Part shown: piece by piece, positions 1-64,000 of the stretch | How positions within the stretch are numbered: the stretch's first letter is position 1 | Layout of the letters: each line of letters starts with the position of its first letter | Assembly (NCBI RefSeq): GCF_024300825.1 | Contig: NZ_CP101323.1 | Location: 1,302,001 to 1,366,000 of the forward strand | Reading direction: 5' to 3' | DNA: 64,000 bases | Origin: Natronomonas gomsonensis | Lineage (GTDB): Archaea; Halobacteriota; Halobacteria; Halobacteriales; Haloarculaceae | Notes under the pieces: model-generated | What the model saw: only the letters and a program-made list of their open reading frames with translations | Database searches by the model: none | Told to the model about the DNA's origin: nothing | Position numbers and translations under genes: made by a program

Positions 1-374
1 TCGTGGTTCTCCCGGGCGGTGTGCATGAAGTGGTTGCCGCCGATGCCGTAGCCGTCGCCGTCGCCGCCCGCGGCGATGACTTCGAGGTCGGGATTGGCGA
101 GTTTGGCCGCTCGTGCGATGGGCAACGACCGGCCGTGGATGGTGTGGAAGCCGTAGCTCTCGAAGTAGCTGCTCAGTTTGCCCGAACAGCCGATGCCCGT
201 CGCGAGCAGTATCTCGTCGGGGCTCTTCCCGAGGTCCGACATGGCGCCTTTCAGCGACTTCAGGACGGCGAAGTCACCACAGCCGGGACACCACGTCGCC
301 TGTGGCTCGATGCCGGGCGTGAACTCCTCGCGCTCTACTTCTCGGTTCTCTCCGATTGCGTTGAAGGCACTCAT
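1..374 (-). CDS. korB: 2-oxoacid:ferredoxin oxidoreductase, beta subunit (partial, C-terminus outside window)
   Basis: This is the TPP-binding subunit of a cytosolic 2-oxoacid:ferredoxin oxidoreductase, which oxidatively decarboxylates a 2-oxoacid to an acyl-CoA and reduces ferredoxin. I translated it by hand from the ATG at 372-374. The visible 124 residues hold the family motif TWCPGCGDFAVL near residue 28 and the TPP/Mg motif GGDGDGYGIGGNHF near residue 105. A GGTGA ribosome site overlaps the end of korA, and only two bases separate the two genes, so they are cotranscribed. The gene is cut by the window edge, not broken. The substrate (2-oxoglutarate or pyruvate) is not fixed by the sequence; Kor is favoured by overall resemblance to haloarchaeal KorB. 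Confidence 0.9.
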   Translation of the reverse strand, partial: MSAFNAIGENREVEREEFTPGIEPQATWCPGCGDFAVLKSLKGAMSDLGKSPDEILLATGIGCSGKLSSYFESYGFHTIHGRSLPIARAAKLANPDLEVIAAGGDGDGYGIGGNHFMHTARENH

Positions 375-376
375 GG

Positions 377-2266
377 TCAATCACCTGCCGCGGGGACGAA
401 CTCCGTCGTCGGTGCGGGTTCGTCGCCCTCGATAATCGCTTCGGACCCCTCGACGACCTCGTGTGGCTCGAAGGGGTCACCGTTGTACTTCAGCAGACTG
501 TTCAGTTTCGGCCCGAACCGCCCCAACTCCTTCTGTATCAGTCCACGGAACTGCGCCGACCCGTTCATCTCGACGACCATCGCCTCCTCGACCGACTCGA
601 GGAACTCGGTCATCTCGGCGTCCGGGAACGGCATCATGTCCGAGACGCCCAGCGCGCGCACGTCGTGGCCGGCGTCGTTCAGCCGGTCGACGGCTTCGAG
701 GACGGTCCCCTGTTGGCTGCCGAAGGTGATGATGCCGTAGTCGGCGTCGTCGGGGCCGTGATACGTCTGATGACTCGATTCCTCGGCGTCGAGTTCCTCG
801 CGGATGGATTCGAGTTTCCGCCGACGCCGGCTGAGTTGAGCCACCCGATTTTCGGGGTCTTCGCTGATGTGGCCCTCCGGAGTGTGTTCGTTGCCGGTCG
901 CGAGGAATCGGCCGTCCTTCTGGCCCGGAATCGAGCGGGGCGAGACGCCCTTGTCGTTGTCGGGGTCGTGTTGGAACCGCTGGAACTTCCCGGAGGCGTG
1001 GTGGGCGGCCTCGGCGATTTCCTCCTCGGACAGCGTCGACCCGAGGTCGGGGTTCGGCTCGCGGTCGAAGAACGACTCGTCGACGTTCCGGAGTTCTCCG
1101 GAGAGTTTCTGGTCGTAGAGGACGATAGCCGGCAGTTGGTAGTCGTAGGCGATTCGGAAGGCCGCACGGGTCTGGTCGTAGGCTTCGGCGACGTTGCCGG
1201 GCGCGAAGACAACTCGCGAGGAGTCGCCCTGACTCGTGTAGAGGACGTGTTCGAGGTCGGCCTGTTCGGGTTTCGTCGGCATCCCCGTCGAGGGGCCGGC
1301 CCGCATCGCCTCGACCAACACGACGGGCGTCTCGGTCATTTCGGCGAGGCCGAGCGGTTCCGACATCAGGGCGAAGCCGCCGCCCGAGGAGCCGGACATG
1401 GCCTTCACGCCGGCGTGGGAGGCGCCGAGCGCCAGCGCCGCGGCGGCGATTTCGTCTTCGACCTGCTCGGAGATGCCGCCGATTTCGGGGAGGTGTTGAG
1501 TCATCAGCGTAAACACCTCGGTCCACGGCGTCATGGGGTAGCCGGCGATGAACCGACAGCCCTCGTCGATTGCGCCGTAGGCGATGGCGTTGGACCCGGA
1601 GAGCAACACCTGCTCTTCGTCGTGGCTCCCCTCCGGCATCCGGAGGTCGTGGGAGAACTCCATCTCCTCGACCTCGTCGTACACCATCTGGAGGATGTCG
1701 AGGTTCGCTTGGAGCACCTCGCCGCTCATTCGGTCTTCCATGAGCCCCTGGATGTGCTCCATGTCGTACTCCAGAAGCGCCGCGGTCGCACCGACGCCGG
1801 CGGTGTTGCGCATCACTTCCCGACCGTGTTCGCGTGCGATGGCCCGGAGGTCCATCGGGTAAACGTGCCAGCCGTTCTCCTCGACGCGTTGCTCGAAGTC
1901 GGGCACGTCGTCGATGTCGACGAGTCCTTCGTCGTAGACGATGACGCCACCTTCGCGGAGTTCGTCGAGGTTCTCGGCGAGCGGTTTCACCTCCTCGTTG
2001 CCGTAGTAAGCGTCTTCCTGTGGGTTGCGGGCGAAGGAGTCACCCAGCGCCAACAGGAAGTTGTAGCCGTCCCCGCGGGAGCGTACCGGTTCGGGACCGG
2101 CCCGGATTTCGACGTACGTGTGGCCGCCGCGGATGCGCGACGGATAGTGTCGATGGGTGAATACGTCCAGTCCCGACCGCATCAGCGCCTTCGCGAAGTT
2201 CTGGCTCGTCGAGTCGATTCCGTCGCCGGAACCTCCCGCGATTCGCCAGACGAGTTCCTGTGTCAT
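377..2266 (-). CDS. korA: 2-oxoacid:ferredoxin oxidoreductase, fused gamma-alpha subunit
   Basis: About 629 residues, the usual length for the haloarchaeal subunit that fuses the gamma domain (first ~190 residues, starting WRIAGGSGDGIDSTSQ) to the alpha domain (from about residue 225, with GYPMTPWTEVF) and the transketolase-like C-terminal domain. With KorB it forms the enzyme that uses ferredoxin instead of NAD for 2-oxoacid oxidation. The start at 2266 is chosen because GGTGAT, a full match to the 16S 3' end, lies 4 bases before it; an in-frame ATG at 2284 would add six residues. Upstream, a 14-bp palindrome lies about 100 bases from the start. Pyruvate is a possible alternative substrate. 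Confidence 0.9.
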   Translation of the reverse strand: MTQELVWRIAGGSGDGIDSTSQNFAKALMRSGLDVFTHRHYPSRIRGGHTYVEIRAGPEPVRSRGDGYNFLLALGDSFARNPQEDAYYGNEEVKPLAENLDELREGGVIVYDEGLVDIDDVPDFEQRVEENGWHVYPMDLRAIAREHGREVMRNTAGVGATAALLEYDMEHIQGLMEDRMSGEVLQANLDILQMVYDEVEEMEFSHDLRMPEGSHDEEQVLLSGSNAIAYGAIDEGCRFIAGYPMTPWTEVFTLMTQHLPEIGGISEQVEDEIAAAALALGASHAGVKAMSGSSGGGFALMSEPLGLAEMTETPVVLVEAMRAGPSTGMPTKPEQADLEHVLYTSQGDSSRVVFAPGNVAEAYDQTRAAFRIAYDYQLPAIVLYDQKLSGELRNVDESFFDREPNPDLGSTLSEEEIAEAAHHASGKFQRFQHDPDNDKGVSPRSIPGQKDGRFLATGNEHTPEGHISEDPENRVAQLSRRRRKLESIREELDAEESSHQTYHGPDDADYGIITFGSQQGTVLEAVDRLNDAGHDVRALGVSDMMPFPDAEMTEFLESVEEAMVVEMNGSAQFRGLIQKELGRFGPKLNSLLKYNGDPFEPHEVVEGSEAIIEGDEPAPTTEFVPAAGD

Positions 2267-2362
2267 ATCTATCACCGCGCCCACGTCGGGCGCCTTACTC
2301 GGAGTTGGTCGGCCGCGGACTAAAGCGTTTGCTACGTATTAGCATGGATTAATAATGATAAA

Positions 2363-2376
2363 GGTGTTTAAACACC
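2363..2376. promoter_or_regulatory. Perfect 14-bp palindrome between korA and the DICT gene
   Basis: The sequence GGTGTTTAAACACC is a perfect palindrome in the short AT-rich gap between two divergent genes, next to ATTAATAATGATAAA. It could be an operator for korAB or for the DICT-domain gene, or simply a symmetric TATA-containing promoter. No regulator gene sits beside it. Confidence 0.4.
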
Positions 2377-2494
2377 GCCTGAGTGGTTGGGTTTTGGCCG
2401 GTCCGTCGTGCTCGAGAGGAGGCCGAATGCGGGCCGGCCGTGACGACGCGACCACAGGCTTATTACTCGGAATTGCGTGGTATCCCTAGAGCGA

Positions 2495-3217
2495 ATGTCT
2501 CTCACCGAGCTTATTACGGGGGTCGAAGATCACGAAAAGCGGCTCACGGTGTACAACGCACCCGATAACGCCGCTTCATCCCTCCGAGAGCAGTTCCGAG
2601 ACCGGAACCTCTCGGTGTCAGCCGAGCGGACGCCCAGCGGCAAGCCGGCCTCGTTCGTCGTTCTCTCGGAGGACGACACGTTCGTTACGGCTACGAACCT
2701 CGAGACGGTTCTGGACCCGGACGACAGCGAAACCGACCCGGGGTTCGATGGGGAGGCGTACCGTCCCATCCTCGACCACCTCGATGAGACGATGTTCACC
2801 TCCTACGACATCGAGCAGATGGTCGCCGCCTCCCGGGAAATCGAGGACCGCGCGTGGCGCGTCGGGAAAGGGACGCTTCACTCGGGATTCCAACAGCTCT
2901 CCATCCTCGAAGACCAGATGGACATCTACGAGCAACTCGCAGAGAAGGGGAGCCTCGACGTCCACGCCTACGGCGCTCCGGACACCGACGTGCCGGAACA
3001 CGACACCGACCTCACGATTCACGTCGAGCGTGCCGAGGAAATCGAGCGGTCGTGGTTCGTCGCCTACGACGGCGCCGGCGTCGATGTCAACAAGTGTGCG
3101 CTGCTCGCCGAGGAGCGGGAACCGCGTGCGTTCTATGGCTTCTGGACCTACGACCCCGACACGGTCGATTGGATTATCGACCACCTCGAATCGACGTACG
3201 GCCTCGTCGAACAGTAG
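2495..3217 (+). CDS. DICT sensory domain protein
   Basis: A 240-residue soluble protein that resembles the haloarchaeal DICT-domain proteins (a sensory domain found with diguanylate cyclases and two-component systems). It has the family features MSLTELITGVEDHEKRL at the start, a long middle region with MFTSYDIEQMVAASREIEDRAW, and the C-terminal PRAFYGFWTYDPDTVDWI. There is no DNA-binding or kinase domain, so its partner is unknown. I start it at ATG 2495; an ATG at 2477 would add six residues with no better ribosome site. The next gene starts after a 150-base gap that holds an operator-like palindrome, so this gene is probably a separate unit. The role is inferred from the domain only. Confidence 0.75.
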   Translation: MSLTELITGVEDHEKRLTVYNAPDNAASSLREQFRDRNLSVSAERTPSGKPASFVVLSEDDTFVTATNLETVLDPDDSETDPGFDGEAYRPILDHLDETMFTSYDIEQMVAASREIEDRAWRVGKGTLHSGFQQLSILEDQMDIYEQLAEKGSLDVHAYGAPDTDVPEHDTDLTIHVERAEEIERSWFVAYDGAGVDVNKCALLAEEREPRAFYGFWTYDPDTVDWIIDHLESTYGLVEQ

Positions 3218-3340
3218 ACCCCCAGCGGACTCGGTGAGACGGACCGACAGACGTTCCGGAGATAGCAGCCAGTAGATGGCCATGCCCCACGAACCAGTCG
3301 AAATCTTCCCGTCTGACCCGGAGGACACCCGCCAGTCGAT

Positions 3341-3366
3341 AATTACCTACCGAACGGTAGGTAATT
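3341..3366. promoter_or_regulatory. 26-bp operator-like palindrome before the COG1361/RND operon
   Basis: AATTACCTACCG and its exact reverse complement CGGTAGGTAATT are separated by AA. The core ACCGAACGGT resembles operators of TetR/AcrR repressors. The left arm overlaps a TATA-like TAATTA at 3340-3345, so a bound protein would block transcription of the two following genes. Established context: related COG1361/RND pairs in haloarchaea often sit beside a TetR gene, but none is adjacent here. It ends two bases before a possible ATG at 3368. Confidence 0.65.
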
Positions 3367-3541
3367 CATGAGCCGAATCCGTCGTGGAGACGGCGGCGAC
3401 AGAAACCGGCAGGAACCGGTGCCGAAGGGGGGAGGAAGCCCCAACGAGCATCGACATGGAGAAGCGTCCGACGCCGACGCTCGGACAGTCTTCTCCCTCG
3501 ATGGACGGGTAACTAAGTGGACGGCGGGACTGTATCGACGC

Positions 3542-5509
3542 ATGTCCCCACCGGAAGCGTCTCGCATTGCCGCCGTCGTTCTCTCGATTGCCCTTTTTGC
3601 TTCGGTTTTCGCGCCGCTTTTCGCCGCACCGGCCGCCGCCAACGTCACTGGCGAACCCAATATTTCGCTCACCGCCGGAGACAACCGCCTCTCTGCCGGT
3701 GAGACGACGCAACTGCAGGTGAGCGTCATCAACCGCGGCGAGATACAGTCGGGAAGCAACAATCCGCAGAGAGAACAGCGCGCCACGACGGCCCGTGGGC
3801 TGACCATCGAACCCCTCGATAAAGGACCGATTACGGTTCGTTCCGGAGAAGTCGCCGTCGGGGCCGTCCAAGACGGCGCTGCGGTACCAGTGGGAGTTCA
3901 ACTCACCGTCGCCGAGAACGCCGACCCCGGAACGTACGAGATTCCGGTCCGTGTTCGATACAAGTACTCTGAGTTCGTCGGAGAGCGCGGACAGAACTCC
4001 CAGCGCGACGAGACGGAGAACGTTCGCCGCACCGTCAAGGTTGTCGTCGACGAGGAGGCCGACATCGAGATTCGAGACGTGAGCGCCCCCGCCCCGGGCG
4101 ACACCGGGGCCGTCGAACTCGAATTGACGAACGCCGGCGAGGCGGCGGCCAACGACGCGGTCGTGGGCCTCGAATCGCTCACCGAGGACCTTCAGTTGGG
4201 CACCTCGGGGTCGAGTGAGGCCTACGTCGACCGCTGGGAGCCCGGTGAGAACCGAACCGTCACGCTGTCGGGCAGTGTCACCGACGGCGCCGGAATCCGG
4301 GCGTTGCCGGCGTCGCTGTCGATCGAGTACACCGACGACGACGACGTGCCGTTCACGAGCCGTTCGACGGTCGTCATCACGCCAGACACCGGTGGCGTAC
4401 TGGCCGTCGCGGAGGTCGATTCGACAGCCGGCCCCGGCGAACAGGGCGAAATCGGTATCACGCTCGAACACACCGGTGGGGAGTCCCTCGAGGACGTGAC
4501 CGTCGACCTCACCTCCCGGGAGGCCGGACTCACCTTCGGCGCCGCGAGCGGCTCGGCCAGCGCCTACCTCGGCAGCATCGCACCGGGGGAACAGCGCACC
4601 GTGACAGTCGGCGGGCAGTTCGCCGAAAACGCACGCACCCGAGGGTACGCAGTCGACATGGCCATCGGCTACGACACCGACGAGACGACCGGTGCGACCC
4701 AGCGTAACACCGTCGGTGTCGTCCCCGACGACGACCAGACGTTCACCTTCGAGAACGTCGACTCTTCGCTCCGGGTCTCACAGGACGGGACGCTCCGCGG
4801 GACGTTCACCAACGTGGGCCCCAACGCGGTCGAGAACGTCGTCGTGACCCTTGACCCGCCGAACCGGAACGTCGAAGTGCTCGAACGCGAGGTCGCGTTG
4901 GGTGACCTCGATGCAGGCGAATCCGTCGAGGTTGCCTTCGACGTGGAGGTCGCGAGCGCGGCCCGCTCGGGACCACGGCGGTTCTCGCTGCGGACGAACT
5001 ACGAGACGCTCGACGACGACGAACGGCAGGCCGACCCGATTCAGTTCCGTCAGTCCATCGACCCGCGCCGCGACGTCTTCGGCGTCGAGGCCCAGAACAC
5101 GAACCTCTCTGCGGGCGGAGAGAACCGAATCGTCCTCGCAGTGACGAACCAGCGGAACGAGACGGTCACCGACGTGTCGGCGAAGTTGTTCGCCTCCTCG
5201 CCGCTGTCGACGAGCGACGACGAAGCGTTCATCGCCGAACTCGAACCCGGTGAAACGGTGGAGGTGCCGTTCCGCGTGTCGGCGTCCGGGTCGGCGATGC
5301 AGAAGGACTACCCCGTCTCCGTCGACTTCCAGTACGTCGATGCCGCTGGTGAGACGCGGCTCTCGGAGAGCTATCGCGTGCCGGTCTCGGTGCAGGAGTC
5401 CAGCGGCGGGCTGTTCGGGTCGGTTGCCCCCACGAGCGCACTCGGATTCGCCCCGCTGTTGCTCGTCCCGCTCGCACCGCTGGCACTGCGGCTCCGTCGG
5501 CGGCGATAG
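3542..5509 (+). CDS. Secreted COG1361-type S-layer-like protein of an RND export operon
   Basis: About 655 residues. From the ATG at 3542 there is a clear Sec signal peptide (hydrophobic stretch IAAVVLSIALFASVFAPLFA, cleaved after APAAA), then several repeated beta-sandwich modules typical of COG1361/CARDB-like proteins (recurring LSAGETT, EPGENRTVTLSG, PGEQRTVTVGG), and a C-terminal hydrophobic anchor followed by RLRRRR. It is therefore an extracellular protein tethered to the membrane. The reading frame is open back to an ATG at 3368, directly behind the palindrome and TATA element; using that start would bury the signal peptide, so 3542 with a leader of about 175 bases is preferred. The stop abuts the start of the permease gene, so the two probably act together as exporter and periplasm-side partner. 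Confidence 0.8.
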   Translation: MSPPEASRIAAVVLSIALFASVFAPLFAAPAAANVTGEPNISLTAGDNRLSAGETTQLQVSVINRGEIQSGSNNPQREQRATTARGLTIEPLDKGPITVRSGEVAVGAVQDGAAVPVGVQLTVAENADPGTYEIPVRVRYKYSEFVGERGQNSQRDETENVRRTVKVVVDEEADIEIRDVSAPAPGDTGAVELELTNAGEAAANDAVVGLESLTEDLQLGTSGSSEAYVDRWEPGENRTVTLSGSVTDGAGIRALPASLSIEYTDDDDVPFTSRSTVVITPDTGGVLAVAEVDSTAGPGEQGEIGITLEHTGGESLEDVTVDLTSREAGLTFGAASGSASAYLGSIAPGEQRTVTVGGQFAENARTRGYAVDMAIGYDTDETTGATQRNTVGVVPDDDQTFTFENVDSSLRVSQDGTLRGTFTNVGPNAVENVVVTLDPPNRNVEVLEREVALGDLDAGESVEVAFDVEVASAARSGPRRFSLRTNYETLDDDERQADPIQFRQSIDPRRDVFGVEAQNTNLSAGGENRIVLAVTNQRNETVTDVSAKLFASSPLSTSDDEAFIAELEPGETVEVPFRVSASGSAMQKDYPVSVDFQYVDAAGETRLSESYRVPVSVQESSGGLFGSVAPTSALGFAPLLLVPLAPLALRLRRRR

Positions 5510-7975
5510 ATGGCGGTCGACTATCAGCCGTACATCGACCGGCTTGACCACTACATCACCCAGCGCCCGGGAACCGTCATCCTCGCGTTCCTGCTGGTCA
5601 CGGGGCTGTTCGTGGTCGGCCTCGGTGGCGTTTCGACGAGCGCCGGCACCCAACAGTTCGCCGAGAACACGCCGGCACAGGAAGCGTTCGACGAGGTCAA
5701 CCAGAAGTTCTCGCCGGCGTTCGGCGCCGACAGCGGCAGCACCCAACTGATACAGGACAGCGAAAACGTCCTCTCGCGGGACGCGATGCTCCGGATGCTG
5801 GAGGTCCAAGAGCAGATGGCCGACCGACCGGGGTTGCGCGTCTCGAGTACCTCAAGCGCCGCCGCAATCGTCGCCCAGCAACTCGACCCGCAAGCGACGA
5901 CGCCCGAACAACAACAGCAGGCCATCGAGGCGGCGACCGACACCGAGATACAGCGTGCGGTGCGACGGGCAGACGAGACGAACACGCGTTTCTCCGGGCT
6001 GTTGTCGAACGACTACAATCGCCAGTCGGCGTCGGCGTCAGCGACTATCGGCGTCGTGAGCCACGACATCCCGGCGGGTCTCTCCAGCAGCGCGGGACAG
6101 GGCGGCTCCAGTCCGTTGACGCCGATTCAGCAGGAGGCTCGAACTATCGCGAATTCGGTCGGGAGCGACATCACGGTCTTCGGTGCCGGCATCACCGCCG
6201 CGGAGTTCGGTGCCGTCATCGGTGATACCCTCGCGCTCGTCATCCCGGCGGCGGTGTTGCTCATCACGCTGTTCCTGTTCGTCTCCTACCGTGACCTCGC
6301 GGACCTACTGTTGGGCGTGGTCTCGCTGCTCATCGCCTTGGTTTGGACGTTCGGGTTCATGGGGTTGGTCGGCATCCCCTTCAGCCAGATGCTCATTTCG
6401 GTTCCGCCGCTGCTGTTGGCGGTCGGTATCGACTTCGGTATCCACGCAGTGAACCGGTATCGCGAAGAGCAAGTCAAAGGATTCGGCATCGTCGAGTCGA
6501 TGTCGACGACGACCGACCAGGTGTTGGTCGCCTTCTTCATCGTGACGGGGACGACCGTCATCGGGTTTGCGGCGAACCTCACGAGTAGTCTTCCGCCGAT
6601 ACGCGAGTTCGGGATCGTCGCCGCCGTTGGCATCGTGTTCACCTTCTTGGTGTTCGGGATATTCCTGCCGGCGGCGAAGGTAAAACTCGACCACGCTCGA
6701 CAGAAGTACCCGATTCCGACGTTCGCCACCACGCCGCTCGGGTCGGAGGGGTCGATACTCGGCGGTTTCCAGACGGCCGGCGTCAAAGTCGCCCGAATCG
6801 CACCGATTGCGTTCGTCGTCGTCCTGTTGCTCGTCAGCGGCGTGGCCGCCGGCTACGCAACCGGCATCAGTACCACCTTCGAGGACGAGGACTTCCTCCC
6901 ACCGGAGGACTCACCGGGGTACTACGACTACGTGCCAGAACCCCTCGCACCGGGCGAGTACACCGTGACGGCGACGATTAACTTCTTAGAGGAGAATTTC
7001 GAATCCGGGCAAAGCGACACGGTGACGGTGTACGTCGAAGGACCAATGGAACAGCCAGCGGCGCTGGAATCGATGCGCCGTGCCGGCGAGGACCCACCCG
7101 ATGCCTTCATTCGAGACGGCCGGTACGCCTCAGAGACGAGCATCATCACCGTCATCGACAGCCACGCCGAGCGCGACCCCGAGTTCCGGCGCCTCGTCGA
7201 CCGCAACGACATCGACGACGACGGGATTCCCGACCAAAACCTCGGTGACGTCTACGACTACCTGTATGACTCCCCCGCAAGCGGACAGGCCGCCCAGTAC
7301 ATGACCGAAGACCGCCGGAGTGCCCGAATCGTCTACTCGGTGGAATCCGACGCCACCCAACAGGAGATTACGGACGACGCCCGGGACATCGCCGACCGCC
7401 AGCGCTTCGATGCGACGGCGACCGGCAACACCGTCGTCTTCCAAGCCGTCTCCGACATCATTCTCCAGTCGGCCGTCGTGAGCCTCGCCGTCGCCCTCGG
7501 TGGAACCGCCGTCTTCCTCGTGTTCATCTACTGGCTGTTGCTCGGGCGGGCCTCACTGGGGTTGGCGAACATCACACCCATCGTCGTGACCGTCGCGATG
7601 GTCGCCGGGTCGATGCGACTGTTCGGCCTGTCGTTCAACGCCTTCACCGCGACCATTCTCGCTATCACGATAGGTCTCGGCATCGACTACTCGGTCCACA
7701 TCGTCCACCGCTTCGCCGACGAGTACGAGGAACTCGACCGCGGCGTCTACGAGGCACTCGAAAAGACCGTCCGCGGCACCGGCGGAGCACTGACCGGAAG
7801 CATGCTCACGACGGTGTTCGGCATCGGCGTGCTGGTGTTGTCTATCTTCCCCGCCATCGGCCAGTTCGGCATCCTCACCGGGATGTCGGTGTTCTACTCG
7901 TATCTCGCCTCGCTGTTCGTGTTGCCGTCGGTGCTCGTCATCTGGGCGCGGGTGTTCGACGACGCCTCGACGTGA
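5510..7975 (+). CDS. RND superfamily (MMPL/SSD-type) permease
   Basis: An 821-residue membrane protein with the RND layout: one membrane segment near residue 20, a large outer domain, a bundle of five segments, then the same pattern again. Both halves keep the proton-relay aspartate, in LLAVGIDFGIHAVNRY (about residue 300) and TIGLGIDYSVHIVHRF (about residue 720). Transporters of this class use the proton gradient to export lipids or other hydrophobic compounds; the substrate here is unknown. The ATG follows the stop of the COG1361 gene with no gap, so the genes form an operon under the palindromic operator. Confidence 0.9.
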   Translation: MAVDYQPYIDRLDHYITQRPGTVILAFLLVTGLFVVGLGGVSTSAGTQQFAENTPAQEAFDEVNQKFSPAFGADSGSTQLIQDSENVLSRDAMLRMLEVQEQMADRPGLRVSSTSSAAAIVAQQLDPQATTPEQQQQAIEAATDTEIQRAVRRADETNTRFSGLLSNDYNRQSASASATIGVVSHDIPAGLSSSAGQGGSSPLTPIQQEARTIANSVGSDITVFGAGITAAEFGAVIGDTLALVIPAAVLLITLFLFVSYRDLADLLLGVVSLLIALVWTFGFMGLVGIPFSQMLISVPPLLLAVGIDFGIHAVNRYREEQVKGFGIVESMSTTTDQVLVAFFIVTGTTVIGFAANLTSSLPPIREFGIVAAVGIVFTFLVFGIFLPAAKVKLDHARQKYPIPTFATTPLGSEGSILGGFQTAGVKVARIAPIAFVVVLLLVSGVAAGYATGISTTFEDEDFLPPEDSPGYYDYVPEPLAPGEYTVTATINFLEENFESGQSDTVTVYVEGPMEQPAALESMRRAGEDPPDAFIRDGRYASETSIITVIDSHAERDPEFRRLVDRNDIDDDGIPDQNLGDVYDYLYDSPASGQAAQYMTEDRRSARIVYSVESDATQQEITDDARDIADRQRFDATATGNTVVFQAVSDIILQSAVVSLAVALGGTAVFLVFIYWLLLGRASLGLANITPIVVTVAMVAGSMRLFGLSFNAFTATILAITIGLGIDYSVHIVHRFADEYEELDRGVYEALEKTVRGTGGALTGSMLTTVFGIGVLVLSIFPAIGQFGILTGMSVFYSYLASLFVLPSVLVIWARVFDDAST

Positions 7976-8014
7976 GGAAAACACTTTGCGTGGCGTCTCC
8001 GTAGGAGAGAACAC

Positions 8015-8560
8015 GTGGCATCTATCTCCGAGTGGCTCGCCGGCGAAGCCAACAGCTACATCCTGTATGCGCCACCAATGGGCGGCGTGTCGGCGTTCAG
8101 CAACGCCGTCGGCGACGCCAGAGCCGGCGAGACGCTTCTCGTCTCGGCGACGCACGGCGAGAACGCGACGCCGACCGAGGCGACGGCGTCGCTGTCGTCG
8201 GTGCTCTACTGTACGCCGACGAGCGACGAGGTGAGCACGCCGGGAGACCTGACTGGGATTTCGATGCCCGTCTCGGAGTTTCTGAAGCGTTCGTCGTCTC
8301 CGGCCGTCTTCATCGACTCCGTGACGACGCTTCTGTACTACGCCGAGGACGCCTCCGTATTCCGGTTTCTCAGCGTGCTGACGGCCCACATCCGACGCAA
8401 CGACGGCCTCGGCGTGTTCGCGATGACGCCCGACGCCCACCACGAACAGACCGTCCGAACGTTCGAACAGTTGTTCGACGGCCGCATCGAACTCGACGCC
8501 GACGGCGAGCGTGCCCGGGTCGACGCACCGGGCGCCCCCGAGGGCTGGCAGCCGCGCTAG
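8015..8560 (+). CDS. DUF7504-like degenerate RecA/KaiC-fold protein
   Basis: 181 residues starting at GTG 8015 with AGGAG nine bases upstream. It resembles a haloarchaeal family (DUF7504 from memory) that keeps the RecA/KaiC fold but has lost the phosphate-binding loop: YAPPMGGVSAFSNAVG sits where GxxGxGKT is expected, with no lysine. PAVFIDSVTTLLYY matches the Walker B strand of KaiC-like proteins (VFDSVS). It probably does not hydrolyse ATP. It follows the permease by 39 bases. A paralogue lies at 58160-58801. Its stop overlaps the stop of the convergent lactonase-like gene in the tetramer CTAG. Confidence 0.7.
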   Translation: MASISEWLAGEANSYILYAPPMGGVSAFSNAVGDARAGETLLVSATHGENATPTEATASLSSVLYCTPTSDEVSTPGDLTGISMPVSEFLKRSSSPAVFIDSVTTLLYYAEDASVFRFLSVLTAHIRRNDGLGVFAMTPDAHHEQTVRTFEQLFDGRIELDADGERARVDAPGAPEGWQPR

Positions 8561-9348
8561 AGCCCGTCGCGAATCCGCTCGAACTGCTCGGGGTCGTGGC
8601 CGTAGATGACGCGGGCATCGTAGCGCCGTTCGAGGTCCTTCAGGAACTGCCGGCTCTCCTCGTAGGCCCGCGAATCGTACAGCAGACTGGCGCCCATCGA
8701 ACGGCTCTCCTCGTAGTTCGGCGCGAGGAACGCCTCGTCACCGGCGACGAGGACGTTTTCATCCCCCTCCCGTTCGAACAGCGCACCGAGCAGTCCAGGC
8801 GTGTGGCCCGGCAGGTGCAGTAACTCGACGCCGTCGAAGAGTTGGTATCGTGGCTGGTCGACGATTTGCCAGTTCAACTCGTGGTCGAAATCGGAGGCGA
8901 GGTAGGCGTCGCCGCCAGCCGTCGACTTTGCGGACAGGTAGGCGTGTTCGAGTTCCCGACGGTGGACGTAGATTGGCACGTCCGTCCCGTCGAAGTGATA
9001 CAGGCCGCCGGCGTGGTCGAGATGCAGGTGTGACTGAATCACACAGTCGATGTCCTCGACGGAGTACCCGACATCGGCGAGAGCGGTTTCGAGGTCGCGG
9101 TCAGCGGCGTCGGGGTGGGCGAAGGCCTCATACAGCGGGGCGGGCCAGTAGCCGTCGGCCGCTTCGGGGTGTGAACCGGTATCCCACAGTATCGTCGCCT
9201 CGGGATGGTCGACGACGAGGTTCCAGACGGCGAACTCGGTGTACTGGAGGTCGGGGTTGCGGTCGCTGTGTACTGCGGCGACTTCGCCGTCCAAAGCGAA
9301 GTTCAAATCGGCGTGGATACGGCCACGGTCGAGGACGTGAATGTCCAT
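8557..9348 (-). CDS. Metallo-beta-lactamase hydrolase, N-acyl-homoserine-lactonase-like
   Basis: 263 residues with the metal-binding motif QSHLHLDHAGG near residue 105, a second histidine in LLHLPGHTPGLLGALF, the bridging aspartate in VLVAGDEAFLAPNYEE, and a final histidine in IYGHDPEQF. The spacing and the opening MDIHVLDRGRIHAD resemble the AttM/AiiA lactonase branch of the superfamily, which opens lactone rings with two zinc ions. The natural substrate in a haloarchaeon is unknown, so quorum quenching should not be assumed. It is convergent with, and shares its stop tetramer with, the previous gene. Confidence 0.8.
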   Translation of the reverse strand: MDIHVLDRGRIHADLNFALDGEVAAVHSDRNPDLQYTEFAVWNLVVDHPEATILWDTGSHPEAADGYWPAPLYEAFAHPDAADRDLETALADVGYSVEDIDCVIQSHLHLDHAGGLYHFDGTDVPIYVHRRELEHAYLSAKSTAGGDAYLASDFDHELNWQIVDQPRYQLFDGVELLHLPGHTPGLLGALFEREGDENVLVAGDEAFLAPNYEESRSMGASLLYDSRAYEESRQFLKDLERRYDARVIYGHDPEQFERIRDGL

Positions 9349-9408
9349 GCCGGTCTTACGTCCGGACCGGCCAAGAGTGTTGTCGCGGCGGTCCGTTCCT
9401 CGGGGCGA

Positions 9409-10563
9409 CTACCACTGGGCCTGTCCGTAGATGAGATTACGCTGAATCTCGTTTGCGCCCTCGTAGATGACGGGAATCCGAACGTCGCGGTACACTCGGG
9501 AAATGCGGTTCTCGACCAACACCGAGCGGCCGCCGTGGAGCTGCATCCCGCGTTCGGCACACATGTTCGCCGTCTCGGTGGATTTCACCTTCGCCTGTGC
9601 GGCCCACAGGCCGGCGTTGTCCTTCTCGGCAACGCGGTCGGCGGCCTGCCAGTTGAGCGTCCGGGCGGCGTTGAACTCCGTCAGCATGTCCGCGAGGATG
9701 TGTTGGACCTTCTGGAACTCGCTGACGTTGCGGTCGAAGGCTTTCCGGCCGTGGACGAAGTCGGCGGTCTCTTCGATGGCCGCCGCGGCCAAGCCGAGGC
9801 CGTGGCCACCGACGACGACGCGGCCGTAGTTGAAGAACTCCGCGAGCATATAGAAGCCCGTTCCCTCGGCGCCGATGACATTCTCCTCGGGAATGCGTGC
9901 GTCGTTGAACTCGATGTGGGCCTGTTTGGAGGCGCGGAACCCCATCTTCTCGGGGATGTGTTCGGCGTCGTAGCCGTCGGTGTCGGTGGGAACGATGAAC
10001 AGCGAGAAGTTGCTGTAGGGGTCGTCCGAATCGTCGCCCGTCCGTGCGTACACCGTCACCCAGTCGGCTTCGACGCCGTTGCCGACCCAGTACTTCTCGC
10101 CGTTCAGTACCCACTCGTCGCCGTCTTTCTCGGCGGTGGTTTCCATGCCCGCGAGGTCCGACCCGGTTTCGGGTTCCGAGACGGCCAACCCCGACAGTTG
10201 GTCGTTCTCGGCGACCGGTCGGAGGTACTGCTCTTTCTGTTCGTCGGTGCCGTACTCTTCGGTGATTTTCGTCCCGAAACTCGCCAACTGTAGCGTCAGG
10301 GCGATACCGGCGTCCGCGCGGTAGAACTCCTCGGCGATGGCGAGAATCTCGTGGACGTCGAAGCCGCGACCGCCGTACTCCTCGCCGATGTCCTGTGCGA
10401 CGAGGCCGGCGTCCATCCCGGCCTCCAGTACCTCCCAGGGGTACTCACCGGTCTCGTAGTAGTCGGCCGCGTTCGGCTCGATGTACTCGGCGGCGAACTC
10501 CCGGGCCTCCTGTTTGACCGCTCGGGCGTGCTCCGGAACGACCGCTTCGTCTAACAGTTCCAT
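9409..10563 (-). CDS. Acyl-CoA dehydrogenase
   Basis: 384 residues, full length for an FAD-dependent acyl-CoA dehydrogenase, which introduces the alpha-beta double bond into acyl-CoA and passes electrons to ETF. The FAD/substrate motif LAVSEPETGSDLAGMET is near residue 150, and the catalytic glutamate lies in VIYEGANEIQRNL near the C-terminus. It lies 88 bases downstream of an acyl-CoA synthetase on the same strand, which suggests joint work in fatty or branched acyl-CoA breakdown. Chain-length preference cannot be read from the sequence. A second paralogue lies at 39516-40658. Confidence 0.92.
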   Translation of the reverse strand: MELLDEAVVPEHARAVKQEAREFAAEYIEPNAADYYETGEYPWEVLEAGMDAGLVAQDIGEEYGGRGFDVHEILAIAEEFYRADAGIALTLQLASFGTKITEEYGTDEQKEQYLRPVAENDQLSGLAVSEPETGSDLAGMETTAEKDGDEWVLNGEKYWVGNGVEADWVTVYARTGDDSDDPYSNFSLFIVPTDTDGYDAEHIPEKMGFRASKQAHIEFNDARIPEENVIGAEGTGFYMLAEFFNYGRVVVGGHGLGLAAAAIEETADFVHGRKAFDRNVSEFQKVQHILADMLTEFNAARTLNWQAADRVAEKDNAGLWAAQAKVKSTETANMCAERGMQLHGGRSVLVENRISRVYRDVRIPVIYEGANEIQRNLIYGQAQW

Positions 10564-10651
10564 TCTACCTACATAGTACGGTTTCCAGCGTTAAATATAG
10601 AGCGCCGGCTATTGCCTGTCGGAAAGAAAATTGAGGAAAGAGTTTCCGGTA

Positions 10652-12301
10652 CTAGTCGTCGTCCGGGGCGGCTTCCTCGGGGACGCTCCCCTCGACAATC
10701 GACCCATCGGTGTACTCCTCGCGGATGTCCTTCTTCGAGAACTTGCCCGTGGCGGTTTTCGGCACCTCGTCGATGTACTCGATGGCGTCCGGCAGCCACC
10801 ACTTGGGGTAGTCCTCACGCAGGAGGTCCATGATTTCCTCGTCGAGGGTGTCCGTGTCGGCATCCTCGCCGGCGACGACGAAGGCGACCGGTCGCTCCTG
10901 CCACTTCTCGTGGGGGACGCCGACGACGGCGGCTTCGGCCACGTCGTCGTGGGCCATGATGGCGTTCTCCAACTCGACGGAGGAAATCCACTCCCCGCCG
11001 GATTTGATGACGTCTTTCGCGCGGTCGACGATTTGGATGTACCCCTCCTCGTCGACGGTGACCACGTCACCGGTCTTCAGCCAGCCGTCCTCGAAGTCCT
11101 CCTCGTTGGCCTCGGGCCGCTTGAAGTACTCCTTGGTGACCCACGGACCGCGGACCCACAGTTCGCCGAACTCCTCGCCGTCCCAGGCGATTTCCTCGTC
11201 GTTCTCGTCGATGACCTTGAACTCGACGCCGGGAACCGTGATACCCTGCTTCTTGCGGTGTTTCAGCTGGGTTTCGTAGTCGGCATCCTCCAGACTGCCC
11301 TTCAACTGGGAAACGGAGCCCAGCGGCGACATCTCGGTCATCCCCCAGGCATGGAGCAGTTCGACATCGCGGTCGTCGAACCACCGAATCATCGACTCAG
11401 GGGCGGCGGAGCCGCCGACGATGACCGTATCCAACTCCGAGAGGTCCACGTCGTTGTCCTCGGCGTAGTCCATCAGGCCGAGCCAGACGGTGGGAACGCC
11501 AGCCGAAATCGTGACGCCCTCCTCCTCGATGAGGTGGACGATGTCCTCGGGGTCCGGCGATGGGCCGGGATAGACGTGTTTCGAACCGGCGGCCGTCGCG
11601 GTGAAGGGCATCCCCCAGGCGTTGACGTGGAACATCGGCACGACAGGCATTACGACATCGTCGTCGGCCATCGGGATGCCCTGTGGCGTCAGCGACGCCA
11701 TCGTGTGGCTCCACAGCATCTGATGGGTGTACTCGACGCCCTTGGGGTTGCCCGTCGTCCCGGAGGTGTAACACATGCCGGCGGGCTGGTCCTCGTCGAG
11801 GACCGGCCAGTCGAACTCCGTGGAGTGGCCGTCGACGAACTCCTCGTAGGGAGTCGCATCAAGGGCGTCCGTCCCCGTCGAGGACATCACGACGAAGTCG
11901 ACGCCCTCGAACTCGGGGGCGTCGGCGGCCGCCTGTGCGAGTTTCGGCGCCAGCGACTCGTCGACGAAGACGAGTTCGTCGTCGGCGTTGTCGACGATGT
12001 ACTGGATGTGCTCGTCGGGCAGAAGCGGATTGATAGTGTGCAGTTGTGCGCCGATGGTCGGCACCGCGAAGTACGTCTCGAAGTGCCGATGGTGGTTCCA
12101 ACAGAACGTCGCTACGCGGTCTCCCTCCTCGATGCCGTGGGCCTCGAGGGCGTTTGCGAGTTGCGCCGTTCGGTCGTCATAATCGCTGTACGTGTAGCGT
12201 TCGATACCCTCGTGTGTCCGTGAGACGATTTCCGTGTCCGGGTACAGGTTCGCCGCACGCCACAAGAAGGGTCGAAGCGTCTGGTCAGTGCCTCCTGGCA
12301 T
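10652..12301 (-). CDS. AMP-forming acyl-CoA synthetase (fatty-acid CoA ligase)
   Basis: About 549 residues of the acyl-adenylate family. The ATP-binding P-loop is [17 protein letters not shown], the adenylate motif [20 protein letters not shown] follows, then [14 protein letters not shown], and the catalytic C-terminal lysine lies in [14 protein letters not shown]. It activates a carboxylic acid to its CoA thioester. The start is placed at ATG 12301 ([17 protein letters not shown], typical for the family); the frame is open to a GTG at 12340 but those 13 residues are not family-like. It precedes an acyl-CoA dehydrogenase in the same direction. The acid-rich tail EEAAPDDD is usual for haloarchaea. 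Confidence 0.9.
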
Positions 12302-12392
12302 GGCCGTCAGTACGAACGACCCCGACTTGGTTCTTGCCACGTCGAATCATGTCAATACCGGCAAAAACAGACGAGAGGTTGCCCCTGACCGC

Positions 12393-13049
12393 TCAATCGA
12401 TGCGACGGGACACTGCCAGTCCCTCCCCGAGCGGCAACAGGGTTGTCTCGAAGGCGTCCTCGGAACGGACGTGTTCGAGGTAGGCCGCGACTCCGGTTGC
12501 CATATCGTTGACCGAATCGCCACCATCGACGACGAGGCGGTGTATCTCCTCGAAGGAGAAGGGACCGGCGGTCATGTTGTCGGCGACGACGCATCCACCG
12601 ACCGGCACCTTCGAGCGGACAGCCTCAAAAGCCTCGACGTAGCGGTCCTTCTCGTTGTCGATGAGGACGACATCGATGGGGCCGTCGTACTCCTCGACGA
12701 TGTCGATGGCATCGCCCAACTCGAAGCGGGCGATGTCCTCGAAGCCGCCCGCCGCGAGGTTCTGGCGGGCATCGTCGAGTTCGTCGGCGTCGATTTCCGT
12801 GAGGACGATTTCGCCGTCGTCGGGAAGCGCTCGTGCGAACCAATAGGCCGAGTAGCCGTATCCCGACCCGAACTCGAAGACCCGTTCGGCGCCGACGAAG
12901 CCGGCGAGTTGCTGGAGCCACCCGCCGACGGCGGGCCCGACGGTCGGAAAGCCGGTCGCTTCGGCACGTTCGTCCATCTCCCGCAGGACGCCGTCCGGTC
13001 GTGGGCCGACCGTGGCGGCGAACGTCTCGACGTCGTCAGGGACGGTCAT
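12393..13049 (-). CDS. SAM-dependent O-methyltransferase (family 3, CCoAMT-like)
   Basis: 218 residues with the SAM motif RVFEFGSGYGYSAYWFA (about residue 57), the acidic ribose-binding strand EIVLTEIDAD, and the motif IDVVLIDNEKDRYVEAFE that in this family carries the metal- and SAM-site aspartate. Members methylate catechol-type hydroxyls with a divalent metal; the archaeal substrate is unknown. Length and motif order match the tRNA/caffeoyl-CoA O-methyltransferase group. It lies 49 bases downstream of an MscS-type gene on the same strand. Confidence 0.85.
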   Translation of the reverse strand: MTVPDDVETFAATVGPRPDGVLREMDERAEATGFPTVGPAVGGWLQQLAGFVGAERVFEFGSGYGYSAYWFARALPDDGEIVLTEIDADELDDARQNLAAGGFEDIARFELGDAIDIVEEYDGPIDVVLIDNEKDRYVEAFEAVRSKVPVGGCVVADNMTAGPFSFEEIHRLVVDGGDSVNDMATGVAAYLEHVRSEDAFETTLLPLGEGLAVSRRID

Positions 13050-13098
13050 ACCCGCGTCGTCGTCGGGCGCGACGAAAAGCGTACGGGTGGCCGGCGTG

Positions 13099-14058
13099 TC
13101 AGCGACTCCGACTCACCGGGAACGCCACCCGGTCGGGGTTGTCGTTCATCCGCGCGAGGATTCGCTCGTACAGTTCGTTTCGGACCCGAGAGCCCTGCCT
13201 CGGGTGGACGAGATACCGCAGTCGCAACTCGACCCACGACTCCTGTTGGACGACGTTCACCGACGGGCGGTCCCGGACTTCGAGTTCGACCGGAGTCTCG
13301 GCGAGTCGCTCCCGGTAGGCTTCGATGCGCTCGGCCATTCGGTCACCGAGGTAGTCGTCGGCCTCCTCGACCATCAGTTCGCGTGCGAACTCGAGGTCCG
13401 TCTCGAAGGCCACCTGTACGGTCAGTTCGTTCCAGACGAACGGGAACCCCTCCCAGGAGTAGTTGTGGACGTGTGAGGAGAGAACGACGCTGTTCGGGAG
13501 CGTGATGATGCGCCCGGAGGGTTGGTGTGAGGAGACCAACTCGCCGTTGATTTCCCACAGCGTCGTCACGAGGAAGTCGACTTCGACGACGTCGCCTTTC
13601 GACCCCTCGATGGAGACGCGGTCGCCGACCTGATACGGCCGCTTGACCATGATGTAGAACCAGCCGATGAGCGAGAACAGCGGCTGTTGGAGCGCGAAGG
13701 TAACCGCGAAGCCGACGATGCCGAGCGAGAACAGCAATCCGACGTACTGTCGGGTGGCGACCGCCAACACGCCGACGACCGCGGCGGCGATGAACACGAA
13801 CCGGAGGACGTTCCGAAGGTCGTGCAGACGGCGCTTGTTCGTCGTCCGGGCGGCGACGAAACCGAACACGAGGAGGTACCCGCCGTAGGCGGCGAATCCG
13901 ACCGCCGCGACGAGCAATCCCTGTGCGATGAGTACGTCCAACGGCACCTCGAAGTACGACCCCGACAGGGGGGCAAAGACGAATCCCCGGACGGCCCCGG
14001 AAGCGGCGGTGAGGAGACCGGCGAGCAACAGCAACCCGTAACCGAGACGGCGGTTCAC
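13099..14058 (-). CDS. MscS-family mechanosensitive channel (paralogue 1)
   Basis: 319 residues. Four hydrophobic segments in the first ~135 residues are followed by the MscS pore-lining helix (LFSLGIVGFAVTFALQQPLF) and the conserved exit RPYQVGDRVSIEG, then the beta domain with VSSHQPSGRIITLPNSVV. Members open on membrane tension and release solutes in hypo-osmotic shock. The tail from about residue 230 is longer than the minimal MscS core. The promoter lies in the 50-base gap shared with the divergent pcp gene, with TTTAAAAA about 25 bases before the start. A second MscS gene is at 61810-62694. Confidence 0.88.
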   Translation of the reverse strand: MNRRLGYGLLLLAGLLTAASGAVRGFVFAPLSGSYFEVPLDVLIAQGLLVAAVGFAAYGGYLLVFGFVAARTTNKRRLHDLRNVLRFVFIAAAVVGVLAVATRQYVGLLFSLGIVGFAVTFALQQPLFSLIGWFYIMVKRPYQVGDRVSIEGSKGDVVEVDFLVTTLWEINGELVSSHQPSGRIITLPNSVVLSSHVHNYSWEGFPFVWNELTVQVAFETDLEFARELMVEEADDYLGDRMAERIEAYRERLAETPVELEVRDRPSVNVVQQESWVELRLRYLVHPRQGSRVRNELYERILARMNDNPDRVAFPVSRSR

Positions 14059-14108
14059 GCCCGAACGTCGGCGGCGGAGTTTAAAAAGATGGCAGCCGTC
14101 TCGACGGT

Positions 14109-14738
14109 ATGTACCTCCTCACCGGCTACGAACCGTTCGGCGACCACGACACCAATCCGAGCGCGACCCTCGCGGAGACCTTCGACGGCCGCCGCGTTGC
14201 CGGCCACGAAATCGTCGGCGAGGTGCTGCCGGTCGTCTTCGCCGAGGCCGCAGACGAGATGGCCGCGTTGCTTGAGGAGTACGACCCCGACGCAGTCGTC
14301 ATGAGTGGTCTCGCCGGCGGCCGCAACGGCGTCTGTCTCGAACGAGTCGCCGTCAACGTCGATGACGCGGTGACGGTCCCGGACAACGCCGACGCCGACC
14401 CCGAAAACGAACCCATCGACCCCGACGGTCCCGACGCCCGGTTCTCGACGCTTCCAGTCGCCGACTGCGTCAAGGCGCTCGTGACGGAGGACATCCCCGC
14501 GCGCCTCTCGAACACCGCGGGGACGCATCTCTGTAACCATCTCACCTACACGACGCTCGGGGCACTCGAAACACGTGACAGCGACGCCCCGACGGGATTC
14601 GTCCACCTGCCGTACACGCCGCCGATGGCAGCCGAAAAGGCAGCCGAGAACAACGCCCACCGCGGCGGTGCCGTCCCGCCGAGTCTCTCCATCGAACACC
14701 AGCGGCGAGCCGTCGAAACGGTGTTCGAAACGCTCTGA
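14109..14738 (+). CDS. pcp: Pyroglutamyl-peptidase I
   Basis: 209 residues of peptidase family C15, a cytosolic cysteine peptidase that removes N-terminal pyroglutamate. All three catalytic residues are visible: glutamate in GLAGGRNGVCLERVAVNV (about residue 80), cysteine in SNTAGTHLCNHLTY (about 142), and histidine in GFVHLPYTPPM (about 164). The opening LLTGYEPFGDHDTNPS is the family signature. The gene is divergent from mscS with a shared short promoter gap, and its stop abuts the stop of the convergent carbamoylase gene. Confidence 0.92.
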   Translation: MYLLTGYEPFGDHDTNPSATLAETFDGRRVAGHEIVGEVLPVVFAEAADEMAALLEEYDPDAVVMSGLAGGRNGVCLERVAVNVDDAVTVPDNADADPENEPIDPDGPDARFSTLPVADCVKALVTEDIPARLSNTAGTHLCNHLTYTTLGALETRDSDAPTGFVHLPYTPPMAAEKAAENNAHRGGAVPPSLSIEHQRRAVETVFETL

Positions 14739-16013
14739 TTAGACGCCCGCCAACTCGGCGAGCGCCCCGGCGAGAACGCGCGTCGCGTCAGCACAGTCGG
14801 CCTTGCTCGTCCACTCCCGGGGATTGTGCGAGACGCCCTCTCGGGACGGCGCGAACAGCATTCCGGCGTCGGTGACGCCCGCGACGTACATCGAGTCGTG
14901 GGCGGCCCCGGAGTGAAGCGACAGCGTCTCGATGCCGGCAGCCTCGCCCGTCTCGTGCAGTGCCGTCCGACACCGCTCGGCCATCGGCGTCGGTTCGAGG
15001 TCGAACGGCCGTTCGAGAGCCGTATCGACGCCGCGGTCGGCTTCGAGACGGCCCAGTTCCTCGCGGGCGACGCCGACGAGGTGTTCCATCGAGTCGTAGT
15101 CGGTGCTCCGAACGTCGAGGCCCGCCTCGATCTCGCCGGGAACGACGTTCGTCGCGTTCGGGGCCACGTCGAGACTGCCGACGGTCCCGACGGCGGCAGG
15201 GTCGGTTTCGGTCCGGGTTTCGGCGGCCCGCTCGACTTCGAGGACGAACTCGCTTGCGGCCGCCAGCGCGTCCGTTCGCTGATCCATCGGCGTCGACCCC
15301 GCGTGGTCGGCATCGCCTTCGATAGTGACCTCACAGTGAGTAATGCCGGTGATGTCCGTGACGACGCCCACGGGGACGCCGGCCGATTCGAGTTCGGTGT
15401 GCTGTTCGACGTGGAGTTCGAGCCACGCGTCCCACTCGGCGGCGTCGAGACGGCCCTCGCCGGCGAAGCCTATGTCTTCAAGCGCCGCAGCGAGGGTCGT
15501 TCCGTCGTCGGCTTCGAGTGCGAGCGCCTCGTCGACGCTACGGACGCCGGCAGCGACCGACGAACCGAGCAACCCGTCGGCGAACCGACCGCCCTCCTCC
15601 TCGGTGAAAGAAACGACCTCGATGGGGCGTTGGGGTTCGAACACCCCATCTTGCATCGCCCGAACGGCTTCGAGAGCAGCGTAGATGCCCAGTGGGCCGT
15701 CGAAGATGCCACCCTCCGGGACCGAATCGAGGTGACTTCCGGCGGCGATAGGTGCGGCGGATGGGTCGGCGCTCTCGGAGGACCACCGACCGGCGACGTT
15801 GCCAACTGCATCGACGCGGACATCGAGGTCGGCCGCCGCCATTCGTTCGAGAAGGTACTCACGCGCCTTTCGGTTGGCGTCGGTACCACAGCGGACGGTT
15901 CGACCCCAGCGCTCGGGCGGGTCGCGGACCGTCGCGCCGAAGGCGCCGTTCGCTTCGAGGTCGGCCCACAGTCGGTCGGCGTCGACGGCCGGTCGGTCTG
16001 CCACGTCAGTCAC
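14739..16013 (-). CDS. Zn-dependent hydantoinase/carbamoylase-family amidase (M20)
   Basis: About 424 residues. The dinuclear metal site is visible as AAGSHLDSVPEGGIFDGPLG (His and Asp ligands), FTEEEGGRF (Glu ligands), HVEQHTELE, and the C-terminal histidine in HSGAAHDSMYV. Family members hydrolyse N-carbamoyl-amino acids, ureidoglycolate or allantoate. The start is set at GTG 16013 because the frame further upstream runs through the redoxin gene; this gives an 8-base overlap with the redoxin stop and implies coupled translation. No other purine or hydantoin gene is near, so the exact substrate is open. Confidence 0.87.
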   Translation of the reverse strand: MTDVADRPAVDADRLWADLEANGAFGATVRDPPERWGRTVRCGTDANRKAREYLLERMAAADLDVRVDAVGNVAGRWSSESADPSAAPIAAGSHLDSVPEGGIFDGPLGIYAALEAVRAMQDGVFEPQRPIEVVSFTEEEGGRFADGLLGSSVAAGVRSVDEALALEADDGTTLAAALEDIGFAGEGRLDAAEWDAWLELHVEQHTELESAGVPVGVVTDITGITHCEVTIEGDADHAGSTPMDQRTDALAAASEFVLEVERAAETRTETDPAAVGTVGSLDVAPNATNVVPGEIEAGLDVRSTDYDSMEHLVGVAREELGRLEADRGVDTALERPFDLEPTPMAERCRTALHETGEAAGIETLSLHSGAAHDSMYVAGVTDAGMLFAPSREGVSHNPREWTSKADCADATRVLAGALAELAGV

Positions 16014-16578
16014 GCCACTTGATGGAGCAGCCACGAGAGGGATGGCCCTCGTCCTCGGGCACTTCGCCAGCGAGGACGCTCTCGATTGCATCGCGAATCT
16101 CGTAGCCGGGGGTCCCGGAGGGCTCCTCATCGGGGTTCGTCGCGTCGTCGAACCGACCGTGATAGACGAGTCGGAAGTCGTCGTTGTCGTTTCGGAACAG
16201 GAAGGGGTCGGGCGTACACACCGCGCCGTAGGCTTTGGCGACGTCCTGTGTGTCGTCGCGGAGGTAAGCGGTGAGGTCGATGTCGCCCGCCCCGACGTAC
16301 TCCACCATCTTCTCGAAGGAGTCCTCGGGATACTCCTCGGCGTCGTTGGGGTTGATACCGACGACGGCCACGTCCTCGTAGTCGGCGGCGATGGCGTTCA
16401 TCGCGTCGTATTTCGCCTTCGCGTAGGGACAGTGATTGCAGGTGAACACGACCAACAGGGCGTCGTGGTCGTCGAAATCACCGAGCGTGTACGTCTCGCC
16501 GTCGGTTCCCTCCAGTTCGAACTCCGGGGCCAAATCCCCGTGGTCCAGTACGTCCGATTCGGATTCCAGTGCGACCAT
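16006..16578 (-). CDS. Thioredoxin-fold redoxin with CxxC motif
   Basis: 190 residues, cytosolic. The thioredoxin fold carries the redox motif VVFTCNHCPYAKAKYDA near residue 47, followed by VVGINPNDAEEYPEDSFEKM and CTPDPFLF, all typical of the thioredoxin/AhpC-like group that has CNHCPY. It probably reduces a protein disulfide or a peroxide. It is the first gene of a two-gene unit with the carbamoylase, overlapping its start. Its own reductase partner is not visible in the window. Confidence 0.88.
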   Translation of the reverse strand: MVALESESDVLDHGDLAPEFELEGTDGETYTLGDFDDHDALLVVFTCNHCPYAKAKYDAMNAIAADYEDVAVVGINPNDAEEYPEDSFEKMVEYVGAGDIDLTAYLRDDTQDVAKAYGAVCTPDPFLFRNDNDDFRLVYHGRFDDATNPDEEPSGTPGYEIRDAIESVLAGEVPEDEGHPSRGCSIKWRD

Positions 16579-16649
16579 ACCCGTAGTTGGGCGGCCACGC
16601 TCCTAAACGCATCCCTACCCCTCGAAGGTCGTCAAAAAGACGGCGTCCG

Positions 16650-17900
16650 TCACTCGACGAGTCGGGCCAGCAGAACCGACAGTCCCAGCGCGACAGCGGC
16701 CGTAGCAGCGACGCCGATGAAGGCGACGCCGACCCCGGACGTTTCGATGAAGTAGCCGAAGATGGGTGGGGCGACTGCGCCACCGCCGGAGATACCGACC
16801 GTCATGAGCGCGAAGTTCTTGCCCACGTCGCCGCGCTCGGAGGCGAGGTCGGTGAGCGTCGAGCGGGCGGGCCGCGAGAGGTCGATAGTCGCGGCGAGCA
16901 CCAACACGAGGCCGACCGCCGCGACGACCGGGACGGCAACCGAAGACAACACGGCAGCGAGAACGACGAGCGAGCCGTATCCGGCGTACAGAAGCGGCAT
17001 CGGTCCGGTTCGGTCGGCGACGTACCCGCCGCCGAGGAGGACGACCGCGCCGACGACGAGCATGACGCTGGCGACCAGATTCGCGGGTTCCGACGGGAGA
17101 CCGTAGCCCGAATCCAGAAGCGTCGCAGCGTAGGTTCGAATCCCCCACGCGGCGACGCTGTTGACGAACCACAGCGTCGTCAACAGCAGAATAATCGGGG
17201 TGTTGACGACGGTTCGGCCGTAGGCGAGCAGGCGGCCGGTGGCCGAGCGGAGTCGACCGAAAAGCGACGGCGGGCCGGCGAGCGATTCGGGGGGCGAGTC
17301 GTCCTCGGCGCGGGCACCGGCACGAGCAATCGAGGCCGGAACACGTCGAACGGCAACGGCGGCGACCCCGGTGTAGACGGCACCGAGGACGGCGATTGCG
17401 CCGAAGGCGCCCCGCCAACCGTACCCCAAGGCGACGCTCGCCGGAACGACGGCGAAGGGGACCGCGAGGCCGACGGCGCCGGTGAACCCGTGGGCACTGT
17501 AAGCACGCGAGCGGTAGGCGTCCGGAACGGCCGCCGAGAGGAGTGGGTAGTGTGCAGGGTGGTGGCCGGCGATGCCGACACCCATCACCGCGGCGGCGAC
17601 GAGCAGCCACTCGTAGGTCGGGGCGACAGCAGCCATCGCACAGCCGAGGGTACCGACCGAAAGGGAACCGAGGAGGACTGCGGCGTGACTGTAGCTGTCG
17701 GAGACGTAGCCGAGCGGCAGTTGGCCGGCGGTGACGACAAGACTGACGACGCCGACGGCAACCCCGAGTTCTGCCAGCGACGCATCAAGGTCGGCACCCA
17801 AGAGCGCGAACGCGGGCGGGAAAAGCAGCAGATAGGCGTGGTTGACGACGTGAGAGCCGGAGACGAGACCGACGACGAGCGGTGCGTGGCTACGCGGCAC
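16650..17900 (-). CDS. MFS transporter, Fsr-like
   Basis: 416 residues with twelve hydrophobic segments in two halves joined by an acidic loop near residue 200. The segment GIAGHHPAHYPLLSAAVPDA followed by SRAYSAHGFTGAVGLAVPF resembles the fosmidomycin-resistance (Fsr) branch of the major facilitator superfamily. It likely exports a small molecule with proton coupling; the substrate is unknown. The gene lies between the redoxin gene and a small haloarchaeal gene, all on the minus strand but with separate gaps. Confidence 0.82.
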   Translation of the reverse strand: MPRSHAPLVVGLVSGSHVVNHAYLLLFPPAFALLGADLDASLAELGVAVGVVSLVVTAGQLPLGYVSDSYSHAAVLLGSLSVGTLGCAMAAVAPTYEWLLVAAAVMGVGIAGHHPAHYPLLSAAVPDAYRSRAYSAHGFTGAVGLAVPFAVVPASVALGYGWRGAFGAIAVLGAVYTGVAAVAVRRVPASIARAGARAEDDSPPESLAGPPSLFGRLRSATGRLLAYGRTVVNTPIILLLTTLWFVNSVAAWGIRTYAATLLDSGYGLPSEPANLVASVMLVVGAVVLLGGGYVADRTGPMPLLYAGYGSLVVLAAVLSSVAVPVVAAVGLVLVLAATIDLSRPARSTLTDLASERGDVGKNFALMTVGISGGGAVAPPIFGYFIETSGVGVAFIGVAATAAVALGLSVLLARLVE

Positions 17901-17945
17901 GCCCGACCGTTGGCGGGCGGGGTATGAAGCCGGTTGGGGTTTCCG

Positions 17946-18128
17946 TCAGTCGGCGCGAACGGCGACGGGTTCGGGGTCGGCACAGGGCGAGACGCTGACG
18001 CCGCCGAAGCGCTCGGCGGCACGGCAGAGGCGGTCGGGGGAGATGCCGGCCTGTCGGGCCGCAGTCTCCAGGTCCAGTGTGCCGTTCTGGTACAGCGTCA
18101 TCGCCGTTCGAACCGCGTGCTGACTCAT
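17946..18128 (-). CDS. Small haloarchaeal protein with HTH-like sequence (DUF7317-like)
   Basis: 60 residues from ATG 18128 (MSQHAVRTAMTLYQNG). The core LDLETAARQAGISPDRLCRA reads like a helix-turn-helix and the tail is short and acidic. I recall a conserved haloarchaeal family of this size (DUF7317). The frame is open upstream to 18266, but that part runs through the AT-rich divergent promoter and is not protein-like. It is divergent from the Lrp regulator, so it may share control with it. Confidence 0.65.
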   Translation of the reverse strand: MSQHAVRTAMTLYQNGTLDLETAARQAGISPDRLCRAAERFGGVSVSPCADPEPVAVRAD

Positions 18129-18297
18129 ACTCGTTCGGATGGTCTTAGGGATAATAATAGTATCGAGAGATAATATACCAAGACATGACCTTATATGCCA
18201 GACCACATTATCAATCGTTATATTAACAACACCCTCAGCGTGGGACGGCGTAGCGATGCCTCGCAACGTTTTAGTTCGCAGTAGCGTCGTATTCCGT
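18129..18297. promoter_or_regulatory. AT-rich divergent promoter region
   Basis: This 169-base gap between the small HTH-like gene and the Lrp gene is far richer in A and T than its surroundings (ATAATAATAG, GATAATATACC, TTATATTAAC). TTTTAG at 18269-18274 lies about 27 bases before the Lrp ATG, which fits a leaderless transcript. Lrp regulators often bind their own promoter, so autoregulation here is likely but not shown. Confidence 0.5.
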
Positions 18298-18786
18298 ATG
18301 GACCAACCCGACGAACTCCTCGAGTTGCTGTGTGAGAACGCCCGCTACTCCACAGGGGACCTCGCACGCCTGACGGGCCGTACCGAGGCCGAGGTCGAGG
18401 CGACCATCGACGAGCTGGAGGCCGAGGGGGTCATCCAGGGGTACACCGCCATCGTCGACTGGGACGAAATCGACGACCAGCGAGTGCAGGCCCACGTCGA
18501 GTTGAACGTCACGCTGGACCGGGAGACGAGCTATCGGGACGTGGCCGAACGGCTCGCCGGCTTCCCGGAAGTTCAGGGACTCCGTCTCGTCTCGGGGGAT
18601 TACGACTTCGCGCTGGAAGTCGAGGGCGACAACATGCGTGAAGTGTCGCGATTCATCAGCGACAAGGTCGCGCCGCTGCCCGAAATCACCCAGACGGTCA
18701 CACACTACATCATGGAGACCTACAAACAGAGCGGCCACCGCTTCGACGACGGCGGGGACGACGACCGCCTGTCGGTCACGCCATGA
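18298..18786 (+). CDS. Lrp/AsnC-family transcriptional regulator
   Basis: 162 residues. The N-terminal winged helix-turn-helix spans about residues 1-50 (DELLELLCENARYSTGDLAR, EAEGVIQGYTAIVDW), and the C-terminal RAM ligand-binding domain contains LRLVSGDYDFALEVEGDNM. Such regulators sense amino acids and control amino-acid metabolism. The stop overlaps the start of the aminotransferase in ATGA, so the regulator and enzyme are translationally coupled; this pairing is common in haloarchaea. The start at 18298 is preferred over the longer open frame because it begins the HTH domain and has a TATA element at the right distance. Confidence 0.9.
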   Translation: MDQPDELLELLCENARYSTGDLARLTGRTEAEVEATIDELEAEGVIQGYTAIVDWDEIDDQRVQAHVELNVTLDRETSYRDVAERLAGFPEVQGLRLVSGDYDFALEVEGDNMREVSRFISDKVAPLPEITQTVTHYIMETYKQSGHRFDDGGDDDRLSVTP

Positions 18787-19925
18787 CGCTGCGACCCTCC
18801 GACCGCGTCGCCGAGGTGCCGCCCTCCGGCATCCGTCGGTTCTTCGAACTCGCCGAGGAGATGGACGACGTCATCTCACTCGGCGTGGGCGAACCCGACT
18901 TCTCGGCGCCGTGGGGCGCCCGAGAAGCCGCCATCACCTCGCTGGAACGCGGCCAGACCTCCTACACCGCAAACCGCGGGATGCGCGAGTTGCGGGAGGA
19001 AATCGCCCGCGACGCCCACCGCTGGAACCTCGAGTACGACCCCGACGACGAAATCCTCGTCACGGCGGGGGCCAGCGAGGCGCTTGACATCGCGTTCCGT
19101 GCGCTCGTCAACACCGGCGACAGCGTCGCCGTCGCCCAACCGTGTTACGTCTCCTACAAACCGGGTGTCACCTTCGCCGGCGGGGAGGTAATCGACGTGC
19201 CGACCCGCGTCGAAGACGAGTTCAAACTCACCCCCGAGGTACTGTACGAAGCCGGCGCCGACGAGGCCGAGTTGCTCGTCTACTGCTTCCCGAACAACCC
19301 CACCGGCGCGACGATGAACCGCGAGGAGTTGGCCGAAATCGCGCAGTTCTGCCGGGAGAACGACGTGGCCGTCCTCTCCGATGAAATCTACGCCGACCTC
19401 ACCTACGAAGGCGACCACGTCTCCATCGCCGAGTTCGACGGCATGCGCGAGCGAACCATCGTATTCAACGGCTTCTCGAAGGCCTACGCGATGACCGGGC
19501 TCCGACTGGGCTATGCGATGGGACCGAGCGAAGTCATCGCCGCGATGAACCGCATCCACCAGTACACGATGCTGTCGGCGCCGACGACCGCCCAGTACGC
19601 CGCCATCGAGGCGCTGCGGAACTGTCGGGAAGACGTAGAGGAGATGTGCGCTCAGTACAACCGCCGTCGGAACTTCGTCCTCTCGCGGTTCGAGGAGATG
19701 GGCATCGACTGCTTCGAGGCGACCGGCGCGTTCTACGTCTTCCCGGAGTGTCCGGGCGACGATGCCGAACAGTTCGCCGAGGACCTCCTGGAAGCCGAAC
19801 AGGTCGCGATGGTTCCGGGGACCGCCTTCGGCGCGGGCGCCGACGGACACCTCCGAGCATCGTATGCGACCGGCCTCGAGGAACTGAAAGAAGCGATGGA
19901 CCGACTCGAACGGTTCATCTCGTAG
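18783..19925 (+). CDS. Class I/II PLP-dependent aminotransferase
   Basis: 380 residues of fold type I. The opening SDRVAEVPPSGIRRFFELAE, the SLGVGEPDF motif, the cofactor stretch CFPNNPTGATM, and the PLP lysine in NGFSKAYAMTGLRLGYAMG (about residue 233) identify an aspartate/aromatic-type aminotransferase. It transfers the amino group of an amino acid to a 2-oxoacid in the cytosol. The exact amino acid is not decided by the sequence. It overlaps the Lrp gene by four bases, so amino-acid-responsive control is probable. Confidence 0.9.
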   Translation: MTLRPSDRVAEVPPSGIRRFFELAEEMDDVISLGVGEPDFSAPWGAREAAITSLERGQTSYTANRGMRELREEIARDAHRWNLEYDPDDEILVTAGASEALDIAFRALVNTGDSVAVAQPCYVSYKPGVTFAGGEVIDVPTRVEDEFKLTPEVLYEAGADEAELLVYCFPNNPTGATMNREELAEIAQFCRENDVAVLSDEIYADLTYEGDHVSIAEFDGMRERTIVFNGFSKAYAMTGLRLGYAMGPSEVIAAMNRIHQYTMLSAPTTAQYAAIEALRNCREDVEEMCAQYNRRRNFVLSRFEEMGIDCFEATGAFYVFPECPGDDAEQFAEDLLEAEQVAMVPGTAFGAGADGHLRASYATGLEELKEAMDRLERFIS

Positions 19926-20067
19926 GGAGACCCCTACTGTCGGAAGCCCCGAGTAAGGGAACCGTACGACTCCGGCCGGTCGCTGCGCCAACGTACGCCC
20001 ACACACGCGAATCAGGGATTGAGGGGGCCGGAAGCCTTTTTCAAAGGGGCAGCAAAGGGGTGTGGTA

Positions 20068-22500
20068 ATGGCTATCGATGACGCTGACGGCGGAGAGGCC
20101 GGTACCGGGGGACCGGCCGTCGACGCCACCGACGCGGAGTCGGCGGAAGTGGAGGCGGACGCCGATTCGGCGTCCGAACCCGAGGAACGCGACCCCGCAG
20201 TCGTCGGCGAGTACGACTGGGAGGATTTCAAGGAGGAGTACTTTTACGACGAACGGGGGAACGCACCCGCTGGGGAGGAGTTCGACCCCGCGGAGTACCT
20301 CGGCTTCGACCCCGAGGACACCAGCGAAATCGCCGGCGCCGCTGGCCTCGGAGCGACCCAACTCACCGACATCGCAAACGAGCGAACCGTCCGCGTCAAC
20401 CCCGACCTCGACGAGGACGCCTTCTTCACCGACGCCGACGGTAACACGACCGTCGTCAACCGCTACGACCTCGAAAAGGCCGTCCCACAGGAGAAGAAAC
20501 ACCACTTCCGAGAGGTCGACCGCTACTGGGTGAACGAACCGTACGCCTTCGTCATCATCTTCCACTCCGAGAAGGAAAACGAAAAGAAGTACTACCTCAT
20601 CGAGCCGCATCTCACCCCCATCGAGTCCGACCTCCGTGAGTTCCTCTCCGGAAAGCTGAAAACCGCTATCAAGTACTCCAGCGACGACGTCGTCGTCGAA
20701 GGTGACGAAGACGCCCGCGCCAGCGTCATCGAACGGGAGACCCACGCCTTACTCGACCGATACGACCTCTACGACGATGGTGCGGCCCCCGACGACGAGT
20801 CACTCGTCGACAGCGTCAAGGGAGTGTTCGGTCTGGGCGAGGAGACAGCCGAACGGGAAGACGAAGCTACGGAGTTACAGGGCGCCGAGGCCCGACCGGA
20901 ACCCGCCATCCTCGAAGAGGACTCGAAGACCCTCACCCAGTACCAAATCGAGAAGATACTGTACCTCCTGAAGCGGGACTTCATCGGCTTCGAGCGCATC
21001 GACGGCATCAAACACGACATCAACATCGAGGACATCTCCTGTGACGGCTACAACTCCCCCGTCTTCGTGTATCACTCCGACTACGAGCAAATCATCTCGA
21101 ACATCTACCACGGCGAGGAGGAACTCGACGACTTCGTCGTGAAGATGGCCCAGCGCTCCGGAAAGGGGATTTCGAAGCGAAGTCCGCAGGTCGACGCGAC
21201 GCTGCCGGACGGCTCCCGGTCACAGTTGACCCTCGGCCGGGAAGTGTCCGACCACGGGACGAACTACACCATCCGGCAGTTCAAGGACGTTCCGTTCACG
21301 CCCATCGACCTCATCAACTGGAACACCTTCTCGCTGGAGGAGATGGCCTTCCTGTGGCTCTGTATCGAGAACCACAAGTCGCTCATCTTCGCCGGAGGTA
21401 CCGCATCCGGGAAGACCACCTCGCTGAACGCGGTGTCGCTTTTCATCCCCTCGAAGGCGAAAATCGTCTCCATCGAGGACACACGCGAGGTCGAACTCCC
21501 CCAGCGCAACTGGATTGCAAGCGTCACCCGACCCTCCTTCTCCGACGGCGACAAAGGCGACGTCGACGAGTTCGACCTGCTCGAGGCCGCACTCCGGCAG
21601 CGGCCCGAGTACATCGTCATGGGCGAGATTCGGGGCGAGGAAGGTCGGACGCTGTTTCAGGTCATGTCGACCGGTCACACCACGCTGACGACGTTCCACG
21701 CCGACTCCGTCGGCGAGGTCATCAAGCGCTTCACCACCGACCCCATCAACGTCTCGAAGACGATGTTCACCGCCCTGGACCTCGTCTCGATTCAGACCTC
21801 CACCCGGGTGCAGGGCAACAAGGTCCGCCGGAACAAGTCGCTGACCGAAATCAACCACTACGACCCCGAAAACGACGAAATCAACGTCCAGGACGTCTAC
21901 CAGTGGCAGGCCGAAAGCGACGAGTTCCTCCAGATGGGCGAGTCGAACACGTTGGACGAAATCATGTTCGACCGCGGGTGGACCCGCGAGGAAGTCGACG
22001 AGGAGATTTTCATGCGGAAAATCGTCCTCGCGTACCTCATCGACAATGGCCTGAACACCTACACGCAGGTCGCCGCGACGCTGCAGGCGTTCATCAACGA
22101 CCCCGAGAGCATCCTCACCATCATCGCCAACGAAGACCTCGAACGCTCCCTAGAGGACCTCCGGGAGATGGAGTCGGTCGAAATCGACATCGACCCCGAC
22201 AAGGAGGCGATGGTGCCGCGTCCCTCCGCCGACGAGGGGATGCACGAACACTGTCAGGAGATCCTCGACGAGGCGACGGACCTCCTGGATAGCTACCGCG
22301 GCAAGGAAGTCGAGGAGGGCATCGCCGGCGTCCTCGACATCGAGGAGGCCGATGACGTCGAGCCTCCGGACGACGATGACGACGGCGAGGACTTCAGCAC
22401 CGGCGGGTTCTCCTTCGACGCGGCCGGGGGAACCGAGGAGTCGACCGGCGACGGCGAGGCGGCGCCGGACGGCGGGGAAGAGGGCGGAGCAGACCGATGA
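20068..22500 (+). CDS. Type IV pilus-like assembly ATPase (PilB/GspE/FlaI superfamily)
   Basis: About 810 residues. An acidic ~50-residue leader is followed by an N-terminal domain, then the secretion ATPase core with Walker A FAGGTASGKTTSLNAV (about residue 442), the aspartate box ISIEDTREVELPQ-like stretch, Walker B QRPEYIVMGEIRGEE (about 515) and the histidine box MSTGHTTLTTFHADS (about 540). The C-terminal tail is rich in Asp, Glu and Gly. It powers pilin polymerisation from the cytosolic face of the platform. It starts at ATG 20068 (a GTG six bases earlier is possible) and overlaps the platform gene by four bases. It heads a seven-gene same-strand cluster. Confidence 0.92.
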   Translation: MAIDDADGGEAGTGGPAVDATDAESAEVEADADSASEPEERDPAVVGEYDWEDFKEEYFYDERGNAPAGEEFDPAEYLGFDPEDTSEIAGAAGLGATQLTDIANERTVRVNPDLDEDAFFTDADGNTTVVNRYDLEKAVPQEKKHHFREVDRYWVNEPYAFVIIFHSEKENEKKYYLIEPHLTPIESDLREFLSGKLKTAIKYSSDDVVVEGDEDARASVIERETHALLDRYDLYDDGAAPDDESLVDSVKGVFGLGEETAEREDEATELQGAEARPEPAILEEDSKTLTQYQIEKILYLLKRDFIGFERIDGIKHDINIEDISCDGYNSPVFVYHSDYEQIISNIYHGEEELDDFVVKMAQRSGKGISKRSPQVDATLPDGSRSQLTLGREVSDHGTNYTIRQFKDVPFTPIDLINWNTFSLEEMAFLWLCIENHKSLIFAGGTASGKTTSLNAVSLFIPSKAKIVSIEDTREVELPQRNWIASVTRPSFSDGDKGDVDEFDLLEAALRQRPEYIVMGEIRGEEGRTLFQVMSTGHTTLTTFHADSVGEVIKRFTTDPINVSKTMFTALDLVSIQTSTRVQGNKVRRNKSLTEINHYDPENDEINVQDVYQWQAESDEFLQMGESNTLDEIMFDRGWTREEVDEEIFMRKIVLAYLIDNGLNTYTQVAATLQAFINDPESILTIIANEDLERSLEDLREMESVEIDIDPDKEAMVPRPSADEGMHEHCQEILDEATDLLDSYRGKEVEEGIAGVLDIEEADDVEPPDDDDDGEDFSTGGFSFDAAGGTEESTGDGEAAPDGGEEGGADR

Positions 22501-24521
22501 GCCTGGAGTCGGCGGGCGGAGCCTCCTCGGGCGGGACGGACGTCCTCGCCGACCTGTTTTACCCGCTCTACCAGCGACTGTTCGACGACGACAGCGACTT
22601 CGTGGCGAACCTCGAGACGAAACTGGCCGAGGCACGCATCCCGGAGACCGTCGAAATATACCTCTCGAAGTCGCTCGCGCTCGGCGTCATCACCGGGGTC
22701 GCGCTGTGGATTGTCGGGACGCTGCTCGGTTACGGCCTCGTCACCTTCGTCATCACCGAACCGCCGACGTTTCTCGCGTTGCCGATGCCCGAGCCGTACC
22801 TCTCCATCGTCAACTCCCTGAAAATACCGTTCATCGTCATCGTCTCGGGGCTGTTTTTCGGCTCCATCGGCTTCGGGTCGGCCTTCGGTGGGATGGTCGC
22901 CAAGCCGTACCTCGACTCCGACGCCCGGAAACGCGAAATCAACGTTCTGCTGTCCGATTCGGTGTCGTTCATGTATGCGCTGTCGGTCGGCGGCCTCAAC
23001 CAACTCGAAATCCTCCAGGCGATGGCGAAGGCCGACGACACCTACGGCGAGGTGGCAAAGGAGTTCCAGTCCATCGTCCTCGAAACGGAGTACTTCGACA
23101 CCGACTACCGGACGGCCGTCAGGAATCAGGCGTTACAGACGCCCTCCGACGAGTTGAGCCAGTTTTTGACCGACATGCTCTCCATCATCAATTCGGGCGG
23201 TGACATGGAGAAGTTCCTCGAAGACCAGAAGGAAAAGCACATGCGGACCTCCAAGCAGGAACAGGAGATGGTCTTGGAGACGCTGGAACTCTTCGGAGAG
23301 ATGTACATGACGCTGTCGCTTTTCCCCCTGCTTCTCATCATCATTCTCGTCATCATGTCGATGCTCGGGGAGGCCCAGGACATGTTGCTGTACGGTACCG
23401 TCTACGGGCTGATTCCGCTCATCGGCGTTGGTTTCCTCATCCTCGTCTCGACGGTCGTCCAAGACGAGGTCGGCGACGGCTACCTCTCGGTCGAGGACGG
23501 AGAAATCGTCGACGAATCCGAGAAGATGTTCGACCTCGGTATCGCCGAGAGCTACGCCGGTCGATACGGCATCTTCGACCGAATCAAATCCAGAGAGGGA
23601 ACCTACGTCACGCTGAACCTGCTGAAACAGCCGCACCACTTCTTCCGTGATTACCCGCTTGCGGTGCTCGCGATTACGTTCCCGGCATCGCTCGTGCTGT
23701 TGGCGTTTACGGTGATGGCTGGCTTCGCCCCGACGAGTAGGGGCGGACTCGTGAGCGCACCCGTTCGGGGGACGTTCTTCTGGCTGTACCTGCCGCTGTA
23801 CGTCAACTTCATTCCGCTGACGATATTCCACGAGTGGAACGTCCGCTCGCGGAACTCGATTACGAACAAACTCTCCGACAACCTCCGGAAACTCTCCAGT
23901 GCCAACGACACCGGGATGACGCTGTTGGAGTCGCTGAAGGTCGTCGCCGACACCTCCTCGGGTCGTCTGGCCGACGAGTTCCAGACCATGCACGCGAAGG
24001 TGAACTACGGGACGAGCCTCAAGACCGCCCTCAGAGAGTTCAACAACAAGTACCACATCCCGCGGCTGGCACGGACGGTAAAACTCATCTCGAAGGCTCA
24101 GGAGGCATCGAGTCAGATTACGCAGGTGCTGTCGACGGCCGCACAGGCCTCCGAGAACCAAGACGACATCGAGCGCAACCGCAAGTCCCGAACCCGGATG
24201 CAGATGGTCATCATCATCATGACATACGTGACGCTGTTGGGCGTGATGGCGCTACTGAAAGTGGAGTTCCTCGACACGATGGCGGGGCTGACCCAACAGG
24301 CCGCCGAAGCCGAAAGCGGCGGCGGCGGTGGCGGTGGCGGACAGTTCGGTGGCGGCCTCGACATCGACATGCTGACGATGCTGTTCTTCCACGCCGTCAC
24401 GCTACAGGGAGTCATCTCCGGGTTCATCGCCGGCTACATCCGCGACGTGAGCCTCATGGCCGGGCTGAAGTACGTCGTCGTGTTGCCGACGCTCGCACTG
24501 CTCGTCTTCATGATGGTGTAA
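22497..24521 (+). CDS. Pilus platform membrane protein with two T2SF/TadC domains
   Basis: 674 residues. Two GspF/TadC-type domains in tandem can be seen, each with a cytosolic helical part (MAKADDTYGEVAKEFQSIVL in the first, HAKVNYGTSLKTALREFNNK in the second) followed by membrane segments. A glycine-rich run of eight residues precedes the last segments. This is the inner-membrane platform (PilC/FlaJ-like) that works with the ATPase. The double-domain length matches haloarchaeal PilC proteins. The start overlaps the ATPase stop; the first pilin-like gene follows four bases after its stop. Confidence 0.9.
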   Translation: MSLESAGGASSGGTDVLADLFYPLYQRLFDDDSDFVANLETKLAEARIPETVEIYLSKSLALGVITGVALWIVGTLLGYGLVTFVITEPPTFLALPMPEPYLSIVNSLKIPFIVIVSGLFFGSIGFGSAFGGMVAKPYLDSDARKREINVLLSDSVSFMYALSVGGLNQLEILQAMAKADDTYGEVAKEFQSIVLETEYFDTDYRTAVRNQALQTPSDELSQFLTDMLSIINSGGDMEKFLEDQKEKHMRTSKQEQEMVLETLELFGEMYMTLSLFPLLLIIILVIMSMLGEAQDMLLYGTVYGLIPLIGVGFLILVSTVVQDEVGDGYLSVEDGEIVDESEKMFDLGIAESYAGRYGIFDRIKSREGTYVTLNLLKQPHHFFRDYPLAVLAITFPASLVLLAFTVMAGFAPTSRGGLVSAPVRGTFFWLYLPLYVNFIPLTIFHEWNVRSRNSITNKLSDNLRKLSSANDTGMTLLESLKVVADTSSGRLADEFQTMHAKVNYGTSLKTALREFNNKYHIPRLARTVKLISKAQEASSQITQVLSTAAQASENQDDIERNRKSRTRMQMVIIIMTYVTLLGVMALLKVEFLDTMAGLTQQAAEAESGGGGGGGGQFGGGLDIDMLTMLFFHAVTLQGVISGFIAGYIRDVSLMAGLKYVVVLPTLALLVFMMV

Positions 24522-24525
24522 TAGA

Positions 24526-25110
24526 ATGGACTCACGAACCCGCGCACAGACGACGCTCGATTTCGCCATCGCGATGGGCATCTTCCTGCTTGCGGTGTCG
24601 TTCGTGTTCACGTTCATCCCCTCGCTCACCGCGCCGTTCGTCGACGGCGACCAGGACCAAAGCGTCGCCTCCGACCGGGTGGCGAGTCACCTCTCGGAGG
24701 GTGCGTTGGGGTCCCCGGACGAACCGTTCGTCGTCAACCAGACGTGTGCGACAGTGTTCTTCGACGAGTCCAAACAGGATTACACCGCGATTCCTGCCGG
24801 CTGTGGGTACAACGGAACGGGCCAAAACGAGCGAGTCGGCCTCAGCGACCGCCTCGATATTCAAATCGAGTTGCTGCACGTCGACCCCGAGAAGACCGGA
24901 AGCGCCCGATACCGAGTGGTGTGTGTCGATTCCAGCGGTAACGTAATCCACGAAGGTACCGGTACCTGCGAGACCACGTACCGAATCGGCGAGGAACCGC
25001 CCGACACCGAATCAGTCACCGTTGCTCGCCGCGTGATGACGGTCCCGGACTGTTCGTTTGGCGCCGGCGTACAGTCGTGTGACGTAACGCTCCGGGTGAG
25101 CGTGTGGTAA
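24526..25110 (+). CDS. Pilin-like protein 1 (DUF7287-like)
   Basis: 194 residues. The start has a short basic leader, then RAQTTLDFAIAMGIFLLAVS, a hydrophobic stretch of the type IV pilin class; processing after Arg-Ala would fit a PibD-type prepilin peptidase. The outer domain has six cysteines (for example NQTCATVF, PAGCGYN, VVCVDS, TGTCETTY, PDCSFG, QSCDVT), so disulfides are likely. From memory it matches a haloarchaeal family, DUF7287. It lies four bases after the platform gene and one base before the next pilin-like gene. Confidence 0.8.
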   Translation: MDSRTRAQTTLDFAIAMGIFLLAVSFVFTFIPSLTAPFVDGDQDQSVASDRVASHLSEGALGSPDEPFVVNQTCATVFFDESKQDYTAIPAGCGYNGTGQNERVGLSDRLDIQIELLHVDPEKTGSARYRVVCVDSSGNVIHEGTGTCETTYRIGEEPPDTESVTVARRVMTVPDCSFGAGVQSCDVTLRVSVW

Positions 25111-25111
25111 C

Positions 25112-25693
25112 ATGCGCGGGCAAGCCTACACCTTGGAGTCAGTCATCGCCGCCGTGTTGATAGTGACGAGTCTGGTGTTCGCCCTGCAGGTGACGGCTGT
25201 GACGCCGCTGTCGGCGAGTACCTCGAATCAGCACATCGAAAACCAACAGCGGGCCTCTGCGGCGGGCGTGCTCACCGCCGCGGAGGAAGCGGGCGTGCTG
25301 AAGGACGCCGTCCTGTACTGGAACGACACCGCCGGCGAGTTCGGCGAGGCCGAGCGGCGAATCTACTACACCAACGGCGAACCCCCCAACGAGTTCGGCA
25401 ACATCACGGACAGGTCGTTCAGCGGCCGTGGTCTCGCGGTGAACGTCCTCCTGTATCCGGGCAACGGGAACGAGGCGGTCCCGATGGTGTACCGTGGGGA
25501 GCCGAGCGACAACGCGGTCAGCGCGAGTCGGACGGTGGTACTGTTCGACGACGACACCCTGACGGCGCCCGGCCACGAGTCGATTACCGTCGAAAACGCC
25601 GGAACCTACGGGAAGTACATCCCTGAAGACACCGGGAACAGCGGTTCGGTGTACAATGTCGTCCGCGTCGAGGTGGTCGTATGGCGGATGTGA
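25112..25693 (+). CDS. Pilin-like protein 2 (DUF7288-like)
   Basis: 193 residues beginning MRGQAYTLESVIAAVLIVTS, a class III/pilin-type N-terminus with the charged Arg-Gly right at the start and a hydrophobic helix of about 20 residues. The rest is an extracytoplasmic domain with no cysteines and few recognisable motifs. From memory it resembles DUF7288. It starts one base after the previous stop and its end overlaps the next start by 13 bases, so all are translated from one message. Confidence 0.78.
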   Translation: MRGQAYTLESVIAAVLIVTSLVFALQVTAVTPLSASTSNQHIENQQRASAAGVLTAAEEAGVLKDAVLYWNDTAGEFGEAERRIYYTNGEPPNEFGNITDRSFSGRGLAVNVLLYPGNGNEAVPMVYRGEPSDNAVSASRTVVLFDDDTLTAPGHESITVENAGTYGKYIPEDTGNSGSVYNVVRVEVVVWRM

Positions 25694-26748
25694 AAGCGCG
25701 AGGACAACTCATTTTGGTCACCGGACTCCTCATCGCCGTCGTCCTCATCGGACTCGCACTCGTGGTCAACGGGGCCATCTACACCGAGAACCTCTCGACG
25801 CGGGAGTCCAGCGACGAACCGCGGGAAGCGCTCGAACAGCGTCACGTTACCGAGGGAGACGTTCAATCGCTCATCGACGCCGCGAACCGAAACGCGACGA
25901 CCGACGACTACGGCATGGTGCGCGGCGACTTCGCCGACGGCTTGACGCAGTGGGCCGACTCCCAGCGCGTCCAGAAGCTCCTGACGGGTCGATTCGTGTC
26001 GACCGGACTGAACTCGACGACGGAAGGAACACAGATTCGGCAGGCGAACGCTTCGCGGAACTTCACAGCGGGCGGAAGCCTCGCCGGCGACTCCGACTGG
26101 ACGCTCGTCGAGAACACCACGGATGTAGGTCCGTTCGTACTCGGTATCGACCGGGCGAGCCTGCTCAATATCACCGACTTCGATACGCTTTCCGACCCCC
26201 TCGCCGCCGTCTCCGACAACGCGTTCCACGTCTCGGTCGAAACGCCCAGCGGGACGTGGAAGGTGTACATGTTTCGGGACGGAACCGCCGGGGAAGTGTA
26301 CCTCTACGTCGTCGACCCCGGCGACGATTTGGGAGCGTTGTCGGGCATCAGTTCGCTCGTCTCGAACTCCTGTGTCGCGGGGGCGACCGGGTCGAGCGCG
26401 ACCGTCGATTTCCGCGAACCACAGTTCGGCACCGACGCCACCGACTGCCCCGAACTCGGCTTCTACAACACGAGCGTCGTCGGAACGGACCACGACATCC
26501 ACTACCGGAACGCTCGGACGAGCGCGACCGGACTCGGACTGCTGGGGGAGGCCGACCGTGCTCGGGGAACCTACGAAGTCGTCGTCGACACGCGCGCCGA
26601 CCGGACGCCGTACTACGGACCGGATGCCGACGCGAGTCCGCGCGCCCGAAGCATCATCCACGCGGTGACGGTCACCGCCGCGTTCAGAAGCGACGGCGTC
26701 GTCCACGGGAGCGACGAAATCGAGGCCGAATGGAGCGTGGTGCAATGA
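25681..26748 (+). CDS. Pilin-like protein 3 (DUF7261-like)
   Basis: 355 residues, the longest on this strand of the cluster. The N-terminus MADVKARGQLILVTGLLIAV gives a basic leader, Arg-Gly-Gln and a hydrophobic helix, again of pilin type. The outer domain has SNSCVAGATGSS and DATDCPELGFYN cysteines and several Asn-x-Ser/Thr sites. From memory it resembles DUF7261. Its size suggests a minor or tip-located subunit rather than a bulk pilin; that is inference. A GTG at 25690 is a weaker alternative start. Its stop overlaps the next ATG in ATGA. Confidence 0.76.
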   Translation: MADVKARGQLILVTGLLIAVVLIGLALVVNGAIYTENLSTRESSDEPREALEQRHVTEGDVQSLIDAANRNATTDDYGMVRGDFADGLTQWADSQRVQKLLTGRFVSTGLNSTTEGTQIRQANASRNFTAGGSLAGDSDWTLVENTTDVGPFVLGIDRASLLNITDFDTLSDPLAAVSDNAFHVSVETPSGTWKVYMFRDGTAGEVYLYVVDPGDDLGALSGISSLVSNSCVAGATGSSATVDFREPQFGTDATDCPELGFYNTSVVGTDHDIHYRNARTSATGLGLLGEADRARGTYEVVVDTRADRTPYYGPDADASPRARSIIHAVTVTAAFRSDGVVHGSDEIEAEWSVVQ

Positions 26749-27203
26749 CCGGAGATGACCGGGCGGTGTCGCCGGTGTTCAGCTACGTGTTGACGCTCGG
26801 CATCACGACGATTCTCATCGTCGGCCTGTTGGTGGCCGCGACCGGCTACGTCGACGACCAGCGACGACAGACGACGGAAAACCAACTGCAGGTAATCGGC
26901 CAACAACTGTCGGCGGACATCGCGGCCGCCGACCGACTCGCACGGACGGACGGGGCCGAAGACGTTGCCATTCGACGCGACCTTCCGGATAGAATCGTCG
27001 GGTCGTCGTACAGCATAAACGTAAAAAGCGACGGCAACGGGCCGACCGAGTACTATCTCGAACTGTCGACTGCCCGCCCCGATGTCACGGTTACGGTCGG
27101 CATCGCCTCGGTGACCGACCTCGTGACGACCGGCATCGGGGGCGGCGAGGTGGTCGTCCGCTACGACGCGGCGGCCGACGAACTGGAGGTGGCGAATGCG
27201 TAG
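26745..27203 (+). CDS. Pilin-like protein 4 (DUF7266-like)
   Basis: 152 residues. The N-terminus MTGDDRAVSPVFSYVLTLG has the classic archaeal pilin signature RAVSPV followed by a hydrophobic helix. The outer part is short, beta-rich and lacks cysteine, the usual size of a main archaeal pilin or pseudopilin. From memory it resembles DUF7266. The ATG overlaps the preceding stop by three bases and its stop overlaps the next gene by eight. The frame is open far upstream, but that part is only a shadow of the preceding gene. Confidence 0.8.
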   Translation: MTGDDRAVSPVFSYVLTLGITTILIVGLLVAATGYVDDQRRQTTENQLQVIGQQLSADIAAADRLARTDGAEDVAIRRDLPDRIVGSSYSINVKSDGNGPTEYYLELSTARPDVTVTVGIASVTDLVTTGIGGGEVVVRYDAAADELEVANA

Positions 27204-27963
27204 CGACGGGCGGGCAGTCAGCGAGGTCGTCGGGTTCGTCCTCGTGTTCACGCTCGTCATCGGGACGGTTACCATCGTCTACGCCGGTGGATTCGGCGGG
27301 TTGGACGCCACACGTGACGCCGAGCGCGTCAACAACGCCGAGCGCGCCTTCGACGTGATGGCGAACAACTTCGAACAGCTCGCCAGCGGGGACGCACCGA
27401 ACCGGGCGACCGAAATCAAGCTCTCGGAGGCCTCGCTGTCGACGACATCGAACCGACTGACCACGATTAACGCATCGGGAATCGACACCGCTGCGGGGGC
27501 GAATCCGGTTGCGATACGGTACGACTCGGGAGACGGCAGCCAAATCGTCTACGAGTTGGGCGCGGTGATACGAATCGACGACGGGAACGCCGTGATGATT
27601 CGTGAGCCGGATTTCCTCTTTGCCGACAATCGAACCGTCGTTCGTTACATTTCGGCGCGTGGGAGCGGTCAAGGGACCGGCGGGTCGACGACGGTTCTGG
27701 TTCGGGCCGAGAAACAGAGTACCGCGTTGTTGGCCACCCAAAGTCCCGCAGCGAACGTGACGATACGGATGCAGACTCATCCCGAGCGCGCGGCTGTCTG
27801 GGAGGCGTACTTCGAGCGGGAAATAGAGGACACTACCGGAACGTCGAACGATTACTGTGATACGACCAGCGTCGACGTGACGACCGACCGAGTCGTCTGT
27901 TATGGGTTCACCGTCGACTCATTGTCAGTCTCACGGGTTCGTGTCGACGTGGAGTTAACCTGA
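27196..27963 (+). CDS. Pilin-like protein 5 (DUF7289-like)
   Basis: 255 residues starting MRSDGRAVSEVVGFVLVFTL, the archaeal pilin signature RAVSEV plus a hydrophobic helix. Two cysteines near the C-terminus (NDYCDTTSVD and DRVVCYGFTV) could form a disulfide. From memory it resembles DUF7289. It is the last plus-strand gene of the pilus-like cluster and faces the convergent sixth pilin-like gene across five bases. Confidence 0.78.
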   Translation: MRSDGRAVSEVVGFVLVFTLVIGTVTIVYAGGFGGLDATRDAERVNNAERAFDVMANNFEQLASGDAPNRATEIKLSEASLSTTSNRLTTINASGIDTAAGANPVAIRYDSGDGSQIVYELGAVIRIDDGNAVMIREPDFLFADNRTVVRYISARGSGQGTGGSTTVLVRAEKQSTALLATQSPAANVTIRMQTHPERAAVWEAYFEREIEDTTGTSNDYCDTTSVDVTTDRVVCYGFTVDSLSVSRVRVDVELT

Positions 27964-27968
27964 CGAGC

Positions 27969-29456
27969 TCAGCCGAGTTCGACCCGAATCCGGTTGTCGG
28001 TGACGTGGAGGAACGTGACGACTTCGCCGTTGCCCTCGTACTGGATGACGCCCTGTGAATCGTCACCCATGTTGGCACTGTTCTGTTCATTGATGCTCAT
28101 GTCCAAGTCGTCGGACATCGCGAAGTAGTGTTTGACCGGGAGAGCCACTGATTCTTGAGTCCGGTCGTTTGGATACGTGATACTCGCGTCGTCGTCGGAA
28201 TGTTCGCTGAAGGAGATGGTGGTGTTGAAATCGCCGCTGGGGTCGCTTTGAAGATCGTACTTCCCACCGAGGGTGTCGTAATCCATGTACGTGAAGTTCA
28301 CACTCGTCGTAGTGAGGTCGACGGTGAGTTCAGGCTCGTCGTTGGCATTACAAGAGATTTCGAAATCACCGTCGCCGTGGCTCTCGTCGTTGACCCACGT
28401 GTGGTAGTCCTCCCCGCCGTTTGGGCTGTAATAAAAGATTACACGTGCAGTTCTAGTCTCGCCTGCGGCACAGTCGAATTTACCGCCGCCGCTGGCGCCG
28501 ACGTATATTTCGATTTCGGTACCCTTGTCGTCCTCGCCGTACATCGACCACCCGAAGTTGTTGAATTCGGAGTTCTGTTTGGTGGAGTCCTTGAATGTGA
28601 GTTCGAGTTGGTCCAACGAGTGACCGCTCTCCATGCCGCGGATGTTCAGTTCCTGTCCGTCAAGTACGTTGAACTCCCCCTGCGTCCCGAGCGTGACGAG
28701 TTGTGCGGTGACTGTTCCGTCGCTATCACACTCCGAAACCGTGCCGTCGGTCCGGTCTTGGAAGTAGTTTCGCCACCCCTCACAGTATCGACTCGTTATC
28801 TCGACGGTCATGTTCCCGTTCTGGACCGGGTTCAGGAGTTTCGTACTGCCGTCGGGGTAGGTCTCGCTTTCGTTGGCGAATATCTGCTCTGCGGTCTCGA
28901 CACGAGAGATTCCGGCATTTGCGGAGCCGCTGACGCTTCCGTCGCCGGAAACGCGGACGATGGGGAACGTCAGCGTCGCGCGTCGGTAGTGGAACTCCGG
29001 CGGGGAGACGAGTTGTGCGTCGCCGTCGTCGTCGGTCCGCCAGACGCCACCGCCCTGATAGGCGAGTTCGCTGTCGTCGGATTCGTAGACGACTGCACCG
29101 AGTGAGGCGTTGTAGATTTCGTACTCGTGGTCAGTTGCGTTGCTCTCGTTCCAGTTCTTGTGAATCAGTCGGACGTTTCCGGCGTCCTCGTCGACGGAGT
29201 ACTGTCCGCTGTTGGTCCCGAACTGCACCCGCTGGGAGTTGGATTCACCCAACGCGACTTGGGCGGCCTGGGAGTCGAACTGCGTCATCGACTGTTCGGC
29301 CTGTCCGACGCGGGAGTCCTGTTGGGCGTCGTCGAGTGCGGCGCCGCCGAACACCGCGAGTCCGACCGCACCCGTGAGCGTAATCCCGAGGATGAGCACG
29401 ATGCCGATGGGCGACGACTGCGCTCTGTCGTCTACACGGGACGGCGGACTGTCCAT
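27969..29456 (-). CDS. Large pilin-like protein 6 (DUF7289-like), opposite strand
   Basis: About 495 residues, very acidic. The start MDSPPSRVDDRAQSSPIGIV keeps the basic leader, Arg-Ala-Gln and a hydrophobic helix of a pilin-like protein, followed by an extracellular domain more than twice the size of the others. Cysteine pairs occur in SRYCEGWRN/VSECDSDG and GKFDCAAG/DFEISCNAN. I start it at ATG 29456; an ATG at 29462 adds two residues. TTATT 25-30 bases upstream fits a leaderless promoter. It converges on the pilus operon, so it has its own promoter, which would allow separate control of one large subunit. Confidence 0.78.
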   Translation of the reverse strand: MDSPPSRVDDRAQSSPIGIVLILGITLTGAVGLAVFGGAALDDAQQDSRVGQAEQSMTQFDSQAAQVALGESNSQRVQFGTNSGQYSVDEDAGNVRLIHKNWNESNATDHEYEIYNASLGAVVYESDDSELAYQGGGVWRTDDDGDAQLVSPPEFHYRRATLTFPIVRVSGDGSVSGSANAGISRVETAEQIFANESETYPDGSTKLLNPVQNGNMTVEITSRYCEGWRNYFQDRTDGTVSECDSDGTVTAQLVTLGTQGEFNVLDGQELNIRGMESGHSLDQLELTFKDSTKQNSEFNNFGWSMYGEDDKGTEIEIYVGASGGGKFDCAAGETRTARVIFYYSPNGGEDYHTWVNDESHGDGDFEISCNANDEPELTVDLTTTSVNFTYMDYDTLGGKYDLQSDPSGDFNTTISFSEHSDDDASITYPNDRTQESVALPVKHYFAMSDDLDMSINEQNSANMGDDSQGVIQYEGNGEVVTFLHVTDNRIRVELG

Positions 29457-29639
29457 ACACACTTCGGGTGTTACACGACAATAAGCGACGTGGCCGTTTC
29501 AGAGCGCGTGTTCGGAGTCTCCGACGTGGGTGCTGCGAACACGCCGTACCGCCCCCACTCCGAGAGTCGACAGTTGCACACATGGTCCGGTGTTCAGACA
29601 GTTCTCAGCGATATAAGACATCATAACTGACCGTTCGTT

Positions 29640-29748
29640 CTAAAATGCACTACTAGACAGAAATGGCCAAAATATTAATATGATATAATGTATTAAACTG
29701 AATCCCAATCAATCGTTAAGTGTCTCGGACGTGCTACAGCATGACACG
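29640..29748 (+). promoter_or_regulatory. Very AT-rich promoter region
   Basis: A strongly AT-rich stretch (AAAATATTAATATGATATAA around 29670-29688) lies upstream of a 32-codon gene. TTAAGTG at 29716-29722 is about 27-33 bases before its ATG and could be the TATA element of a leaderless message. Confidence 0.45.
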
Positions 29749-29847
29749 ATGGCAGAGAAAGCAACCCTCAAAGAGATCGACCACACACCACCGACGGGCG
29801 AGTCGGTGTCGAACGTCTGGGACCGCGGCGTGGAAGACGACGACTGA
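29749..29847 (+). CDS. Putative 32-residue acidic small protein
   Basis: The frame encodes MAEKATLKEIDHTPPTGESV and ends in Asp-Asp-Asp. The acidic composition matches real haloarchaeal proteins, while the overlapping frames give arginine-rich nonsense. A TATA-like element sits at leaderless distance behind an AT-rich region. No function is recognised and no cysteine or membrane segment is present. It could be a real small protein or a relic of a longer gene. Confidence 0.45.
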   Translation: MAEKATLKEIDHTPPTGESVSNVWDRGVEDDD

Positions 29848-29930
29848 GTTCCTCGCGTTTATCAGTTCAGTTGTGTTTTCGGAGCCGTGGCTCCCGCGAG
29901 ATTGAATAGGAACCGGCCGTTTGTCCACGT

Positions 29931-30161
29931 ATGGACATCGATACAGACGAGCTACTCGCCTCGCTGACACCACGAGAAGAGAATCCCGCAATCAAGTCCT
30001 ACCAGAACACGGTCGCCGTCGCCTGCCCAGCCTGCGAGGAGCCCTTCGACGACCTCGTCGTCTGCAAGCAAAACCCCACGAGCCTCAACCTCTCGAAACA
30101 GCTCGACCTCTGTGTCGGCGTCGAGGACGGACAGGCGTTCATCTTCACGCACAAACCCTAG
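29931..30161 (+). CDS. Small protein of the haloarchaeal 'flagella cluster' family (DUF7385-like)
   Basis: 76 residues with VACPACEEPFDDLVVCKQNP, a CPxC plus a third cysteine that may bind a metal, and the ending DGQAFIFTHKP. I recall a haloarchaeal family of this size and motif annotated as flagella cluster protein (DUF7385). Its place next to a pilus-like locus is suggestive but no archaellum genes are present, so a motility role is unproven. It overlaps the convergent small membrane protein by four bases. Confidence 0.7.
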   Translation: MDIDTDELLASLTPREENPAIKSYQNTVAVACPACEEPFDDLVVCKQNPTSLNLSKQLDLCVGVEDGQAFIFTHKP

Positions 30162-30343
30162 CTCCACGGCCCCACGTCGAAGACGTTGCCGGCCACCCAC
30201 CCGACGAGAAACGGCGTGACGATGGCCAGACACGCGATTCCCATGTAGCGCGCGGGCGGCGGCTGGAGGGCGAGATAGACGAGATACAGCGTGCCGACGA
30301 CCGGCAGGGACCGACTGAGAAGCGAACGCACTTTCGAGTACAT
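30158..30343 (-). CDS. Small membrane protein (two segments)
   Basis: About 61 residues from ATG 30343 (MYSKVRSLLSRSLPVVGTLY). Two hydrophobic segments flank PPPARYMG, and the C-terminus is VAGNVFDVGPWS. No family name is recalled with certainty. The frame is open to 30370 but the shorter start gives a normal amphipathic basic N-terminus. It converges on the preceding gene with a four-base overlap. Confidence 0.6.
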   Translation of the reverse strand: MYSKVRSLLSRSLPVVGTLYLVYLALQPPPARYMGIACLAIVTPFLVGWVAGNVFDVGPWS

Positions 30344-30445
30344 ACGCCCCGTTCCGGGAGCGATGGCCAAGAGCGTGCCGTCTACTGACGGGACCCGTCA
30401 TGAGAGGCACAACGCTTACCAGAGCGTGACGGCGAGTGACCGGGT

Positions 30446-30904
30446 ATGCGTCGTCGCCAGTATCTCGCCGGCTTGACAATGGCGAGCAGCGTCCTCCTCG
30501 CGGGCTGTAGCGGAAACGGTGACACGACGGCAACGCCCGACAGCGAGAACAGCGACATCAGACGGGAGGCGTTCAGGGAGGCCCTGACAGAGAGCGACAT
30601 CACCGTTCGCGAACTCGCCATCGACGACGAGTCCCACGTCAACCTCGAGTACGAACCCGCCGAACCGACCGAGGAAAGCGTCAGGAACAGCATCGACGCC
30701 GCCGCGAGAGCGTTTTTCGACCGCGTGTACGGTGAAAGCGGGTGGGCCGTCGAGCGACTCGACGCTCGCGTCGTCGTCGACGGAACCCTGGTGGCGACGT
30801 GGCAGATGAAATCCGAGTGGATAGAGCAGTACCTCGAAGGACGGATTTCCCGCGAGGAGATGGCCGCGAGAGTCGAAGACAGCGTCGAGCGACACGACCA
30901 GTAG
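30446..30904 (+). CDS. Tat-exported haloarchaeal lipoprotein (DUF8159-like)
   Basis: 152 residues. The N-terminus MRRRQYLAGLTMASSVLLAG has a twin-arginine motif and a lipobox (LAGC), so it should be exported by the Tat route and anchored by a lipid at Cys-22. The mature part is an acidic alpha-beta domain with SGWAVERLDARVVVDGTLVA and a C-terminal helix. From memory it resembles DUF8159. No enzyme motif is visible. It stands alone, with no close neighbour on the same strand. Confidence 0.78.
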   Translation: MRRRQYLAGLTMASSVLLAGCSGNGDTTATPDSENSDIRREAFREALTESDITVRELAIDDESHVNLEYEPAEPTEESVRNSIDAAARAFFDRVYGESGWAVERLDARVVVDGTLVATWQMKSEWIEQYLEGRISREEMAARVEDSVERHDQ

Positions 30905-31055
30905 CACCAATCCGAACCGGGAAATCGCCGCCTTCGATGGCGTCATCGTCACTGACCGAGTAACCGACGACCGACCCGGAAATAAGAACTTTGTCGATTG
31001 GGCAATTCTAGCACTCAGGGCGATGGAGGGGATTGGGTGAACAACGAGCGTCCGG

Positions 31056-31376
31056 GTGAGCGTCTCGGTTCCGACGGCTGATCTCGTGTTGGAGCGGCTG
31101 CTCGCCGAACGTTCCATCAGCCACGTCAGAATCGACCGCATCGCTGCCTTCGATGAATCCCTCGTTCCGTATCTGTGGATGACGGAAGCGGACACAGACA
31201 CCACGACGCAGGCCCTCCGTGCGGACCCCGATGTCGGGTCGTTCGAAGTCATCGATACGTTCGGGTGCGACACCCTCGTCCGCGTCGGATGGGTCCCGGA
31301 CGCCACCGAGTTCGTCGAGGGACTCACCGAGTCCGATGCGGTCCTCGTCGAGGCGACCAGCGACGCCCGACCGCCG
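31056..31376 (+). pseudogene. Remnant of a Bat (bacterio-opsin activator)-type regulator, N-terminal part only
   Basis: About 107 codons (VSVPTADLVLERLLAERSIS, ESLVPYLWMTEADTDT, VRVGWVPDATEFVEGL) match the start of the BAT sensory domain of HTH-10 regulators, which normally runs to ~150 residues and is followed by a ~50-residue HTH. The rest of the domain and the whole HTH are gone. An in-frame TGA at 31038 precedes ACAACGAGCGTCCGG, which reads TTSVRV as in a typical family start, so the original ATG appears lost by a small change. The frame runs without a stop into the PPOX gene, but that gene has its own promoter. Confidence 0.72.
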
Positions 31377-31412
31377 GCCCGTTTTTTAACGCTCCGCGCC
31401 CTACCGATTCGT

Positions 31413-31862
31413 ATGACAGTTCCTGACTCCGTGGCGATGGACGACGACGAGCGAGACGCGTTCCTCGGCGACGGCGGAACGGGCGTTATCTCCTTCCCGA
31501 CCGACGGCGACGAAGCGCCGCACTCGATTCCAGTTTCCTACGGGTACGACACCGCCGAGGAGACGTTCTACTTCCGACTCGCCGCCGGCGAGGGCCGCGA
31601 AAAGAGCGACCTCCTCGACCGGTCGGTCTCGTTCGTGACTTACGGCACCACCGATGGCACCTGGCAGAGCGTCGTCGCCGAGGGGCGACTCGAAGAGACG
31701 ACCGACGCCTCGATTGCGACGGAGACCCTCGAAGGCCTCGAACGCGTCCGGATTCCGCTCGTCGACATCTTCGGACAGCCGCCTGCGGACGTCCCCTTCA
31801 AGTTCTACCGACTCGCTCCCGAGTCGTTGACCGCTCGAAAGGAATCCTCGACGAGCGTCTGA
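31413..31862 (+). CDS. Pyridoxamine-5'-phosphate-oxidase-family flavin/F420-binding protein
   Basis: 149 residues from ATG 31413 with TTTTTTAAC at 31382-31390, the right distance for a leaderless promoter. The split-barrel fold is indicated by FLGDGGTGVISFPTDGDEAP, HSIPVSYGYD, TFYFRLAAGEGREKSDLLD and VSFVTYG, as in haloarchaeal PPOX-family proteins of about 150 residues. It probably binds FMN or F420; the substrate is unknown. The open frame continues upstream into the Bat remnant to 31056, giving a 268-residue fusion frame that is unlikely to be the main product. Confidence 0.82.
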   Translation: MTVPDSVAMDDDERDAFLGDGGTGVISFPTDGDEAPHSIPVSYGYDTAEETFYFRLAAGEGREKSDLLDRSVSFVTYGTTDGTWQSVVAEGRLEETTDASIATETLEGLERVRIPLVDIFGQPPADVPFKFYRLAPESLTARKESSTSV

Positions 31863-31888
31863 GTAATCGAGGACCGCTACACCATAGA

Positions 31889-31934
31889 ACTCGCCGGGAC
31901 TCCCGCGAGCGAAGCGAGCGGGAGGTCGGCGAGT
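31889..31934. repeat. Imperfect inverted repeat downstream of PPOX and tRNA-Ala
   Basis: ACTCGCCGGGACTCCCGC pairs imperfectly with GCGGGAGGTCGGCGAGT around a GAGCGAAGCGA loop. It lies between two convergent units (PPOX and tRNA-Ala) and may end both transcripts. Its left arm repeats 11 bases of the tRNA 3' half. Confidence 0.5.
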
Positions 31935-31968
31935 CCGCTGACTGAGGGAGCGAAGCGACCGAAGGAAG

Positions 31969-32040
31969 TGGACTCGCCGGGATTTGAACCCGGGGCCTTC
32001 CCCGTGCCAGGGGGATGATCTACCACTGATCTACGAGCCC
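31969..32040 (-). tRNA. tRNA-Ala (GGC anticodon)
   Basis: Read on the minus strand it starts GGGCTCGTAGATCAGTGG. The acceptor stem GGGCTCG pairs with CGAGTCC (one G-U), the anticodon arm TCCCC-CTGGCAC-GGGGA places GGC at positions 34-36, and the T arm has the GTTCAAATC loop. Discriminator base is A and the CCA end is not encoded. No intron is present. Confidence 0.95.
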
Positions 32041-32217
32041 TCGAACGCACCCGTTTCTATCCGGACCGAATTCATAAACCCATCGAAGCGGCGGTCCCTC
32101 TGAGGATGCGACACACGTTCATCGGTCGTTCACAACTCCAGTTGGACTAGTGGAAGTGTACCGAGAGTCGCCGTTCGCTCCGTTAGAGTCAAACACCTGC
32201 CCGCAGAATCATGTGGT

Positions 32218-32634
32218 ATGAGCACAGAGGGAGAACAGCGAACGATTAGGTGTCTGGTGGCGAAGGTCGGCCTCGACGGCCATGACCGCGGCGCTCACGT
32301 CATCGCTCGGGCGTTCCGCGACGCCGGCTTCGAAGTGATTTACTCCGGACTGCACAAATCGCCCGACGAAATCGTCCAGGCGGCGGTTCAGGAGGACGTC
32401 GATGTCCTCGGCATCTCGATTCTGTCGGGTGCCCACGACACGCTCGTCCCGAAAATCATCGACGGGCTGAAAGAGTACGACGCCTTCGAGGACACTCTCG
32501 TGTTGGTCGGTGGCATCGTCCCCGACGACGACCGAGAGGAACTGTACGAGTTGGGTGTCGCGGAGATATTCGGCCCCGGCTCTTCGATGCAGGACACCAT
32601 CGATTTCGTCCGCGAGAACGCCCCGGAACGATAG
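32218..32634 (+). CDS. Methylmalonyl-CoA mutase, cobalamin-binding (small/C-terminal) subunit
   Basis: 138 residues forming a stand-alone B12-binding domain. The cobalamin motif KVGLDGHDRGAHVIARAF supplies the axial histidine, followed by SGLHKSPDEIVQAA and SILSGAHDTLVPKII. With the separate catalytic subunit, not in this window, it converts methylmalonyl-CoA to succinyl-CoA. The MeaB chaperone gene starts directly after its stop, so the pair forms an operon. Confidence 0.93.
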   Translation: MSTEGEQRTIRCLVAKVGLDGHDRGAHVIARAFRDAGFEVIYSGLHKSPDEIVQAAVQEDVDVLGISILSGAHDTLVPKIIDGLKEYDAFEDTLVLVGGIVPDDDREELYELGVAEIFGPGSSMQDTIDFVRENAPER

Positions 32635-33672
32635 ATGACTGAGGAAGCGACGCTCATCGACGACCTGTTGGCGGGAAAACACCGCGCGCTCGCCCGCGTC
32701 ATCACGAAAATCGAGAACCGCAGTCCGGGGTATCGGGAACTCGTCTCCAAACTGCACGAACACACTGGGAGCGCGGAAGTCGTCGGTATCACCGGCTCTC
32801 CGGGTGCCGGAAAGTCGACGCTCGTCGACAAGATGGCATCGACGTACCGCGAGCGCGGCGAGACGGTCGGCGTCATCGCCATCGACCCCTCCTCGCCGTT
32901 CACCGGCGGCGCCGTGTTGGGCGACCGCATTCGGATGGCCTCGAACGTCGGCGACATGGACGTGTTCTTCCGGTCGATGTCGGCCCGGGGGTCTCTGGGA
33001 GGCCTCTCGACGGCGACGACTGACGCCGTGAAAGCGCTCGACGCCTTCGGCAAGGACAGAATCATCGTCGAGACGGTCGGTGCCGGCCAAAACGAAATCG
33101 AAATCGTCAAAACCGCAGACACGGTCGCCGTGTTGGTGCCACCGGGTTCCGGCGACGACGTACAGATGCTGAAGGCAGGCATCCTCGAAATCGCGGACAT
33201 CTTCGTCGTCAATAAAGCAGACATGGACGGCGCCGACCGCACGGTAAAGGAACTCCGGGAGATGATTCACATGCAGGACGCCGGTCCGATGGCTGGACAC
33301 CACGGTGCCGACGCCATCGAATCCAGCGACGACACCGAAGACGAGGACACCGGCTGGGAGCCCCAAATCATCGAGACGGTGGCGAAAACCGGCGAAGGCG
33401 TCGAGGAGTTCCTCGAAACGCTGGAGAAACACGCCGTGTGGCTCGAAGAGACGGGCGAGTTGGAGGAACAAGCACGCCAGCGGTACGGCGCCGAGATTCG
33501 GACGCTGCTTCGGGAAGACACCGCCGACCTCATCGAAACCGAATTAGAGGAGAGAGGCGGTCTGGACGAGTACATCGACGCGGTGTTGGCTCGGGAGACC
33601 GACCCCTACACGGTCGCCGACGAGGTCCTCGCACCGCTGGCGGAGTGTGTCGAACGGCAGCGGGACCGGTAG
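32635..33672 (+). CDS. meaB: MeaB-type GTPase, methylmalonyl-CoA mutase chaperone
   Basis: 345 residues of the G3E family. Walker [17 protein letters not shown] (about residue 53), [28 protein letters not shown] and the guanine motif [10 protein letters not shown] are all present. MeaB guards the mutase against inactivation and gates cobalamin loading, using GTP. It starts one base after the B12-binding subunit stop. An acidic insert near residue 220 ([13 protein letters not shown]) is longer than in bacterial relatives. The older name ArgK transport ATPase should not be used. Confidence 0.93.
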
Positions 33673-33728
33673 CCGCGAAGGTGGCCGAGGGCGGTAGTTC
33701 TAAGCGACGGACGGCCCTGAATCGTCGT

Positions 33729-34649
33729 ATGAACCTGAAGCGACTGCTGGGCGGTACCGCCGTGGGTGTCGGCGCCACCGCCGTCGGCAACCGACTGCTA
33801 CGCGGGGAGCGTTCGGACCTCGACCCGCCGCTCGGTCGGCCACTGTCGACGTACCGGTGGCGGGGGTTCGACATCGCCTACACCGAGGCCGGCGACCCCG
33901 ATTCACCAGACCTCGTGTTGTTTCACGGCATCAACGCCGCCGGGTCGAGCCACGAGTTCCGGTACGTGGTCGATGCCTTAGCCGAGGAGTACCACGTCAT
34001 CGCCCCGGACTTACCGGGGTTCGGCCACTCCGACCGACCACCGCTTCTGTACTCGGGGGCGCTGTACGTCGCGTTCGTCAGGGATTTCCTCCGAGACTGT
34101 GCCGACGACCCGACGGTGCTGGCGTCGTCGCTTTCGGCGGCGTACACGGCCGTCGCCGCCGCCGATAGCGACCTCGCGGTCGATTCGTACCTCTTCGTCT
34201 GTCCGACCGCCTCGACGATACCGGGCCGGCGAACGTGGCTCCGGTCGCTGCTCCGCTCGCCCGTCGTCGGTGAGGGGTTGTACAACCTCCTCGTCTCGAA
34301 GCCCTCTATTCGGTACTTCCTCGTCGACCACGGGTTCGCACGGGAGTCGTCGATTACCGAGGAGTGGGTCGATTACGACTGGACGACGGCCCACCAGCCC
34401 GGCGCTCGATTCGCACCTGCCACCTTCGTGAGCGGCTTCATGGACCTCGATGTCGACCTCGGGGCGACGCTCGCGGAACTCGACGTGCCGACGACCATCG
34501 TCTGGGGTCGGGACGCCGAGTTGCCGCCGCTGTCGACCGGTCGGACGCTCGCGGAGTCGGCCGAGGCACGCCTCGTGGTCTTCGACGACGCCGACCTCCT
34601 GCCACACGCCGAACACCCTGAAGCGTTCGTCGATTTCTTCACCGACTAG
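33729..34649 (+). CDS. Alpha/beta-fold hydrolase
   Basis: About 306 residues. [20 protein letters not shown] supplies the oxyanion strand, [20 protein letters not shown] follows, and the acid and histidine of the triad lie in [12 protein letters not shown] and [12 protein letters not shown]. The nucleophile elbow reads [14 protein letters not shown], so the usual first Gly of GxSxG is Ser, as in some haloarchaeal relatives. The basic N-terminus with [16 protein letters not shown] may be a membrane-associated stretch. Substrate unknown. Its end overlaps the convergent response regulator by four bases. Confidence 0.82.
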
Positions 34650-35671
34650 GAGAGTTCCACGGACACCGGGACCGCCGACGGTGGGTCCCGCTCCAGCAGT
34701 TCTCCGATGGCGTCCAGTTCCGCACGGAGCCCGTCCTCGTCGCCGCTCTCGAGGGCCGCGTGAGCCGCTTCGAGACGGCTTCGAGCCGAGCGAACCGCCT
34801 CCTCGCGATCGCGGGCCCACTCGCTGGTGAGTTCGTGGCCGAGCCAGTCGGCGAGCAACTCGACGAACGCCCGTTCCCACCCGGTAAACTCGCCGCGACC
34901 GCTACGGCTACAGAAACACAGCGTCCCGTAGCGCTCGTCGCCGACGTAGACGGGCGCTCCGATGTAGCTGTTGAAGCCGTCTTCGGGGGGTTCAGCCGAC
35001 GCCTCGGCAGTGACGGCGACGGTTCCGCTGTCGTCAAGCGTCGGGTCGCCGATGTCGTCCGCGAACGGTATCTCCCCGTCCGTCGGGAACGGAAGCGCCC
35101 CTTCGAGGCTTTCGACGACGACCTCGGTGTCGCCGTCGAAGCCCTGCAGGAACGCCCCGTATTCGAGCTCGAGCGTCTCACGACCCAGCGACAGCAATCC
35201 CTCGACGGGCGTCGAGACGCTGTCGATGACGGTTCGGGCGAGGTTTCGAAGCGCCGCTTCCCGGCGGCTGGCTTCGGCCTCGGCCCGGTACCGCGCCGCG
35301 GCGTTTTCGATGCGGTTGGCGAGGACGCGCCACTGTTCGCTCCCACGTCGCTTCCGGAAGTAGTCGGTAACGCCCTCGGAGACGGCTTCGCTGGCGATTT
35401 CCTCGCTCCCACGGGCGGTGAAGAGGATGAACGGGATGTCGGGTTCCATCTGCCGGACGTACCGGAGGAGTTCGAGACCGGTCATCTCCGGCATGTGATA
35501 GTCGCTGACCACGCAGTCGATTCCGCCGTCATCGACTGCCTCGAGTGCCTCGTTGGGGTCCGTCTCGACCCGGATGGAGAACTCCTCGCGAAGTTCGCCG
35601 AGTTGATTTGCCATCAGGTCGGCGAGGGAGGGGTCGTCGTCGACGAGGAGAACCCGGATAGAGGCAGCCAT
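34646..35671 (-). CDS. Response regulator with receiver and GAF domains
   Basis: About 341 residues from ATG 35671. The receiver domain covers ~120 residues with the acidic pocket [10 protein letters not shown], phosphoacceptor Asp in [17 protein letters not shown], and the switch region FILFTARGS; the conserved lysine is in [10 protein letters not shown] helix links it to a GAF domain (about residues 145-275, with [20 protein letters not shown]) and an acidic coiled tail. There is no DNA-binding or kinase domain, so output is likely through protein contacts. The matching histidine kinase is not in the window. Confidence 0.87.
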
Positions 35672-35736
35672 GCCAGTTAGGTCGAGATACGCAAAATTAA
35701 CCTTTCGGTCCAACTCACCGTCCGTGGACCGGTGTC

Positions 35737-36120
35737 CTATCGTGGCCTGAACGTCACGACGCGCTCGCCCTCGGTGGTCGTCTCCTCGACATCGACGCCG
35801 ACGACGAACCCCGGGCCGGGTTCTTCGTCGGTGCCGCGGACGACGCCGGTGAGACGGACGGGTCCGAAGTCGACGATAGCGGTGACGTAGGGCGCGTCGT
35901 CGGCGAACTGCGGGCCGGGGACGGACACCGTCGTCGCCGCAACGACCTCGCCTGCGTCGGGAAGCGGTTCGTCAGTGAGGTCGCGGCTGCCACACTCGGG
36001 ACAGACCCGCCGCGGCGGTAGCGAACCGTGTCCCTCCGGGCAGGCGAGGTAGTAGCCTTCGCCGTCCTCGATAGCGTCGAGGAGGTTGTCGTAGCCGTTG
36101 TGGCGCATTTCGGGGCTCAT
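35737..36120 (-). CDS. DUF35 OB-fold protein with zinc ribbon, thiolase partner
   Basis: 127 residues. The N-terminal zinc ribbon has Cys and His ligands in YLACPEGHGSLPPRRVCPEC and an OB fold follows (VVAATTVSVPGPQFADDAPY, VRLTGVVRGTD). In archaea this family bridges thiolase and a partner enzyme and may carry acyl-CoA intermediates between them. The start overlaps the thiolase stop by four bases, which supports a complex of the two. Confidence 0.88.
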   Translation of the reverse strand: MSPEMRHNGYDNLLDAIEDGEGYYLACPEGHGSLPPRRVCPECGSRDLTDEPLPDAGEVVAATTVSVPGPQFADDAPYVTAIVDFGPVRLTGVVRGTDEEPGPGFVVGVDVEETTTEGERVVTFRPR

Positions 36121-37295
36121 GCGTCCACCTCCGTCGTCCGCTCGAGGACGTGAACGGTCGCCGTCGCGACCGTCCCACCGGCGTTGTGGGCGATGCCAAC
36201 GGACGGGTCGTCGAGAGCGTCCGAGCGGGCGTGGGTACCGGACAGCAGTTTGGTGAGTTCGGCTATCTGTGCGACGCCGGTTGCGCCGACCGGATGGCCT
36301 TTCGCCTTCAGTCCGCCCGAGAGGTTCACCGGAATCGAGCCGTCGCGAGTCGTCTCGCCGGCTTTCGCCGCGGCCAGTCCTTCACCGGGTTCGAAGAAGC
36401 CCAGCGACTCCGTCGCGAGGACTTCCGCGATGGTGAAACAGTCGTGGACCTCCGCACAGTCGACATCTGCTGCGGTGATGTCCGCCTCGGCGTAGGCCGT
36501 CTCGGCGGCGGTTTCCGCGGCCGGCGTCCGATACAGCGACTCCCGGTCCTGTAAGGCGAGGTTGTCCGTCCCCTGTCCGGTTCCCGTCACGGACACCGGC
36601 GCGTCGAGGTCGTGGTCGGCCGCGAAGGATTCGCTTGTCAACACGACGGCGGCGGCGCCGTCGGAGATGGGACAGGCGTCGTAGAGTCCGAGCGGCGAGG
36701 CGACGCGGGGGGCCTCCACGGCGTCCTCGACGGTGATGGCCGACTGGAAGTGGGCCTTCTCGTTGACGACGGCGTTGTCGTGGTTCTTCACCGCGATGTG
36801 TGCGAGGTCGTCGGCGTCGGCGTCGTAAGCGTCGAGATACGCCGATGCCATCAGCGCGTAGGCGCCGGGGAACGTCATCCCGGCTTTGATTTCATAGAGG
36901 TCGTCGGCGGCGATGGAGAGGCCGTCGGTCGCCCCGGCGGTCCCCATGTCGGTCATCCGTTCGGTGCCGCCGACCAACACCGCGTCGGCTTCGCCGTTGC
37001 GGACGGCTTGCACCGCCGCGCGGACGGCGGTACCGCCGGAGGCACACGCAGCCTCGAAGCGCGTCGCAGGGGCGTCGATGCCGATGGCCTCGGCGAAGAG
37101 CGGGGCTTGGTGACCCTGATGTTCCGCTAACTCGCCCATGAAATTGCCGTAGTACAGTTCTTCGATGTCGTCGGGGTCGAGTTGGGCGTCTTCGAGTGCG
37201 TCGAGTCCGGCCTCCGCAAAGAGGTCACGACCCGTCCGACCGGCGTGTTCGCCGAACGGCGTCATTCCCGTTCCGGCTATGCGTACGTTCGCCAT
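36117..37295 (-). CDS. Thiolase-family protein (SCP2/archaeal acetyl-CoA acetyltransferase type)
   Basis: 392 residues. The nucleophilic cysteine is in FEAACASGGTAVRAAV (about residue 85), the motif EVHDCFTIAEVLATESLGF is typical of the SCP2-like branch, and the active histidine is in KAKGHPVGATGVAQI. As in that branch, HNAGGTVATATVHVL stands where classic thiolases have a second cysteine. It condenses or cleaves acyl-CoA units. It is translationally coupled to its DUF35 partner. Whether it works in the mevalonate route or in beta-oxidation is not decided here. Confidence 0.9.
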   Translation of the reverse strand: MANVRIAGTGMTPFGEHAGRTGRDLFAEAGLDALEDAQLDPDDIEELYYGNFMGELAEHQGHQAPLFAEAIGIDAPATRFEAACASGGTAVRAAVQAVRNGEADAVLVGGTERMTDMGTAGATDGLSIAADDLYEIKAGMTFPGAYALMASAYLDAYDADADDLAHIAVKNHDNAVVNEKAHFQSAITVEDAVEAPRVASPLGLYDACPISDGAAAVVLTSESFAADHDLDAPVSVTGTGQGTDNLALQDRESLYRTPAAETAAETAYAEADITAADVDCAEVHDCFTIAEVLATESLGFFEPGEGLAAAKAGETTRDGSIPVNLSGGLKAKGHPVGATGVAQIAELTKLLSGTHARSDALDDPSVGIAHNAGGTVATATVHVLERTTEVDA

Positions 37296-37358
37296 ACCGG
37301 AAATCTCTCGGTTTCACTTAACCACCTGCCGAAGCCGGCAACATCGGCAGCGAACCGT

Positions 37359-37628
37359 TCACATCCCCATATCGGCCGCCGCCTCGGGTATCGGGAGGTC
37401 CGCCACGGCCACGCCGAGGAGTTCCGCGGCGTGGTCCAACGCCATATCGAACCCGTAGTAGCGTTCGAGTTCGTCGCCGTCGGCGGTCGGTCGAACCTTC
37501 AACATCGCATACCCCTCGACGTTCTGTGCGACGACCGCCGTCCGGCCGTCGGCGTCGAACTCGAGCAGGCGCTCTTCGTCGGTTTCGCGGTACTGGGCGG
37601 TAATCCCGTCGGCCTCGGCCGTCGACAT
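37359..37628 (-). CDS. Conserved small haloarchaeal protein (DUF7111-like)
   Basis: 89 residues starting MSTAEADGITAQYRETDEER, with GYAMLKVRPTADGDELERYY and the ending AADMGM. I recall a strongly conserved haloarchaeal family of this length (DUF7111). No catalytic or metal-binding motif can be seen; it is a soluble acidic alpha-beta protein. It is divergent from the KaiC-like ATPase gene with an 86-base gap holding both promoters. Confidence 0.72.
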   Translation of the reverse strand: MSTAEADGITAQYRETDEERLLEFDADGRTAVVAQNVEGYAMLKVRPTADGDELERYYGFDMALDHAAELLGVAVADLPIPEAAADMGM

Positions 37629-37714
37629 ATTCGGAGATAAGCGGTCGGCGTATGCGAAACTACCGGTCGAAGTCCAGCGTACTTTTATACAGATTCGGTT
37701 CGACTCGGTGAACA

Positions 37715-39193
37715 ATGACGGATGTCGACAACGGGAAAGCGGCGACGGGAGATGCAGTTCTCGACCGAATGCTGCGGGGCGGAATCCCCCGAAATAGAAC
37801 CGTTCTCGTCCGCGGCGGCCCCGGCACGGGAAAGACGACATTCGGAATGCAGTTTCTGCAGGAGGGACTGGAAAACGACGAGCGGTGTCTGTTCGTCAGC
37901 ACCGAACAGACGCAGTCGGAGCTTCGTGACTCCTTTAGCGAGTTCGAGTTCGACCTCGACCACGAAGAGCTCGCGGTGACGACCCTCCATGCGGTGCCGG
38001 ATGACGGCGACGAGGGGCGACGCCTCAAACTCCGGACGCTGGAGGGCAACAGCGCCATCGACGAGCGGGATATCCCGCTCACCGAAAAGAACGTGGCGCG
38101 ACACTTTCAGGCGGCGGCCGGGTGTGACCGCCTCGTCTTCGACAGCGTCTCGGCGCTTCAGGTCCTCGGTGAAAACCAAGAACTGTTCCGCCGTGAACTG
38201 CTGGAACTTATCCAACTGTTCACGAAGGACCTCGGCGCGACCGCGCTTTTCACCGCCGAGGACATCGACGACAGCGTTCTCGATTTTACGACCCACGGCG
38301 TCATCGAACTCCGCCGGGAGCGCGTCAACGGCGACCCCCACAGGTTCCTCGAGATAACGAAGATGCGGGGCGTCGACCACGACACCCGCACCGTCGAGGC
38401 GGAAATCGAAAGTGGCGGCGTTCGGTGTGCCCCCTCGCGGCGGTCCCAACCGCCCGAACTGAAAACTCACAAACACACCTCCATCGGCATCGACGGCCTC
38501 GACAGCCTCTGTGGAGGCGGACTAGCCACCGGCACCGGCGTCCTCTTCGAACACGACGGTCACGCCAACATGACCGCGCTGTTCGGCGCGATGATGCACG
38601 CCGCCCTCGATAAGGGGTACAGTATCGTCCTCGTCCCGACGATTCGGATGCGCCCGGACAGCGTCAGAACGATTCTGGATGGCCACGATGAGAGCCTCGA
38701 CCACCTCCTCGACGAGGACCGACTGTTCGTCATCGACATGATTGGCGCGTGGGACGAAACCGAGGACAACGTCTTCGGCGCCCGCGAATCGGCAACTGGC
38801 GTTCGGTCAGTTCTCGACGCGATAGCCGGACGGGCCGGCGACACCCCACGACTCTCGCTAATCAACGCCGACGGGATGGTCAACACCCTCGGCACCGAAG
38901 ACGCCCGTGCCGTCCGATACGCACAGGAGGCCCACTGGCTCCGTTCGGACGACCTGCTCGTCCACGTCCACAACCCGAACGTCACCGGCGACCGTATCAC
39001 GGGGTTCTACACGAACGCCGCCGAGCAAGTGCTGCGAACCTGGATTACAGACAACGGGCTGCAGTACGTCTCGCTGAAGAAATCCCCCTGCGGGTTCGTC
39101 GGCACCACTTCGCTGGTCGAGTACACCACCGAACACCCCTTCCTCCGTGTCCAAGACCCGCCGGAGGACCGAGAGAACCCCTACGCCGAGTAA
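37715..39193 (+). CDS. KaiC/RAD55-like ATPase with a degenerate second domain
   Basis: 492 residues with two RecA-type domains. Domain 1 is intact: Walker A LVRGGPGTGKTTFGMQFL (about residue 36), STEQTQSELRDSF, and Walker B RLVFDSVSALQV. Domain 2 starts near residue 250 (SIGIDGLDSLCGGGLATGTG) but reads FEHDGHANMTAL where the P-loop should be, with no GKT. Such haloarchaeal proteins are thought to act in signal transduction, not as clocks. TTTTATAC at 37682-37689 gives a leaderless-type promoter. It is divergent from the DUF7111-like gene and followed by a PadR-type regulator gene. Confidence 0.85.
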   Translation: MTDVDNGKAATGDAVLDRMLRGGIPRNRTVLVRGGPGTGKTTFGMQFLQEGLENDERCLFVSTEQTQSELRDSFSEFEFDLDHEELAVTTLHAVPDDGDEGRRLKLRTLEGNSAIDERDIPLTEKNVARHFQAAAGCDRLVFDSVSALQVLGENQELFRRELLELIQLFTKDLGATALFTAEDIDDSVLDFTTHGVIELRRERVNGDPHRFLEITKMRGVDHDTRTVEAEIESGGVRCAPSRRSQPPELKTHKHTSIGIDGLDSLCGGGLATGTGVLFEHDGHANMTALFGAMMHAALDKGYSIVLVPTIRMRPDSVRTILDGHDESLDHLLDEDRLFVIDMIGAWDETEDNVFGARESATGVRSVLDAIAGRAGDTPRLSLINADGMVNTLGTEDARAVRYAQEAHWLRSDDLLVHVHNPNVTGDRITGFYTNAAEQVLRTWITDNGLQYVSLKKSPCGFVGTTSLVEYTTEHPFLRVQDPPEDRENPYAE

Positions 39194-39230
39194 TCGAGAG
39201 GCCTTTTCGTTCCGCCCCGAAGAATCCCCC

Positions 39231-39500
39231 ATGGAGTGGCTCACAAGCGGTCTCCGTCGTGACATCTGCGTGCTGCTGTACGGCGAGGAGCGGCGTGCCC
39301 AACAGCTGAAATCCGACCTCGAAACTCACTACGACCGACGGATTCCACCAGAGCGGTTCTACGGAGCACTGGAACAACTGGAGTCGAAGGGGTTCGTCGA
39401 AAAGCGCGTCGAGGGACTGGAGGACGTGTATTCGCTGACAGATGGCGGACGAAAGGGCGTCGAACGGCAGTTCAAGTGGATGACCGAACGAGTCGAGTGA
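39231..39500 (+). CDS. PadR-family winged-helix regulator
   Basis: 89 residues. The winged helix covers the whole protein: LRRDICVLLYGEERRAQQLK, PPERFYGALEQLESKGFVEK and DVYSLTDGGRKGVERQF. This is the short archaeal PadR type, without the C-terminal dimer helix bundle. CCTTTTCG at 39201-39208 sits 27 bases before the ATG, so the message is likely leaderless and separate from the KaiC-like gene 37 bases upstream. Target genes are unknown; the adjacent acyl-CoA dehydrogenase is convergent. Confidence 0.83.
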   Translation: MEWLTSGLRRDICVLLYGEERRAQQLKSDLETHYDRRIPPERFYGALEQLESKGFVEKRVEGLEDVYSLTDGGRKGVERQFKWMTERVE

Positions 39501-39515
39501 CCGAACGGGAGTTAC

Positions 39516-40658
39516 TCAGTTCAACAGTTCGTTGGCGATGGTGTTGCGCAGGACTTCGCTGGTGCCCTCGTAAATCTCGTTGAGTTTGGCGTCGCGGTAG
39601 AACCGCTCTGCAGGGAAGTCCTTCGTGTAGCCGTAGCCGCCGTGAATCTGGATGCCCTCGTTTGCGACCTCACGGGAAACTTCGGAGGCGTGCAGTTTCG
39701 CCTGGGCGGCCTCCTTGACGAAGTTCTCGCCGCGAATCTTCTTGTCGGCCGCCGAGTGCATCAGCAATCGGGCCGCACGGGTCTGTGTGTCCATGTCGGC
39801 GAGTTTGTGCTGGATGGACTGGAAGTCGGAAATCGGCTGGTCGAACTGTTCGCGGTCCTGGCTGTATTCCAGTGCCGCATCGAGCGCCGCCTGTGCGATG
39901 CCGACAGAGCGGGCAGCGATGGTGATGCGGCCGCCGTTGAGCGTCTTCAGCGCGTGGACGAAACCGCGACCCTCCTCGCCGAGGCGGCGCGATTCGGGGA
40001 TGGTGAGATTGTCGAAGCGCAACTCGGCGGTTGGACAGCCCTTGTCACCGAGTTTGTCCTCGGTGCCCTCGACGATGAAGCCGTCGTCCTCTTCCGGTCG
40101 GACGATGAACGACGAGATACCCTTGTTGCCGGCCTCGGGGTCGGTCTTGGCGAACACCGTGACCGTGTTCGCGACCGAACCGTTGGAAATCCACAGTTTG
40201 CCGCCGTTGATGACGTACTCGTCACCGGCTTTCTCGGCGGTGGTCTCCATGGCCGGCACGTCGCTTCCGGCGCCGGGTTCCGACAGCGCGAACGCGCCGA
40301 TGTCTTCGCCCTCCGCCAGCGGCGTCAGGAACTCCTCCTTCTGGGATTCGTCGCCGAACTCGTAAATCATGTTGCCCGCAAGCGAGATGTGGGCGGCGAC
40401 GATGGTTCCGAGACCGCCGGAGCCGCGCGAAATCTCCTCCAGAGCGGCGGGGTAGGCGTGATAATCGAGGCCCGCACCGCCGTACTCCTCGGGGAACGGC
40501 ATCCCCATCAATCCGAGGTCGGCGAGTTCCTCGACGAGTTCCCACGGGAACTCGTCGTCGTGGTCGATTTCGTCGGCGACGGGGACGACTTCCTCGTCGA
40601 CGAAGTCGGACACCATGTCCGTGACTTGTTTCTGTTCCGCCGTGAAACTGAAGTCCAT
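39516..40658 (-). CDS. Acyl-CoA dehydrogenase (paralogue 2)
   Basis: About 380 residues from ATG 40658 ([20 protein letters not shown]), the standard length. FAD motif [40 protein letters not shown], and the catalytic glutamate in [20 protein letters not shown] identify a short- or branched-chain acyl-CoA dehydrogenase. It lies downstream, on the same strand, of the truncated 3-hydroxyacyl-CoA dehydrogenase, so the two were probably one beta-oxidation unit before the deletion. An ATG at 40682 would add eight residues. Confidence 0.92.
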
Positions 40659-40745
40659 ACACACAGGTACGGCCGTCGGCACTTTATGCTTCCTCTATCG
40701 GCGTTCTCACGTGCCGATTTCGTCCGCGAGGCGCCCCGCGACCGC

Positions 40746-41118
40746 TCAGTCGTACTCGTAGAACCCCTTTCCAGTCTTCTTGCCGAGGTCGCCGGCGTCG
40801 ACCTTCCGTTTGAGCAGGTAGGCGGGCGTATAGTGGTCGCCCAACTCCTCGTGAAGCGTTTCGGTGGCGTCGAGACAGATGTCGAGGCCGATGTGGTCGG
40901 CGAGTTCCAGCGGCCCCATCGGCACGTTCGTCCCGAGTTTCATCCCGCGGTCGATGTCCTCCTTGGTCGCGACGCCCTCGTCGAAGGCGCGAATCCCCTC
41001 GTTTATCCACGGCATGAGGATGCGGTTGGAGACGAAGCCGGGTTTGTCGTCGGACTCCCAGGTCTCCTTGCCGAGTGCCTCCGAAAAGTCGTGTGCCAAC
41101 GCGACGGCATCGCCGAAC
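40746..41118 (-). pseudogene. 3-hydroxyacyl-CoA dehydrogenase, C-terminal part only
   Basis: About 124 codons cover the C-terminal domain: VALAHDFSEALGKETWESDD, KPGFVSNRILMPWINEGIRA, GMKLGTNVPMGPLELADHIG and GDLGKKTGKGFYEYD. The N-terminal NAD-binding half, about 160 residues with the GxGxxG motif, is missing. Homology starts abruptly near 41118, where the sequence changes to part of an unrelated exported protein. The remaining frame is undamaged, which suggests that the deletion is recent. It cannot be active without the Rossmann domain. Confidence 0.85.
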
Positions 41119-41256
41119 TCGAGTCCATCGGCTCCCCGTCGTCTACCGGTTCGCCGTCGTCCGTCTCGTCCTGTGCCACGGCGGACCCGCCGAGCACTGC
41201 GAGAGCGCTCGCCGCACCTGCTGCCTTGATAGTGTCTTGTCGGTGACATTGCGTCC
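41119..41256 (-). pseudogene. 5' remnant of an exported-protein gene (signal peptide only)
   Basis: In one frame the strand reads RQDTIKAAGAASALAVLGGS followed by AVAQDETDDGEPVDDGEP, a haloarchaeal signal peptide and an acidic linker as found before fasciclin-like or halocyanin-like domains. Removing one C at about 41252 would restore an in-frame ATG (MSRQDTIK). After DGEP the sequence passes into the dehydrogenase in another frame. It is therefore the 5' end of a gene whose body was lost in the same deletion that removed the 5' half of the dehydrogenase. Confidence 0.65.
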
Positions 41257-41737
41257 CAGAGGATGCTCCGGGATGGTGAAGCAGGGACCAATCGTTCAGC
41301 GATATTGTTAGGATTATGACTGTATTTTCGCAGAAATGGGTTCCTTTCGCAACACGGAGGCTCATTCGGAAATCGACCCTACTCGACGTTGGTTCGACTT
41401 ACTGCATTTGCGTCGATTACACGGCGTATAAACGGCCAGTATGGAGTTTAGAACCAAATACGATAGTCCCCGATGCGATATTCGGTAGTGAGGTGGTACG
41501 CTATTCTACCATCTTCTGAGCGGCTATCCTGTTCTACTTCACCCGTGTTTACCAACTAACTGTTAATTCCGAATTGTTGCTTCATCCTCCATAATTCAAT
41601 ACATTTATTATTTTCAAATTATTTATATTTCGAATCCCACGGCTCGTTTCGCTCCGCGTTTTCGTACGGAAGTGACGCTGCGTTCGGACCACCCATACCA
41701 GAATCTTCTTTGTCCGCCTCATCGGACACTTGACCGT
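41257..41737. other. AT-rich gene-free stretch upstream of fba
   Basis: About 480 bases without a convincing gene. The part 41500-41640 is far richer in A and T than the rest of the window (for example TTCAATACATTTATTATTTT). A 67-codon frame at 41316-41519 is not acidic and matches nothing I recognise. It may be residual DNA from a mobile element or a virus, or an old promoter region; the fba promoter must lie in its last part. Confidence 0.5.
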
Positions 41738-42532
41738 ATGATTCCCATCGACGACACCCCGCTGTGCCGGGACGGGAAAGCGCTCATCCTCGCCTACGAC
41801 CACGGACTCGAACACGGCCCCGTCGACTTCCGTGGCGTCCCCGAGAGCGCGGACCCCGAACGGACCTTCGAGGCGGCGACCCACCCCGCCGTCACGTCCG
41901 TCGCAGTCCAGAAGGGCATCGCCGAAGCCTACTACCCCTCCTACTCCAAGGACGTAGACCTGCTGATGAAGCTCAACGGCACGTCGAACCTCTGGATGGG
42001 TGAACCGGACTCAGCGGTCAACTGCACCGTCGAGTACGCCGCCGAGGTCGGCGCGTCGTCGGTCGGCTTTACGCTGTACGGCGGCTCGAACAACGAAGTC
42101 GAGATGGCCGAGGAGTTCCGCGACGCCCAGGAGGCCGCCCGCGAACACGACCTGCCGGTCGTCATGTGGTCGTACCCGCGCGGGCAAGGCCTGAAGAACG
42201 ACACAAAGCCCGACACCATCTCGTATGCCGCACGGCTAGCGCTCGAGTTGGGTGCCGACATAGCGAAGGTCAAGCATCCGGGCAGCCAAGAGGCCATGGA
42301 AGACGCCGTCCGGATGGCCGGACGGACGAAGGTCGTCATGTCGGGCGGCTCGAAGACGACCGACCGAGAGTTCCTCGCCTCGGTCAAGGAGACCATCGAC
42401 GCCGGCGGAAAGGGTCTCGCCGTGGGACGCAACGTCTGGCAGCGCGAGGACCCCACCCGCATCCTCGACGCCTTAGAGAAGGTCATCTTCGAGGAGACGA
42501 GCGTCGACGAGGCGCTCGCGGCGGCCGAATAG
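41738..42532 (+). CDS. fba: Archaeal class I fructose-bisphosphate aldolase
   Basis: 264 residues of the DhnA-type class I aldolase. ALILAYDHGLEHGP opens the barrel, the Schiff-base lysine lies in GADIAKVKHPGSQEAM (about residue 182), and MSGGSKTTDREFL and AVGRNVWQREDP form the phosphate site. It interconverts fructose 1,6-bisphosphate with dihydroxyacetone phosphate and glyceraldehyde 3-phosphate. The start at ATG 41738 is preferred over a longer open frame because the upstream residues are not family-like. It ends one base before the fbp start, making a gluconeogenic pair. Confidence 0.93.
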   Translation: MIPIDDTPLCRDGKALILAYDHGLEHGPVDFRGVPESADPERTFEAATHPAVTSVAVQKGIAEAYYPSYSKDVDLLMKLNGTSNLWMGEPDSAVNCTVEYAAEVGASSVGFTLYGGSNNEVEMAEEFRDAQEAAREHDLPVVMWSYPRGQGLKNDTKPDTISYAARLALELGADIAKVKHPGSQEAMEDAVRMAGRTKVVMSGGSKTTDREFLASVKETIDAGGKGLAVGRNVWQREDPTRILDALEKVIFEETSVDEALAAAE

Positions 42533-43387
42533 ATGGCCGACGCTATCGGGTCGATACTGGATGCCGTCGCCTCGACGGCGCCGGATATACGGGACGGCCT
42601 CGTCGGGCGACGAGTGTACGAATCGGGGGCAAACCCCTCTGGCGAGCAGCAGCTCGCCGCCGACATCTACGCCGACGAACTGCTCGAAGAGCGACTGCTG
42701 GACATCGACGACGTAGGAAGTTACGCCAGCGAGGAACGGGACTCGGTCGTCGAAAGCGGAACCGGCGAAAGCGAGTACCATGTCGCCTGTGACCCACTCG
42801 ACGGCTCCTCGAATCTGAAGTCCAACAACACGATGGGAACGCTGTTCGGCGTCTACGACGAGCCGTTGCCGACCTCGGGGCGGAACCTCGTCGCCTCCGG
42901 GTTCGTTCTGTACGGCCCCATCACGACAATGGTCGTCGCCCGCGACGGCATCGTCCGAGAGGAACTCATCGACGACGGCGAGCGCGAGGTCGTCACCGAG
43001 GACCTCACGCTCCCGGAGGAGCCAGTCGTCTACGGCTTCGGCGGCCGCGTCCCCCAGTGGACCGACGCCTTCGCCGGCTACGTCGATGAGGTGGAAGACG
43101 AACTCAAACTCCGCTACGGCGGTGCGATGATAGGGGACGTGAACCAAGTGCTCACCTACGGTGGAATCTTCGGCTACCCCGGACTTCGGGACCGTCCCGA
43201 GGGAAAACTCCGACTGCTGTTCGAAGGTCACCCCATCGGCCACATCATCGAATCGGCGGGCGGAGCGTCCTCGAACGGCGAGCGGTCGCTTCTGGACTGC
43301 ACTCCCACCGACCTCCACGAGCGGACGCCGCTGTTCGTCGGTGACGACGACTACATCGCCCGGTTGGAATCCGCCCTCCCCGAGTGA
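42533..43387 (+). CDS. fbp: Fructose-1,6-bisphosphatase class 1
   Basis: 284 residues. The metal/phosphate signature is VACDPLDGSSNLKSNNTMGT, followed by LFGVYDEPLP and RYGGAMIGDVNQVLTYGGIF. The enzyme dephosphorylates fructose 1,6-bisphosphate, the committed gluconeogenic step. The gene starts right after the fba stop, so substrate-producing and substrate-using enzymes are co-expressed. A T-rich run at 43401-43412 just after the stop may terminate the transcript. Confidence 0.92.
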   Translation: MADAIGSILDAVASTAPDIRDGLVGRRVYESGANPSGEQQLAADIYADELLEERLLDIDDVGSYASEERDSVVESGTGESEYHVACDPLDGSSNLKSNNTMGTLFGVYDEPLPTSGRNLVASGFVLYGPITTMVVARDGIVREELIDDGEREVVTEDLTLPEEPVVYGFGGRVPQWTDAFAGYVDEVEDELKLRYGGAMIGDVNQVLTYGGIFGYPGLRDRPEGKLRLLFEGHPIGHIIESAGGASSNGERSLLDCTPTDLHERTPLFVGDDDYIARLESALPE

Positions 43388-43454
43388 ACTGAGAACAGAT
43401 TTCTCATTTTTTCGGAGGGAAAACGGTTTAGTGGCAACGCTTGACGATGCACGT

Positions 43455-45158
43455 ATGAAAGTTCGCATCGGGGGCGACGCAAGCATCGAAGAGGCAGAGG
43501 CCATCGCACAGGCGATGGCGAACCACGCCGAAACCGACGTTGAGGTGTTCGTCGGCGACGACGACGAACCCGCGGCGACGAGCGAGGCCGACCTCTCGCC
43601 CATCGAGGACGACCTCGGGCCGACCGAACGCGAGGAACTGCTCCGCGAACAAATCGAGGACATCGAGTTGGGGGGTCCCGAAAAGTACAAAGAGCGCCTC
43701 GACGACCAAGGCAAACTGTTCGTCCGAGACCGCCTCGAGTTGTGGTTCGGGGAGGACGGCCTCGCCTTCGAGGACGGGAAGTTCGCAGCCTTCGACGCCG
43801 AGGACAGGCTTCCGGCCGACGGCCTGCTGACCGGCGCCGCGGAGTTCGAGGACCGCGACGTCCACTTCATGGCCAACGACTTCACCGTCAAGGCCGGGTC
43901 GATGGCCGCACGGGGCTGTGAGAAGTTCCTCCGCATGCAACAGCGCGCGCTGAAGACCGGCAAGCCGGTGCTGTACCTGATGGACTCCTCGGGCGGCCGC
44001 ATCGACAAACAGACCGAGTTCTTCGCCAACCGCGAGGGCATCGGGAAGTACTACTACAACCACTCGCGGCTCTCGGGACGCGTCCCACAGATTTGCGTCC
44101 TGTACGGCCCCTGTATTGCAGGAGCGGCGTACACGCCCGTCTTCGCCGACTTCACCATCATGGTCGAAGGGATGAGCGCGATGGCCATCGCCAGCCCTCG
44201 AATGGTCGAGATGGTCACCGGCGAAGACATCGACATGCAGGACCTCGGCGGCGCGCGGATGCACACCACCGAATCCGGCAGCGCCGACCTCGTCGCACGC
44301 GACGAACAACACGCCCGACAACTCGTCTCCCAACTCGTCCAGTATCTCCCGGACAACGCCGACGAGAAGCCGCCGCGGGCGACGCCGAAGCCGCCCAAGC
44401 GCTCCCCGGAGGGCATCGACTCGGTCATCCCACAGGAGCCGAACAAGGGCTACGACATCCGCGACCTCATAGAGCGGGTCGTCGACCGGGATTCCTTCTT
44501 CGAACTCCAGCCGGAGTACGGCCCCGAAATCGTGACCGGCTTCGCCCACCTCGACGGTCGGTCGGTCGGCATCATCGCAAACCAGCCCGCCGAGCGCGCC
44601 GGTGCCATCTTCCCAGACTCCGCCGAGAAGGCCGCTCAGTTCGCCTGGAAGTGCGACGCATACAACGTCCCGCTTCTGTATCTGTGTGACACACCGGGGT
44701 TCATGGCCGGTTCACAGGTCGAGAAGGAAGGCATCCTCGAGAAGGGCAAGAAGATGATTTACGCCACCTCGGAGGCGACAGTGCCGAAGCAGTCGGTCGT
44801 CGTCCGGAAAGCCTACGGCGCCGGCATCTACGCGATGTCGGGGCCGGCCTACGACCCCGAATCGACCATCGCACTCCCCTCCGGCGAAATCGGCATCATG
44901 GGTCCGGAAGCGGCCATCAACGCCGTCTACGCGAACAAACTCGCGGACATCGACGACGAGGAGGAACGCAAGGAGATGGAACAACAACTCCGCGAGGAGT
45001 ACCGCGAGGACATCGACGTTCGCCGGATGGCCAGCGAAGTCGTCATCGACGAAATCATCCCCCCGTCGACGCTCCGGGAGGAACTCATCAATCGCTTTAG
45101 CTTCTACGAGGACGTCGAGAAGGACCGTCCCTCGAAGAAACACGGGACGGTTCTGTAA
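43455..45158 (+). CDS. Acyl-CoA carboxylase, carboxyltransferase subunit
   Basis: 567 residues, about 50 more than a minimal PccB. The extra N-terminus (MKVRIGGDASIEEAEAIAQA and an acidic linker) is followed by the first crotonase-like half (LYLMDSSGGRIDKQTEFFAN, GPCIAGAAYTPVFAD) and the second (IANQPAERAGAIFPDSAEKA, LCDTPGFMAGSQVEKEGILE). It transfers CO2 from biotin to propionyl- or acetyl-CoA. The biotin carboxylase/carrier subunit is not in the window. GTTTAGTG at 43426-43433 is a TATA element at leaderless distance. Methylmalonyl-CoA decarboxylase alpha is a less likely alternative. Confidence 0.88.
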   Translation: MKVRIGGDASIEEAEAIAQAMANHAETDVEVFVGDDDEPAATSEADLSPIEDDLGPTEREELLREQIEDIELGGPEKYKERLDDQGKLFVRDRLELWFGEDGLAFEDGKFAAFDAEDRLPADGLLTGAAEFEDRDVHFMANDFTVKAGSMAARGCEKFLRMQQRALKTGKPVLYLMDSSGGRIDKQTEFFANREGIGKYYYNHSRLSGRVPQICVLYGPCIAGAAYTPVFADFTIMVEGMSAMAIASPRMVEMVTGEDIDMQDLGGARMHTTESGSADLVARDEQHARQLVSQLVQYLPDNADEKPPRATPKPPKRSPEGIDSVIPQEPNKGYDIRDLIERVVDRDSFFELQPEYGPEIVTGFAHLDGRSVGIIANQPAERAGAIFPDSAEKAAQFAWKCDAYNVPLLYLCDTPGFMAGSQVEKEGILEKGKKMIYATSEATVPKQSVVVRKAYGAGIYAMSGPAYDPESTIALPSGEIGIMGPEAAINAVYANKLADIDDEEERKEMEQQLREEYREDIDVRRMASEVVIDEIIPPSTLREELINRFSFYEDVEKDRPSKKHGTVL

Positions 45159-45220
45159 TCTCGTCCGGCCGCCGCTTCCGCAGCCAGCACACCCAAGACG
45201 ACGCGGCGACCAGACTGCGT

Positions 45221-45751
45221 ATGATACGCGAGGGACAAACGGGGCCGGATTTCGCACTGCCGGGCGTCGAAGGTGGGTCACCCGACGTGTACGAACTGTT
45301 CAAAGCCATCGAGGCGGGCGACGCCGTGTTGTTGTGGTTCTTTCCCTCGACGTTTCTGCCGACTGCGACGGCGGAGTTGTGTGCGATTCGCGACGCCGGC
45401 TGGCACGGCCACGACGGACTGCAAGTGTGGGGCGTCTCGATGGACAGCATCTACGCATCGGCGGCGTACGCCGATGACTACGACCTCCCTTTGGTCTTAC
45501 TCGGCGACGGCGGCAGTGCCGCGGAGTACTACGGCGTCCGCTACGAGGAGTGGGAAGGCCACTACGGGCCGCCGAAGCGGGCGGCGTTTCTCCTCGGGAG
45601 CGACTGGACCGTCGAGTTCGCGTGGACGACCGACGACGGCTTCGCGCCGAGTGACCCCTCGCCGGTCGAGGCAGTCGCCGAGGTGCTCGGGGAGATGTTT
45701 CCGGACTGCGAGACGGACGTGGCCGCCGACTACGACGCCTACTTCAACTGA
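45221..45751 (+). CDS. Peroxiredoxin-like redoxin lacking the peroxidatic cysteine
   Basis: 176 residues with the AhpC/TSA fold: REGQTGPDFALPGVEGG at the start, LLWFFPSTFLPTATAELCAI at the active site, and KRAAFLLGSDWTVEFAW later. Compared with the usual FFPxAFTPVCTxELC pattern, the catalytic cysteine is alanine and the preceding threonine is leucine, while the later cysteine of ELC is kept. It is therefore unlikely to reduce peroxide by the normal route and may be a binding or regulatory protein. Its 3' end overlaps the convergent PH-domain gene by 13 bases. Confidence 0.8.
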   Translation: MIREGQTGPDFALPGVEGGSPDVYELFKAIEAGDAVLLWFFPSTFLPTATAELCAIRDAGWHGHDGLQVWGVSMDSIYASAAYADDYDLPLVLLGDGGSAAEYYGVRYEEWEGHYGPPKRAAFLLGSDWTVEFAWTTDDGFAPSDPSPVEAVAEVLGEMFPDCETDVAADYDAYFN

Positions 45752-46278
45752 CCGTCGAGTTCCCGGCGGATGGCGCGGAGTTCTTCGCGGACGCTCTGCC
45801 ACTGTTCGAGCGTGCCCGGAATCTCGTCGCTGCGCCCGGCGAGGCGTTCGATGTCGGCCCGAACGTCGTCGGGATCGTAGATGTCGAACAGCCGGAGGTC
45901 GGCGCCGCCAGCGACGTCGACGACGACGCTACCGTAGCCGAACGCCGTTCCGAGGATTCCCTGCGAGGAGGTGCTGTTTTGGACGCGGTCGAGTTCGATG
46001 GTCCGAACGTCGATTCCAAGGATGCCGCTCTTGCGGTACAGCGCGCGGTTCGTGAGGACGAATCGCGTGTTGGTGACCCTGAGGTACGCGTAAATTCCGG
46101 GAACTGGCGCGACGACTAACAGCGCGAGTGCCAGCCGATCGACGACGATTGCCCCGCCAATGGCCGCGGCCACGAGTACGAGGCTGATGGCGACGGCCGG
46201 GGCCGCACGCATCAGCCGCGGGGAAGCCTCCCACTCGACGGCCTCGCCGGCTTCCAGCGACAGCCACGTTTCGGTCAT
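45739..46278 (-). CDS. Membrane-anchored bacterial-type PH-domain protein (second of a pair)
   Basis: 179 residues. Two hydrophobic segments (AAPAVAISLVLVAAAIGGAI and LALALLVVAPVPGIYAYL) precede the bPH domain with NTRFVLTNRALYRKSGILGI and VQNSTSSQGILGTAFGYGSV; a helical tail follows. The layout matches YdbS/YdbT-like proteins. Function is not known; roles at the membrane are assumed. The start overlaps the stop of the paralogous upstream gene in a four-base overlap, so the two likely form a heteromer. Confidence 0.82.
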   Translation of the reverse strand: MTETWLSLEAGEAVEWEASPRLMRAAPAVAISLVLVAAAIGGAIVVDRLALALLVVAPVPGIYAYLRVTNTRFVLTNRALYRKSGILGIDVRTIELDRVQNSTSSQGILGTAFGYGSVVVDVAGGADLRLFDIYDPDDVRADIERLAGRSDEIPGTLEQWQSVREELRAIRRELDGQLK

Positions 46279-46808
46279 TGCTCTTCGAGGGCGGTGCGGA
46301 TGGCCCGGAGTTCCTCGAGGACATCGTCGAGGACCTCGTTTTTGTCGTCGCGGGCGGGCTCTTTGGACTTGACGCGCTTGTTGATGCGTTGCTGTACGTC
46401 GGCGGGGTCGGGGACCGACCGGAACCGCATCTCGACGCCGCTGCCGCCCGCAGTCGAGATGTCGACGTTGCCGTAGCCGAAGTAGCCGCCGATGGCAGAT
46501 TGGCTATAAGAGGTGTTCTGGACCTTATCGAAGCCGATTTTCTGTACGTCACGGGAGAGAATACCGGTCTTCTTGTAGAGGCCGGCGTCGGTGACGACGT
46601 AGTGGGTGTTCTGGTAGGTGAGATATGCGCTGACGAGGATTGGGATACCGATGAGGACGAACGACAGCGGAATCCCGACGACGAGGGCAGGGACGAGGCT
46701 ACTGCGGTGTGGGCGACTCGACCACAGGAGTTCCTCGTCGTCGTCCAGCGTCAGCCACTCGAGCGACGGTGAATCGGAGGCGCTGCCGGCGGTGGAGGCG
46801 GCGGACAT
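46275..46808 (-). CDS. Membrane-anchored bacterial-type PH-domain protein (first of a pair)
   Basis: 177 residues. A charged leader, one hydrophobic hairpin (LVPALVVGIPLSFVLIGIPI) and the bPH domain with NTHYVVTDAGLYKKTGILSR and VQNTSYSQSAIGGYFGYGNV are visible, followed by a basic then acidic helical tail (RINKRVKSKEPARDDKNEVL). Its likeness to the next gene shows an internal duplication. It is the first gene of the pair and the MaoC-type gene lies 51 bases upstream on the same strand. Confidence 0.82.
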   Translation of the reverse strand: MSAASTAGSASDSPSLEWLTLDDDEELLWSSRPHRSSLVPALVVGIPLSFVLIGIPILVSAYLTYQNTHYVVTDAGLYKKTGILSRDVQKIGFDKVQNTSYSQSAIGGYFGYGNVDISTAGGSGVEMRFRSVPDPADVQQRINKRVKSKEPARDDKNEVLDDVLEELRAIRTALEEQ

Positions 46809-46859
46809 ACCCCGCGGTTGTTCGCCCTCCCTGATAAACGCACGCCAGCGCGGATTCCG

Positions 46860-47318
46860 TCACTCCGGTCGCTTCAGCGACAGCGCCGTCCGGTCGAGTT
46901 CACAGACCAGAGTGTCGTCGGGGTCGTCGATTTTGAACACTTCGAGGTGCATCTCGACGATGCCGCGCTCGCCGTCGCTGGTCTCGCGTTTGTCGGTGAC
47001 CGTCGTTTGGGCGTACACCGTATCGCCGTGGAAGACGGGGTTTGGGTGTTCGACGTTGTCGTAGCCGAGGTTGGCGACGATGGTGCCGTCGGTGGTGTCG
47101 GGAACCGACAGCGCGACGGCGAGACTCATCGTGTAGAGCCCGTTGACGAGTCGCTGGCCGAACTGGGTATCGGCCGCGAAGTCGGCATCGAGATGCAGCG
47201 GCTGTTGGTTCATCGTCATATCACAGAAGCCCTGATTGTCCGATTCGCTAATCGTCCGCCGCTTGTCGTGTTCGATGGTCTGTCCCACCTCGAACTCCTC
47301 GTAGTACAGGCCGGGCAT
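46860..47318 (-). CDS. MaoC-family hydratase (mesaconyl-CoA hydratase-like)
   Basis: 152 residues of the hot-dog fold. The hydratase motif is MNQQPLHLDADFAADTQFGQ (catalytic Asp/His region), followed by LVNGLYTMSLAVALSV and NPVFHGDTVYAQTTVTDKRE. This is the (R)-specific enoyl-CoA hydratase family. It is divergent from a CitE-type lyase gene; in haloarchaea such a pair can be the mesaconyl-CoA hydratase and beta-methylmalyl-CoA lyase of the methylaspartate cycle. That assignment rests on context. Confidence 0.82.
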   Translation of the reverse strand: MPGLYYEEFEVGQTIEHDKRRTISESDNQGFCDMTMNQQPLHLDADFAADTQFGQRLVNGLYTMSLAVALSVPDTTDGTIVANLGYDNVEHPNPVFHGDTVYAQTTVTDKRETSDGERGIVEMHLEVFKIDDPDDTLVCELDRTALSLKRPE

Positions 47319-47418
47319 ACGCCCGCTGAAGTGGGCCGCCGACTAAACGATACCGACGGGTTCGGTTCCCAGTGCCCGTGCCGTAGCTATATAGGTGCTG
47401 ACGCCGGAGCGGTCGAAT

Positions 47419-48267
47419 ATGCCCCGCAGGAGCGTGCTGTTTTCACCTGCCGACCAGCCCGCACTAATGCACAAAGCGCCCGGTTCGGGCGCCGACACGG
47501 TCGTCTTCGACCTCGAAGACGCCGTCGCCCCCGGACGGAAAGCCGAGGCCCGCGAGTCGGTCAACGGCGTGTTGACCGACCCGGGGTTCGACCCCGACTG
47601 TGAGGTGTGTCTCCGGGTGAACCCGACGCCGAGCGTCGCCGACGAGGACCTCGCGGTGGCGCTGTCGGGGACTCCCCGTGTCGATTCGGTGATGGTGCCG
47701 AAAGCCGACTCGGCCGCCGGCGTTCGAGAGATGGACGAACTGCTCCGCGAACACGGCTACGACCTGCCGGTCATCGCCCTGTGTGAATCCGCCTCGGGTG
47801 TTCTCCACGCCGAGGAAATCGCCGCCACGCCGGCCGTCGACGCCGTCGCCTTCGGTGCCGAAGACCTCTCGGCCGACATCGGAGCGACCAGAACCGACGA
47901 GGGAACTGAGGTCTCTCACGCCCGCCAACACGTGGTTTTGGCGGCCAGCGCCGCCGGAATCGACGCAATCGACACCGTGTTCACCGACATCGAGGAGACG
48001 GACCGACTCGCCGAGGAGACGCGCTTTGCGGGACAACTGGGCTACGACGGGAAGATGGCCATCCACCCGGCACAGGTGTCGGTCATCAACGAGGCGTTCA
48101 CGCCCGGCGACGAGGAGGTCGAGTGGGCCGAGAGGGTACTGGAGGCCCGCGAAGACGCCGAAGCCGACGGTCGTGGCGTGTTCCGCGTCGACGACGAGAT
48201 GATAGACGCCCCGCTTATCGCCCGTGCCGAACGCATCATGGAGCGACACCGTGCCTCGACGGAATGA
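47419..48267 (+). CDS. HpcH/HpaI-family CoA lyase (CitE, beta-methylmalyl-CoA lyase-like)
   Basis: 282 residues forming a TIM barrel with RRSVLFSPADQPALMHKAPG, VVFDLEDAVAPGRKAEARES (metal-site Asp and Glu), VMVPKADSAAGVREMDELL, VIALCESASGVLHAEEIAA and FGAEDLSADIGATR, then GKMAIHPAQVSVINEAF. It cleaves or forms malyl- or methylmalyl-CoA type esters. The start ATG 47419 gives the family-typical MPRRSVLFSPA. It is divergent from the MaoC hydratase and followed, after 110 bases, by glutamate dehydrogenase. A citramalyl-CoA lyase or malyl-CoA thioesterase role is possible. Confidence 0.86.
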   Translation: MPRRSVLFSPADQPALMHKAPGSGADTVVFDLEDAVAPGRKAEARESVNGVLTDPGFDPDCEVCLRVNPTPSVADEDLAVALSGTPRVDSVMVPKADSAAGVREMDELLREHGYDLPVIALCESASGVLHAEEIAATPAVDAVAFGAEDLSADIGATRTDEGTEVSHARQHVVLAASAAGIDAIDTVFTDIEETDRLAEETRFAGQLGYDGKMAIHPAQVSVINEAFTPGDEEVEWAERVLEAREDAEADGRGVFRVDDEMIDAPLIARAERIMERHRASTE

Positions 48268-48377
48268 GCGGGTAGTCGGAGCGTTCACCCGACTCGTACC
48301 GTTGGACGGTTACGTTCGGTGGCACCTCCAGTAGGTGGTTCGTCACGCTTAAACGGTGACTAACCGAGACATTTGGT

Positions 48378-49634
48378 ATGTCTGAGGATGTCAATCCGTT
48401 CGAGAGCTTCCAAGAACAGCTCGACGACGCCGCGGCTTACGTGGACGTCGACGAGGACACGCTCGAACGCCTGCGAAACCCCGAGCGAGTACTGGAGACG
48501 AACCTCTCCGTCGAGCTAGACGACGGTTCCATCGGCGTGTTTCGAGCCTACCGCTCGCAGTTCAACGGCGACCGCGGGCCGTACAAGGGCGGCATCCGCT
48601 ATCATCCGGGCGTCAGCCGCGACGAGGTGAAGGCGCTGTCGGGGTGGATGGTGTACAAGTGTGCGACCGTCGACATCCCCTACGGCGGTGGGAAGGGCGG
48701 CATCGTCATCGACCCACGGGAGTACTCGACGGCCGAACTCGAACGCATCACCCGGTCGTACGCGAAGGAGCTCCGACCGCTCATCGGCGAGGACCGCGAC
48801 ATCCCCGCACCCGACGTAAACACCGGCCAACAGGAGATGAACTGGCTGAAAGACACCTACGAGACGCTCGAAAACACGACGGCGCCGGGCGTCGTCACGG
48901 GGAAAGCCATCGAATCAGGTGGCTCCCGTGGACGCGTCGAAGCGACCGGCCGCTCGACGATGCTCACCGCTCGTGAGGCGTTCGACTACCTCGGCAAACA
49001 GATGACCGGCGCGACCGTCGCCGTCCAAGGGTACGGCAACGCCGGCAGCGTCGCTGCGCGCCTCTTGGAAGCGGACCTCGGCGCCAACGTCGTGGCGGTG
49101 TCGGACTCTTCAGGTGCGGTGTACGACCCGACGGGACTCGACGCCGAGGCGGTCAAGGAGCACAAACTCGAAACCGGGTCGGTCACCGGCTACGGCGACG
49201 TCGAGGAGTTGACCAACGAGGAACTGTTGACGCTGGACGTGGACCTCTTGGTGCCGGCGGCACTGGAGAACGCTATCGACGCCGACCTCGCCGAGGAGGT
49301 CAGCGCGGACGTCATCGTCGAGGCCGCCAACGGTCCGCTGACGCCCGACGCCGACGACGTTCTCACCGAGCGTGGCATCCACGTGCTCCCCGACATTCTC
49401 GCCAACGCCGGCGGCGTCACCGTCTCGTACTTCGAGTGGGTCCAGAACCGACAGCGGTTCTACTGGACCGAAGAGAAGGTCAACAACGAACTCGAACGGC
49501 ACATCGTCGAGGCGTTCGAGGGGCTCATCGACTGTTACGAGGAATTCGAAACCCCGAACTTCCGGACGGCAGCCTACGTCGTCGCGCTCCGTCGCGTGCT
49601 GACCGCCTACGAGGAAGGCGGCACGTGGCCGTAG
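48378..49634 (+). CDS. gdh: NAD(P)-dependent glutamate dehydrogenase
   Basis: 418 residues, full length for a hexameric Glu/Leu/Phe/Val dehydrogenase. The substrate lysines lie in [20 protein letters not shown] and [13 protein letters not shown], the catalytic aspartate in [17 protein letters not shown], and the nucleotide site in [20 protein letters not shown]. It interconverts glutamate and 2-oxoglutarate plus ammonia. GCTTAAAC at 48347-48354 is at leaderless TATA distance. Beside MaoC and CitE it could feed glutamate to the methylaspartate cycle. Cofactor preference cannot be stated with certainty. Confidence 0.92.
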
Positions 49635-49687
49635 CGATATAACGGCACTCCGTCCGTGTATCGACGGCGGAAACGGCCAATCAAGTT

Positions 49688-49716
49688 ATACGTGTATGAC
49701 AATAACACACACGTAT
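49688..49716. promoter_or_regulatory. Inverted repeat spanning TATA box to start codon of the P450 gene
   Basis: ATACGTGT and its exact complement ACACGTAT are separated by 13 bases. The left arm overlaps a TTATA element about 27 bases before the start and the right arm overlaps the first two bases of the ATG. A protein bound here would cover the whole core promoter, so it is a candidate operator for the P450 gene. Confidence 0.5.
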
Positions 49717-51328
49717 GAGCATCCTCAACCCGGGTGGGGATGGGCCACAGCACGGCCCGACGCTGACGGAACTCGTCGAATTTCTGCCGGCGCTCGTCAA
49801 CGACGACCCGGTCGTCGTTGCGGCGGCGCTCCGTGACCGATACGGCGACGTGGTTCGCGTCCCGCCGCTACATCCCGCGCTCGATTCCGGGGTGTACCTG
49901 CTTTCGAACCCCGAAGACGTCCAGTCGGTGCTGCAATCCGACCCTTCCGATTTCCGGGCACTCGACGTTCCCGGTTCGCGGGACTTCAGCCGCGTCGTCC
50001 GCAACAGCATCGTCAGTCTCCACGCCGACAGCGAGGAAGGGTCGTGGGTCGAACGCCTTCGACTCGTCGGCCCGGAGTTCGCCGAAGAGCAGGCACAGAG
50101 CCACGTCCCCGAGTTGGCGGAGACGACGCTTTCGACGCTCGGGGAGTTCGCCGATGGCCTCCCGGGGCAGGTGAGTTCCGGCGACCCGAGTACGGTTCCC
50201 GAGCCCGCTCGCATCTGGGCGGCCGGCACCGACGGCGTCCGCCTGCTGCCGGCGATGCGGCGACTCACGTTGCGGCTCCTCGGCGTCTCGCTTTTCGGCC
50301 CCGATATGCGCGCCCACGAGGTCGAAGTCATCGACGCCGTGGCGACCCTGCGGGCGCTGTTCAAACGCCGACAACTCCACCTCGTCACCAGTTACGCGAC
50401 CCGACAACTCCCCGACCGGCTGTCGCTGCCGTCGTGGATTCATCGGCCGCTGGGATTCGACCCACACATCGAGTTGACGGGTCGCCACGAGAGACGGACC
50501 GAGGCCGCCGTCGAGACGCTGCAGTCGGCGGCAACCGACGTGGTCGCCCGCCGCCAGCGCACGCCGCTGGTGTTCGACGACGCCCTCGGCGAGTGGCTCC
50601 GCCGCCGGGACCCCGTGACCGGCGAGCACATCCCCCCGGAGGCGCTCCGACAGGAGGTGATGGGGTTGCTCATCGCCGGCCACGCGACGATGAGCGCCGG
50701 GCTGACGTGGGCGTTGTACCTGCTCGCGGCTCGTCCGGAGGCCCAGCAGCGAATCCACGAGGAGGCACGTGCGACCGCGCTGCTTTCCGGTCCCGACGCA
50801 CTCGACGACCACGACCTTCCGGACGGTCCCGAAGCGGCCTGCCACCCCGTCAACGGGCCGCGGTTCCTCGAATCGGTCCCGTACACGCGACGGGTCTGGA
50901 AGGAAACCTTGCGGCTGTACCCGTCGTTGCCCATCTTCGGACGGACCGCGAAAACGGACGTGACCTTCGGCGACGCCGAGGTCGACGCCGGCAGTCACGT
51001 CCTCGTGAGTCCGTACGTCGTCCACCGGGACCCCGAACTGTGGGACGACCCCGAGACGTTCGACCCCTCGCGATTCGAGGACGACGCCGACCGCCACGAG
51101 TTCGCGTACTTCCCCTTTTCCGGCGGCCGCCACGCCTGCCTCGGGGAAGCCATCGCGACGACGGAAGCGGCGACCGTCCTCGCGACGACGCTCGCGACCC
51201 ACCGCGTCGAGTTCGCCGGCCCCGGCGCCGAAAACCCCCACGAGGCACCCGACGTCGGCGTCGACTCCGCAATCAACCTCCAACCCGACCGGGACATCGT
51301 CGTCCGGTTCGTTCCGCGAGAGGTCTGA
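49715..51328 (+). CDS. Cytochrome P450
   Basis: 537 residues, longer than most bacterial P450s. The heme-binding cysteine lies in YFPFSGGRHACLGEAIATTE (about residue 475) and the ExxR pair in WKETLRLYPSLPIFGRTAK. The I-helix motif reads IAGHATMSAGLTWALYLLAA, with alanine where the acidic residue of the acid-alcohol pair usually stands. There is no signal peptide, so it is cytosolic and depends on ferredoxin partners elsewhere. The inserts PDALDDHDLPDGPEAACHPV and acidic patches explain the length. The substrate is unknown. mvaD follows 67 bases later on the same strand. Confidence 0.9.
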   Translation: MSILNPGGDGPQHGPTLTELVEFLPALVNDDPVVVAAALRDRYGDVVRVPPLHPALDSGVYLLSNPEDVQSVLQSDPSDFRALDVPGSRDFSRVVRNSIVSLHADSEEGSWVERLRLVGPEFAEEQAQSHVPELAETTLSTLGEFADGLPGQVSSGDPSTVPEPARIWAAGTDGVRLLPAMRRLTLRLLGVSLFGPDMRAHEVEVIDAVATLRALFKRRQLHLVTSYATRQLPDRLSLPSWIHRPLGFDPHIELTGRHERRTEAAVETLQSAATDVVARRQRTPLVFDDALGEWLRRRDPVTGEHIPPEALRQEVMGLLIAGHATMSAGLTWALYLLAARPEAQQRIHEEARATALLSGPDALDDHDLPDGPEAACHPVNGPRFLESVPYTRRVWKETLRLYPSLPIFGRTAKTDVTFGDAEVDAGSHVLVSPYVVHRDPELWDDPETFDPSRFEDDADRHEFAYFPFSGGRHACLGEAIATTEAATVLATTLATHRVEFAGPGAENPHEAPDVGVDSAINLQPDRDIVVRFVPREV

Positions 51329-51395
51329 CCCTCTCGATGGGGCGTCGAAACCGGCGGAGCGAAACTGCAAAGACGCGGCCCACGGAGTTCCGAAC

Positions 51396-52367
51396 ATGAA
51401 GGCGACCGCGAAGGCCCACCCGATTCAGGGACTCGTGAAGTACCACGGGATGCGCGACGAGGAGTTGCGACTCCCGTATCACGACTCCATCTCCGTCTGT
51501 ACCGCGCCGAGTCACTCCAAGACCACCGCCGAGTTCGACCCCTCGCTGTCGGAAGACGTCTACGTCATCGACGGCGAGGAAGTCGACGGCCGTGGCGCCG
51601 AACGCATCGAGGCCGTCGTCGACCACGTCCGGGAGTTGGCCGGATTCGACCACCGGGTTCGCTTCGAATCGGTCAACGACTTCCCGACGAACATCGGCTT
51701 CGGGTCGTCGTCCTCGGGCTTTGCCGCCGCCGCCGTCGCGCTGTGTACCGCCGCCGACCTCGGGATGACACGGCCGGAGATGTCGACGGTCGCCCGCCGT
51801 GGCTCCTCCTCTGCGGCACGGGCGGTCACCGGCGCGTTCTCGCATCTCCGAACGGGACTGGACGACGAGGACTGCCGCTCCGAGCGCATCGAGACCGACC
51901 TCGAAGACGACCTCCGCATCATCGCCGCCGAGATTCCGGCGTTCAAACACACCGAGGAGGCCCACAAGGAGGCCGCCGACAGCCACATGTTCGAGGCGCG
52001 GATGGCCCACATCCACGGCCAAATCGCGGAGATGCGACACGCCCTCCGCGAGGGGAACTTCGATGACGCCTTCGAGTTGGCCGAACACGACTCGCTGTCG
52101 CTTGCGGCGACGACGATGACCGGCCCCGCCGGGTGGGTGTACTGGAAACCCGAGACGCTGGAGGTGTTCGAGACGGTTCGAGAACTCCGGGACGATGGCA
52201 TCCCCGTCTACTTCTCGACGGACACTGGTGCGTCGGTGTACGTCAACACGACCGCAGCCTACGTCGAGGAGGTCGAAAACGCCATCGAAACGTTGGGCAT
52301 CGACACCCGTCGATGGGGCGTCGGCGGCCCCGCCCAAGTGCTCGACGAGAGCGAAGCGCTGTTCTGA
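51396..52367 (+). CDS. mvaD: (Phospho)mevalonate decarboxylase, GHMP family
   Basis: 323 residues. KATAKAHPIQGLVKYHGMRD opens the protein, the GHMP phosphate loop is NDFPTNIGFGSSSSGFAAAA, and STDTGASVYVN with the C-terminal GVGGPAQVL complete the family. In haloarchaea the orthologue decarboxylates mevalonate 5-phosphate to isopentenyl phosphate, which isopentenyl phosphate kinase then activates (established for Haloferax volcanii). The product feeds the archaeal lipid pathway that also uses the DGGGP synthase at 57274. Confidence 0.92.
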   Translation: MKATAKAHPIQGLVKYHGMRDEELRLPYHDSISVCTAPSHSKTTAEFDPSLSEDVYVIDGEEVDGRGAERIEAVVDHVRELAGFDHRVRFESVNDFPTNIGFGSSSSGFAAAAVALCTAADLGMTRPEMSTVARRGSSSAARAVTGAFSHLRTGLDDEDCRSERIETDLEDDLRIIAAEIPAFKHTEEAHKEAADSHMFEARMAHIHGQIAEMRHALREGNFDDAFELAEHDSLSLAATTMTGPAGWVYWKPETLEVFETVRELRDDGIPVYFSTDTGASVYVNTTAAYVEEVENAIETLGIDTRRWGVGGPAQVLDESEALF

Positions 52368-52420
52368 CCTCCGACAGCAAATATTGCAGCAGTCGCTCTA
52401 TAACGTCGGATTACTCGGAA

Positions 52421-52429
52421 AAATTTAAT
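52421..52429 (+). promoter_or_regulatory. TATA element of the 32-codon membrane gene
   Basis: AAATTTAAT is centred about 28 bases before the ATG at 52454, in a locally AT-rich gap. The distance is that expected for a haloarchaeal leaderless transcript and supports the small gene that follows. Confidence 0.5.
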
Positions 52430-52453
52430 TGGGAGAATCGAAGATAGTCGGAT

Positions 52454-52552
52454 ATGGACCCGATAGCCACAACCGGTATCGTGATGGGAGGGGTGTTCGC
52501 AGTCGTGTTGTGGTTCCTCGTCCGGCCGCTGTTGTTCGGCCCGGCGCCGTGA
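52454..52552 (+). CDS. Putative 32-residue single-pass membrane protein
   Basis: The frame encodes MDPIATTGIVMGGVFAVVLW and ends FLVRPLLFGPAP, with one hydrophobic segment and a single arginine after it. A good TATA element lies at leaderless distance. The next gene, also a small membrane protein, starts 31 bases downstream, so the two may be expressed together. No family is recognised. It is too short for composition tests to be decisive. Confidence 0.5.
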   Translation: MDPIATTGIVMGGVFAVVLWFLVRPLLFGPAP

Positions 52553-52583
52553 CCTTTTAGCCGGCCCTCCCCGGAGAGGACGT

Positions 52584-52820
52584 ATGGCCAGCGACGGCAA
52601 CGCCCTCGAACGACTCGGCGAGTACATCCTCGAAAACCGCGGCGGCATCGTCACCGACCTCGTCTTCGCCGTCGTGTGGGTGACGCTCGTGACGGTCATC
52701 TTCCGGTTCGTCGACGGCCCCGACTGGGCGTACTACCTCCTGATGGTCGCCGGCGTCGTCGCCTACTACGGCTTCTTTCTCTCGCTGGAAGTCGCCTTGG
52801 CATCGGCCGATGAGCGCTGA
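52584..52820 (+). CDS. Small membrane protein with two segments
   Basis: 78 residues. An amphipathic start (GNALERLGEYILENRGG) is followed by two hydrophobic segments, IVTDLVFAVVWVTLVTVIFR and WAYYLLMVAGVVAYYGFFL, with a short acidic tail. I recall similar small haloarchaeal membrane proteins but no function. It follows the 32-residue membrane protein closely on the same strand and has TTTTAG about 28 bases before its ATG. Confidence 0.7.
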   Translation: MASDGNALERLGEYILENRGGIVTDLVFAVVWVTLVTVIFRFVDGPDWAYYLLMVAGVVAYYGFFLSLEVALASADER

Positions 52821-52882
52821 TTCGATCGCCTGAACCCCGAACCGGGGCAGGCCTATTTGTGGGCGAGCGCCGTAGTCGGCGT

Positions 52883-53614
52883 ATGACCCATCGACTCGTC
52901 GTTCCCTTCGAGTTGCCGGACCCCCAGCCGGTGTCGTCGGTGTTGGTCGAGGCGCTTGCGTCCCTCGACATCGTCGTGTTCGGCCACTACGGGCTGCCGG
53001 AACAGACCCCGCCAGCGGTCGCACGCGAACAGTTCGAAGCGGAGGCCAAAGAGCAACTGGCGGCGGTGGCAGAGCCCTTCGAGGCCGCGGGTGCATCGGT
53101 CACGATACGACTCGTCTTCGGGCGGGACCGCGGAAAGGCAATCGACCAAATCGCCATCGAGGAAAACTGCGACGGGGAGTTGGACCCGGCACCGACCGAC
53201 CGCGTCGAGCGCATCCTCGTACCCATCCCGAATACGGGCAACGTCGACCGACTCACCTCGTTCGTGACGGTGTTCGCCGAGGGACACGACCCGTCGGTGA
53301 CGCTACTGCACGTCGTCGAGGGCGAGGGAACCGACGCCGACGGCGAAGCCGTAGTCGCGGACGGCCGCGAGCTGATGGTCGACCACGGCATCGACCCCGA
53401 CACCGTCGACACTCGCGTCGTCACCGATACCGACCACGACGCGGTGATTCTCGATACCGCCGCCGACTACGACGCCGTCGTCATGGGCGAAGCCACCCCG
53501 AAGACCGCGGACCGAATCTTCGGGACGCTGGCCGACAAAATCGTAAACCGGGCCGGTAAACCGGTCGTGGTCGTCCGCCGGAACCACGCCGAAGACGACG
53601 ACGGGTCGGCGTGA
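52883..53614 (+). CDS. Universal stress protein (UspA family)
   Basis: About 243 residues from ATG 52883 (MTHRLVVPFELPDPQPVSSV). The second half is a typical UspA domain, ILVPIPNTGNVDRLTSFVTV, ATPKTADRIFGTLADKIVNR and AGKPVVVVRRN. The GxxGxxxxxxGS ATP loop reads GEATPKTADRIFGTLA and is degenerate, so it may not bind ATP. The first half looks like a diverged Usp copy. It lies 60 bases upstream of an APC permease; such pairs are common in haloarchaea and the Usp is thought to regulate the transporter. Confidence 0.83.
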   Translation: MTHRLVVPFELPDPQPVSSVLVEALASLDIVVFGHYGLPEQTPPAVAREQFEAEAKEQLAAVAEPFEAAGASVTIRLVFGRDRGKAIDQIAIEENCDGELDPAPTDRVERILVPIPNTGNVDRLTSFVTVFAEGHDPSVTLLHVVEGEGTDADGEAVVADGRELMVDHGIDPDTVDTRVVTDTDHDAVILDTAADYDAVVMGEATPKTADRIFGTLADKIVNRAGKPVVVVRRNHAEDDDGSA

Positions 53615-53674
53615 GTGCCTGCCAGCGCGGGGGAAGGGCTGAAGTTCGTCGGCCGCGCGGGATAGCATAGACCG

Positions 53675-55039
53675 ATGGGTGGAGATCTCGAACGTGACCT
53701 CGGCTTCGTCGCCGTGCTGACTATCAGCATGGGCGCGATGATAGGAAGTGGCGTCTTCGTCCTGCCCGCCCTCGGCTACAAAATCGCCGGCAACGCCGTC
53801 GTCGTCGCGTACGTACTGGCTGGACTCGTCGTGTTGCCGGCCGCGCTGTCGAAAGCCGAGATGGCAACCGCGATGCCCGAATCCGGCGGCACCTACATCT
53901 TCATCGACCGAGCGATGGGACCGCTCGTCGGCACCGTCGCCGGCATCGGCGCGTGGTTCTCGCTGGTGTTCAAGAGTTCGTTCGCACTGGTCGGCCTCGG
54001 CGCGTACCTGCTGCTGTTCGTCGAGATTCCGGCTACGCTCGTCAAACCCATCGCGCTTGCCCTCGGAACGGCCATCGTCGTCCTCAACGTCGTCGGAACG
54101 AAACAGAGCAGTCAACTGCAATCGGTCATCGTCACCGCCGTCGTCGCGACCCTCGTCGGATACGTGGTGAACGGTTCCTTCCTCGTCGAAGCCGCCCGGT
54201 ATCGACCCTTCGACGTGACCGGCGACGGCGGCGTCGTCACGGCCGCCGCGTTCGTGTTCGTCTCCTATGCTGGCGTGACGAAAATCGCCTCTATCGCAGA
54301 GGAGGTTGAGAATCCGGGGAAGAACATTCCCCGCGGGATGCTCGCGTCGATGGGCATCATGATGATCGTGTACACGTTCGTCGTCGCGGTCGTCATCGGA
54401 TTGAACGACCCGGACACACTCATCCACGGCGGGCCGGACGGCGGGCCGTCGCTGACGCCGATGGCCGACGGCGCAGCGGCGCTGTTCGGCGGCGTCGGCG
54501 TCACCGTGATTTCGCTCATGGCAGTCCTCGCATTGACCAGCATGGCGAACGCGGGTGTCCTCGCATCGTCGCGGTTCCCGCTGGCGATGGCGCGGGACTC
54601 GCTGTTGCCGCGTCGACTCGCGCACGTCGACCGCCGATTCAAGACGCCGAGTACCGCCATCGCCTTCACCGGTGGACTGCTCCTCGTACTCATCGCCTTC
54701 GTCCCCGTCGTCGACTTGGCGAAGTTGGCGAGTGCGTTTCAGATACTCGTCTTCTCGCTCGTGAACCTCGCACTCGTGGCCTTCCGCGAAAGCGACGTGC
54801 CGTTTTACGATCCGACGTTTCGGGCGCCGGGCTACCCCTACGTGCAAATCGTCGGCCTCGTTGGAGGATTGGTGTTGTTGGGGCAGATGGGAACGATACC
54901 GCTGCTCGGCGCCGCTGGCATCGCGATGGGCGGCGTCGTCCTGTATCTGGCCTACGGCCGCTCCCGGACCGAACGCCGCGGTGCGCTCGCGACGCTGTTC
55001 GGCGACGACGGTGCCGTCCAACCGACCGGCCGTGAGTGA
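53675..55039 (+). CDS. APC-family amino-acid permease
   Basis: 454 residues with twelve hydrophobic segments. The first segment carries the APC signature ISMGAMIGSGVFVLPALGYK, and the loop FVSYAGVTKIASIAEEVENP and GKNIPRGMLASMGIMMIVYT are also diagnostic. It imports amino acids or related cations with proton or sodium coupling. It lacks the C-terminal Usp domain seen in some haloarchaeal relatives; here the Usp is a separate gene just upstream. Substrate unknown. Confidence 0.88.
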   Translation: MGGDLERDLGFVAVLTISMGAMIGSGVFVLPALGYKIAGNAVVVAYVLAGLVVLPAALSKAEMATAMPESGGTYIFIDRAMGPLVGTVAGIGAWFSLVFKSSFALVGLGAYLLLFVEIPATLVKPIALALGTAIVVLNVVGTKQSSQLQSVIVTAVVATLVGYVVNGSFLVEAARYRPFDVTGDGGVVTAAAFVFVSYAGVTKIASIAEEVENPGKNIPRGMLASMGIMMIVYTFVVAVVIGLNDPDTLIHGGPDGGPSLTPMADGAAALFGGVGVTVISLMAVLALTSMANAGVLASSRFPLAMARDSLLPRRLAHVDRRFKTPSTAIAFTGGLLLVLIAFVPVVDLAKLASAFQILVFSLVNLALVAFRESDVPFYDPTFRAPGYPYVQIVGLVGGLVLLGQMGTIPLLGAAGIAMGGVVLYLAYGRSRTERRGALATLFGDDGAVQPTGRE

Positions 55040-55096
55040 CCCGAACGAGGCTACCGAAAGCACAACGTTGAGTAATCCACGACGGCAACCTTGCGT

Positions 55097-55918
55097 ATGA
55101 ACGAGTCGGGCCTCCAATCGCTCGTCGACCACGAGACGATGGCCGAACGCGTCGACGCCGAGCGAGTTCCCGAGTGGGTACGAGCGCACTTCACCTCCTT
55201 CACCGACGGTCTCACCGGCGAGCGAAACGGGACGCCGTTTCCCTGCTTTTTCGGCACCGAAGCCGTCCGCAACGGCGATTTGCTGTACACCTGCGTGCCG
55301 TCGATGAGCGACCGGGGCGCACTCGCGGGACTCGGCGAGGCAATCCTGGAGTATCTCGACTGCTACGAGGACCACGCCGACCGCGCCTCGCTTGTCGCGT
55401 TCTTCCGCCCGCCGGAGCGGCCGCTTTCGGAAGCCGACTACCACGACACCCTCTGGCACATCCTCCAGTTCCTCCACGTCCACGATCCCGAACCGTGGCC
55501 CACCGACATCCCGACGGACCCCGACGACCCGAAGTGGGAGTTCTCCTTCGGCGGCGAACCGATGTTCCCGACGTGTCGGGCGCCGTTCTACGACACCTAC
55601 AAGAGCCGCTACTGTCCCATCGGGCTGGAAATCACGTTCCAACCGCGGGCGTTGTTCGAGAACATGCACGTCACCGCCGACTACGAACAGGGCCAACACG
55701 CCCGCGAGGTGATTCAAAACCGACTGGAGTCCTACGACGGCGTCTGTCCACACGCCGATTTGGGCGACTGGGGCGTCGAAGGCGACCGCGAGTGGCGGCA
55801 GTACCTCTTCCGGGAAGACGACAGCCAAGCGCCCGATGCCTGCCCCATCAGCGTCACTCGCGACCATCCCAAAAGCGACCTGCTCGCCGGGCCCGAGGAC
55901 TCCGTCGCCGCCGACTGA
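55097..55918 (+). CDS. YqcI/YcgG-family protein
   Basis: About 273 residues from ATG 55097. The family features are PFPCFFGTEAVRNGDLLYTC, DTLWHILQFLHVHDPEPWP, EFSFGGEPMFPTCRAPFYDT and CPIGLEITFQPRALFEN. The family is widespread in bacteria and some haloarchaea but has no established activity; several conserved cysteines and histidines are visible and could bind a metal or heme. It is followed by a DUF429 gene on the same strand after 72 bases. A horizontal origin from bacteria is possible but not shown. Confidence 0.8.
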   Translation: MNESGLQSLVDHETMAERVDAERVPEWVRAHFTSFTDGLTGERNGTPFPCFFGTEAVRNGDLLYTCVPSMSDRGALAGLGEAILEYLDCYEDHADRASLVAFFRPPERPLSEADYHDTLWHILQFLHVHDPEPWPTDIPTDPDDPKWEFSFGGEPMFPTCRAPFYDTYKSRYCPIGLEITFQPRALFENMHVTADYEQGQHAREVIQNRLESYDGVCPHADLGDWGVEGDREWRQYLFREDDSQAPDACPISVTRDHPKSDLLAGPEDSVAAD

Positions 55919-55990
55919 CGTCCGAAAAGCGCACGACGTACGTCGGACATCGGCGACACACCTACGTACGGGCACGCGCAGTTGTACAAC

Positions 55991-56734
55991 GTGAGCGACT
56001 ACTACGTCGGCAGCGTCGCTCGTGACGGCGTCTGGCTGGCAGTCGCCTACACCGAAGCGGGCTACGACCACACGGCGGTCGTCGGCGGGGTTGGCGAACT
56101 CTGGACGCGCTACGAGGACGACGCCGAGCGCATCGCCATCGACGTGCCGGTCGGATTGGAGTCCACGACGGCGCCGCGAGCGAACGAACGCGCCGCCTTC
56201 GAGTACCTCGCCGGGACCGACGCCATCGTGCCCGCACCCGTCCGAGAGGCCACCCGCAAACAGCGCTACCGCACCGCCGCTCGGGTCCACGAGCGCAAAA
56301 CCGACAGCGAACTGTCCCGTGCTGCCTTCGAGCGTGCCCACCTCGTCAACGCCGTCGACGACTTCCTGACGACCATCGACGAAGCCCAGCCGATATTCGT
56401 CGAGGCCCACCCCGAACTGTGCTACCGTGCCTTCGCGGGCGAAGCCATGACGGAGCAACCGGGGGTTGCCGCCGGCTACGCCGAACGGATGCGCACCCTC
56501 GCGGAGTTCGACCGCGACGCGCCGCCGACCGTCCAGTCGGTCGCCGAGGCCACCGCCGGCCACCGCGTCCCGATTCCGGCCGTCCTCGATGCCGTCGCGC
56601 TGGCGCTAACCGTCCGACCCGGCCCCGGCGAACTTCGGTCGCTTCCCGCCGACCCACCGAGGGACGCCGAAGGGCTTCCGATGCGGTACGTCTACCGGAG
56701 CGACGCGCCGCTGTCGGTCGGCGAACAGCGATGA
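55991..56734 (+). CDS. DUF429-family protein (predicted nuclease fold)
   Basis: About 247 residues. RIAIDVPVGLESTTAPRANE, APVREATRKQRYRTAARVHE, IFVEAHPELCYRAFAGEAM and the proline-rich C-terminus identify DUF429, thought to have an RNase H-like fold with acidic catalytic residues. There is no proven function. The start is uncertain: GTG 55991 gives MSDYYVGSVARDGVWLAVAY as in relatives, while TTG 55982 adds three residues. It stands between the YqcI gene and a convergent RHH gene with only 12 bases to spare. Confidence 0.78.
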   Translation: MSDYYVGSVARDGVWLAVAYTEAGYDHTAVVGGVGELWTRYEDDAERIAIDVPVGLESTTAPRANERAAFEYLAGTDAIVPAPVREATRKQRYRTAARVHERKTDSELSRAAFERAHLVNAVDDFLTTIDEAQPIFVEAHPELCYRAFAGEAMTEQPGVAAGYAERMRTLAEFDRDAPPTVQSVAEATAGHRVPIPAVLDAVALALTVRPGPGELRSLPADPPRDAEGLPMRYVYRSDAPLSVGEQR

Positions 56735-56746
56735 ACCGCGATTTCC

Positions 56747-56989
56747 TCAGAACGTGAACTCGTCGTCCGGTTCGTCCGTCATCGCTGCCGGGTCCTGTTG
56801 GTCGTCGGTCATCTGTGTGAACAGGTCTCCCTCGACATCGTCGGTGTCTTCGGTCGTCGCGTAGGCAGAGACGCCCATCGAGAGGAGTTCTTCGACCGCC
56901 TGCTCGCGGTTCAGGAACTCCCCTTGGCTGACGAGACGGTCGATTTCACTGTCGATTCGGTCCGGCAACGACACTTCCACGTCGGGCAT
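56747..56989 (-). CDS. Ribbon-helix-helix-type small protein (DUF7120-like)
   Basis: 80 residues. The first 45 residues, MPDVEVSLPDRIDSEIDRLV and FLNREQAVEELLSMGV, fit a CopG/MetJ-type ribbon-helix-helix DNA-binding fold; the rest is a very acidic tail ending DEFTF. From memory it matches DUF7120. No toxin partner is adjacent, so it is more likely a stand-alone regulator than an antitoxin. The promoter lies in the short gap before tRNA-Arg. Confidence 0.72.
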   Translation of the reverse strand: MPDVEVSLPDRIDSEIDRLVSQGEFLNREQAVEELLSMGVSAYATTEDTDDVEGDLFTQMTDDQQDPAAMTDEPDDEFTF

Positions 56990-57081
56990 ACACGACGATT
57001 CGGGAGGTGGGCGTTAAAACCCTGTGTTCGGGTGAACCCACTCAACAGTTAGAGTTGTATTCGGAACGTCGAGAACCGTGA

Positions 57082-57156
57082 TGGGCGCTGCAGGATTTGA
57101 ACCCGCGGCAGCTTGGTCCGAAGCCAAGTACTCTGTCCAGACTGAGCTAAGCGCCC
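57082..57156 (-). tRNA. tRNA-Arg (TCG anticodon)
   Basis: On the minus strand it starts GGGCGCTTAGCTCAGTCT. The acceptor arms GGGCGCT and AGCGCCC pair completely, the anticodon arm CTTGG-CTTCGGA-CCAAG places TCG at 34-36, and the T loop GTTCAAATC is canonical. The discriminator is A and CCA is not encoded. No intron. Confidence 0.95.
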
Positions 57157-57273
57157 TCGAAACCACGTAGCGGCCTCGGTGTTTTAACGCTGTCCATTTT
57201 GTCGACGGGTGGGTCGGGACGACAAGCCAGTCGCTTCCGCGTCCCTTATGCCGGGGCCGCCGGAGATGGCCCC

Positions 57274-58107
57274 ATGGGAACGGTACGCGGGTACGTCGAG
57301 TTGCTCCGGCCGGGCAATGCGATTGCCGCGGGGGTGTTGACGTTCATCGGCGCGTTCGTCGCGGGCGGGCTAGACAGCGCCGCGCCGATGGCGATTGCGA
57401 TTACGGCGACAGTGCTCGCCACGGGTGCCGGCAACGCCATCAACGACTACTTCGACCGCGAAATCGACGCGATAAACCAGCCGGACCGACCGATTCCGCG
57501 CGGTGCCGTCGGCGCACGTGCTGCGCTCGGCTACAGTCTCGTACTGTTCGGAGTCGCCTCGGGAATCACGCTGTTGCTTCCGCCGCTGGCCATCGCCATC
57601 GCCGTCGCGGACCTCGCTGCGCTCATCGCGTACACGAAACTGTTCAAGGGGCTTCCGGGCGTGGGAAACCTCGTCGTCGGACTGCTGACGGGCAGTACGT
57701 TCGTTTACGGCGGGTCGGCAGTTGGTGGTGACCTCTCGACGGTCGGGGTGCTGTTCGGGTTGGCTGCGTCCGCGACCGTCGCCCGAGAAATCGTCAAGGA
57801 CGTCGAAGACATCGCCGGCGACCGAGAGGAGGGGCTGAACACACTCCCCATCGCCATCGGCGAGCGGCGGGCGCTGGTCGCCGCGGCGCTGTTCGTCGTC
57901 GTCGCCGTCGTCGCCAGCCCACTTCCGTACGTGCTTCGAACCTTCGGCGTCGGATACCTAATCGCACTCGCTCCCGCGGTCGGTCTCTTGCTCGGCGGTG
58001 CGTACCGAAGTTTCGACGACCCGACTCGCGGGCAGACGCTCCTGAAAGTTGGGATGTTCGCCGCGGCCGTCGCGTTCGTGCTGGGCAGAGCGACCGTCGT
58101 ATTATAA
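57274..58107 (+). CDS. Digeranylgeranylglyceryl phosphate synthase (UbiA family)
   Basis: 277 residues with about eight membrane segments. The prenyl-diphosphate site is NAINDYFDREIDAINQPDRP (about residue 57) and the second Asp-rich motif is REIVKDVEDIAGDREEGLN; IAYTKLFKGLPGVGNLVVG is typical of the archaeal DGGGP synthase branch. It adds the second geranylgeranyl chain to make the archaeal ether lipid core. The start at ATG 57274 (MGTVRGYVELLRPGNAIAAG) is chosen over a longer frame because it begins the first membrane domain. A menaquinone-type prenyltransferase is a weaker alternative. Confidence 0.9.
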   Translation: MGTVRGYVELLRPGNAIAAGVLTFIGAFVAGGLDSAAPMAIAITATVLATGAGNAINDYFDREIDAINQPDRPIPRGAVGARAALGYSLVLFGVASGITLLLPPLAIAIAVADLAALIAYTKLFKGLPGVGNLVVGLLTGSTFVYGGSAVGGDLSTVGVLFGLAASATVAREIVKDVEDIAGDREEGLNTLPIAIGERRALVAAALFVVVAVVASPLPYVLRTFGVGYLIALAPAVGLLLGGAYRSFDDPTRGQTLLKVGMFAAAVAFVLGRATVVL

Positions 58108-58159
58108 GCCGTTTGTATCCGGCGGAACGACTTTTCGGACGAAACGGTTCGAGTCACTC

Positions 58160-58801
58160 ATGAAAGGGGATGGTGGGTTCGAGTGGGTCGAAACGGTCTC
58201 CGAAACGACCTACGACCTCGGCGAGCGACTCGACAACCGGACCGTACCGGCCGGAACGAACCTTCTCGTCGTCGGGCCGCCGATGGCGGGCACACGGCGG
58301 TTCGGCATGGAGTTACTCGCCGCAGGGGACGAGGACCGACCGATTATCGTCACGAACCGCGAGTCCGCACGGACGATTCGAAGCGACCACGCGGACTGCC
58401 TCGACGGTCCCGTGGGCGTTATCGACTGCGTGACGAAGCAGGGAGGCGAACCACGACTGGACTCTCCGTCGGTTCGGTATGCGGCCTCGCCCGACGACCT
58501 CACCGGTATCGGGATGGAGCTCACCGACGTACTCACCGAAGGTCCGGACGGTACCTCGGGTGGCAAGCGCGTCCTCTTCGATTCCGTCTCGACGCTGTTG
58601 ATGTACAGCGACATCGAGCGCACGTCGCGGTTTCTCGACGTCGTGACGGCTCGAATAGAAGAGCAAGACGCAATCGGGCTGTTCGCTCTCAACTCACTCG
58701 CCCACGAGGACGCGGTCTACGAACGACTGTGTCGGCTCTTCGACGGCGTCGTTCGATTGGACGACGGTGGCGTCGTCGACGCGGAACTCCCGGAGTCGTG
58801 A
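58160..58801 (+). CDS. DUF7504-like degenerate RecA/KaiC-fold protein (paralogue 2)
   Basis: 213 residues. NLLVVGPPMAGTRRFGMELL occupies the P-loop position, with the GKT/S lysine replaced, and RVLFDSVSTLLMYSDIERTS is a KaiC-like Walker B strand. It is longer at the N-terminus than its paralogue at 8015 and retains more of the loop. It probably binds, but does not hydrolyse, nucleotide, if it binds at all. The start lies 52 bases after the DGGGP synthase stop. A signalling role beside KaiC-like proteins is inference. Confidence 0.72.
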   Translation: MKGDGGFEWVETVSETTYDLGERLDNRTVPAGTNLLVVGPPMAGTRRFGMELLAAGDEDRPIIVTNRESARTIRSDHADCLDGPVGVIDCVTKQGGEPRLDSPSVRYAASPDDLTGIGMELTDVLTEGPDGTSGGKRVLFDSVSTLLMYSDIERTSRFLDVVTARIEEQDAIGLFALNSLAHEDAVYERLCRLFDGVVRLDDGGVVDAELPES

Positions 58802-58842
58802 ACTCACACAGTGCTTTTGTCCCCGCCTGACTTTGGTCAGGT

Positions 58843-59250
58843 ATGCCGGTCGAAACCGACGCTGAACTCCGAGAGATACTCGAATGTGACACCATCGCGG
58901 TCGTCGGCTGCTCCGGAACCGCGGGAAAAGCCGCCCACGACGTGCCGAATCTCATGCGCGAACGCGGCTACGAAATCATTCCAGTCAATCCCTACGCCGA
59001 CGAGATATTCGGCGTCGAACCGTACGACTCCCTCGAAGCGGTCGAGGAAGAAATCGACATGGTCGACGTGTTTCGTCCCAGCGAGGAGGTGAGCGGCATC
59101 GTCGACGAGGTTCTCGAGCGCGAGGACGTCGACGTGGTCTGGACGCAGTTGGGTATCCGCGACCGCGAGGCCGGCGAGCGAGTCGAGGACTCCGGTCGTC
59201 AGTACGTCGAGGACCGCTGTCTCAAAGTCGAGTACCAGCGGTTGATGTAG
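58843..59250 (+). CDS. CoA-binding protein (YccU-like Rossmann domain)
   Basis: 135 residues forming a single CoA-binding Rossmann domain: TIAVVGCSGTAGKAAHDVPN, ERGYEIIPVNPYADEIFGVE, VDMVDVFRPSEEVSGIVDEV-type strand and VVWTQLGIRD. It lacks the second succinyl-CoA-ligase domain, so it cannot act alone as a ligase; it may bind CoA or regulate acyl-CoA use. The stop abuts that of the convergent DUF5798-like gene with no gap. Confidence 0.88.
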   Translation: MPVETDAELREILECDTIAVVGCSGTAGKAAHDVPNLMRERGYEIIPVNPYADEIFGVEPYDSLEAVEEEIDMVDVFRPSEEVSGIVDEVLEREDVDVVWTQLGIRDREAGERVEDSGRQYVEDRCLKVEYQRLM

Positions 59251-59595
59251 CTACTCGCCGCTTCCGGTTTTTGTGTCGTTTTCACCGCCGTCTTCGGCGT
59301 CGGGAACCGCGGCCGTGTCGTCGCCCTCGGCCTCGGTGACGGCGGGTTCGGCCTCCTCGATTGCGACCTCTGTGAGGAGTTCGTCGACGTCGATGCCCTC
59401 CGATTCCGCAATCGCTTCGAGCAACGCCGCCTGTTGGTCGACCTTGTTCTCCAAGGCGGCCACCCGCTCGTGGGTGTCTTGAACCGTCTCGCGGACCTCG
59501 ACGATTTGCTCGCGGAGTTCGTTCATCCTCGCGTACAGTTCCTCGCCCATGTCCGCGACCTTCTGGAGCTTCTTGGTCGCACCTCCGAGTCCCAT
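59251..59595 (-). CDS. Coiled-coil haloarchaeal protein (DUF5798-like)
   Basis: 114 residues. Residues 1-70 (GATKKLQKVADMGEELYARM, DTHERVAALENKVDQQAALL) form a coiled coil and the rest is an acidic, Ala/Glu/Asp-rich tail. From memory it matches DUF5798. It has no enzyme motif and may be a structural or scaffolding factor. It converges on the CoA-binding gene, directly touching its stop. Confidence 0.8.
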   Translation of the reverse strand: MGLGGATKKLQKVADMGEELYARMNELREQIVEVRETVQDTHERVAALENKVDQQAALLEAIAESEGIDVDELLTEVAIEEAEPAVTEAEGDDTAAVPDAEDGGENDTKTGSGE

Positions 59596-59683
59596 AGCCC
59601 GGCCTTCGACGCCGATGGCCGTGTGCCTTGCGGTGTTCGATGCGTCCCGGCGGCGTTAAGACGCAGGCGGTCGGAACGCCGGT

Positions 59684-60127
59684 ATGGACAGCCGCCGCGC
59701 CGCACCGACGCTCGGTATCGTCGCCTCGCTCGCCGTCGTCGCCGTCCTCACCGTGCCGTACTTCGTCATCGACGACGGGTCGGCCGTCGCCAGCTACTAC
59801 GGCTCCGGTGCGCTGACGCCGTGGGCCGGCGGCCTGATGGCGCTCGTCGGCGTCATCGTCTTCGCCGCGGGACGGGAGAACCGAACCGATCCCGAGACCG
59901 CCGCCGGTGCCGCCGTCGGCCTCAGCGTCGTCGTGTTCCTCATCTCGGTGCTGTGGGCCGTCACGGTGCCCGCGGACCTCGTCCTCCAGTTGACGACCGA
60001 CGAACCGCTTTTCGGCCCGCTCACGACCGCGACGGTCATCGAATCCCACCGCTGGGTGCTCGCACTCGTCGCCATCGTTCCCGCCGCTGCCGCCGGGTGG
60101 TACGCGAAGTCGCTTCGACTGCTGTAG
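59684..60127 (+). CDS. Four-segment membrane protein (DUF7548-like)
   Basis: 147 residues with four hydrophobic segments: LGIVASLAVVAVLTVPYFVI, AGGLMALVGVIVFAAG, AVGLSVVVFLISVLWAV and VLALVAIVPAAAAGWYA. The outer loop has YYGSGALTPW. I recall a haloarchaeal family (DUF7548) of the same layout. No function is known and no conserved charged residue lies inside the segments. It stands alone between divergent and downstream genes. Confidence 0.72.
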   Translation: MDSRRAAPTLGIVASLAVVAVLTVPYFVIDDGSAVASYYGSGALTPWAGGLMALVGVIVFAAGRENRTDPETAAGAAVGLSVVVFLISVLWAVTVPADLVLQLTTDEPLFGPLTTATVIESHRWVLALVAIVPAAAAGWYAKSLRLL

Positions 60128-60191
60128 TCGCGGTTCGAAGCGCCTCGTCGATACCCGAACCGTTATCCTCTGCAGTCCCCCGAAGCCCGAT

Positions 60192-61220
60192 ATGGACCTC
60201 TCTATCGTCGACCTCTCTCCAGTTCCCGATGGCGGTATGGCCCGTGAGGCGTACGCGAACACCGTCGAGGCCGCCCAGCAGGCCGAGCGTCTCGGCTACT
60301 CGCGGTTCTGGGTCGCCGAACATCACGGCATGGCCGACACCCTCGCGGGGACGACACCCGAGGTGCTGCTCGGCCACCTCGCCGCCGAGACCGATTCGAT
60401 TCGCCTCGGCTCCGGCGCCGTGTTGCTCAACCACTACAGTCCGTTCAAGGTCGCGGAAATCTTCGGGGCGCTGGACGGACTCGCGCCGGGACGCATCGAC
60501 GCCGGACTGGGCCGTGCCAACGGGTCGCCGGCCGTCGACCGCGCGCTCGGGACCGAACGGCACGCCCGCAACCCCGACGAGGACCACGCCGAAAAAATCG
60601 AGGCCGTCGTCAGTCACCTCTACGACGACTACCCGGACGATCACCCCTACGGCGACCTAGAGATTCCCCGGTCGGGCGAAGAGCCACCCGCACCGTGGGT
60701 ACTCGGGTCGAGCCCATCGAGTGCGGCGCTGGCGGGCGAACTCGGCCTCCCGTACTGCTTTGCGGCGTTCATCCGCCCGCAGTTCGCCGTCCACGCCTTC
60801 GAGGAGTATCACGAACAGTTCCAGCCCTCACAGTTGGGCGGCGGTATCGACGAGCCACACGGGATGGTCGCGGTGAACGCGGTGTGTGCCGAAACCGACG
60901 AAAAGGCGGCACGACTCCGGGCGATGGCCGAGGCGTCTTACAAGCGGATGGAGCGCGGCGTCGTCGGGACGACACCCTCCGTCGAGGAGGCCATCGAGGA
61001 ACTCGGGGGCGTTCCGGAGCCGACGCCCGCCACTCTCGACGACGGGGAGTGGCCGCGGGCGATTTCCGGCAGTCCGGAGACCCTCGACGGACTGTTGGAG
61101 CAGTTGGCCGACCGCGTCGGCGCCGACGAGATGATGATTCAACACGTCGTCGCCGACCACGAGGACGCGCTTCGGTCCCACGAACTGCTGGCCGACGGCG
61201 TCGGACTTACTGCTCGGTGA
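60192..61220 (+). CDS. Luciferase-like flavin-dependent oxidoreductase (LLM class)
   Basis: 342 residues of the bacterial-luciferase TIM-barrel family. LSIVDLSPVPDGGMAREAY opens it; RFWVAEHHGMADTLAGTTPE, SGAVLLNHYSPFKVAEIFG, PGRIDAGLGRANGSPAVDRA and WVLGSSPSSAALAGELGL are typical of the MsnO8/YhbW subgroup. It uses FMN or F420; archaeal members often use F420. The substrate is unknown. After the stop a hairpin-rich stretch leads to the SRP RNA on the opposite strand. Confidence 0.88.
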   Translation: MDLSIVDLSPVPDGGMAREAYANTVEAAQQAERLGYSRFWVAEHHGMADTLAGTTPEVLLGHLAAETDSIRLGSGAVLLNHYSPFKVAEIFGALDGLAPGRIDAGLGRANGSPAVDRALGTERHARNPDEDHAEKIEAVVSHLYDDYPDDHPYGDLEIPRSGEEPPAPWVLGSSPSSAALAGELGLPYCFAAFIRPQFAVHAFEEYHEQFQPSQLGGGIDEPHGMVAVNAVCAETDEKAARLRAMAEASYKRMERGVVGTTPSVEEAIEELGGVPEPTPATLDDGEWPRAISGSPETLDGLLEQLADRVGADEMMIQHVVADHEDALRSHELLADGVGLTAR

Positions 61221-61264
61221 CTGAGACCAATCGGAGAACGGAGACAGATACCAAGCATCCGCGA

Positions 61265-61348
61265 GGGCGGCGAAGCCGCCCGACGCGGTTCTCCGGACGC
61301 GACCGAAGGGAGCGTCCGGGCGAGGCGGGTGACCGTAGGGAACCCGCC
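61265..61348. repeat. Three consecutive GC-rich hairpins
   Basis: GGGCGGC/GCCGCCC (61265-61281, 3-base loop), CCGGACGC/GCGTCCGG (61293-61319) and GGCGGGT/ACCCGCC (61324-61348) follow each other between the LLM gene and the SRP RNA. They are perfect stems of 7-8 bp and probably act as transcript ends or barriers between two convergent units. Confidence 0.6.
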
Positions 61349-61361
61349 GCTGCTTTTTCAT

Positions 61362-61407
61362 CGAAGTTTTTCCCGAGCAGCCGTTGGCTGCTCGTGGAAA
61401 AAGTTCG
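61362..61407 (-). terminator. Long hairpin with U-rich arm just after the SRP RNA
   Basis: The 9-bp stem CGAGCAGCC/GGCTGCTCG with a three-base loop is extended on both sides by GTTTTTCC and GGAAAAAGT, giving a stem of about 20 bp with few mismatches. It lies about ten bases beyond the 3' end of the SRP RNA and can serve as its terminator or processing signal. Confidence 0.55.
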
Positions 61408-61416
61408 GTATGAATG

Positions 61417-61726
61417 GTTGGACCCGGGCGTTGCCTGGCCCGTCCAATACGGGGAGTCCCGCGTGCCTCCTCCACCCCGCGACCCTACGGGCGACAGCTG
61501 TCCACGGGTCCGCTGCTCACTTCCGTGCCTGACGGATTGCCCGTGGTTAACCGCGACCGAACGTCCCTGCAGACGCCGGTCGGCGGACCGCTGCCCTCGT
61601 AGGACGAGGCTTCGACGTTGGCTTGCGGGGCCCGCACTGGTTGGGCCAGACGCACCCCGGCTTCGGTCCCCGCTAAAGACCATAGCGCGGGTTGTGAGCG
61701 GGGCCTAACCGCCCGACCTAGTCCAC
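61417..61726 (-). ncRNA. ffs: 7S signal recognition particle RNA
   Basis: About 310 bases, the size of haloarchaeal 7S RNA. Read on the minus strand it starts near TGGACTAGGTCGGGCGGTTA and ends ...CGGGTCCA, and these ends pair as helix 1. The diagnostic SRP54-binding helix 8 is GGCACGGAAGTGAGCAGC at 61512-61529. CTTAAG at 61747-61752 lies about 25 bases before the start as a TATA element. The RNA is the scaffold for SRP54 and SRP19 in co-translational targeting. Exact ends are estimates good to a few bases. Confidence 0.9.
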
Positions 61727-61744
61727 TTCACCGTAGTCCGCTGT

Positions 61745-61755
61745 GACTTAAGGGC
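61745..61755 (-). promoter_or_regulatory. TATA element of the SRP RNA
   Basis: CCCTTAAGTCA on the minus strand is centred about 25 bases upstream of the estimated 5' end of the SRP RNA. It is the only AT-rich point in this otherwise GC-rich gap. Confidence 0.5.
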
Positions 61756-61809
61756 CTTTCGGCTGCTGGTCGCAAAATCGAAGCAAAAAACGACCCGAGA
61801 GTATCGGGG

Positions 61810-62694
61810 TTACTCGCCGGCGACAGGACCTTCCGCCATGTCGATACCGCCGGTGAGCGTGCGGTGCGGGTAGGGGATGTCGATGCCTTCCTCGTCGAAG
61901 CGGCGCTTGACCGCGGTGACGTACTCGCCGCGGGTCTTCACGAAGTCGGCTCGGGAGGGGTTGGCAATCCAGATGCGCGACTGGAGGCCGACCGAGGAGT
62001 CACCGAGTTCGGTCAGCCGGACGGAGGGACCTGGGTCGTCCATGATGCCCTCGTGGGCTTCGGCTTCCTCCATGATGATGTCGGTGGCTTTCTCGATGTC
62101 GTCGTCGTAGCCGATGCCGAAGACGAACTTCAGGCGGAGTTTGTTCGCGTCGACGGGGTTCTTGACGACGTTGTCAGTGAGTTGGGAGTTCGGGACGGTG
62201 AGCAGTTCGTTGTCGAAGGTCCGCAGGCGCGTGACCCGAAGGCTGATGTCCTCGACGACGCCTGAGTTGCCGTCGAACTCTATCCAATCGCCGATTTTGA
62301 ACGGCCTCTCGACGAAGATGAACACGCCGGCGACGAAGTTCGCGATAACGTCTTGCATCGCGAACCCGATGGCGAGCGTCGCCGCCGCGGCGACAGTCGC
62401 AAGCGAGGTGAGGATGTTCCCGCGGCCGGAGGCGGCGAAAGCCGCACCGAGGGCGACGAAGACTATTATGAAGAAGAGAACCTTGTTCAAGGGCTTTTTC
62501 GCATGACTGTCGAGACCGCGACGGTCCATCGCACGGCCGGCAAGCGGCAATACGAACGCCCGTCCGATGATGTAGACGAGGACGAACGCCACGATTCCGA
62601 GTACGGCGTAGCCGATAGGGTTGGTGTACACCGGGGCAAGTCCGAACACGTCGGTGAGAACGTCGCTTACGGGATTGGTCTGAGCCGGTATCAT
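61810..62694 (-). CDS. MscS-family mechanosensitive channel (paralogue 2)
   Basis: 294 residues. Three membrane segments are followed by the pore helix (LATVAAAATLAIGFAMQDVI) and the exit motif RPFKIGDWIEFDGNSGVVED, then the beta domain with FDNELLTVPNSQLTDNVVKN and the C-terminal cytosolic domain. It matches the size of archaeal MscMJ-type channels. The start overlaps the YhbY stop by four bases. It is more canonical than the paralogue at 13099. Confidence 0.9.
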   Translation of the reverse strand: MIPAQTNPVSDVLTDVFGLAPVYTNPIGYAVLGIVAFVLVYIIGRAFVLPLAGRAMDRRGLDSHAKKPLNKVLFFIIVFVALGAAFAASGRGNILTSLATVAAAATLAIGFAMQDVIANFVAGVFIFVERPFKIGDWIEFDGNSGVVEDISLRVTRLRTFDNELLTVPNSQLTDNVVKNPVDANKLRLKFVFGIGYDDDIEKATDIIMEEAEAHEGIMDDPGPSVRLTELGDSSVGLQSRIWIANPSRADFVKTRGEYVTAVKRRFDEEGIDIPYPHRTLTGGIDMAEGPVAGE

Positions 62695-62939
62695 CGATGG
62701 AACACGGCCGTATGGCCACGTGTCTCGATTACTTCCCCGCTGACTCGCTCGGCGAGCTCCTCGGCCAGTTCCTCGGTCGTGGTGCCGCCACGTGCCGCCC
62801 GAAGGAACTTCGCCTTCACGAGGTCGCGCTCCTGCAGTTGGTCCGACAGTTCCTCGACGACGGGGTCGAGGCCACCTTTCCCGACCCAGACGGTCACCTC
62901 GACATCGTGGGCACGCTGACGCAAGTCCTTCTCCGACAT
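62691..62939 (-). CDS. YhbY/CRM-domain RNA-binding protein
   Basis: 82 residues. EVTVWVGKGGLDPVVEELSD followed by KAKFLRAARGGTTTEELAEE is the CRM fold; the GKGG-like loop corresponds to the RNA-binding GxxG motif. Members associate with pre-50S ribosomal particles or RNA. It lies between Rpr2 and MscS on the same strand; the overlap with mscS suggests translation coupling, though a functional tie is not obvious. Confidence 0.88.
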   Translation of the reverse strand: MSEKDLRQRAHDVEVTVWVGKGGLDPVVEELSDQLQERDLVKAKFLRAARGGTTTEELAEELAERVSGEVIETRGHTAVFHR

Positions 62940-63013
62940 GCGCCTCCGTACTCGCGCCTTCGTTTTAAAGGATTAGTTTGCCGACGTGTATCGGGGGCGT
63001 CGAGGCCGTTTCG

Positions 63014-63289
63014 CTACTGGTATGGGTACCGCGCCTGGGCCCCACAGTCACAGGTGACCACGACGTGGCCGTCCCGCGTTCGGACCCGGGCGTTTCGACC
63101 CGGAATCAGATACGCATCACAGGCGTCGCAGGTGAACCGCTTGAACCGCTTCGGCAGCGGCAGGCGATTGCGTTCGGCGACCCGGCGCGCACGGCGGACG
63201 TACCGCTTTGCGAGGTCGTCGTTGCCCTCGCTGGCCGCCTCGCGGGCCAACTCGTGTAACCGCTCGATTCGCTCTGCGGCGACGCTCAC
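63014..63289 (-). CDS. rnp4: RNase P protein component 4 (Rpp21/Rpr2)
   Basis: 91 residues. Two N-terminal helices (AAERIERLHELAREAASEGN, DDLAKRYVRRARRVAERN) are followed by a zinc ribbon with FTCDACDAYLIPGR and VVTCDCGAQARYPY, four cysteine ligands, typical of archaeal Rpp21. It is a protein subunit of RNase P, which matures the 5' ends of tRNA. Divergent from rps15 across 242 bases. Confidence 0.92.
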   Translation of the reverse strand: MSVAAERIERLHELAREAASEGNDDLAKRYVRRARRVAERNRLPLPKRFKRFTCDACDAYLIPGRNARVRTRDGHVVVTCDCGAQARYPYQ

Positions 63290-63531
63290 GGCCCTGGGTT
63301 TTCGCCCGTCGCGTTTAGGCGTTCTGTAACGAGATGGGTCGAATCCCCGAGTAGAAACCGTTTAGTGTCCGAGACGACCACGAACGAACGGGAACCGCAC
63401 GACCGCAAATCTGACTCGCCGGCCGATTGGTCGGCTCGGGATTGCGGTAGTGCTGGCGGAACGCCACCAGCGCCTTCGGGCCTGACGCGATACCGCCGAC
63501 TACGAGCGGTCCGTGCAGTTCCAACAGAAAC
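63290..63531. promoter_or_regulatory. Divergent promoter and leader region of rnp4 and rps15
   Basis: This gap holds both promoters. CCGTTTAGTG at 63358-63367 could drive rps15 with a long leader of about 140 bases, since no TATA element sits at leaderless distance from its ATG. A stem with arms GCTGG and CCAGC (63454-63473) occurs in that leader and may serve in translational control by S15; this is inference. Confidence 0.35.
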
Positions 63532-63996
63532 ATGGCACGAATGCATTCCCGCCGTCGAGGCTCGTCCGGTTCGGACCGGCCCGCGGCAGACGAACCGCCG
63601 GAGTGGAGCGACGTAGACGAAGACGCAATCGAAGAGCGCGTCGTCGAGTTGGCCGAGGAGGGGCACGACCCCAGCCAAATCGGCCTGAAACTGCGCGACG
63701 AGGGCGTCCAGGGCGTCCCGGTGCCGGACGTGAAACTCGCGACCGGCAAGAAGGTAACCGAAATCCTCGAGGCTAACGACGTGACCCCCGACTTCCCAGA
63801 GGACCTCCGGAACCTCATGGAGCGGGCCGTCCGTCTCCGCGACCACATGGAAGAACACCCCGGCGACGCCCAGAACAAGCGGGCACTCCAGAACACGGAG
63901 TCGAAGATTCGCCGGCTCGTCGACTACTACCGCGGCGACGAACTCGACGAGTCGTTCACCTACGAGTACGACGAAGCGAAGGAACTGCTGGAGTAA
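63532..63996 (+). CDS. rps15: 30S ribosomal protein S15 (archaeal type)
   Basis: 154 residues. MARMHSRRRGSSGSDRPAAD is the archaeal N-terminal extension, EWSDVDEDAIEERVVELAEE and PSQIGLKLRDEGVQGVPVPD follow, and the C-terminal four-helix S15 core includes NLMERAVRLRDHMEEHPGD and NTESKIRRLVDYYRGDELDE. It binds 16S rRNA early in 30S assembly. It is complete, ending four bases before the window end. Confidence 0.95.
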   Translation: MARMHSRRRGSSGSDRPAADEPPEWSDVDEDAIEERVVELAEEGHDPSQIGLKLRDEGVQGVPVPDVKLATGKKVTEILEANDVTPDFPEDLRNLMERAVRLRDHMEEHPGDAQNKRALQNTESKIRRLVDYYRGDELDESFTYEYDEAKELLE

Positions 63997-64000
63997 CAGT

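Follow-up and report, generated by a model that had tools for sequence, protein, structure and literature searches.

TetR-type repressors acting on transporters of the MMPL/RND type have a known example in Mycobacterium abscessus where, according to the available part of the article, the TetR protein MAB_4384 acts on a 27-bp palindrome to repress mmpS5/mmpL5, a pump that is derepressed when MAB_4384 is inactivated (PMC5895659). Among the haloarchaea, a COG1361-RND gene pair like that of the window (the whole 64,000-nt stretch of DNA analysed here) is found in modules of Haloarcula, Halorientalis and other genera, where it is preceded by a TetR-type gene and the intervening DNA holds palindromes. 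The TetR gene of these modules is divergent, and most of their palindromes are of the TGAxTGAAyrTTCAxTCA or CGACCGAAtaTTCGTTCG type rather than the ACCTACCG of the window locus. For the comparison of loci, the best 80 of 145 relatives of the RND protein were kept, from 177 candidate stretches; the closest two among these best 80 belong to Natronomonas sp. CBA1123 (L046) and N. gomsonensis YCN60 (L047). Their DICT-TetR-COG1361-RND locus resembles the window in its neighbours, in a 20-bp operator core and in the spacing to the ATG, and differs from it in having a full TetR gene and a BRE-like CAGAA ahead of the TATA-like box. No report of a TetR deletion at this locus was found in the open-licence PMC literature, and the accessible part of PMC9895928 contains nothing on the locus. 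From the evidence given below, the palindrome upstream of the window's COG1361/RND operon very probably served as operator for a dedicated local TetR, whose gene was lost by a deletion of ~633 bp between ATAAT repeats; this may have left the operon unrepressed.

The locus begins with a gene for a DICT-domain protein (2495-3217, plus strand; ATG at 2495 within the longest ORF from 2477; PF10069, E 4e-16), the same upstream neighbour that had been named from the sequence alone; its product is 96% identical to that of both close relatives and 64-76% identical to the others. The operon starts with a gene for a COG1361-like NEW3/CARDB protein (3368-5509, plus strand; 85-90% identity to the two relatives), followed by the MMPL/RND transporter gene (5510-7975, plus strand; PF03176, E 2.5e-35; 96% identity to the two relatives). 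The pump of a TetR-pump module is thus present downstream of the operator, as its PF03176 domain attests, and what is missing is a functional TetR gene next to it: codons 1-20 alone are left. In fact, four genes of the genome score above the PF00440 cut-off and none lies at the locus, in agreement with the sequence-only reading, which had seen no adjoining TetR gene. On the window branch dN/dS is 0.15 for COG1361 and 0.08 for RND, and both genes are still under purifying selection.

The palindrome at 3341-3366 (no strand assigned) reads AATTACCTACCGAACGGTAGGTAATT, i.e. AATTACCTACCG-AA-CGGTAGGTAATT, and is a perfect 12+2+12 inverted repeat exactly as had been claimed; it ends one base 5' of the ATG at 3368. 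Its 20-bp core, TACCTACCGAACGGTAGGTA (3344-3363), has the same letters in both close relatives, in which a G replaces an A outside the core and the palindrome is 9+2+9. Relative to the ATG the repeat spans -27 to -2 and overlaps the putative TATA-like element ATAATTA (3339-3345, plus strand), whose centre lies ~26 nt 5' of the ATG and which belongs to a promoter predicted from sequence. Half-sites repeated across a short spacer, a position over the promoter and a TetR gene alongside in the relatives are all features of TetR operators, and the palindrome is accordingly best described as a predicted operator of the TetR type that covers the likely core promoter of the COG1361/RND operon, as the sequence-only reading had proposed.

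Within the window ACCTACCGNNCGGTAGGT has one exact match and no further match when as many as 3 mismatches are allowed, a tolerance at which 25 of 100 shuffles gave one or more matches; the whole 3.65-Mb genome holds one exact match, none with 1-2 mismatches and 22 with 3. The 18-mer is found in 2 of 293 genomes of the order (its own and G259), and G302 has it too. A regulon of exact operator copies is ruled out by the single exact site genome-wide. The scan for other copies that had been suggested earlier has therefore yielded no further exact one, which does not refute the operator, because a dedicated local repressor needs one site. Perfect inverted repeats with arms of at least 12 and loops of 0-4 number two in the window, at 3341 and 40532; the second, CGACGAGTTCCCACGGGAACTCGTCG (40532-40557), is also a 12+2+12 repeat and lies in G+C-rich, coding-looking sequence.

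In both L046 and L047 the space between DICT and COG1361 is occupied by a TetR gene that points the same way as the operon; just 5' of the COG1361 ATG these loci carry the operator core TACCTACCGAACGGTAGGTA. The extra DNA of these relatives encodes a PF00440 TetR of 217 or 218 aa (TetR_N, 9e-13 and 1e-11; TetR_C_6, 3e-12 and 4e-12). When positions 1-9000 of the window are aligned with L047 by blastn, two colinear blocks are obtained, 145-3343 matching 1-3201 and 3339-9000 matching 3830-9515, and L046 gives the same two-block pattern. The blocks meet and overlap at the deletion junction ATAAT (3339-3343, plus strand), a sequence that is present at both deletion ends in L047 (3197-3201 and 3830-3834); since these copies start at 3197 and 3830, the deletion, measured against L047, is 633 bp long. 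The right-hand copy of the repeat in L046 is ATATT instead of ATAAT.

What is left of the TetR gene is a remnant of codons 1-20, MPHEPVEIFPSDPEDTRQSI (3282-3341, plus strand), recognised by its similarity to the L046 TetR (91% at the amino acid level against residues 1-22, 94% at the DNA level over 62 nt). It retains positions that are conserved among 32 TetR homologs, 29 from other genomes and three own: F9 (29/32), P13 (28/32), T16 (27/32), R17 (29/32) and I20 (31/32). After codon 20 the window runs into the operator and then reaches a TGA in overlap with the COG1361 ATG, and the deletion has in this way given birth to a 29-codon open frame (3282-3371, plus strand). This stop (3369-3371) and the next start form an ATGA overlap, by which translational coupling of upstream transcripts could occur. 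Over 61 nt the stump shows one difference from L047 and four from L046, every one of them synonymous, so that the stump appears to have been coding for much of the divergence. In the noncoding stretch 5' of it (64 positions) there are 8 differences from L047 and 6 from L046, a contrast with the stump that by Fisher's test gives p 0.033 for L047 and a non-significant p 0.74 for L046. Judged by dS, L046 and L047 group together with the window outside them, at a window-branch dS of ~0.17-0.22. Only one stump change falls on the window side, against ~10 neutral changes expected in 61 nt by a rough reckoning, and for this reason the deletion is probably recent. Taken together, these comparisons give strong support to a history in which the local TetR was deleted.

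The sequence-only reading had held that the repressor must be encoded elsewhere, an idea that gives way to the deletion of the dedicated repressor in this lineage, with its 20-codon stump left in place. No intact copy of the lost TetR was recovered in the own genome, either by protein search (only the stump and, at 38-42%, three paralogs from among the four PF00440 genes) or by DNA search (the stump and short weaker matches), and on these results a copy relocated in the genome was rejected. Most likely, as far as can be judged from the sequence, the operon is now without its dedicated repressor; control by another TetR, i.e. the MATE-linked one discussed below, is possible. The same genome has two paralogous COG1361/RND operons that keep divergent TetR genes (G000:C1 1-6000 and 1798000-1802500), as well as a third COG1361 paralog at 1840102.

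The course of events can be pictured as follows. A TetR gene would once have stood between DICT and the operator, and its dimer, to judge from the position of the palindrome, would have bound there. In the ancestor this dimer would have kept TBP, TFB and RNA polymerase off a leaderless promoter, until a small molecule, perhaps a substrate of the pump, freed the repressor from its site. Leaderless transcripts make up 72% of the protein-coding transcripts of Haloferax volcanii, as stated in the available part of PMC4983044, where CGAAA is also cited as a proposed haloarchaeal BRE. The deletion would then have taken the TetR gene from codon 21 on and, with it, the promoter sequence as far as the TATA-like box; that box, the operator and the operon would have stayed, as would codons 1-20. 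In the stretch that runs into the operator from upstream, L046 and L047 have the common sequence CAGAACCCATAWTTACC and the window has CGCCAGTCGATAATTACC, from which the BRE-like CAGAA of the relatives is absent; a weaker promoter in the window is possible because this element was lost. With somewhat less certainty, the operon would now be without a dedicated repressor and unrepressed, and transcribed perhaps from the weakened promoter or by DICT transcription that reads through into it.

The present role of the site may nonetheless be a different one. A tentative reading, which is compatible with the deletion history and which we consider possible though somewhat unlikely, is that the TetR encoded at G000:C1:257022-257633 (hereafter the 257-kb TetR) binds the operator in trans, and that the pump and a MATE transporter share this repressor. 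The gene adjoins a MatE gene (L171, G000:C1:256500-259500), and upstream of it lie ACCTACCGAACGTTTAGT (258078-258095) and ACTTACCGAACGTTCAGT (258272-258289), which have the register and centre of the operator; the site at 258078 comes just before the ATG with which the gene upstream of the 257-kb TetR starts. The pattern ACYNANCGNNCGNTNRGT matches three sites of the own genome, namely these two and the operator, a partly circular result since the pattern was derived from them. The genome contains five copies of ACYTACCGAACG: at the operator, at the two sites of the 257-kb TetR and twice inside coding-looking frames. Only one of the half-sites is identical, however: in place of CGGTAGGT the other arms have CGTTYAGT.

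The recognition helix is KAAIYYHYD in the 257-kb TetR as against KASLYYHYD in the lost TetR, and YYHYD appears in no other row of the alignment (29 homologs and two further own TetRs), although the two proteins are only 36-39% identical. The nearest relatives of the 257-kb TetR are found in G227, G209, G204 and G020, at 61-72% identity. That of G020 (61%) follows an MMPL gene, and no operator-like site was seen near it; ACTGACCGAACGTTCAGT or a close variant lies near the relatives in G209 and G204, and G227 shows a weaker site only. The sites of orthologs are ACTGACCG-like, so the match with the operator could be drift. In G259 and G302, which keep the dedicated TetR, the 257-kb TetR was not found (E<=1e-45). 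This distribution is in line with the sharing of a repressor, and yet one genome is one case; furthermore, the deletion looks recent, and an intact operator therefore needs no selection to explain it. It is doubtful, and indeed rather unlikely, that a second TetR, gained with the MATE cluster and reading ACCTACCG, took over the operator in trans and rendered the dedicated TetR dispensable, whose gene could then be lost with the operator still perfect, and that the two efflux systems were in this way merged in one regulon.

As for the specificity of the lost repressor, most of its homologs carry KSLLYHHYD, and 22 of the 29 lie near TGAxTGAA-type or related sites, the other 7 having none by that pattern. 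The full ACCNACCG...CGGTNGGT site was not found in the fetched loci outside the window locus and the loci of the two relatives. The lost TetR thus probably read a site unlike that of most of its kin. The palindrome as a general operator of this TetR group was rejected on account of the 22 of 29 homologs with TGAxTGAA-type or related sites. Across the loci L140-L168, KSLLYHHYD TetRs mostly have TGAxTGAAyrTTCAxTCA just upstream and KSTFYHHYD/KSTFYHHFD TetRs have CGACCGAAtaTTCGTTCG. An apparent recognition-helix code of haloarchaeal TetRs emerges from such sequence pairings.

Returning to the deletion itself, which we hold to be very well founded as a history of this sequence, it may be culture-derived or an assembly artefact, as one strain of the species was compared.

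The surroundings of the operon were surveyed in the same loci. The COG1361-RND pair is present in 54 of the best 80 of 145 loci, the other 26 having no COG1361 partner detected; upstream of the pair a TetR-type gene is found in 28 of the 54, none in 24, and in two the stretch is cut off. The expectation of the sequence-only reading that such operons usually adjoin their own TetR consequently holds for about half of them. A codirectional DICT gene (>50% identity) occurs in 9 of the best 80 of 145 loci, and also in G289 and G303. These 11 DICT loci comprise two with a codirectional TetR (L046 and L047), four with a divergent TetR of another type between DICT and COG1361 (L049, L050, L090 and, in G303, L170) and five without TetR (L048, L051, L052, L066 and G289). 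Repressors seem to have been gained and lost repeatedly between DICT and COG1361, with DICT constant, and the DICT gene appears as an old neighbour of the operon, with or without TetR.

The suggestion that the DICT protein is linked to the control of the operon gains no support from this survey, DICT being upstream regardless of TetR. The DICT protein as the replaced regulator was rejected because it is present both with and without TetR. It is also quite improbable that the operon is now controlled by DICT, be it by read-through or through the protein itself, with the palindrome as a mere relic: the codirectional DICT gene upstream in these loci and the end of the stump frame, ATGA on the COG1361 start, would suit such control, but no DNA-binding domain was detected in the DICT protein, and DICT does not track the operator because its adjacency is equal with and without TetR. 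Finally, that a TetR was gained by insertion at ATAAT in the CBA1123/gomsonensis ancestor, with the window as the original state, is extremely improbable: the window is indeed the outgroup by dS, and five loci (those just listed without TetR) have DICT followed directly by COG1361, but for that very reason tree shape alone gives no direction, which rests on the stump, and the window holds the start and first 20 codons of TetR with family-conserved residues and synonymous differences only, traces that an insertion in the relatives would not account for, while an operator without a repressor would lack an explanation.

With the deletion of the local TetR as the preferred reading, the orphan operator is explained as a traceable event, in which a microhomology deletion took the repressor and spared the operator. 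The intact sister species make the locus a natural experiment on the loss or rewiring of the control of an archaeal pump, and the 257-kb TetR is a concrete case for asking whether another repressor can inherit an operator. A caution also follows, namely that relatives should be checked before a distant regulator is deduced from an orphan palindrome. MAB_4384, in the available part of its description, is encoded beside an MMPL-family pump that, like the pump of the window, has a long palindrome upstream (two degenerate 13-nt arms). From the same source, wild-type M. abscessus has the MAB_4384 gene, in divergent orientation, whereas the window's TetR is deleted; the host of the window is archaeal and uses a TATA/TFB promoter, and its locus is known from sequence alone. 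Repressor loss with derepression of the pump is thus already known from MAB_4384, and the window is a clear new archaeal case.
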